From positions 1 through 25,048 of the IMG/VR virus record IMGVR_UViG_3300022929_003074: DNA of 25,048 nt, one strand, 5' to 3'. Below, piece by piece: positions 1 to 25,048 of this stretch; positions within the stretch are counted from its first letter, which is position 1, and each line of letters opens with the position of its first letter. This stretch comes from a virus. Under the pieces are notes generated by a model. That model saw only the letters and a program-made list of their open reading frames with translations. It had not been told where the DNA came from and searched no databases. Made by a program: the position numbers and the translations under genes.

Positions 1-479
1 AATGTTGTGCTAGTAAGAACATTCATATAATATTCATTACCATTCAATTCTGTCATGCCTGCTACGTCTGTAATTGTAACAGCAATACCTTCTGTAAAAC
101 TATGAGGGTTAGAAGTTGTTACAACAACTGGACTAGTTTGAGTTAGATTAGAAATTGCTTGGCTTGTTCCGCCAACTGTGCTAGTAATTGTTATTTCATT
201 ATTACTATTTCTACCAATTGAAATATTACTACCAGCAGTAATTTTTACTCCGGTATAATTAGAATTCACATCATTTAATCTAATCTCAGTCGTTCCAATA
301 GGAACATATAATTGGTAATCAACGTCAATTTCAAAACTATCATTCGTAGCATTGGGATTAAAGGCTACACCTGCGCCACCAGTAATAGTCAGTGTGTCAT
401 CGATGCCATCTGCTTCTAGAGTGACACCGTCTGGTTGTAATAAAATTTTTCTAAAAAAGTCGTAATATGCAGCAGGCAT
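1..479 (-). CDS. Fibre-like virion structural protein, N-terminal part (runs off left edge)
   Basis: An open frame on the minus strand begins with ATG at 479 and stays open for 159 codons to the window edge; the C-terminus is missing. A Shine-Dalgarno-like GAGGA lies just upstream on the minus strand and a late promoter is at 508-516. The protein starts MPAAYYDFFRKILLQPDGV and is rich in Thr, Asn, Gly and Val with alternating beta-strand character, as in phage fibres. Near the edge it has a PHSFTEGIAVTITDVAGMTE-type motif followed by LNG. That pattern recurs in phage tail and fibre proteins and is often labelled an E1 FCCH-like domain. It is transcribed away from the auxiliary block. The coding call is firm; the structural role is inferred from composition and motif. 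Confidence 0.8.
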   Translation of the reverse strand, partial: MPAAYYDFFRKILLQPDGVTLEADGIDDTLTITGGAGVAFNPNATNDSFEIDVDYQLYVPIGTTEIRLNDVNSNYTGVKITAGSNISIGRNSNNEITITSTVGGTSQAISNLTQTSPVVVTTSNPHSFTEGIAVTITDVAGMTELNGNEYYMNVLTSTT

Positions 480-507
480 TGATGTTCCTCAAAATTTGTT
501 AGTTATC

Positions 508-516
508 GTATTTATG
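508..516 (-). promoter_or_regulatory. T4-type late promoter for the minus-strand fibre gene
   Basis: Read on the minus strand this is CATAAATAC, one base from the T4 late consensus TATAAATA. It ends 28 bases before the ATG at 479 with an SD-like GAGGA in between. No -35 element is expected, since T4-like late transcription uses a phage sigma factor. Confidence 0.55.
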
Positions 517-1113
517 TTAAATAATGGTATGTACGTATTTGGCAATGGAGAAAGCCGCACTCCTGTAAACATTAACAAACTAGACGGCATTAAGATAGGA
601 TGCAATGCTATCTATCGCGATTATGCAATTGATCATTTAGTATGTGTAGATCGTCGTATGGTAATTGAAGCAATTGACAATGGTATAAATGATAATGCTT
701 TAGTTTATACTAGAGAAGATTGGTCTAGTCAATTCAAAGATTTTAAACACATTCGAACAGTACCGCAACTTCCTTATAACGGAACACAACGATGGGATGA
801 TCCGTGGAATTGGGGGAGCGGACCATACGCTGTATTACTAGCTGCAAAGCTGTGTAAGGGCGACACAGTGCGTCTACTAGGATTTGACTTGTATAGTTCT
901 AATCAAAATGTAAACAACGTGTACAAAGGTACTAGCAACTACGACAGTGCGGACAAACGAGCAGTAGATCCTAGATACTGGATACATCAAATTGGTAAAG
1001 TGTTTGAATTGTATCCACGAAGGAATTTTATAATATATCAATTGCCTGAGTGGGAGATACCGACAGCCTGGATTCACCCAAACGTAACGGTTGACACGAT
1101 AAGTAACTTGTAA
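514..1113 (+). CDS. DUF115/MptE-like Rossmann-fold protein (possible sugar-transfer enzyme)
   Basis: About 199 residues from the ATG at 514. In-frame alternatives are TTG at 496 and ATG at 529; the latter gives MYVFGNGES, which best matches the way such proteins usually begin, and none has a good SD site. The N-terminal GNGESR is a glycine-rich nucleotide-binding loop like that of DUF115/MptE-like proteins and related sialyltransferase-like folds. Further on are CNAIYRDYAIDHLVCVDRRM, a LLGFDLYS strand-turn and a conserved-looking AVDPRYWIHQ segment. The neighbours downstream are a QueD-like protein and a glycosyltransferase, so a role in glycosylation or nucleotide-sugar chemistry is plausible but unproven. 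The -35 box of the next promoter lies in its last codons. Coding is firm; the family call is moderate. Confidence 0.6.
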   Translation: MLNNGMYVFGNGESRTPVNINKLDGIKIGCNAIYRDYAIDHLVCVDRRMVIEAIDNGINDNALVYTREDWSSQFKDFKHIRTVPQLPYNGTQRWDDPWNWGSGPYAVLLAAKLCKGDTVRLLGFDLYSSNQNVNNVYKGTSNYDSADKRAVDPRYWIHQIGKVFELYPRRNFIIYQLPEWEIPTAWIHPNVTVDTISNL

Positions 1114-1119
1114 TATAAT
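1091..1119 (+). promoter_or_regulatory. Consensus sigma-70 (early) promoter before QueD
   Basis: TTGACA at 1091-1096 and TATAAT at 1114-1119 are separated by exactly 17 bases, a perfect match to the bacterial housekeeping consensus. The -35 box is inside the end of the upstream gene and the -10 starts directly after its stop codon. It should drive early transcription of the QueD-glycosyltransferase pair by unmodified host RNA polymerase. Confidence 0.82.
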
Positions 1120-1151
1120 AGTTACTAAAGTGGACTTTGTGTTCGACCCAC

Positions 1152-1159
1152 TATAAATA
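1152..1159 (+). promoter_or_regulatory. Perfect T4-type late promoter before QueD
   Basis: TATAAATA matches the T4 late consensus at all eight positions and lies 35 bases before the QueD start, with an AGGAG site at 1181-1185 in between. With the sigma-70 promoter 33 bases upstream, this gives tandem early and late control of the same gene. Confidence 0.75.
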
Positions 1160-1194
1160 TTCCGCGCACTCCATTAACACAGGAGTTTAAAAAA

Positions 1195-1668
1195 ATGGCT
1201 TACTATTCGACTAAAACATACGGACATAACATTGGACTATCAGCAGTGTTCCGTCAACCTAACGCAGATCATTCACACTGTCATCTGCTACATGGTTACA
1301 GTCTAGCATTTAAATTTACATTCGGTTGTAGTGAATTAGACAACAAAAATTGGGCAGTAGACTTCGGTGGACTAAAGCCGTTAAAGGCTTGGCTTGAAGA
1401 TAGTTTTGATCACAAAGTAGCATTAGATGCTAACGACCCGCATCTAGAAAAGTTTCGTGAACTAGAAGCACTTGACTTAGCAGAACTACGCATCTTTGAC
1501 GGTGTTGGAGTAGAAAAGTTTGCTGAACACGCATGGCGTTTTGCTGATAACTTGATTCGAAACGCAAGTAGTGGACGATGCTGGTGCGAAAGTGTTGAGT
1601 GCTCAGAGCATGGTGCTAACAGTGCAATCTATACTCCATACACAACGCAGAAAACTTCATTTGCATAA
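1195..1668 (+). CDS. queD: QueD-like 6-pyruvoyl/6-carboxy-tetrahydropterin synthase homologue
   Basis: This 157-residue protein belongs to the PTPS/QueD family, which converts dihydroneopterin triphosphate to 6-carboxy- or 6-pyruvoyl-tetrahydropterin, the former on the way to preQ0 and 7-deazaguanines. Visible family features are HCHLLHGYSLAF with catalytic-type Cys29, the AVDFGGLKPLK segment, FDHKVAL with Asp72-His73, and the C-terminal VECSEHGANSAIY with Glu135. The usual zinc site is altered: the family HGH is HGY (Tyr35), and the expected SAAH histidine appears as SAVF (Phe19). Nearby His26, His28 and His30 might substitute. An AGGAG site precedes the ATG, and the stop abuts the glycosyltransferase start. 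It has early and late promoters. No other queuosine-pathway gene is in the window, so the product actually made is unknown. Confidence 0.82.
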   Translation: MAYYSTKTYGHNIGLSAVFRQPNADHSHCHLLHGYSLAFKFTFGCSELDNKNWAVDFGGLKPLKAWLEDSFDHKVALDANDPHLEKFRELEALDLAELRIFDGVGVEKFAEHAWRFADNLIRNASSGRCWCESVECSEHGANSAIYTPYTTQKTSFA

Positions 1669-2469
1669 ATGAAAAACTGGACTGAAAGTAAGGAAGAACG
1701 CAGGGCTCGTAAAGCAAAAGAAAGTGCAGAACGAGCCCTTGATGTTACTGTACCCAAAAATAACAACAAGCGTTATGTAGTTTGTTTAAAATGGGGGGAC
1801 AAGTACAGTGCAGACTATGTAAACGTACTTGCTCGTATGGTCAAACGCAATCTTACATTAGATTACGAGTTTGTTTGCTTCACTGAAAATCCACAAGGGT
1901 TAGATTCAGACATTAGGATAGAGCCGCTGACTGTTACAACAGAAATAACAGGTTGGTGGCACAAACCTATGTTCTTTAATCCGAACATTGGACTCAACGG
2001 AACTATATTGTTCTTTGACTTAGATGTAGTTATTTTTAGAAATATTGATAATTTATTTTTACATCGTCCGGGTGAATTTTTAATCATTAGAGATTTTAAT
2101 AGACATGTAATTAATAACTATCAAAAGTTTAATAGTAGCGTGTTTAGATTAGAAACTGGCAACCATAGTAATGTTTATACTGACTTTATTAAACAACCAA
2201 GTAGCATTGTAAGAAAGTATCACGGCGACCAAGACTGGATTCGTGCATCTATCACTAACAGCTACGCATTTTGGCCAGACGAATGGATACAAAGTTACAA
2301 ATGGGAAATGCGTGGAAAACCGAGAATGGATCGGGCTGTTCGCGGACAAAGAGATTTTATTACGCCCGGACATCCAACATTGCTTACTAATACTAGTGTT
2401 GCTGTATTTCACGGAGATCCTAATCCGCATATTTGCAAGGATCCATGGGTGGTTGACAATTGGCGCTAA
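1669..2469 (+). CDS. Phage glycosyltransferase (GT-A type, DxD motif)
   Basis: 266 residues; the ATG follows the QueD stop codon with no gap, suggesting translational coupling. After a charged, probably helical N-terminus (residues 5-25, rich in Lys, Arg and Glu), the core starts at KRYVVCLKWGDKYSADYVNV. ILFFDLDVVIF carries a DxD metal-binding motif (Asp117, Asp119) preceded by hydrophobic residues, as in GT-A glycosyltransferases such as GT8-like enzymes. HGDQDWI (185-191) and VFHGDPNPH (247-254) are typical of the C-terminal acceptor and metal-binding part of these enzymes. It presumably transfers a sugar from a nucleotide donor. The acceptor could be modified phage DNA, a virion protein or a host glycan; the sequence does not decide this. 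The family-level call is good, the substrate unknown. Confidence 0.78.
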   Translation: MKNWTESKEERRARKAKESAERALDVTVPKNNNKRYVVCLKWGDKYSADYVNVLARMVKRNLTLDYEFVCFTENPQGLDSDIRIEPLTVTTEITGWWHKPMFFNPNIGLNGTILFFDLDVVIFRNIDNLFLHRPGEFLIIRDFNRHVINNYQKFNSSVFRLETGNHSNVYTDFIKQPSSIVRKYHGDQDWIRASITNSYAFWPDEWIQSYKWEMRGKPRMDRAVRGQRDFITPGHPTLLTNTSVAVFHGDPNPHICKDPWVVDNWR

Positions 2470-2481
2470 CGATAGTATAAT
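2453..2481 (+). promoter_or_regulatory. Consensus sigma-70 (early) promoter before uvsE
   Basis: TTGACA at 2453-2458, a 17-base spacer and TATAAT at 2476-2481 form a second perfect consensus promoter. It overlaps the last codons and stop of the glycosyltransferase gene and lies 33 bases before the uvsE ATG. Confidence 0.85.
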
Positions 2482-2514
2482 ATAAACTAAGTTAACAAAC
2501 ATTAGGCACACAGA

Positions 2515-3642
2515 ATGATTCAACGTATAGGCTTCGCATGTAAATACATGCATCCAGATCAAAACCAATCTAAGAAACTGCTTGAAGAAATCCAGCGGCC
2601 ACTAAATACAAAGTCAACTACAGTGCAATGGCTTAATCGTCAAAGTCGTAATGATGCAGAGCAACGGCTGTGGGACATTATGGTGCATAATATTGATGCG
2701 TATAGGAGATTGATCGAATATGTTGGAAGTTTACCACAAGGCCTTAGAATGGTTAGACTCGGTAGCGACGTCCTTCCTGTGTACACTCAGTCTGATTGGC
2801 GGTACTATTGGAGACTACCAGACGTTGTCGCTTATTGTGAAAGAGAGTTTGCCAAGGTGGGTGAGATTGCTCGTAGGCTTGATGTTCGTCTCAGTATGCA
2901 TCCTGGGCAGTTTACAGTTCTTGCTAGTGACGATGAAGGTATTGTAGAGAGGAGCATAGAAGAGTTTGAATATCACACCGATGTCATCCGCTGGATGGGC
3001 TATGGCCGACAATTCCAAGACTTCAAGTGCAACGTACACATCAGCGGCCGCAAAGGTCCAGCCGGTATCAAAGACGCACTTAAACGTTTGTCACCGGAGG
3101 CAAGAAACTGTATTACAATCGAGAACGACGAAAACAAATGGGGAATCGACGACTCACTTGAGCTTGCAAACGATCTCGCTTTGGTGCTAGATATACACCA
3201 TACATGGTGCAGAGAAGGAGAGTATTTTGATGTCAATGATGATCGTTTTAAAAGGATTATTGATAGTTGGCGTGGCGTTAGGCCTGTCATACATTATAGC
3301 CTTAGTCGCGGAGAGTTTCTCCAAAACGTACCACGAAATGTACGACCCAATTTCCAAACGCTCATTGACCAAGGATACAAAAAAGCCAAACTAAGAGCGC
3401 ACAGTGATTGGTATACTAATGATGCTGTAAATGACTACGCACTTAGTTTCCTTCCCTACGCAGATATCATGTGTGAAAGCAAAATGAAGAACTTAGCATC
3501 AATAGAGTTATACGAATATGCCAATACCAGAAAAGATCAACTTTCAAAAGGAATCAATGAGCTTTTACGCTTTCAACAATCGCAGAATCAAAGTAACACA
3601 GAAACGTTCACTGCTACCGAGGAAATGCTTCCTGTCTCGTAA
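2515..3642 (+). CDS. uvsE: UV-damage endonuclease UvsE/UVDE
   Basis: 375 residues with the full set of UVDE motifs, a TIM-barrel metalloenzyme that nicks DNA 5' to UV photoproducts and starts alternative excision repair. In order: RIGFACKY at the N-terminus, RLGSDVLP (81-88), LSMHPGQFTVLAS (126-138, metal-ligand His129), CNVHISG (172-178), ITIENDE (200-206), LVLDIHH (223-229), VIHYSLSR (258-265), RAHSDWY (294-300) and DIMCESKMKNLA (317-328). Family members are usually near 300 residues; the extra length is mostly a polar C-terminal tail after about residue 340. It has its own sigma-70 promoter and no late promoter, which fits early repair of incoming DNA in sunlit water. Its 3' end overlaps the next gene by 86 bases. 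Confidence 0.93.
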   Translation: MIQRIGFACKYMHPDQNQSKKLLEEIQRPLNTKSTTVQWLNRQSRNDAEQRLWDIMVHNIDAYRRLIEYVGSLPQGLRMVRLGSDVLPVYTQSDWRYYWRLPDVVAYCEREFAKVGEIARRLDVRLSMHPGQFTVLASDDEGIVERSIEEFEYHTDVIRWMGYGRQFQDFKCNVHISGRKGPAGIKDALKRLSPEARNCITIENDENKWGIDDSLELANDLALVLDIHHTWCREGEYFDVNDDRFKRIIDSWRGVRPVIHYSLSRGEFLQNVPRNVRPNFQTLIDQGYKKAKLRAHSDWYTNDAVNDYALSFLPYADIMCESKMKNLASIELYEYANTRKDQLSKGINELLRFQQSQNQSNTETFTATEEMLPVS

Positions 3643-3769
3643 ACAGTTATGGTTTAAACGCTGCGAAGTAATAAGCACTATGCTAACAGGTCCAGGCGAG
3701 CCAATATTCGAAGACTTCTGGTGTGACGCAAAAGAATTTTTATTACACGAACTAAAACGCCCACGATAA
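3557..3769 (+). CDS. Small conserved-looking hypothetical protein overlapping uvsE
   Basis: I chose the ATG at 3557 (70 residues, MSFYAFNNRRIKVTQKR...) over an in-frame ATG at 3518 because AAAAGGA at 3546-3552 is a good SD site at proper spacing. The first 86 bases lie in another frame inside the uvsE tail. The protein is basic and aromatic. Its C-terminal half, LTGPGEPIFEDFWCDAKEFL, looks like a compact conserved domain rather than random translation. No function is recognised. Its stop codon lies within the late promoter of the following gene. Confidence 0.65.
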   Translation: MSFYAFNNRRIKVTQKRSLLPRKCFLSRKQLWFKRCEVISTMLTGPGEPIFEDFWCDAKEFLLHELKRPR

Positions 3770-3772
3770 ATA
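3765..3772 (+). promoter_or_regulatory. T4-type late promoter
   Basis: GATAAATA, followed by C, ends 18 bases before the ATG at 3791. Only an SD-like GGAGA lies between. It overlaps the stop codon of the preceding gene. Confidence 0.65.
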
Positions 3773-3790
3773 CTGTATGGAGAATATGCA

Positions 3791-4078
3791 ATGAGTTATC
3801 TAAACAAAATGTACGGTAGAAATAAGCCGCAAGAAACAAAAGAATCTAACAAGAATCCTAATCGTGTAGCAGGCGGCTTGCGAGCACAAGGTGTTGATAC
3901 TTTAACTATCTTAGGTGAAGACGGATCTAGTCAAGAGCTTCCTACACTAGCATATGTTCGTAGTTTGGAAGAGCAGTCAAGAAAACAGCGAGCTGCTATC
4001 GCTGTGTTAGAACGAAAGCTGACTCGCCAAGAAACTGCAATAGCGCAGTTACAATCTGCTTTTACGCAGAGGTCTTAG
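3791..4078 (+). CDS. Small coiled-coil protein of unknown function
   Basis: 95 residues beginning MSYLNKMYGRNKPQETKESN. The N-terminal 35 residues are polar and basic and probably flexible. A short beta-like segment follows (DTLTILGEDGSSQELPTLAY). The C-terminus from about residue 58 (SLEEQSRKQRAAIAVLERKL onward) has heptad spacing of Leu, Ile and Ala expected of a coiled coil. The late promoter suggests a virion or assembly role, but no family is recognised. The last 17 bases overlap the end of the convergent minus-strand gene. Confidence 0.8.
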   Translation: MSYLNKMYGRNKPQETKESNKNPNRVAGGLRAQGVDTLTILGEDGSSQELPTLAYVRSLEEQSRKQRAAIAVLERKLTRQETAIAQLQSAFTQRS

Positions 4079-4382
4079 GTTTACGACCACGCTTTGCAGG
4101 CTCTGCTTTAACAGCAGCAGGCTTTTTAGAAGCAGTCTTTGGGGCTGCTTTTTTAGTGGCTGTTGCTTTAGGCTTTGCAGGTGCTTTAGCTTTAGTTGCC
4201 GCAGGCTTTTTAGCTTGCGTTTTAGGCTTTGCAACTGGTTTAGCTTGCTCTTCGTAAGTTGCAGAGTTAGCAGCTACTGGCTTATCACCAGTTGGAAATG
4301 GCCAGTTAGTAGTAGGATCTACTTGAATTGGTTCTGCATAGTTAGTTGTTGAGCTGAATAGATTTTTAATCCAATTAAACAT
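4062..4382 (-). CDS. Protein with Ala/Lys/Pro-rich basic tail (histone H1-like composition)
   Basis: 106 residues. The first 40 or so (MFNWIKNLFSSTTNYAEPIQ..., then DPTTNWPFPTGDKPV) look like a short folded or membrane-proximal head. From about residue 48 the protein is almost entirely Ala, Lys, Pro and Thr in PAATKAKAPAKPKAT-type repeats and ends KRGRKPKTSA, which contains an AT-hook-like RGRKP. Such tails occur in histone H1-like and nucleoid-binding proteins, so nucleic-acid binding is a reasonable inference. An AAGGAG site precedes the ATG and a late promoter lies at 4406-4414. It converges on the coiled-coil gene with a 17-base overlap. No specific family is recognised. Confidence 0.82.
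   Translation of the reverse strand: MFNWIKNLFSSTTNYAEPIQVDPTTNWPFPTGDKPVAANSATYEEQAKPVAKPKTQAKKPAATKAKAPAKPKATATKKAAPKTASKKPAAVKAEPAKRGRKPKTSA
4128..4154 (+). terminator. Possible intrinsic terminator for the plus-strand coiled-coil gene
   Basis: AGAAGCAG and CTGCTTTT can pair (8 base pairs including one G-U) around a 9-base loop, and a run of six T overlaps the right arm. It lies 50 bases past the plus-strand stop codon. It is inside the repetitive Ala/Lys coding sequence of the opposite gene, so it may be a by-product of codon composition. Confidence 0.3.
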
Positions 4383-4400
4383 TTTTTAATTCTCCTTAAG

Positions 4401-4408
4401 GATAAGTA
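4401..4408 (+). promoter_or_regulatory. Possible late promoter for the small membrane protein gene
   Basis: GATAAGTA differs by one base from the GATAAATA used elsewhere in the window and ends 21 bases before the ATG at 4430, the same distance as the clearer late promoters. It overlaps the divergent late promoter on the other strand. Confidence 0.4.
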
Positions 4409-4414
4409 TTTACA
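4406..4414 (-). promoter_or_regulatory. T4-type late promoter for the basic-tailed protein gene
   Basis: The minus strand reads TGTAAATAC, ending 23 bases before the ATG at 4382, with TTAAGGAG as a strong SD between. Confidence 0.58.
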
Positions 4415-4429
4415 GTAAGGAGAACTACT

Positions 4430-4597
4430 ATGATACAAAAGTGGATTATGGCTAGACTAAAAGAACGTACTACACTAGATGGTGCTATTCTAATTGGTGC
4501 TGGCGTAGCGTTTTTAATCTTTAAACCAATCGCAAGTTTAGTAGCATACGGTGCTATTGCATACGGTGCTTGGACACTATTCAAGAAAGAAGACTAA
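4430..4597 (+). CDS. Small predicted membrane protein (55 residues)
   Basis: An ATG at 4430 preceded by TAAGGAG opens a 55-codon frame, MIQKWIMARLKERTTLDGAI and onward, ending FKKED. Residues about 19-51 are almost wholly hydrophobic (AILIGAGVAFLIF, then SLVAYGAIAYGAWTLF), enough for one long or two short membrane helices, with basic residues on the N-terminal side. Short hydrophobic proteins of this form are common in marine T4-like phages, mostly without known function. It is flanked by minus-strand genes, and its stop overlaps the end of the zinc-ribbon gene by four bases. Confidence 0.75.
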   Translation: MIQKWIMARLKERTTLDGAILIGAGVAFLIFKPIASLVAYGAIAYGAWTLFKKED

Positions 4598-4881
4598 AGT
4601 TTACCAATTGGTAAATCACTAGAAGCAGGCATATCCCAGATATGCTTGCGTTCAACACCTTTTCGTTGTGCAAATGTCTTACTATCGCAGGTCTTACATA
4701 CGTGAAAGTAATTATTACTTAGACGTTTTGGATCCATATCTCCTCTAGGGCGTGTAAACTCTACGTCACAACTGTCACATCTAAATACAGCATATGTACG
4801 TTTACGAGTATACGGATGCTCTGCTCCTAATTTACTCTTGCGAACGTGCCGGGTCTCTTCCTGAAATTCTCTTATGAACAT
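4594..4881 (-). CDS. Zinc-ribbon protein of unknown function
   Basis: 95 residues with two CxxC pairs, Cys35/Cys38 (FRCDSCDVEF) and Cys62/Cys65 (HVCKTCDSKTF), 23 residues apart, as expected for a zinc ribbon. The flanks are basic (RHVRKSKLG and AQRKGVERKH), consistent with nucleic-acid binding. Similar small zinc-finger proteins occur in marine T4-like phages, and some resemble the zinc-binding part of HNH-type proteins, but no nuclease motif is present. Residues RLSNNYFHVC look conserved in type. The start has no clear SD. A TGTAAATAT late-like element lies only five bases upstream, so the mRNA would be nearly leaderless or come from another promoter. Confidence 0.8.
   Translation of the reverse strand: MFIREFQEETRHVRKSKLGAEHPYTRKRTYAVFRCDSCDVEFTRPRGDMDPKRLSNNYFHVCKTCDSKTFAQRKGVERKHIWDMPASSDLPIGKL
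4600..4615. repeat. Perfect 16-base palindrome at convergent gene ends
   Basis: TTTACCAATTGGTAAA equals its own reverse complement. It lies three bases past the stop codon of the plus-strand membrane protein gene and encodes part of the C-terminus of the minus-strand zinc-ribbon protein. It could form a 6-bp stem with a 4-base loop, but no T run follows on either strand. Confidence 0.6.
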
Positions 4882-4914
4882 AACTATATTTACATTAAGA
4901 TTATAAAATTAAAT

Positions 4915-4922
4915 AATAAATA
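4915..4922 (+). promoter_or_regulatory. T4-type late promoter for the IscA-fibre operon
   Basis: AATAAATA, followed by C, ends 21 bases before the IscA-like ATG at 4944, with GAAGGA as SD between. No other promoter is visible before the giant fibre gene, so this probably drives both. Confidence 0.65.
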
Positions 4923-4943
4923 CACTAGCGAAGGATTAAAAAC

Positions 4944-5303
4944 ATGAGTATTTGTACAGTAACAGCTCGAGCAAATCATCAAATTGGCAAATTATGTCAA
5001 GAAAATGACTGTTACGCAATCAGCTTAAACCTTAAAGGAGGCGGCTGTGCTGGCTTTGAATACGAATGGGGAACCCTACAAGTAGAAGAAATTGAAGAAC
5101 ATGACTTTGTAATAGCATGTGATCAAGGTAGTTTAGTTATAGGCGCACACAGTTTAATGTTTTTAGCAGGAACAGAGATTGATTATGTTAAAAGCATAGT
5201 CGGTGCAAATTTTGAGATAAGAAATCCTAACGCAAAATCCGCATGTGGTTGCGGAGTTAGCGTAAATTTTGATATGGACAAGCTGGCAACCCCAGCAATA
5301 TAA
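4944..5303 (+). CDS. A-type Fe-S carrier protein, HesB/IscA family
   Basis: 119 residues, the usual size of IscA/ErpA-type proteins, which hold and deliver iron or Fe-S clusters. The three ligand cysteines are present: Cys35 in GGGCAGFEY, and Cys101 and Cys103 in SACGCGVSV. The family segments DQGSLVIGAHSLMFLAGTEI, then DYVKS and ANFEIRNPNAKS, lie where expected. HesB-like genes are known from marine T4-like phages, where the client protein is not established. Here the gene sits directly before the giant fibre gene (14-base gap) behind a late promoter, so it is probably made together with virion proteins. The family call is very firm; the client is unknown. Confidence 0.92.
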   Translation: MSICTVTARANHQIGKLCQENDCYAISLNLKGGGCAGFEYEWGTLQVEEIEEHDFVIACDQGSLVIGAHSLMFLAGTEIDYVKSIVGANFEIRNPNAKSACGCGVSVNFDMDKLATPAI

Positions 5304-5317
5304 ACGGAGTAATTTAA

Positions 5318-8300
5318 ATGGCAAAGCAAAACATTGATATCGGCGTAGAGGGTAATGACGGCACAGGCGATAGTATTCGCGAGTCGTTTCGTAAAGTAAA
5401 TGAAAACTTCCAAGAACTATACGCAGTATTTGGTATCGGTGGACAAATATCATTTACAGATTTAAGTGATACTCCGAACACATACGAAGGTAATGAAAAT
5501 AAAGTTCCGTTTGTTAAGTCAGACGGTAGCGGAATGAATTTTCTTGAATTAGCATCAAACAATGCACTAGACGGTACAACTGATACTATTGGTTTTGATT
5601 TTAGTGTAGACGGAAAGTTAATTTTACAACAATTAGTTTCAAGAGTTGCAAACGATCCAGAGCCAACATTAGGCGGACCGTTAAACGCTGCAACACAACC
5701 TATTGCAAACGTAAGTGTATCACAAGCAGCCATTGATACATTTAACTCTGTACACGGAACAAATTTAACAACAAGTGCATTAGTTATTGACAAGGCATTT
5801 GCAGATAGAAACTATCAAGAAAAATCTGTTGCAGGTGGCGGACTAAGACTACCTGATGAGCCAGCTGATGTAACTCAATACACTCTTACTGCTACTGATT
5901 TAAGTCTTGGACACATGGTTGTTCCTAATCACGGCCTTATTGAAGCATTTAATGGTGCTGCATTTGTGTTCCGTACAACTGGAACTGCTCCATTTGGGGT
6001 TGTAAACGAAGGCATTTACTACGTAAGTATATTTGATACTGATAATATTTCTTTATACGAAACTGAAGAAGATGCAATTAATAAAACAGGACGTATTCTT
6101 TTAGCAGGCGGAACTGGTACATTTACAATTACTGATGCTGCATATGATCCTACATTACCTGGTAATTGGTTAGATAACGTTGCAATTCCACGTAAGAGTG
6201 CAGTTCGTCGCCAAGGCGATAATATGACAGGTGCTCTTAACTTGTTTGATCACCCAGGAGAATTAAAAGGAACTGGATTACCAAATGGTCCAGATGATTT
6301 GCAAGCAGCTACAAAACTATATGTTGACAATGCTGCTTCGTCAAGCCAAGTTAACTTGTATGTTAGCACATCAGGTAATGATTCTCAAGAATTTACACCA
6401 GACGGTAAAGAAGGTCGTAATCCTTCATATGCATATAGAACTATTAACGCTGCTGCCCGTAAAGCAGAAGAATTAATTATTGCAGCAGATTTTGAACCAG
6501 GTCCATATATGCAGACCATGTCATTCAATGACGGCGAATCTCTTGCTTTAATTGCTACAGCAGGTATTGAATCTCCGATAGCAGGACGTAATAATGCAAG
6601 AACACTGATCCTTGCAAACAAAGAATTTATTGCAAAAGAAGTCACTAGTTATATTAATTTTACATATCCAGAATTTGCTGGAACATATAATGAAGAAACT
6701 TGTCAACGTGATATAGGTTATATACTAGAAAGTGCTACATTAGATGCACTACTAGGAAATAACGCAAACTATCTATCACGATGGAGTGGTATTAGATACT
6801 ATGCAAATGTTAGTGCGCAAAAAGCAATTGGCTCACAGCGTGTAGAAACTATTGCAGGTATTGAATATGCTAAAGCTCTAGTTCAAGATTATATTTTAAC
6901 AAACACAGCAGCACCTACATATCAAACTAGAGTTGAACAATATATAGAACCTGCTATTGCACCGGACATACAAGCAGATGATGCTATTTCAGCAAAGTTT
7001 GATATTGTTTTAGAAATAATTGCAAATGGAGTACTAGATGCTCCCGCAGTAGTAGACGGAACAACTACTTATAAAATTAATATAAGAAATGGTAACTTTG
7101 GTTTTATTGATCAGGCAAACCCTGCAAACACTGATATCATTCCAGGTAAAGTTGTACGAGGTAAGAACTCAGGAGCAACTGCACGTATTATTGATTACAA
7201 ATACGAAGCAGGTCCACGTGCTGTAAGTTTACCAGAAACTGACGAAATTGAGGTGCAGCTACTAAAACCAATCGAGTTTGAACCAGGCGAAGAATTAGAA
7301 TATGGTAACCTTGTACGTGAAACACAAATTTCAATTAGAGTTGAAAGCGGAATCTATTATGAAGATTATCCAATTCGTGTACCAGCAAACGTAAGTATCA
7401 AGGGCGATGAATTCAGACGTTGTATTATACGTCCTAAAAATCGTGTGTCACAGTCGCGCTGGGCGAATACGTTCTTCTATCGTGATGCAGAATTTGATAG
7501 TCTAGTACTTGGTAAAAGTTCAATTGAGACTATTAATTACGAAGCTCAATTAGATGCATCAAGAGTTCCAGGAACATATACTGTTTCCGATTTTACTACT
7601 GACAAATTAGGACATTCAGCAATATTTGAAGTTACAGTTGACACCTTTGGGTCGATTGCTAACATAACTGTTACTGATCCAGGCACTAGTTTCCAGGTTG
7701 GTGAATTAATCAGGATTGAAGATAATATTTTAGGTGACGGCGGCGCAGCACCTGTACTATTTACAATTACTAAAGTTCCAAACGGTATTCAGTATATAAA
7801 TCCATTAACAGGATCAGTAGATGGCTATTTTGGTTATCACTACTTAACGCAACCGGCTGCGTTAAAAAATACAGGTCCAGGATATGAAAACATCGGTAAT
7901 TGGGAAACTGCTTCACTCGTATTAATAGACAATAGAGAATTTATACAAGAACAAGTTGTTAACTATATTGAAACTACTTACCCTGCACTTATTGGTGTTT
8001 ACGGGCGTGTAAAATGTGCAAGAGATGCTGGTCTAATTGTTGATGCTCTAGTAAAAGATTTACGTGCAGGCGGCAATGAATTTTCATTAGAAGCACAAGG
8101 CGAATACTATGCAGGTGCAGTCGAAGCGGGCACTGAAGTCGAAACAGTTGCCGGTATTAACCATATCTATACATTAGCTAGTGATTTAATATTAGGCCAA
8201 GAACCTACTACATTGTATGGTCCAGGCGGCGATGTACCAACTAGTGAAAACTTAACATATTCCGCAGACTTGTTTAACGGTAATGCAGATCCAGATTTTT

Positions 8301-11300
8301 GGACAACTAATGTAACTTACAGATTAGGCAATGTTGTTAAATTTACCGCAGCAGGTATTGATCGTTACTATACTCCTACTAAAGAGCATGTATCAGGTTC
8401 TGTGTTTAATGCAGGCGAGATTGCAAGTTTCTGGAGGGAAATTGACGGACCAGATACAGTAATTGAAAATTTAATTTCAACTGTAGTATTTGCATTTAAT
8501 GTAGAATACAATCCTCCATTAAGAAACACCGAGATGGATGTATTCTTAACTAACGATGCAACTATGATCAGAAACTTAACAGTTCAAGGTCATGGCGGAT
8601 TTATGCTTGTACTTGATCCAGAAGGGCAAGTACTAACTAAGTCGCCATATATTCAAACTGGTTCTAGCTTTTCACAAAGTGCAAACAAACAAGCATTCCG
8701 AGGCGGCATGTATGTTGATGCCTTTGTAGGTAATAGTGCTGTACAAGTTATTGAACGTGTCGACGGCAGTCCATTCCGATTAAGAATTCAAAGTTTAGGA
8801 AGTCAAGCAGAACCACAAGGCTTGTTTGTAAGACGACCTGAAACTCCATGTGCGTTCTATATCGACGGACGACGTTTCCAGGTTAACGCTGTATCGCAAT
8901 ACGATCCAGACTTTGGTACTGCTGAACTTATTTTATCACCGAACTCAAACAGTGGACTAGGATTTAGTGGTATTACAAGCACGTTAGCAACTGGTGTTAA
9001 CTTGGACACTATTGGAACATTCCAATTTGATGAAGAAAAATGTGCAAGAGACGCTGCCTTAATTTTAGAAGCAGTAAGCTATGATGTTGCAATCGGAACA
9101 AACTATAATTCTGTAACAGCCGGTCTAGCATATCAACGTGCAAATGCATACACTGTGCAAAATGATCAGAAAGCAGAAACAATTGCAGCTATTGGAGTTG
9201 CTAAAACAGAAGTTGCTGCATTAGATGCAATGTTAGCTGATTCAGCAGTACTAACTCGATCTGATGAAGGCTTTGACGAAGTTATTGATATATTAACTAA
9301 TGGTGTAGTAAGCACTGACACATCTGCAGATGCACTAGTATTTCCAACACCAGGGGTATTACCAACTCCAGATGCCGACGATGCTGCATTAAGATTGCAA
9401 GCAAATAGAGATTTCCTAGCAGCAGAAGTAGTTGCATACGTTGATTTTAATACTCCTCCTGCAGGATATGATGATGTTAAGTGTGCAAGAGATGTAAGAT
9501 ATATTGTTGATGCATTAACATACGATATTTTATATGGCGGTAACAGTGCTACAATTACTAATGCAAGAGCATATTTTGTTGGAACAACAATTGATCAATT
9601 ACCAACAGATCAACGTACTGCAACAGCAGCAGCGTATGCACATTTAGCAAGTGTTGTAAATGATCTAGTAATAGGAACTCCAGTAACTCCTACAGCAGGT
9701 AACTTACTAACTCCAGCAGTCGGCGGCGTCGATGCAACTGCTACCGAAGGAACACAACTACAAGATCTATTACAAATTATCGAAAATGTAGTAACAGACG
9801 GAACGCTAAACAGATTACCACAAACAATAAATCCAGATGTATCTTGGGCAGGTGGTAATTACATAGCCGGTCATTTAGCAATTTTAACTAATACAACACG
9901 AATTGTTCAAGTAACTGTACAAAGCGTTAATGCACCTATTAATATTACACTACAAACAGCTGGTAACAGATCTATCCTAGGTAACGACTTTACACAGGTT
10001 AACGACTTAGGTTACGGTCTAGTTGCAGTAAACGGGGCGCTATCTGAAATGGTGTCAATGTTTACATACTATTGCTGGGCAAGTTATTATTCGAAGAATG
10101 GTGCTGAAATTAGATCACTAACAGGATCAAGTTGCTATGGTGAATACGGTCTAATTGCAGAAGGTTCTGATCCAAACGAAATTCCAGATGCAGTTGAGTT
10201 GTATGAAGATATGGTACAACCTGCTAAAACATTTACTGCGAACGTTATTCTAACATTAACAGACCCGCAAATTATATCAGCAGGCGAAATACTTACACAA
10301 GCAGGATCAGGAGCGTTTGGTACAGTTGCAGTTGATACTAGCCAAGTAGGTGGTTCAAGAACTGTATATCTAACTGAAATAGATGGTGCATTTAATCAGT
10401 CTGGAGAATTGACAGGAAGTACTCTTGGTGCATTGGGCGCAGGCAGCGTGCCTACAGACGTTGACTCAACAAACTATAGTAACGCATTACAAACATTATC
10501 TGTATATGTATACGATATGAAGGATGTGCCATCTAATAGATCTGAGTTCGATGTTTATCATCCTGGTCGTCCTGCATTTGCTCGATATGAAATTGCAAAC
10601 GTTGAAAAAATTATTCCAACCGTAGGGTCTTACTTAAATGTAGGAACAGATATTACTACAACATTTGTTGCTGGGCCAACTCCAACAGGAACTCATGCAG
10701 GAGCAATATTTACAGTATATAAAAATATAACCGACGGTTATACTGCTACTATTGAAAACGGCGGTACTGATTATGCAGTTGGAGATTCAATTGTAGTATC
10801 AGGAGCAGACTTAGGTGGTATTGATAGTACTAACGATTGTACTATATTGATCGAGGCTGTCGATGATGGGTCAGGTGCAATTACAGAAATTACTGTATCA
10901 GGTGTTATATCAGTAGAAGCTACAACACCTATGTTTAGTAATACAGTTTATAAATTAAACTTCTCTACTAGTGATGCACAATACAGTACAAATGGATTGT
11001 TGGAAGCCATATCATTTAATGTCATTGTTAACTACAGACGTAATCAAACTCATATAATTAGTGATTTGGCTCGTCCGGATGTATTAACAATTCGTCCAAG
11101 TACTGCATTAGTATGGAACGAAAATCCAACACAAGTATATAGAACTATTTCGTTCTTAACTAGTAACAGTATTGGAGATGAACTTCCGGCTAATACATCA
11201 CAAGCAGGAATGGATGAAAGTTACGATTACATCAGATTGATAGTTGACAGTGCTGCTGCACAATCTACTGATCTTGCAGGCGCAGGAACTACTAAAGGTG

Positions 11301-14041
11301 CTACTGCTGGCGACGTTAGACTTGCAGTTCAAGCTATTGCTGATGATAATGAAATATTTAGACTTAACAATAACCTAAATACTCCAGCTGCAAATAGGCC
11401 AGACGGATGGACTACAGCTACACTAACTCCACCTCCAATAATGACGTGGGGTGGTAAAAAACATTATGTATTTAACTATAGAGGTGTTAGTGTATTAGGC
11501 GTAGAAGTTCCCCCTGCAGAAGATAATGATTATGCACTCGTTGATCTCATTGATATTGATACTATTAATCAAACAGATGCAACAGGTATTGCAAGTACTG
11601 TTGTATTAGGAAGTGAACTAGTAACAATACGTTGTGGTTTGCAAGCAGGCGCAGTTGGCGATGTTACAGTTAATATTAGTACATGCCGTGCTACAGGACA
11701 TGACTTCTTAGATATCGGTACAGGCGGTTTTAACAAGACAAACTATCCAAACGTTATTTTTGGTGAACCAGCTGAGAAGAAAGAAGCTAACGAAGTTGAA
11801 GAACGAGGCAAAGGTCGTGTATTCTTTGTAAGTACAGATCAAAACGGTATCTTTAAAGTTGGACGCTTTTTCCAAGTTGACCAGGGAACTGGTACAGTTA
11901 CATTTAGTGCAAGTATTGCACTGTCTGACGTTGACGGCTTAGGCTTTAAACGTGGTGTTGTTGTTACTGAATTCTCGACAGATACTGCAATGACTGATAA
12001 CGCCTCTGATACAGTTCCAACAGAAGGTGCTGTACGTGGTTATGTTAATAGACGTTTAGGTTACGATAAAAACGGTGTGCCAGTTGCTAACAAAATCGGT
12101 CCAGGTGTTCTTGCTCCTAACGGTGCAGTGCCAATGACTGATAATTTGAACGCAGCAGGCAATACAATTACAAACTTGAAAGCTCCGGTAACAGCATCTG
12201 ATGCTGCGACCAAAGCCTATGTTGACGAAGGTTCAGCATCTGCGGCGGAATTAAAAGATCTTAGAAGTTTACAGTATAATGATGCTAGATATGCTGACGG
12301 GCAACTAATTATCGGAACTGGATTAAGAAAATTAATTATATTGTCAGGTTCTATAGTAGGCGGTCCGTTTGAAGCAGGCCAGACTATAACAGGAACAATT
12401 ACGGGTGCAACAGGAACTATTGTTGATGTACAAGAAGGACTATTCAGTATTGAAGGTAATATTACTGAAATTATATATACTCCTTTAACTAGTGTGTTCT
12501 CAATAGAAGATGTTATTACAGTATTAGGCGGAGCAGAAGGACAAGTTGCTGACGGACCAATTGACGAGTGGGCTAACGGTGTATTATCTAGCAGTAGTGA
12601 TATTTCAGTAACAACAACTAGAGAATTAACTATTGTTGGATCAGAAATAACTGATAGATATACTAGTATAAACTTACAAATTAAACCGAATACTATTGTT
12701 AATGCAGATGTATCAGGTATTGCTCAAATTGCACAAAGCAAATTGAATATGAATGCTGCAACTACAAGAGTAGATGCTGTTGGAATCGGACAAAGTGACT
12801 TAGGTCTTGCATCGTTTGATGATACAAGATTTACTATTACAGACGGTTGGGTTACTGTTAAATCAGGAAGTGTTCCTTTAACTGATATTGAACTTATACC
12901 AGCTGATACTGTTGCAGGACGTAGTGACACCGGTATTGGTACTGTTAGTGCTGTACCATTTGCTACAGTTATTGAAAACGGATTAGGACTAGCAGATGGT
13001 GACTTTGTATCTGAAATTAGTTCAGTATTTGATCCGGGCGAAGCATTAATCAAAACTAGCGACGGTACATATGGTATTTCAAATGTTACTAAAACAGGTG
13101 AAGTTAATAGTATTGTTAAAACAGATGCTAATGGAAGTATTCAAGTTAACTCGCTAATACTAGGTGGTAACAGCAGCTATGAAGTGTTATCACTTAACAC
13201 AACTGAATTAGTATTCAAAACTCCGTCACAAGGTGTTATACTAACAGCAGTCGGTGGAACTGGCGGATCAACTCCAACTTATCCAGACTTACAAATTCCA
13301 GGTAGTGTTAACATCGGTAGTACAGGTGTTACACAATCAGTACTACAAGGACTTTCAAACTTTAACAACGAAAAACGTCTTGCTGTAGATTGGATATACT
13401 CTAGCTTTATGGAAGCAGCTAGTGAAAAGGGAACAGCATCAACTGGTATTGCATTAGGTGCAGACACTGGTAAGACAATTGCAGGTGAAGTTGGCATTGT
13501 TACTGGTGACAGTGGAACAAGTTCTAGTGTTGTACCGTTTATCTTTAGTAGTGCTGGTGCAAGACCAGATACTGACAATACTTACGATATTGGTACTGCT
13601 ACTAAAAAGTATAAAGACATTTATGCAACATTATTCCGCGGTACTGCAACTGAATCATATTACGCTGACTTGGCAGAGAACTATCTTGCTGATGCAGAAT
13701 ATGCTCCAGGAACAGTACTAGTATTTGGTGGAGATGCAGAACTTACAGTAACTACTGAAAAAGGTACACATCGTGTTGCTGGTGTTGTTTCAACTAACCC
13801 TGCACACTTAATGAACTCACACATTGAAGGTGAAAACATTACTGCGCTAGCACTACAAGGTCGTGTACCATGTAATGTAGTAGGTCGTGTTGCTAAAGGT
13901 GACATGTTAGTTGCAAGTGCTATACCTGGATATGCATGTGTAGATAACAATGCAAAAGCTGGTACTATTATTGGTAAAGCATTGTCTGCTAAAGGCGATA
14001 CTGAACGTGGTACAGTTGAAATTGTTGTAGGTAAGCACTAA
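5318..14041 (+). CDS. Giant fibre/virion structural protein (2907 residues)
   Basis: N-terminal anchor module (residues 1-40, NIDIGVEGNDGTGDSIRESF then RKVNENFQELY), then FTDLSDTPNTY (46 on). A GDNMTGALNL...DDLQAATKLYVD segment (300-337) is typical of phage fibres. LYVSTSGNDSQ (347 on) with AYRTINAAARKA, resumed at ISIRVESGIYYEDYPIRVPA (671 on), resembles a pectate-lyase-like beta-helix. Four helical CxRD repeats are inserted near Cys462, Cys900, Cys1242 and Cys1389. Marine T4-phage-like motifs follow: EMDVFLTNDATMIRNLTVQG (1072), FTYYCWASYYSKNGAEIRSL (1582) and GRVFFVSTDQNGIFKVGRFF (2166). A second MTDNL...DAATKAYVD fibre motif starts at 2273. The C-terminus (YYADLAENYLADAEY at 2782, then HRVAGVVSTNPAHL) resembles the end domains of phage spike and fibre proteins, some self-cleaving. 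An SD-like CGGAG precedes the ATG. Exact place in the virion is inferred. Confidence 0.88.
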   Translation: MAKQNIDIGVEGNDGTGDSIRESFRKVNENFQELYAVFGIGGQISFTDLSDTPNTYEGNENKVPFVKSDGSGMNFLELASNNALDGTTDTIGFDFSVDGKLILQQLVSRVANDPEPTLGGPLNAATQPIANVSVSQAAIDTFNSVHGTNLTTSALVIDKAFADRNYQEKSVAGGGLRLPDEPADVTQYTLTATDLSLGHMVVPNHGLIEAFNGAAFVFRTTGTAPFGVVNEGIYYVSIFDTDNISLYETEEDAINKTGRILLAGGTGTFTITDAAYDPTLPGNWLDNVAIPRKSAVRRQGDNMTGALNLFDHPGELKGTGLPNGPDDLQAATKLYVDNAASSSQVNLYVSTSGNDSQEFTPDGKEGRNPSYAYRTINAAARKAEELIIAADFEPGPYMQTMSFNDGESLALIATAGIESPIAGRNNARTLILANKEFIAKEVTSYINFTYPEFAGTYNEETCQRDIGYILESATLDALLGNNANYLSRWSGIRYYANVSAQKAIGSQRVETIAGIEYAKALVQDYILTNTAAPTYQTRVEQYIEPAIAPDIQADDAISAKFDIVLEIIANGVLDAPAVVDGTTTYKINIRNGNFGFIDQANPANTDIIPGKVVRGKNSGATARIIDYKYEAGPRAVSLPETDEIEVQLLKPIEFEPGEELEYGNLVRETQISIRVESGIYYEDYPIRVPANVSIKGDEFRRCIIRPKNRVSQSRWANTFFYRDAEFDSLVLGKSSIETINYEAQLDASRVPGTYTVSDFTTDKLGHSAIFEVTVDTFGSIANITVTDPGTSFQVGELIRIEDNILGDGGAAPVLFTITKVPNGIQYINPLTGSVDGYFGYHYLTQPAALKNTGPGYENIGNWETASLVLIDNREFIQEQVVNYIETTYPALIGVYGRVKCARDAGLIVDALVKDLRAGGNEFSLEAQGEYYAGAVEAGTEVETVAGINHIYTLASDLILGQEPTTLYGPGGDVPTSENLTYSADLFNGNADPDFWTTNVTYRLGNVVKFTAAGIDRYYTPTKEHVSGSVFNAGEIASFWREIDGPDTVIENLISTVVFAFNVEYNPPLRNTEMDVFLTNDATMIRNLTVQGHGGFMLVLDPEGQVLTKSPYIQTGSSFSQSANKQAFRGGMYVDAFVGNSAVQVIERVDGSPFRLRIQSLGSQAEPQGLFVRRPETPCAFYIDGRRFQVNAVSQYDPDFGTAELILSPNSNSGLGFSGITSTLATGVNLDTIGTFQFDEEKCARDAALILEAVSYDVAIGTNYNSVTAGLAYQRANAYTVQNDQKAETIAAIGVAKTEVAALDAMLADSAVLTRSDEGFDEVIDILTNGVVSTDTSADALVFPTPGVLPTPDADDAALRLQANRDFLAAEVVAYVDFNTPPAGYDDVKCARDVRYIVDALTYDILYGGNSATITNARAYFVGTTIDQLPTDQRTATAAAYAHLASVVNDLVIGTPVTPTAGNLLTPAVGGVDATATEGTQLQDLLQIIENVVTDGTLNRLPQTINPDVSWAGGNYIAGHLAILTNTTRIVQVTVQSVNAPINITLQTAGNRSILGNDFTQVNDLGYGLVAVNGALSEMVSMFTYYCWASYYSKNGAEIRSLTGSSCYGEYGLIAEGSDPNEIPDAVELYEDMVQPAKTFTANVILTLTDPQIISAGEILTQAGSGAFGTVAVDTSQVGGSRTVYLTEIDGAFNQSGELTGSTLGALGAGSVPTDVDSTNYSNALQTLSVYVYDMKDVPSNRSEFDVYHPGRPAFARYEIANVEKIIPTVGSYLNVGTDITTTFVAGPTPTGTHAGAIFTVYKNITDGYTATIENGGTDYAVGDSIVVSGADLGGIDSTNDCTILIEAVDDGSGAITEITVSGVISVEATTPMFSNTVYKLNFSTSDAQYSTNGLLEAISFNVIVNYRRNQTHIISDLARPDVLTIRPSTALVWNENPTQVYRTISFLTSNSIGDELPANTSQAGMDESYDYIRLIVDSAAAQSTDLAGAGTTKGATAGDVRLAVQAIADDNEIFRLNNNLNTPAANRPDGWTTATLTPPPIMTWGGKKHYVFNYRGVSVLGVEVPPAEDNDYALVDLIDIDTINQTDATGIASTVVLGSELVTIRCGLQAGAVGDVTVNISTCRATGHDFLDIGTGGFNKTNYPNVIFGEPAEKKEANEVEERGKGRVFFVSTDQNGIFKVGRFFQVDQGTGTVTFSASIALSDVDGLGFKRGVVVTEFSTDTAMTDNASDTVPTEGAVRGYVNRRLGYDKNGVPVANKIGPGVLAPNGAVPMTDNLNAAGNTITNLKAPVTASDAATKAYVDEGSASAAELKDLRSLQYNDARYADGQLIIGTGLRKLIILSGSIVGGPFEAGQTITGTITGATGTIVDVQEGLFSIEGNITEIIYTPLTSVFSIEDVITVLGGAEGQVADGPIDEWANGVLSSSSDISVTTTRELTIVGSEITDRYTSINLQIKPNTIVNADVSGIAQIAQSKLNMNAATTRVDAVGIGQSDLGLASFDDTRFTITDGWVTVKSGSVPLTDIELIPADTVAGRSDTGIGTVSAVPFATVIENGLGLADGDFVSEISSVFDPGEALIKTSDGTYGISNVTKTGEVNSIVKTDANGSIQVNSLILGGNSSYEVLSLNTTELVFKTPSQGVILTAVGGTGGSTPTYPDLQIPGSVNIGSTGVTQSVLQGLSNFNNEKRLAVDWIYSSFMEAASEKGTASTGIALGADTGKTIAGEVGIVTGDSGTSSSVVPFIFSSAGARPDTDNTYDIGTATKKYKDIYATLFRGTATESYYADLAENYLADAEYAPGTVLVFGGDAELTVTTEKGTHRVAGVVSTNPAHLMNSHIEGENITALALQGRVPCNVVGRVAKGDMLVASAIPGYACVDNNAKAGTIIGKALSAKGDTERGTVEIVVGKH
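6617..9675 (+). repeat. Four divergent copies of a helical CxRD module inside the giant fibre gene
   Basis: Copies lie at about 6617-6890, 7931-8193, 9041-9240 and 9404-9675. Each contains the pattern C-x-R-D-x3-I-x2-[AS]-x3-D-x3-G: CQRDIGYILESATLDALLGN, CARDAGLIVDALVKDLRAGG, CARDAALILEAVSYDVAIGT and CARDVRYIVDALTYDILYGG. Copies 1, 2 and 4 begin with N-[KR]-[ED]-F about 26-28 residues earlier. All four are followed by an Ala-rich helix such as VETIAGIEYAKAL or AETIAAIGVAKTE. They interrupt an otherwise beta-rich protein. Confidence 0.75.
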
Positions 14042-14193
14042 TGGAAAAAAATAAAGTTGATAAACTAGTAAAGGACGGTGTTAAGGCTAGCACCGACCAA
14101 AAAAATACCCAGGAAAGGCAAGTAATTGCTCATGCTGGAAAATTAAGAGTACAAGTAGGAATGGGGAAACCAAATGGCAAAGCAAACAATTGA
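14041..14193 (+). CDS. Possible 50-residue protein between fibre genes
   Basis: The ATG overlaps the giant fibre stop (TAATG) and opens 50 codons, MEKNKVDKLVKDGVKASTDQ and onward, ending GKPNGKANN. It fills an otherwise unexplained 132-base gap and overlaps the next gene by 20 bases. The product is basic and polar with a helical first half and resembles no family I know. The TAATG junction suggests translational coupling, but there is no strong SD. It may be non-coding leader for the next gene. Confidence 0.45.
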   Translation: MEKNKVDKLVKDGVKASTDQKNTQERQVIAHAGKLRVQVGMGKPNGKANN

Positions 14194-14377
14194 TTTAGGA
14201 TCAAGTGCAAACAAAGGTGACGGAGATCCGTTGCGCACAGCATTTACAAAAGTTAATTCTAACTTTGACGAATTGTATGCCGCAGATGATACCTTTATTA
14301 GTTTAACTTCATTAAAAGCAGTAGTTGCAGCAAGTGCAGACTTTGCCGACTTCCAAGCTAGGATAGCAGCACTTTAA
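14174..14377 (+). CDS. Stand-alone fibre anchor module (67 residues)
   Basis: MAKQTIDLGSSANKGDGDPL followed by RTAFTKVNSNFDELY repeats the N-terminal module of the 2907- and 237-residue proteins, but the frame ends after 67 residues (ADFADFQARIAAL). An SD-like AGGAATGGGG precedes the ATG. It may be a small adaptor that docks a fibre, or the surviving start of a fibre gene whose shaft was lost. The next fibre begins 36 bases later behind its own late promoter and carries a different N-terminus, so anchor and shaft could act as two chains. Coding is well supported by motif conservation; the role is inferred. Confidence 0.78.
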   Translation: MAKQTIDLGSSANKGDGDPLRTAFTKVNSNFDELYAADDTFISLTSLKAVVAASADFADFQARIAAL

Positions 14378-14385
14378 TGAGATAC

Positions 14386-14393
14386 GATAAATA
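14386..14393 (+). promoter_or_regulatory. T4-type late promoter for the 918-residue fibre
   Basis: GATAAATA, followed by T, ends 20 bases before the ATG at 14414. Only a weak SD (CGGGA) lies between. Confidence 0.7.
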
Positions 14394-14413
14394 TACTAAA
14401 CGGGATACAACAA

Positions 14414-17170
14414 ATGGCAAATAGATTTCCACTAGTACTAGACACAGCAGACGGTAATAAAATTAAAGAAATCCCGGCAGGTGATAACCTTGATTTAAGA
14501 AATACAAGCATTGTCGACGTACAAAATATTAATGCACTAGGCACTATTAATGCTGCGTTTATCACAGTAAACGGACAACAGTTAGTAGCACAGCAGTTTG
14601 CTGACTTAACTGACACTCCAGCAACATATGCAGGTTCAGAAGACTTTTTTGTTAAAGTAAATGCAGCAGGCAACGGTCTAGAATATCGACCGCTTAGTGA
14701 TTTAGGTAATATAGATATTGACACTGTTACTGTTACCCAAGACATTATTCCAGCAATAACTAATACAGGTAATGTAGGAACTACAGATAATCAATTTAGT
14801 TCAGTTAGGGCAAATGATTTAATCGGTAATTTAAGATCTTTTAACGGAGTAATGGTTTTTGATGCTGTTACAGGATTAATTTCTTATGGAGCATTACAAG
14901 GTGCTCCGGAATTTTTATCAGAATTTGAAGATGATATCGGATTTTTAAAAACTACTGATTTAGACGAAGCACTTGATGGTCTGTTTAGTGATGCAGCTTT
15001 TGTAACAGACATACAAGGAAGTGTATTTGCAGATGATTCAACTACGTTAGTAGATGCTGTAGGCGGTGTCATTCGCGGTGATACTGAATACGTTGGTACT
15101 GGATTTATTAGAGGCCAGAATATTGTTATTCTTGCTGATAATACTATTAGTTTAGGTGAAACATTAATAACTGCAAATATTAATCCAGATGTTGATAGAA
15201 CTCAATCAATAGGTACTGTTGATAGCAGATTTGGCAATGGATATTTTGCTACATTTAATACAGAAATCTTAGAAGTAGAATCGATCAACAATGGGTTAGG
15301 GTTAGGCATTGGTATTATATCGTCTACAACTGACATAGAAATTAATGCAGGTAATAGGGTTAAAATAACTGGTGGAGTACCGTTTAAGTTTTCAAGTGCA
15401 ACTGCTACTGAACTATTAGGAGTAGCTGGACAAAATGGTGATGTAATTTATAATACAACAACTAACCGTTTACAAATGTACCAAGGTGGTGCATGGAAAG
15501 ATGTAAATGGTAATGTTGAAGCAACTTCAGGTACGTCAAACTTTAATGATGTTGTAGTAGCAGGTGACTTAACTGTACAAGGAACAACTACAAGTATAGA
15601 TACAACAAATACTACAATTACAGATAATGTTATTGTTCTTAACAACGGTGAAGTAGGCGCAGGTGTTACAGCAAGTACTAGTGGTATTGAGATTGATAGA
15701 GGAAGTGAAGCTAATAAAACATTAGTTTGGGACGACAGTGTTGATAAATGGACTGTAGGTGCAGAGACCTTTGTTGCTGCTACTTTTGAAGGTGACTTAG
15801 CCGGTGATGTTACTGCAACAGATGTTCAAATAAACGGTGCAACAAGTAGAATTACATTTAACAGTTTAACTGCTCCTGAAATTCGTAACACTGATGGTAC
15901 AGTTAAAGTTGTGATGTTTGGAGAAGATTATAGTCCGGGTACGGCACAACTATTTGTAGAAGCAAATGATGTTTGGTTGTATTCAGACTTACTTGTAGAA
16001 CAGAATACAGTAGTTAAAGGCAATGTAACAGCAGCAGCATTTAAAGGTACATTTGTCGGCGATGACAGTACAATACTCGTAGACGGAGTAGCAGGCAAGA
16101 TTGTCGGTAATGTTGAAACTACATTTGGCACATTTACTAATGGTCTAACAGTTGAAAACATTTATGCAAGTAATGAAGTCGGTGTAAACATTGGTGCAGG
16201 CGGTTATAATAATCTAGTAGTTACATCAGGTAAAGTTACAGTCCAGAATGTTTATTTGAACGCCGAAGCAGGTATCGAATTTGGATCAGCTACTGGTTAC
16301 TTTACCGAAGTAGCAGAAGATGGTAACTTATACATTAAAGGTTCAAGCACCGACGGAGATATTATCGTTAGAACCAACGCTAGTGGACTTGGGCAATACG
16401 ACTTTATATTTGGAAAAGATGGTAGCTTAACATTACCGGGAACAGTTTCAGGTGACTTAATTGGTAATATCGATAATACTACATTAACAATAGGTACAAC
16501 AGACGCAACAACAATTGAAATAGGTAATGCAACTAGCACAACTACGGTTGTTGGTAACTTTACATTGCCAGATGCATTAATTGTAGGCGAAATTACAGCA
16601 GATGACAGTATCTCAATTACTACAGCAACCGGCGACGGAAATGCAATTAGTATTGGTCCACAAGGTACAAACACATTTGTTAATTTAACTGCTGATAATA
16701 TTAGATTCTATGGTCCGGTGGTAACAGAAATTGATGCATCAGCTGGCGTTAAAGGATCTGTAACTGGTTCTGATGATACATTGCTTGTAGATGCAGTAAA
16801 TAGCATAATTCCAAGTGCTAATGTATCAGGAACAGAAGCAACTAACTGGAATACTGCTTATGGTTGGGGTGATCATAGCACAGAAGGGTATCTTACTGCA
16901 ATACCCGGAACATATGTACAACAGGGCGAGCAGTTTGTTGGCGATCTAACAGGTACGGTATTTGGTGACGATTCAAGTGTAATGGTTGATGCTGTTAATT
17001 ATGCATTTATTGGTGACACTATGACACTGAATGTATTGACTATAGAGCCAGCCGAACCAGTAAACGGTATGATGGCAATTGCAGATGGAACAACTTGGGA
17101 TCCGACACTTTCAGGTGTAAACACATTAGTAGTTTATCTCAATGGTTGGAAACAGATACAAACAGCATAA
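14414..17170 (+). CDS. Tail-fibre-like structural protein with DDST repeats (918 residues)
   Basis: It begins MANRFPLVLDTADGNKIKEI, an N-terminus of the kind seen on marine T4-phage fibres, followed by FADLTDTPATYAG (residue 62 on), which matches a module in the giant fibre. The shaft has four copies of G-x-V-x2-DDST-x-LVDAV-x2-I at about residues 202, 545, 781 and 847. Around 375-420 is FNDVVVAGDLTVQGTTTSID followed by NVIVLNNGE, a block very common in cyanophage fibres. WNTAYGWGDHSTEGYLT at about 812 is another widespread fibre motif. The C-terminus (MMAIADGTTWDPTLSG... then VVYLNGWKQIQTA) looks like a complete fibre end. Repetition, beta-rich composition and neighbours all support a virion fibre. 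Receptor and partner are unknown. Confidence 0.87.
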   Translation: MANRFPLVLDTADGNKIKEIPAGDNLDLRNTSIVDVQNINALGTINAAFITVNGQQLVAQQFADLTDTPATYAGSEDFFVKVNAAGNGLEYRPLSDLGNIDIDTVTVTQDIIPAITNTGNVGTTDNQFSSVRANDLIGNLRSFNGVMVFDAVTGLISYGALQGAPEFLSEFEDDIGFLKTTDLDEALDGLFSDAAFVTDIQGSVFADDSTTLVDAVGGVIRGDTEYVGTGFIRGQNIVILADNTISLGETLITANINPDVDRTQSIGTVDSRFGNGYFATFNTEILEVESINNGLGLGIGIISSTTDIEINAGNRVKITGGVPFKFSSATATELLGVAGQNGDVIYNTTTNRLQMYQGGAWKDVNGNVEATSGTSNFNDVVVAGDLTVQGTTTSIDTTNTTITDNVIVLNNGEVGAGVTASTSGIEIDRGSEANKTLVWDDSVDKWTVGAETFVAATFEGDLAGDVTATDVQINGATSRITFNSLTAPEIRNTDGTVKVVMFGEDYSPGTAQLFVEANDVWLYSDLLVEQNTVVKGNVTAAAFKGTFVGDDSTILVDGVAGKIVGNVETTFGTFTNGLTVENIYASNEVGVNIGAGGYNNLVVTSGKVTVQNVYLNAEAGIEFGSATGYFTEVAEDGNLYIKGSSTDGDIIVRTNASGLGQYDFIFGKDGSLTLPGTVSGDLIGNIDNTTLTIGTTDATTIEIGNATSTTTVVGNFTLPDALIVGEITADDSISITTATGDGNAISIGPQGTNTFVNLTADNIRFYGPVVTEIDASAGVKGSVTGSDDTLLVDAVNSIIPSANVSGTEATNWNTAYGWGDHSTEGYLTAIPGTYVQQGEQFVGDLTGTVFGDDSSVMVDAVNYAFIGDTMTLNVLTIEPAEPVNGMMAIADGTTWDPTLSGVNTLVVYLNGWKQIQTA
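15017..17015 (+). repeat. Four-copy DDST-LVDAV repeat in the 918-residue fibre
   Basis: Copies begin near 15017, 16046, 16754 and 16952 and read GSVFADDSTTLVDAVGGVI, GTFVGDDSTILVDGVAGKI, GSVTGSDDTLLVDAVNSII and GTVFGDDSSVMVDAVNYAF. The spacing is irregular (343, 236 and 66 residues), so this is a recurring structural element rather than a tandem repeat. Confidence 0.78.
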
Positions 17171-17185
17171 TTTAGGAAAATAAAA

Positions 17186-18739
17186 ATGAGCGAAAAAGAA
17201 TATATTGTAACGTTAAATAAAAATGTAGATTATGCAGCATTTAATCAAGAAATGATTGCTACTACTGGAGCAGGAGACATTCCGTCTCGTTCTGTAGTAG
17301 TTGCAAATGCAAGACCAGGAAGTCAGCGTAACACTCATTATATGCTTACTGTTGAAGAGGCCGCAACACTTGCTGCTGATTCTAGAGTACTTGCTGTTGA
17401 ATTGCGTCCTGATTTAAGAGATGATATTCAACTTGTAAGACGGGCAGTGCAAACTGGAGATTTTTCTAAAACATTAGAAGACCGTGGGTTTTTTATAAAC
17501 TGGGGTCTTCGCAGAATTAACGAAGAAACTAATCCATACGAAAACGATGCTGTTAACGGAAATTACAATTATACATTAGACGGTACTGGTGTTGATATTG
17601 TTATTCAAGATAGCGGACTGCAAGTAGATCACCCAGAATTTCAAGATGCTAACGGTGTAAGTAGAGTACAACAAATCGACTGGTATGCCGAAAGTGGTTT
17701 GCCAGGTACTATGCCAACTGCTCATTATACAGATTATGACGGCCATGGTACACATGTTGCAGGCATTGCAACAGGAAAGGTATATGGCTGGGCTAAAGGT
17801 GCTAATATTTACTCAGTGAAGGTTGCAGGGCTAGAGGGTCCAACAGATCCAAACGTAGGTATTCCTGTTGTAGACTGTTTTGACATTATTACAGCATGGC
17901 ATAATGCAAAACCAATTGATCCAGCAACAGGATATAAGCGTCCTACTATTGTTAATATGAGTTGGGGTTACGGGGCATTATATACTGCCCCTACAGCGAT
18001 TAACTATAGAGGCGTATCACATACAGGTACTGAAATTGACGAAGTAAGTGAGTTAAGTGCATATGGATTAATACTAATAAATTCAAGCACTCCGGGATAT
18101 TACAGATCGCCGGTAAGAATTACGTCTGTTGATGTTGATGTACAAGAAATGATCGACGCCGGTATACACGTTTGTATAGCAGCAGGAAATAGTTATCACA
18201 AAATTGATGTTACTGGCGGTGATGATTATGATAATAACCTAACCAATGACTTCTCTGGAACAATTTATTATAACAGAGGATCAAGTCCGTTTAGCGAGGA
18301 AGCAAATATCGTAGGAAATATTGATTCTGAAATTAATGAAGATACTTTAGAACAAAAAGCACTAAGCTCAGAATCAGGGCCAGGAGTAAGTATCTATGCG
18401 CCCGGAACAAATATTATGAGTTGTACATCTACAGTTAATAGATTTGCACCTAACATCGGTCCTTATCCACCAAATGACAATTTTAGTATTACAAACATTA
18501 GTGGGACTAGTATGGCAGCACCTCAAGTTGCAGGAGTAATTGCATTAAATGCTCAAATAAATCCTAATCTTACTCCTGCACAAGCTAAAGCGTTTCTTAA
18601 TAACGTTGCAGCAACAGATGTAATACATACAACTAGTCTAACTAATGATTATACTGATCATCGCAGTATTAAAGGCAGCAATAATAAATTTGCCTTTAAT
18701 AAATTTAATAGTGCAGTACAACTAAGAATAGGTAACTAA
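17186..18739 (+). CDS. Subtilisin-like serine protease (peptidase family S8) in the fibre operon
   Basis: 517 residues with a complete catalytic set: Asp142 in VDIVIQDSGLQVDHPEF, His187 in DGHGTHVAGIATG, oxyanion Asn335 in IAAGNSYHK, and Ser442 in ISGTSMAAPQVAGVIAL. The first 80 or so residues (EYIVTLNKNVDYAAFNQEM ... LTVEEAATLAADSRVLAVEL) resemble an I9-type propeptide that would fold and inhibit the enzyme before self-cleavage. No signal peptide is visible. It starts 15 bases after the fibre stop with TTAGGA as SD and ends 10 bases before the next adaptor gene. It is therefore co-transcribed with late structural genes and may be carried on the virion or process fibres. The protease call is very firm; the target is inferred. 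Confidence 0.92.
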   Translation: MSEKEYIVTLNKNVDYAAFNQEMIATTGAGDIPSRSVVVANARPGSQRNTHYMLTVEEAATLAADSRVLAVELRPDLRDDIQLVRRAVQTGDFSKTLEDRGFFINWGLRRINEETNPYENDAVNGNYNYTLDGTGVDIVIQDSGLQVDHPEFQDANGVSRVQQIDWYAESGLPGTMPTAHYTDYDGHGTHVAGIATGKVYGWAKGANIYSVKVAGLEGPTDPNVGIPVVDCFDIITAWHNAKPIDPATGYKRPTIVNMSWGYGALYTAPTAINYRGVSHTGTEIDEVSELSAYGLILINSSTPGYYRSPVRITSVDVDVQEMIDAGIHVCIAAGNSYHKIDVTGGDDYDNNLTNDFSGTIYYNRGSSPFSEEANIVGNIDSEINEDTLEQKALSSESGPGVSIYAPGTNIMSCTSTVNRFAPNIGPYPPNDNFSITNISGTSMAAPQVAGVIALNAQINPNLTPAQAKAFLNNVAATDVIHTTSLTNDYTDHRSIKGSNNKFAFNKFNSAVQLRIGN

Positions 18740-18749
18740 GGATTTTATT

Positions 18750-19463
18750 ATGGCAGTTCAATTAATTAATATAGGGCAAATAGCAAACGACGGTACTGGC
18801 GACGACCTTCGTGAAGCATTTTTTAAAGTAAATCAAAACTTCGAAGAGCTTGATTTACGTGATGATGAACAAACTACCGTCTCTAATCTTGGAACAATTG
18901 GAGAAGGACTATTTGCTAATAAAATTAACTACGATTTACAATTTAAAAAGATAGCAGCAGGTGATTTTATATCATTAGCTGTTGACAATGAAAAAATTGT
19001 TATTTCAGGAACAGGAGTTAGCAGTGTTTACATAGCAGGTGACACAGGTAGTGCAACTCTTGAAAATGCTGCTATATTTAATATTAGAGGTGGAAGCGGA
19101 ATAACAACTAATGTTGTTGATAACATCCTAACTATCGAAAATACTAGATTATCAGAAATTGTAGAAGACACAACTCCTCAATTAGGTGGAAATTTAGACG
19201 CACAGGCGTATAATATTACTAATGTAAATTCTATTAACGCAGGATCATTTAATGGAAGTTTTATTGGAAATTTAACTGGATTAGTAAATGGATACAATCC
19301 TGCTATAGCAGGGGCATATTTTGAAGATCAAGCATGGGATTTTTCTGATATAATATATAGTCCAACAAATATTATAGAGTGGTTAATATCATCAACCGAT
19401 GTTGACATGGGGTCAATAGTAAATCCTGATTCACGTATTATCGACAACGGAACATTTGTATAA
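18750..19463 (+). CDS. Fibre/adaptor protein with shared N-terminal anchor module (237 residues)
   Basis: The N-terminus, LINIGQIANDGTGDDLREAF then FKVNQNFEELD, is the third copy of the anchor module found at 5318 and 14174. A beta-rich middle follows (SGTGVSSVYIAGDTGSATLE, GGSGITTNVVDNILTIENT), then TTPQLGGNLDAQAYNITNVN, a fibre motif, and NGSFIGNLTGLVNGYN. The C-terminus is acidic and aromatic (YFEDQAWDFSDIIYSPTNII...). TAAGGA precedes the ATG. It is the last gene of the unit begun at 14386, and the next gene has its own promoter. Probably a short fibre or connector of the host-recognition apparatus. Confidence 0.82.
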   Translation: MAVQLINIGQIANDGTGDDLREAFFKVNQNFEELDLRDDEQTTVSNLGTIGEGLFANKINYDLQFKKIAAGDFISLAVDNEKIVISGTGVSSVYIAGDTGSATLENAAIFNIRGGSGITTNVVDNILTIENTRLSEIVEDTTPQLGGNLDAQAYNITNVNSINAGSFNGSFIGNLTGLVNGYNPAIAGAYFEDQAWDFSDIIYSPTNIIEWLISSTDVDMGSIVNPDSRIIDNGTFV

Positions 19464-19467
19464 TTCC

Positions 19468-19475
19468 AATAAATA
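19468..19475 (+). promoter_or_regulatory. T4-type late promoter for the Ig-like-domain protein
   Basis: AATAAATA, followed by C, ends 21 bases before the ATG at 19497. ATAAGGA serves as SD. Confidence 0.65.
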
Positions 19476-19496
19476 CGTAGTATAAGGAATTGATTA

Positions 19497-22400
19497 ATGT
19501 CTCAATTATGGAATATAGCAACAGGACAACGACTACAAACACTAATTGAAAGATCAGTGATAGATATCCAGCTCCCTGTTGTCGAGGGATTGGATATCTC
19601 TTTAGAAATTATCAGCGGAAGAATACCGGCTGGAACAAGACTAGATGGAACCAAACTTATCGGTACGGTATACGAAGTATCGTATAACACTACATTTACT
19701 GTTGTAATTAGAGCATACTATGAAAGTATATTTGAAGATCGAACAATAGAATTTGTAGTCACTGGTCCAGATGATCCTGTATGGGCAACTAATCCAGGAT
19801 TATTACCAATAGGATCGAACAATAGTTTATTTGTATTAGATAGTACACTAGTCGACTATCAACTAGTAGCAACAGATACAGATTTGTCAGCAGGCGATTC
19901 TCTTAATTACTTTATTGCTAGCGGAGACGGTGTTTTACCACCAGGTATTACATTAACTGAAGACGGAAAACTATACGGAATTGTTGAACCATTGTTATCA
20001 CTAGATAAGCGGTATCAATCAGGCGGCTATGATGCAACACCGTATGGTGGACTTGCGTTAGATTATGCTGTATTAAGTTCAAACGGTTATGGTAGTTTTT
20101 ATTATGACACAGTGTACTATGATTACAACGAATCAACTGCAAATGTTAGAAAATTAAATAGATATTATCCATTTGCTGTTACTGTTACAGACGGTGAAAC
20201 ATTTGTTAGACGTGAATTTAAAATTTATTTAGTTGGTGATGATTATCTTAAAGCAGATAACACAATTATGAATTCTAGCACAGGTGTGTTTACTGCTGAT
20301 AATACGAATGTAAGAACACCAGTTTGGATTACTCCTAGGGACTTAGGTTACAAACGTGCTAATAATTATACAACAATCTATTTAGATATTATTAATAACT
20401 GGACGTTAGAAGGTGTATTAGTTTATACATTAGAAGATATTAACGACGACGGTTCTGTGTCAATACTACCTCCCGGTCTGTCATTAGATAGCCAGACTGG
20501 AGAAATTACTGGAAGAATTCCTTATCAACCAGCAATTACTCAAGACTACTCTTTTACTGTTAGAGCTACTAGAATAACCACTGATTTAGATACAGTTAGT
20601 ATTTTTGCAAACTTCTACGAAGATACATTATTAGGAAATGATAGTTTTAAAATATATAAAATTGACTTAACTGGCGATATTGATGGTGTAAATGATTTAT
20701 TTGAATTAATTGGACGAAATATAGTTTTAAATAATCGTCAATACAAAGTTGTAAACGTAGATAGCAGAAATGCAGACTATGATATTGTATTTTTAGATAC
20801 CCCACTACTATCTAATGTAGACCTATTACTAACTAGATCTGCGGCAATTGGACAAGATCATATGTTTGTTTCTAGATTATCAGAAACAAACAAATCTAAG
20901 TACGCTAATAGAATATTAAAATTTGGAGTAAATGAATTATACACAATTAATACAATAACTCCTTACATTGAATATCTAATTACACAAACTGATCCATCAT
21001 CTGATGAGATATATCCAAGTGGCTCGCCGAGAAATATAGAAGTAAATGAAAACTATTTTGTAGGCGATTATGTTGTTAATACTAGTAACACAGGCGGCAA
21101 TGGAAAAATATATAAGTGTGTGGTAACACATAATACGCAGCCACAGTTAGATGAATTTGGTGATCTTATAGTTATTGATGACATTATTCAAATTAATTTT
21201 GTAAGTGCAAATTGGATAGAAGTTGCAGAAACATTAGCCGACTTATCATTAGCCGATAGAATTGTTGCAACCAAGCAAGCACTACAATCTGAATATAATG
21301 GAACTGCATACATTGATGTTTTAGCTAATAACCAATGGAGAATTAGAATACCAAGCACTGCTAGATCTAGAATATTTGCAAATATTAGAGAGTTTTTTGC
21401 AATTAGTACTGATAGTACACAAGTAAAGGTAGAATTAATTCGAGATAATGAAGATAAAATTACATTCGATGTAAACTTATCAAGACGATTAACCCAAAAT
21501 ACCAATGTCGGTGTTGCATTATTTAAAAATGAATACTTCAGTAAAAATATTATAGTTGCAGCAAACGATGTAGTTGATATTCCAAGTACTGCAAAGACAT
21601 TTGATATACGAGTAATTGGAGAGATTGATAGTAACATTAGCTGGATTACACCTCCGGACCTCGGTTCTATTAATGCAAACTTTACAAGCACATTTAAGCT
21701 GGTTGCAGAAACTACTGTGCCTGATACTAAGATGATATACTCCCTAGTAAGCGGAAAGTTGCCTTACGGTCTATCTCTTACATATGATGGTGAAATTATC
21801 GGAGCAGCTAGACAGTTTGGTAATCTCGAAGAACGCGGCCTTACTAGCTTTGATATTAGTTTAGGCGGTGATGCAGGCAAATGGGACGGTACATTCCCTG
21901 GAGATACCACGTTTGATAGATCATATAAATTTACAATTCAAGCAAGAGACAGATTTAATTTTACAGCAATTGAACAAACGTTTACATTAGCAGTAAACAC
22001 TCCAGATAATAAACAATATACAGACATTTATATGCGTCCTATGTTAAAAGAGCAAGAACGCAGAATGTACACTAATTTTATTAGTAACCCTGATATATTT
22101 GAACCAGAAAAGATTTACAGATCAACTGATCCTGTATTTGGATTGCAAAGAAATTTAGATATGTTAGTATATGCAGGAATCGAAGCAAAAAATATATCAG
22201 AATTTGTAGCAGCAAGTGCTAAAAATCACAAACGTAAAAAGTATATTTTAGGTGATATTAAAAGTGCAATAGCTATTGAGCCGGGAACTACTGATACAGT
22301 ATACGAAGTTGTATATATTGATGTAATTGATCCTGCTAATTCTAAAACAAGTGTAAAAACAAAGTCACAAATATCTATTCAAAGTAAGAATAAAATTACA

Positions 22401-23027
22401 GTTGATAGTATACAATATGCTGCAAAGGACGATGAAACAAGAACCGGCCTAGGATATGATTCATTACCAGTATACGGCCGAGGTATTGTAAGATTTGTTT
22501 TTACAGATAATGAAAATATTATAGTAGATACTAGAGATAATACCTATACAGTAAATGCAGATAATAATGATTTTGTTGTAACTGTTCGCGATACAGGTGA
22601 TGTAACTGTTACATTACAATTGAGTGATAGTGAGCCGCAGCGTCTTCGTCCGCAGCCAACTACTAATACAATCAAAGCAGACTCTAACGCAATCAAAACT
22701 AGTGCTAGTACAGATCAAACAAAATATATATCTAGTACAGACCAAATGCGTGAAAATATTTCTCAGGTAGGAGCAAACGAACGAAATTATCTCCCACTAT
22801 GGATGAGAACTTCGCAAGAAGGTTATCAAGAATTAGATTATCAAACAGCAATTCCTATTTGTTACTGTAAACCGGGATACGCATCTGATATTATTAGAAA
22901 TATTACAGCATACGGATTTGATCCAAAAAATATAAATTACGATATTGACAGATATATCATTAAGCGAACAGAAAATGTAAATATTGATCAATACATATTA
23001 TTCGCAAATTATCAGTTCAACGTATAA
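19497..23027 (+). CDS. Large virion protein with putative Ig-like (He_PIG-type) domains (1176 residues)
   Basis: Four segments match the signature of putative Ig/cadherin-like domains, roughly LPxGLxLxxxxGxIxG: GRIPAGTRLDGTKLIG (41-56), LPPGITLTEDGKLYGIV (147-163), LPPGLSLDSQTGEITGRIP (324-342) and LPYGLSLTYDGEIIGA (755-770). Each is followed by strands such as DYSFTVRAT. Such domains mediate adhesion and decorate phage tails and fibres. The middle (about 480-640) contains SGSPRNIEVNENYFVGDYVV, typical of structural proteins. The C-terminal third is more helical and polar, ending in DRYIIKRTENVNIDQYILFA then NYQFNV. It has its own late promoter. Probably a long baseplate-attached or fibre protein; exact position unknown. 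Confidence 0.83.
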   Translation: MSQLWNIATGQRLQTLIERSVIDIQLPVVEGLDISLEIISGRIPAGTRLDGTKLIGTVYEVSYNTTFTVVIRAYYESIFEDRTIEFVVTGPDDPVWATNPGLLPIGSNNSLFVLDSTLVDYQLVATDTDLSAGDSLNYFIASGDGVLPPGITLTEDGKLYGIVEPLLSLDKRYQSGGYDATPYGGLALDYAVLSSNGYGSFYYDTVYYDYNESTANVRKLNRYYPFAVTVTDGETFVRREFKIYLVGDDYLKADNTIMNSSTGVFTADNTNVRTPVWITPRDLGYKRANNYTTIYLDIINNWTLEGVLVYTLEDINDDGSVSILPPGLSLDSQTGEITGRIPYQPAITQDYSFTVRATRITTDLDTVSIFANFYEDTLLGNDSFKIYKIDLTGDIDGVNDLFELIGRNIVLNNRQYKVVNVDSRNADYDIVFLDTPLLSNVDLLLTRSAAIGQDHMFVSRLSETNKSKYANRILKFGVNELYTINTITPYIEYLITQTDPSSDEIYPSGSPRNIEVNENYFVGDYVVNTSNTGGNGKIYKCVVTHNTQPQLDEFGDLIVIDDIIQINFVSANWIEVAETLADLSLADRIVATKQALQSEYNGTAYIDVLANNQWRIRIPSTARSRIFANIREFFAISTDSTQVKVELIRDNEDKITFDVNLSRRLTQNTNVGVALFKNEYFSKNIIVAANDVVDIPSTAKTFDIRVIGEIDSNISWITPPDLGSINANFTSTFKLVAETTVPDTKMIYSLVSGKLPYGLSLTYDGEIIGAARQFGNLEERGLTSFDISLGGDAGKWDGTFPGDTTFDRSYKFTIQARDRFNFTAIEQTFTLAVNTPDNKQYTDIYMRPMLKEQERRMYTNFISNPDIFEPEKIYRSTDPVFGLQRNLDMLVYAGIEAKNISEFVAASAKNHKRKKYILGDIKSAIAIEPGTTDTVYEVVYIDVIDPANSKTSVKTKSQISIQSKNKITVDSIQYAAKDDETRTGLGYDSLPVYGRGIVRFVFTDNENIIVDTRDNTYTVNADNNDFVVTVRDTGDVTVTLQLSDSEPQRLRPQPTTNTIKADSNAIKTSASTDQTKYISSTDQMRENISQVGANERNYLPLWMRTSQEGYQELDYQTAIPICYCKPGYASDIIRNITAYGFDPKNINYDIDRYIIKRTENVNIDQYILFANYQFNV

Positions 23028-23031
23028 TACT

Positions 23032-23039
23032 GATAAATA
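23032..23039 (+). promoter_or_regulatory. T4-type late promoter for the 191-residue structural gene
   Basis: GATAAATA, followed by T, ends 18 bases before the ATG at 23058. AAAGAGGA is a clear SD in between. Confidence 0.7.
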
Positions 23040-23057
23040 TACAAAAGAGGAAACAAC

Positions 23058-23633
23058 ATGGCCAGCAACATCATTAGCGGAACAATCGACGGAGAATTTC
23101 CAGTAGCAGGTATCGATAATGATACTCAAGGGTTTCGCGATAACTTTACAATTATTAAGGCAGGATTGCAAACAGCAACATCTGAAATAACTGCATTGCA
23201 AGATAACACTGCAAAATTAAATGCGTCAAACGATTTTAACGGAACAAACATTGCTGATGCTAACTTACAATTAACAACTGAACAATATCATAATATTGGT
23301 ACAGTAATTGGTGGGCAAAATATCAGTTTTTTAAACGGACATTATCAAAGTGTAATTGTTAACTTAAACGAAGAGACTAACTTAATTAACTTCAATTTAG
23401 CCGATTGGCCAGACAGAGATGGTTTAGCAAAAATGACTGTTCAATTCTTTGGCAATAGTACTGCTAAAGAAGTTACGTTTACTGTAGATAGTGGCGGCAC
23501 TATTAAGAAAAACTCTACATTCCCGACAACATTTGTTGTAGATAGTTCAACTGATCCTATTATTGTAGACTTTTGGACATACAACAGCGGAACTATTGTA
23601 TACGCAGAATACAAAGGAAGATTTGAAGCATAA
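23058..23633 (+). CDS. Virion structural protein with DNDTQGFRDNF motif (191 residues)
   Basis: The N-terminal half has VAGIDNDTQGFRDNFTIIKA followed by a short helical stretch (TATSEITALQDNTAKLNA), a combination common at the start of marine T4-like structural proteins and loosely like the anchor module of the fibre genes upstream. The C-terminal half (YQSVIVNLNEETNLINFNL, AKMTVQFFGNSTAKEVTFTV) is beta-rich and has the look of a small jelly-roll or receptor-binding head. A strong SD and a late promoter precede it. Its stop overlaps the next start (TAATG). Probably a short fibre, tip or decoration protein. Confidence 0.8.
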   Translation: MASNIISGTIDGEFPVAGIDNDTQGFRDNFTIIKAGLQTATSEITALQDNTAKLNASNDFNGTNIADANLQLTTEQYHNIGTVIGGQNISFLNGHYQSVIVNLNEETNLINFNLADWPDRDGLAKMTVQFFGNSTAKEVTFTVDSGGTIKKNSTFPTTFVVDSSTDPIIVDFWTYNSGTIVYAEYKGRFEA

Positions 23634-23869
23634 TGCTCAATCCACTAGTAGACAGTTTAGCTGATTATAACTTAACACAGTTGGAGGACAAGATAATTGA
23701 ACTCCAACGTAAGTATTTTCAGACTCGAAATCCAGGATTGCAAGCTCAGATTGCAAACATCCTAGAGATTTACAAAGAAGAGCTTTACACTCGACGTGCA
23801 ATTGAAGCTCAAAGACAAAGAGACCAAGACGGTAATAATTCACTTGACAGTTTAATCAATATCAGTTAA
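23633..23869 (+). CDS. Small helical (coiled-coil) protein, phage-conserved type (78 residues)
   Basis: The ATG overlaps the previous stop codon (TAATG), so translation is probably coupled. The sequence is almost all helical: YNLTQLEDKIIELQRKYFQT, then NPGLQAQIANILEIYKEELY and TRRAIEAQRQRDQD, ending in a short polar tail. The pattern of an ELQRKY segment, Asn-Pro, then a QI-IL-YK-E helix is one I associate with small proteins in marine T4-like genomes. No function is known. Late, virion-unit expression suggests an assembly or connector role. Confidence 0.78.
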   Translation: MLNPLVDSLADYNLTQLEDKIIELQRKYFQTRNPGLQAQIANILEIYKEELYTRRAIEAQRQRDQDGNNSLDSLINIS

Positions 23870-23878
23870 ACTGTTTAC

Positions 23879-24436
23879 ATGCTTATGAAAACAGATGAAC
23901 TAGGTATACCACGTTTCACGAATCGTGACCTTATTGATATGATCTATAGTGGTCATGTTGACAAGTGTCATGTTGTATTGTGCGATCCTTCAGATGATAT
24001 AGAAAAGTTTAACGCAGCAATGCGTGAACAATACCTGCCCGAACTTACAAAATATATCCCATTAGATGTAGATCAAAAGACTTTTGATGGTGTATGTCAA
24101 GGTGAATGGTTTATGCCTGACAAATATAAAGAACTTGATATAGGTGCAGATATAATGTCACGCCTAATGCACAGTATGCAAATCTTTGATGCGTATGACA
24201 TGCAAGAAACAGTAGAATGGACTAGAGTTTGCGAAGAACTTGAAGCGTTTGAAGAACGCGGCATGGAAGACTTGCTACGCTATATGGTTTATCTTGTAGA
24301 CTTTATGCGTGAGAATAACATTGTATGGGGCGTAGGTAGAGGTAGTAGTGTAGCAAGTTATGTGCTATACTTAATAGGTGTTCACAGAATTAATTCAATC
24401 CAATATGACCTGGATTGGAGAGAGTTCCTGAGATAA
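23879..24436 (+). CDS. DnaE-like (Pol III alpha) partial palm protein, no catalytic aspartates
   Basis: 185 residues; ATG at 23879 or, two codons later, at 23885. The last 50 residues, roughly YMVYLVDFMRENNIVWGVGR, GSSVASYVLYLIGVHRINSI and QYDLDWREFL, closely follow the bacterial DnaE palm block around [20 protein letters not shown]. In DnaE this is followed by NPERxSMPDxDxDF with the catalytic aspartates, but here the frame stops right after REFLR. No PHP domain, fingers or thumb is present. The N-terminal part (FTNRDLIDMIYSGHVDKC, MPDKYKELDIGADIMSRL) is unfamiliar, though a helical segment before the palm is also seen in DnaE. It cannot be an active polymerase on its own. It could bind DNA or nucleotides or act as a decoy. 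Coding is firm; homology is fairly firm. Confidence 0.72.
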   Translation: MLMKTDELGIPRFTNRDLIDMIYSGHVDKCHVVLCDPSDDIEKFNAAMREQYLPELTKYIPLDVDQKTFDGVCQGEWFMPDKYKELDIGADIMSRLMHSMQIFDAYDMQETVEWTRVCEELEAFEERGMEDLLRYMVYLVDFMRENNIVWGVGRGSSVASYVLYLIGVHRINSIQYDLDWREFLR

Positions 24437-24439
24437 GTA
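24432..24439 (+). promoter_or_regulatory. Weak late-promoter-like element
   Basis: GATAAGTA overlaps the stop of the DnaE-like gene and ends 25 bases before the next ATG. The same one-mismatch octamer occurs at 4401. A TATAAT at 24444-24449 has no recognisable -35 partner. Confidence 0.33.
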
Positions 24440-24464
24440 CTAATATAATTAAAGGAGATTAGCA

Positions 24465-24872
24465 ATGGCTAAAATATCACCAGCAAAAAAACAGCATAGA
24501 AGTATGCGTGGTAAAACAGTAGATATGGATCTATTAAGAAAAAGAAATGAATTGACTCCAGCAGTAGGTAATGCTCGAGTAAATGCACGGGGCGACGAAC
24601 TTGGTCCAGGCGGACAGATTGTTAAAAAGCGTGAAGAAATTGTTAAAGAGCATTATGCAACAGCAGGACAAGTTCGTAGCGGCATCAACAAAACTGCAAT
24701 AGTTGCAGACGAACCAACAGCAGTTCCAGAAGTTAAGAAAACTGCAACTCGTGCTAAAAAAGAAACACCGGTTGTAATTGAAGAGCCACTAACTGTAGCT
24801 GAACAAGAGTTGTTAGACGAAGACAGTGAGTGGGTAGAAGACGAAAACGGCAATTTTGTACCAAAAGGTTAA
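24465..24872 (+). CDS. Hypothetical protein with basic head and acidic tail (135 residues)
   Basis: AAAGGAG is a strong SD for the ATG. The first 65 residues, MAKISPAKKQHRSMRGKTVD followed by MDLLRKRNELTPAVGNARVN and ARGDELGPGGQIVKKREEIV, look tightly conserved and basic, a block I associate with marine T4-like phages but cannot name by function. The middle is a Lys/Ala/Thr linker (VKKTATRAKKETP). The C-terminus is strongly acidic (EQELLDEDSEWVEDENGNF). This charge split may suit a nucleic-acid or scaffold partner. It is followed after three bases by the GroES-like gene, so the two are probably co-expressed. Confidence 0.8.
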   Translation: MAKISPAKKQHRSMRGKTVDMDLLRKRNELTPAVGNARVNARGDELGPGGQIVKKREEIVKEHYATAGQVRSGINKTAIVADEPTAVPEVKKTATRAKKETPVVIEEPLTVAEQELLDEDSEWVEDENGNFVPKG

Positions 24873-24875
24873 ACA

Positions 24876-25048
24876 ATGAGTATTCAATTACATAAAGTTA
24901 AAGGCAATCCAGTAGCAGTAGGCAATCGAGTACTTGTAACAGATATGTATTTCGGCGAACAAAAGACTACAAGCGGCCTAATTATCAAAGATGATGACGG
25001 TACTACTCGTGGAATTTATCCGCGCTGGGCTAAAGTACATTCTAAAGG
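24876..25048 (+). CDS. GroES-like co-chaperonin, N-terminal part (runs off right edge)
   Basis: 57 codons are visible before the window ends. VAVGNRVLVTDMYFGEQKTT followed by SGLIIKDDDGTTRGIYPRW matches the Cpn10 start (P-DRVLV, E-KT-SG-I), with KTTSGLII in the place of the mobile loop that contacts GroEL. T4-like phages encode their own co-chaperonin (gp31 in T4) to fold the capsid protein with host GroEL, and marine relatives have GroES-like versions. The C-terminal half needed to confirm the fold is outside the window. It starts three bases after the preceding stop with only a weak SD (AAAAGG). Confidence 0.78.
   Translation, partial: MSIQLHKVKGNPVAVGNRVLVTDMYFGEQKTTSGLIIKDDDGTTRGIYPRWAKVHSK

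Follow-up and report, generated by a model that had tools for sequence, protein, structure and literature searches.

The viral record IMGVR_UViG_3300022929_003074 carries, within the 25,048-nucleotide stretch analysed here (the window), a gene for a QueD-like protein in which two of the three histidines expected to hold zinc are replaced, raising the question of whether such a protein can still act as a 6-carboxytetrahydropterin synthase and how it would bind its metal. The open reading frame spans 157 codons from ATG to stop (Table 1). Profile and fold both place its product in the PTPS/T-fold family: PF01242 (PTPS) matched with an E-value of 1.6e-13 (51.1 bits against a cut-off of 22.4), and the PHROG 2389 'QueD-like' profile matched residues 3-152 with an E-value of 2e-40. 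With the AlphaFold model (pLDDT 95.1, pTM 0.89), Foldseek recovered 36 PDB chains at E <= 0.001, all of them PTPS-family proteins or uncharacterised relatives and including E. coli QueD. The structural comparison with E. coli QueD that the initial annotation had proposed returned the same fold, with VIA aligning the model to 4ntm at Z 14.2 and an rmsd of 1.7 Å over 116 residues; the aligned ranges run from 1..149 in the window protein and 2..121 in QueD, and identity in the structural alignments was 19-24%. The NCBIfam QueD model TIGR03367 gave the window protein 31.3 bits, far under the equivalog cut-off of 89.25, and matched 80 of 80 members of the class described below at E <= 0.001 (best 8.5e-12).

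Table 1. Coordinates in the window of the QueD-like gene, its site residues and two neighbouring genes
Feature	Position	Strand	Basis
QueD-like 6-carboxytetrahydropterin synthase, HGY subclass, 157 aa	1195..1668	+	PF01242, PHROG 2389, AlphaFold, Foldseek, VIA
AGGAG, likely ribosome-binding site	1181..1185	+	9 bases upstream of ATG; read in sequence
Phe19 codon; place of first canonical zinc histidine	1249..1251	+	alignments
His28 codon; proposed replacement ligand for His19	1276..1278	+	His in 64/66 HGY proteins without His19
Cys29 codon; catalytic cysteine position	1279..1281	+	66/66 and 23/23 HGY-type proteins
His33 codon; retained canonical ligand	1291..1293	+	66/66, 23/23
Tyr35 codon; place of third canonical zinc histidine	1297..1299	+	defines HGY class, 89 rows
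Asp72-His73 codons; catalytic pair position	1408..1413	+	sequence and class alignment
Glu107 codon; conserved, opposite PTxEN glutamate	1513..1515	+	66/66, 23/23, 116/117 canonical
Glu138 codon; equivalent of pterin-binding glutamate	1606..1608	+	sequence and structural alignments
His139 codon; proposed replacement ligand for His35	1609..1611	+	His in 83/89 HGY-type
Asn142 codon; class-specific invariant	1618..1620	+	66/66, 23/23; canonical mostly C, A or S
UV endonuclease UvdE	2515-3642		PF03851
IscA-type Fe-S protein	4944-5303		PF01521

In the alignment with E. coli QueD, whose zinc ligands we take to be H16, H31 and H33, F19 and Y35 of the window protein stand opposite two of the zinc histidines and H33 opposite the third. 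The initial annotation had read SAVF and LHGY where QueD carries its zinc histidines, and coordinates, motifs (SAVF at 16-19, LHGY at 32-35, alongside Cys29 and Asp72-His73) and alignment bear this out. It had also allowed that another histidine might fall into a canonical ligand place; none does, and the histidines considered below occupy new positions. Beyond these two sites, the window protein resembles E. coli QueD (PTPS-I; PDB 4NTK, 4NTM, 3QNA) in fold, Cys, Asp-His, Glu, CxxxH spacing and one zinc histidine, and departs from it in the changes SAAH to SAVF, HGH to HGY and K to H before the cysteine, in a histidine following the glutamate, and in size (157 residues versus 121). The best PDB sequence match to the class profile was A. 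baumannii QueD2 (PDB 7V0F; E 4.6e-12), which keeps IHGHS and is thus canonical at that ligand, where the window protein differs.

Among the PTPS subfamilies and motifs set out in the accessible text of PMC5041015, PTPS-I/QueD is marked by CxxxHGH with C-x3-H spacing, and the accessible text of PMC5445326 gives FGPAQ for PTPS-IV. The window sequence CHLLHGY fits the QueD spacing but not its final histidine, so that only His33 remains in a canonical zinc place, and the catalytic residues of QueD (C29, D72-H73 and E138) are all present. The C-x3-H spacing and the HGY depart from the PTPS-II signature CxxxxxHGH, His30 at the place of the glutamate and the HGY depart from the PTPS-III signature ExxHGH, and FGPAQ is absent from the window protein sequence.

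Phe19 and Tyr35 are a conserved class trait rather than a peculiarity of one sequence. In two viral scans, each limited to the 80 best among more than 590 relatives and with contigs shared between the two lists, F19, H26, H28, C29, H33, Y35, D72, H73, E138 and H139 were present at 80 of 80 loci each, which answers the earlier suggestion to check Phe19/Tyr35 in phage homologues and led us to reject a private mutation or sequencing error. Across 80 loci from cellular genomes, which reach down to about 35% identity, Y35, H33, C29, D72, H73 and E138 were again invariant, with H28 at 78 and H139 at 77; position 19 was F in 68, M in 4, L in 3, S in 2, W in 1 and H in 1, with one locus uncovered. Extra histidines around the cysteine at 26, 28 and 30 had been pointed out before, and only the middle one stands: His26 (15/80) and His30 (13/80) were rejected as replacement ligands against His28 in these cellular loci.

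Nine named phages encode the F19/HGY form (HD01, Motura, BUCT-ZZ01, BcepGomr, Iggy, RHEph06, R7M, phiSM and phiST), and among the aligned named phages ACP17 has Y19. Three named phage proteins combine H19 with HGY (the second PA5oct copy, pf16 and RHph_I1_18), and three are canonical (KS_A8, Quinobequin-P09 and the first PA5oct copy). Phage PA5oct accordingly holds two QueD paralogues 1.8 kb apart (L091 1706-2224 and 4001-4471), one canonical (HGH, ET) and the other HGY with H19 and H28, an apparent intermediate.

The distribution of histidines over these proteins falls into three patterns. Thinning of 432 proteins at 75% identity left 139 for alignment, and 138 after removal of L339, an incomplete sequence. 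In this set, the canonical combination H19+H33+H35 was found in 48 of 49 proteins without Tyr35, H19+H33+H139 in 21 of the 23 that pair Tyr35 with His19, and the window pattern H28+H33+H139 in 60 of the 66 that have Tyr35 and no His19. The alignment was extended by a sample of 120 genomes drawn from the phylum to which a Bradyrhizobium at its centre belongs, from which 89 regions (30 loci and 59 fetched) were taken rather than every match, plus one region of G031; HGY copies among these 90 were confined to G025, the sample centre, and G031. Rows of this sample without His33 entered neither the class counts nor the tree. The 117 rows of the canonical class were selected for H19, H33 and H35, so that those columns are fixed by selection. 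At position 28, this class showed K in 60 rows, a gap in 25, R in 8, Q in 7 and others in the remainder, and at position 139, T or S in 110 and a gap in 7. The intermediate class (23 rows) had E in 8, H in 7, P in 6, A in 1 and V in 1 at position 28, and H in 21 and N in 2 at position 139. In the window class (66 rows), position 28 was H in 64, N in 1 and D in 1, and position 139 was H in 62, N in 2, T in 1 and G in 1, with no row lacking both. No aligned protein that keeps H35 has H139, and the sole H139 row without Y35 was L339, which is incomplete there.

Exceptions were few: over the 89 HGY rows, position 139 reads N in four, G in one and T in one, with phage phiSM among them, and the two departures at position 28 are an Asn in a SAR86 genome and an Asp in a Maricaulis, each with the HGY gene as its sole PTPS homologue. 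The cellular scan and one viral scan used a search pattern containing EH[GE][AK]NSAI, which favours H139, and one further scan favoured KC and HLH; a scan with no pattern on these columns, after thinning, gave FHYH in 23 of 23 and H139 in 18 of 19 H19 proteins. This distribution suggests, as far as sequence can indicate, that two of the three zinc histidines have been replaced by histidines elsewhere and not simply lost. The initial annotation had offered two proposals, a different mode of metal binding and a changed substrate. The former gains support, since His28 is nearly fixed where His19 is missing (64/66) and position 139 is mostly His where Tyr35 is present (83/89); the latter is not favoured, since the Cys, Asp-His and Glu residues and the C-x3-H spacing are kept and the gene has folE/queE/queC neighbours and occurs as the sole PTPS homologue, as detailed below. 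His139, adjacent to the glutamate, and the compensation itself were overlooked in that earlier reading.

The glutamate requires a correction. Cys29 and Asp72-His73 had been listed as retained catalytic residues together with Glu135, and the first two assignments hold. For the third, we rejected Glu135 in favour of Glu138, which is most likely the catalytic glutamate of the window protein given the conservation counts (Glu138 in all 89 HGY-type and 110 of 117 canonical proteins; Glu135 in 58/66 window-class, 18/23 intermediate and 21/117 canonical proteins) and the fit of the structurally aligned ranges. Lys7 and Asn142 are both invariant throughout the HGY class.

We examined the order of these changes on a quickly built, unrooted tree that comprised 153 rows (the 138 thinned proteins and 15 random rows of the 120-genome sample) and omitted columns 19, 28, 35 and 139. 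With 147 columns for 153 rows, many forks stay open. A branch of length 1.98 (SH-aLRT support 100) separates the 89 HGY rows from the others, and among them the 66 rows lacking H19 form a single group (support 94). Each replacement thus arose about once on the tree. The topology suggests that Tyr35 and His139 would have come first, followed by the loss of His19 with the gain of His28. An independent-pairs test of coupled change found just 1 and 2 pairs; with one or two events on the tree, the pattern is an argument from constraint and not a statistical test, and shared ancestry alone could have produced it.

Cellular genomes offer a view of the pathway in which these proteins operate. From the 80 cellular loci, 28 genomes, which may be incomplete, were picked, and 15 of these 28 were searched for QueC and TGT. 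The HGY gene was the only PF01242 match in 13 of the 28, and QueC was present in 12 of these 13 (all but G034), as was TGT (all but G037). Among the genomes with a second PTPS match besides the HGY gene were all four Bradyrhizobium genomes searched. Eight of the 13 sole-copy genomes are archaeal, with titles reading Euryarchaeota, Poseidoniaceae or Thalassarchaeum, for which marine group II is presumably the common label. Their loci have FolE, QueE and QueC upstream in seven cases, and in the eighth (L167) QueE and QueC at a contig end. Of all 22 archaeal-titled loci, 18 contain FolE, QueE and QueC upstream of the HGY gene; in two others QueE and QueC lie at a contig end, and the remaining two start at the HGY gene. 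In L127, the genes follow one another on one strand as FolE (2722-3291), a QueE-type radical SAM protein (3307-3903), QueC-SelR (3858-4991) and the HGY QueD (4992-5453), with FolE, radical SAM and QueC confirmed by Pfam. Such a setting is what would be expected of an enzyme feeding preQ0 synthesis. Within this archaeal que operon, the gene at L127 3858-4991 encodes QueC joined with SelR, a methionine sulfoxide reductase B domain. Five contigs labelled as bacterial genomes (L107-L111) carry QueDs 77-82% identical to that of the window, and three of them (L107, L108 and L109) have window-type neighbour genes too; they are probably phage contigs in bins.

Within 4 kb of the gene, the nine named F19/HGY phages carry a QueE-type gene in 9 of 9, FolE in 8, QueC in 7 and a transglycosylase in 7, six of the latter as annotated and that of phiSM by PHROG 887. 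BcepGomr, Iggy, phiST and HD01, which together with PHROG 2389 ('QueD-like 6-pyruvoyl-tetrahydropterin synthase') rank among the nearest known relatives, have F19, HC, HGY and EH in common with the window protein; in contrast to theirs, the window gene lies not in a que cluster but beside a glycosyltransferase gene and UvdE, with an IscA-type protein also nearby. FolE, QueE, QueC and a transglycosylase were not seen in the 25 kb of the window. At the 80 nearest viral loci, excluding the window's own, glycosyltransferase was found at 65, IscA-type at 65 and UvdE at 58. We searched 24 related contigs, picked mostly by length from the 80 of one viral scan, and found FolE and QueE together in five: G005, G009 and G014, which share the window neighbourhood, and two from a second lineage. 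Neither was found in the other 19, including contigs of 205, 96, 93 and 80 kb, so a rule covering the entire group seems doubtful. QueC was not convincingly found in the 24. The one weak record is G010, which matched part of the profile at 20 and 15.5 bits and, when neighbours were included, reached 33.8 bits, above the cut-off; we took these matches as other PP-loop proteins. The transglycosylase profile PF01702 had no match in any of the 24 contigs.

G005, G009 and G014 additionally encode a 486-515-aa protein with DSGGFQ or DSGGYQ and FDCASPF (in two pieces in G005), which resembles tRNA-guanine-type transglycosylases (TGTs) at a weak level. An hhalign comparison with TGTs gave E 0.00064 at a probability of 28%, with DSGGFQ and FDC collinear, and the first alignment had given E 0.0048 at 7%; an unrelated control gave 0.57. 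PF01702 did not match this protein, nor did it match the annotated TGT of Motura, and a PDB profile search with the TGT-like protein returned no TGT. At 80 loci with the TGT-like gene, many on short contigs, the neighbourhood included FolE in 42 cases, a phosphoribosyltransferase in 54 and QueE in 20, and neither QueC nor QueD in any, with no HGY QueD within 8 kb. An HGY QueD and the TGT-like gene on one contig were recorded only for G005, G009, G014 and PA5oct. Homologues of the TGT-like protein occur in eleven Pseudomonas phage records, of which PA5oct with its HGY QueD is one, and also in the phage Phosso and a Vibrio phage; in the Vibrio phage, 1.2 kb separate it from a gene of QueF type. 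Among the matches listed in the QueD searches were four of the eleven Pseudomonas phages and Phosso, the site residues being seen only for PA5oct. In three marine phage loci, a phosphoribosyltransferase-type gene (L103 10301-10873, L104 8994-9560 and L105 9337-9885) has folE, queE and the TGT-like gene close by; the TGT-like gene itself runs through two overlapping frames in L103 (14586-15867, minus strand) and one frame in L104 and L105.

Taken whole, the explanation that we consider best, with about an equal chance of being right or wrong, is a working CPH4 synthase that represents a separate HGY subclass, has a rebuilt metal site and serves DNA modification. Its parts differ in strength. 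That the window gene encodes a CPH4 synthase is quite likely on fold, catalytic residues and gene contexts, and a role in 7-deazaguanine DNA modification is only a little less so. The enzyme would convert the FolE (GTP cyclohydrolase I) product dihydroneopterin triphosphate to CPH4 (6-carboxy-5,6,7,8-tetrahydropterin), QueE would convert CPH4 to 7-carboxy-7-deazaguanine, and this compound or a derivative would enter phage DNA, probably via a transglycosylase, in a lineage in which three long contigs have FolE and QueE with no QueC detected. For the window lineage, we would thus expect 7-deazaguanine DNA modification with no phage QueC. The relocation of ligands has a somewhat less than even chance: H19+H33+H35 may have given way to H19+H33+H139 as Tyr35 appeared, and this in turn to H28+H33+H139 as Phe19 appeared. 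More tentative still is the proposal that the zinc site was rebuilt stepwise through intermediates that are still living, with the reaction kept and the metal preference perhaps altered for metal-poor sea water.

The same enzyme might instead bind its metal, perhaps iron or manganese rather than zinc, through His28, His33 and either Tyr35 or water, leaving His139 to contact the substrate; we regard this as less likely than relocation. In its favour, H139 accompanies Tyr35 in only 83 of 89 rows, and the invariance of Lys7 and Asn142 points to a pocket remodelled more widely, whereas the restriction of H139 to aligned proteins without H35 and the retention of three histidines in 60/66 and 21/23 proteins argue against it. 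A family member that makes something else, such as a PTPS-II-like enzyme forming 6-pyruvoyl-tetrahydropterin or one forming a folate precursor, seems improbable. The PTPS-I spacing, the queE and queC neighbours and the sole-copy genomes with QueC and TGT all speak for CPH4 synthesis, against a low score with the QueD model, the second PTPS match in the Bradyrhizobium and other genomes, and a published label: in the accessible text of PMC5445326, AGeNNT clusters with the two motifs CxxxxHGH and CxxxHGY and a FolE neighbourhood are termed PTPS-II-like. Those clusters share CxxxHGY and the FolE neighbourhood with the proteins studied here, but the contexts found here favour PTPS-I over that label. 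A degenerate, metal-free or inactive protein is very improbable. Two canonical ligands are gone, positions 28 and 139 have exceptions, and tandem PTPS domains lacking H19 and Cys exist in the family; the domains in L528, L532 and L542, with H33 and H35 and neither H19 nor Cys, look degenerate, and two further rows have a gap at position 19. Inactivity is nevertheless hard to reconcile with the invariance of Cys, Asp-His, Glu138, H33 and Y35 at all 80 cellular loci, even at the lowest identities, and with the sole copy kept beside a retained pathway.

The CxxxHGY motif has thus already been published, and a search for that string in the accessible literature found no paper besides PMC5445326. 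In the literature searched, whose coverage was mostly of papers outside subscription, we found nothing on relocated histidines and no report of activity for any HGY enzyme. QueD, FolE and QueE of phage 9g complement E. coli deletions, according to the accessible text of PMC6884629. The HGY proteins differ from canonical phage QueDs such as KS_A8 of the genus Seuratvirus. Phage 9g presumably belongs to that genus too, and its QueD is probably canonical, judging by KS_A8. If the preferred reading is correct, annotation rules that demand HGH and three fixed histidines miss working QueDs in phages and marine archaea, the living states H19/H35, H19/Y35 and F19/Y35 make ligand swapping with no loss of reaction testable and would show whether the metal changes along the way, and an HGY QueD may mark marine phages with 7-deazaguanine in their DNA.

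Three further features of the window were recorded. A single TATAAATA lies at 1152-1159, 35 bases upstream of the QueD start, and we take it to resemble a T4 late promoter; this one match compares with 4.1 expected by chance, i.e. fewer. A 185-aa frame at 23879-24436 contains a partial DNA polymerase III alpha NTPase domain (PF07733) and is apparently short, and a subtilase-family protease (PF00082, E 7.4e-28) is encoded at 17186-18739 among large tail-type genes.
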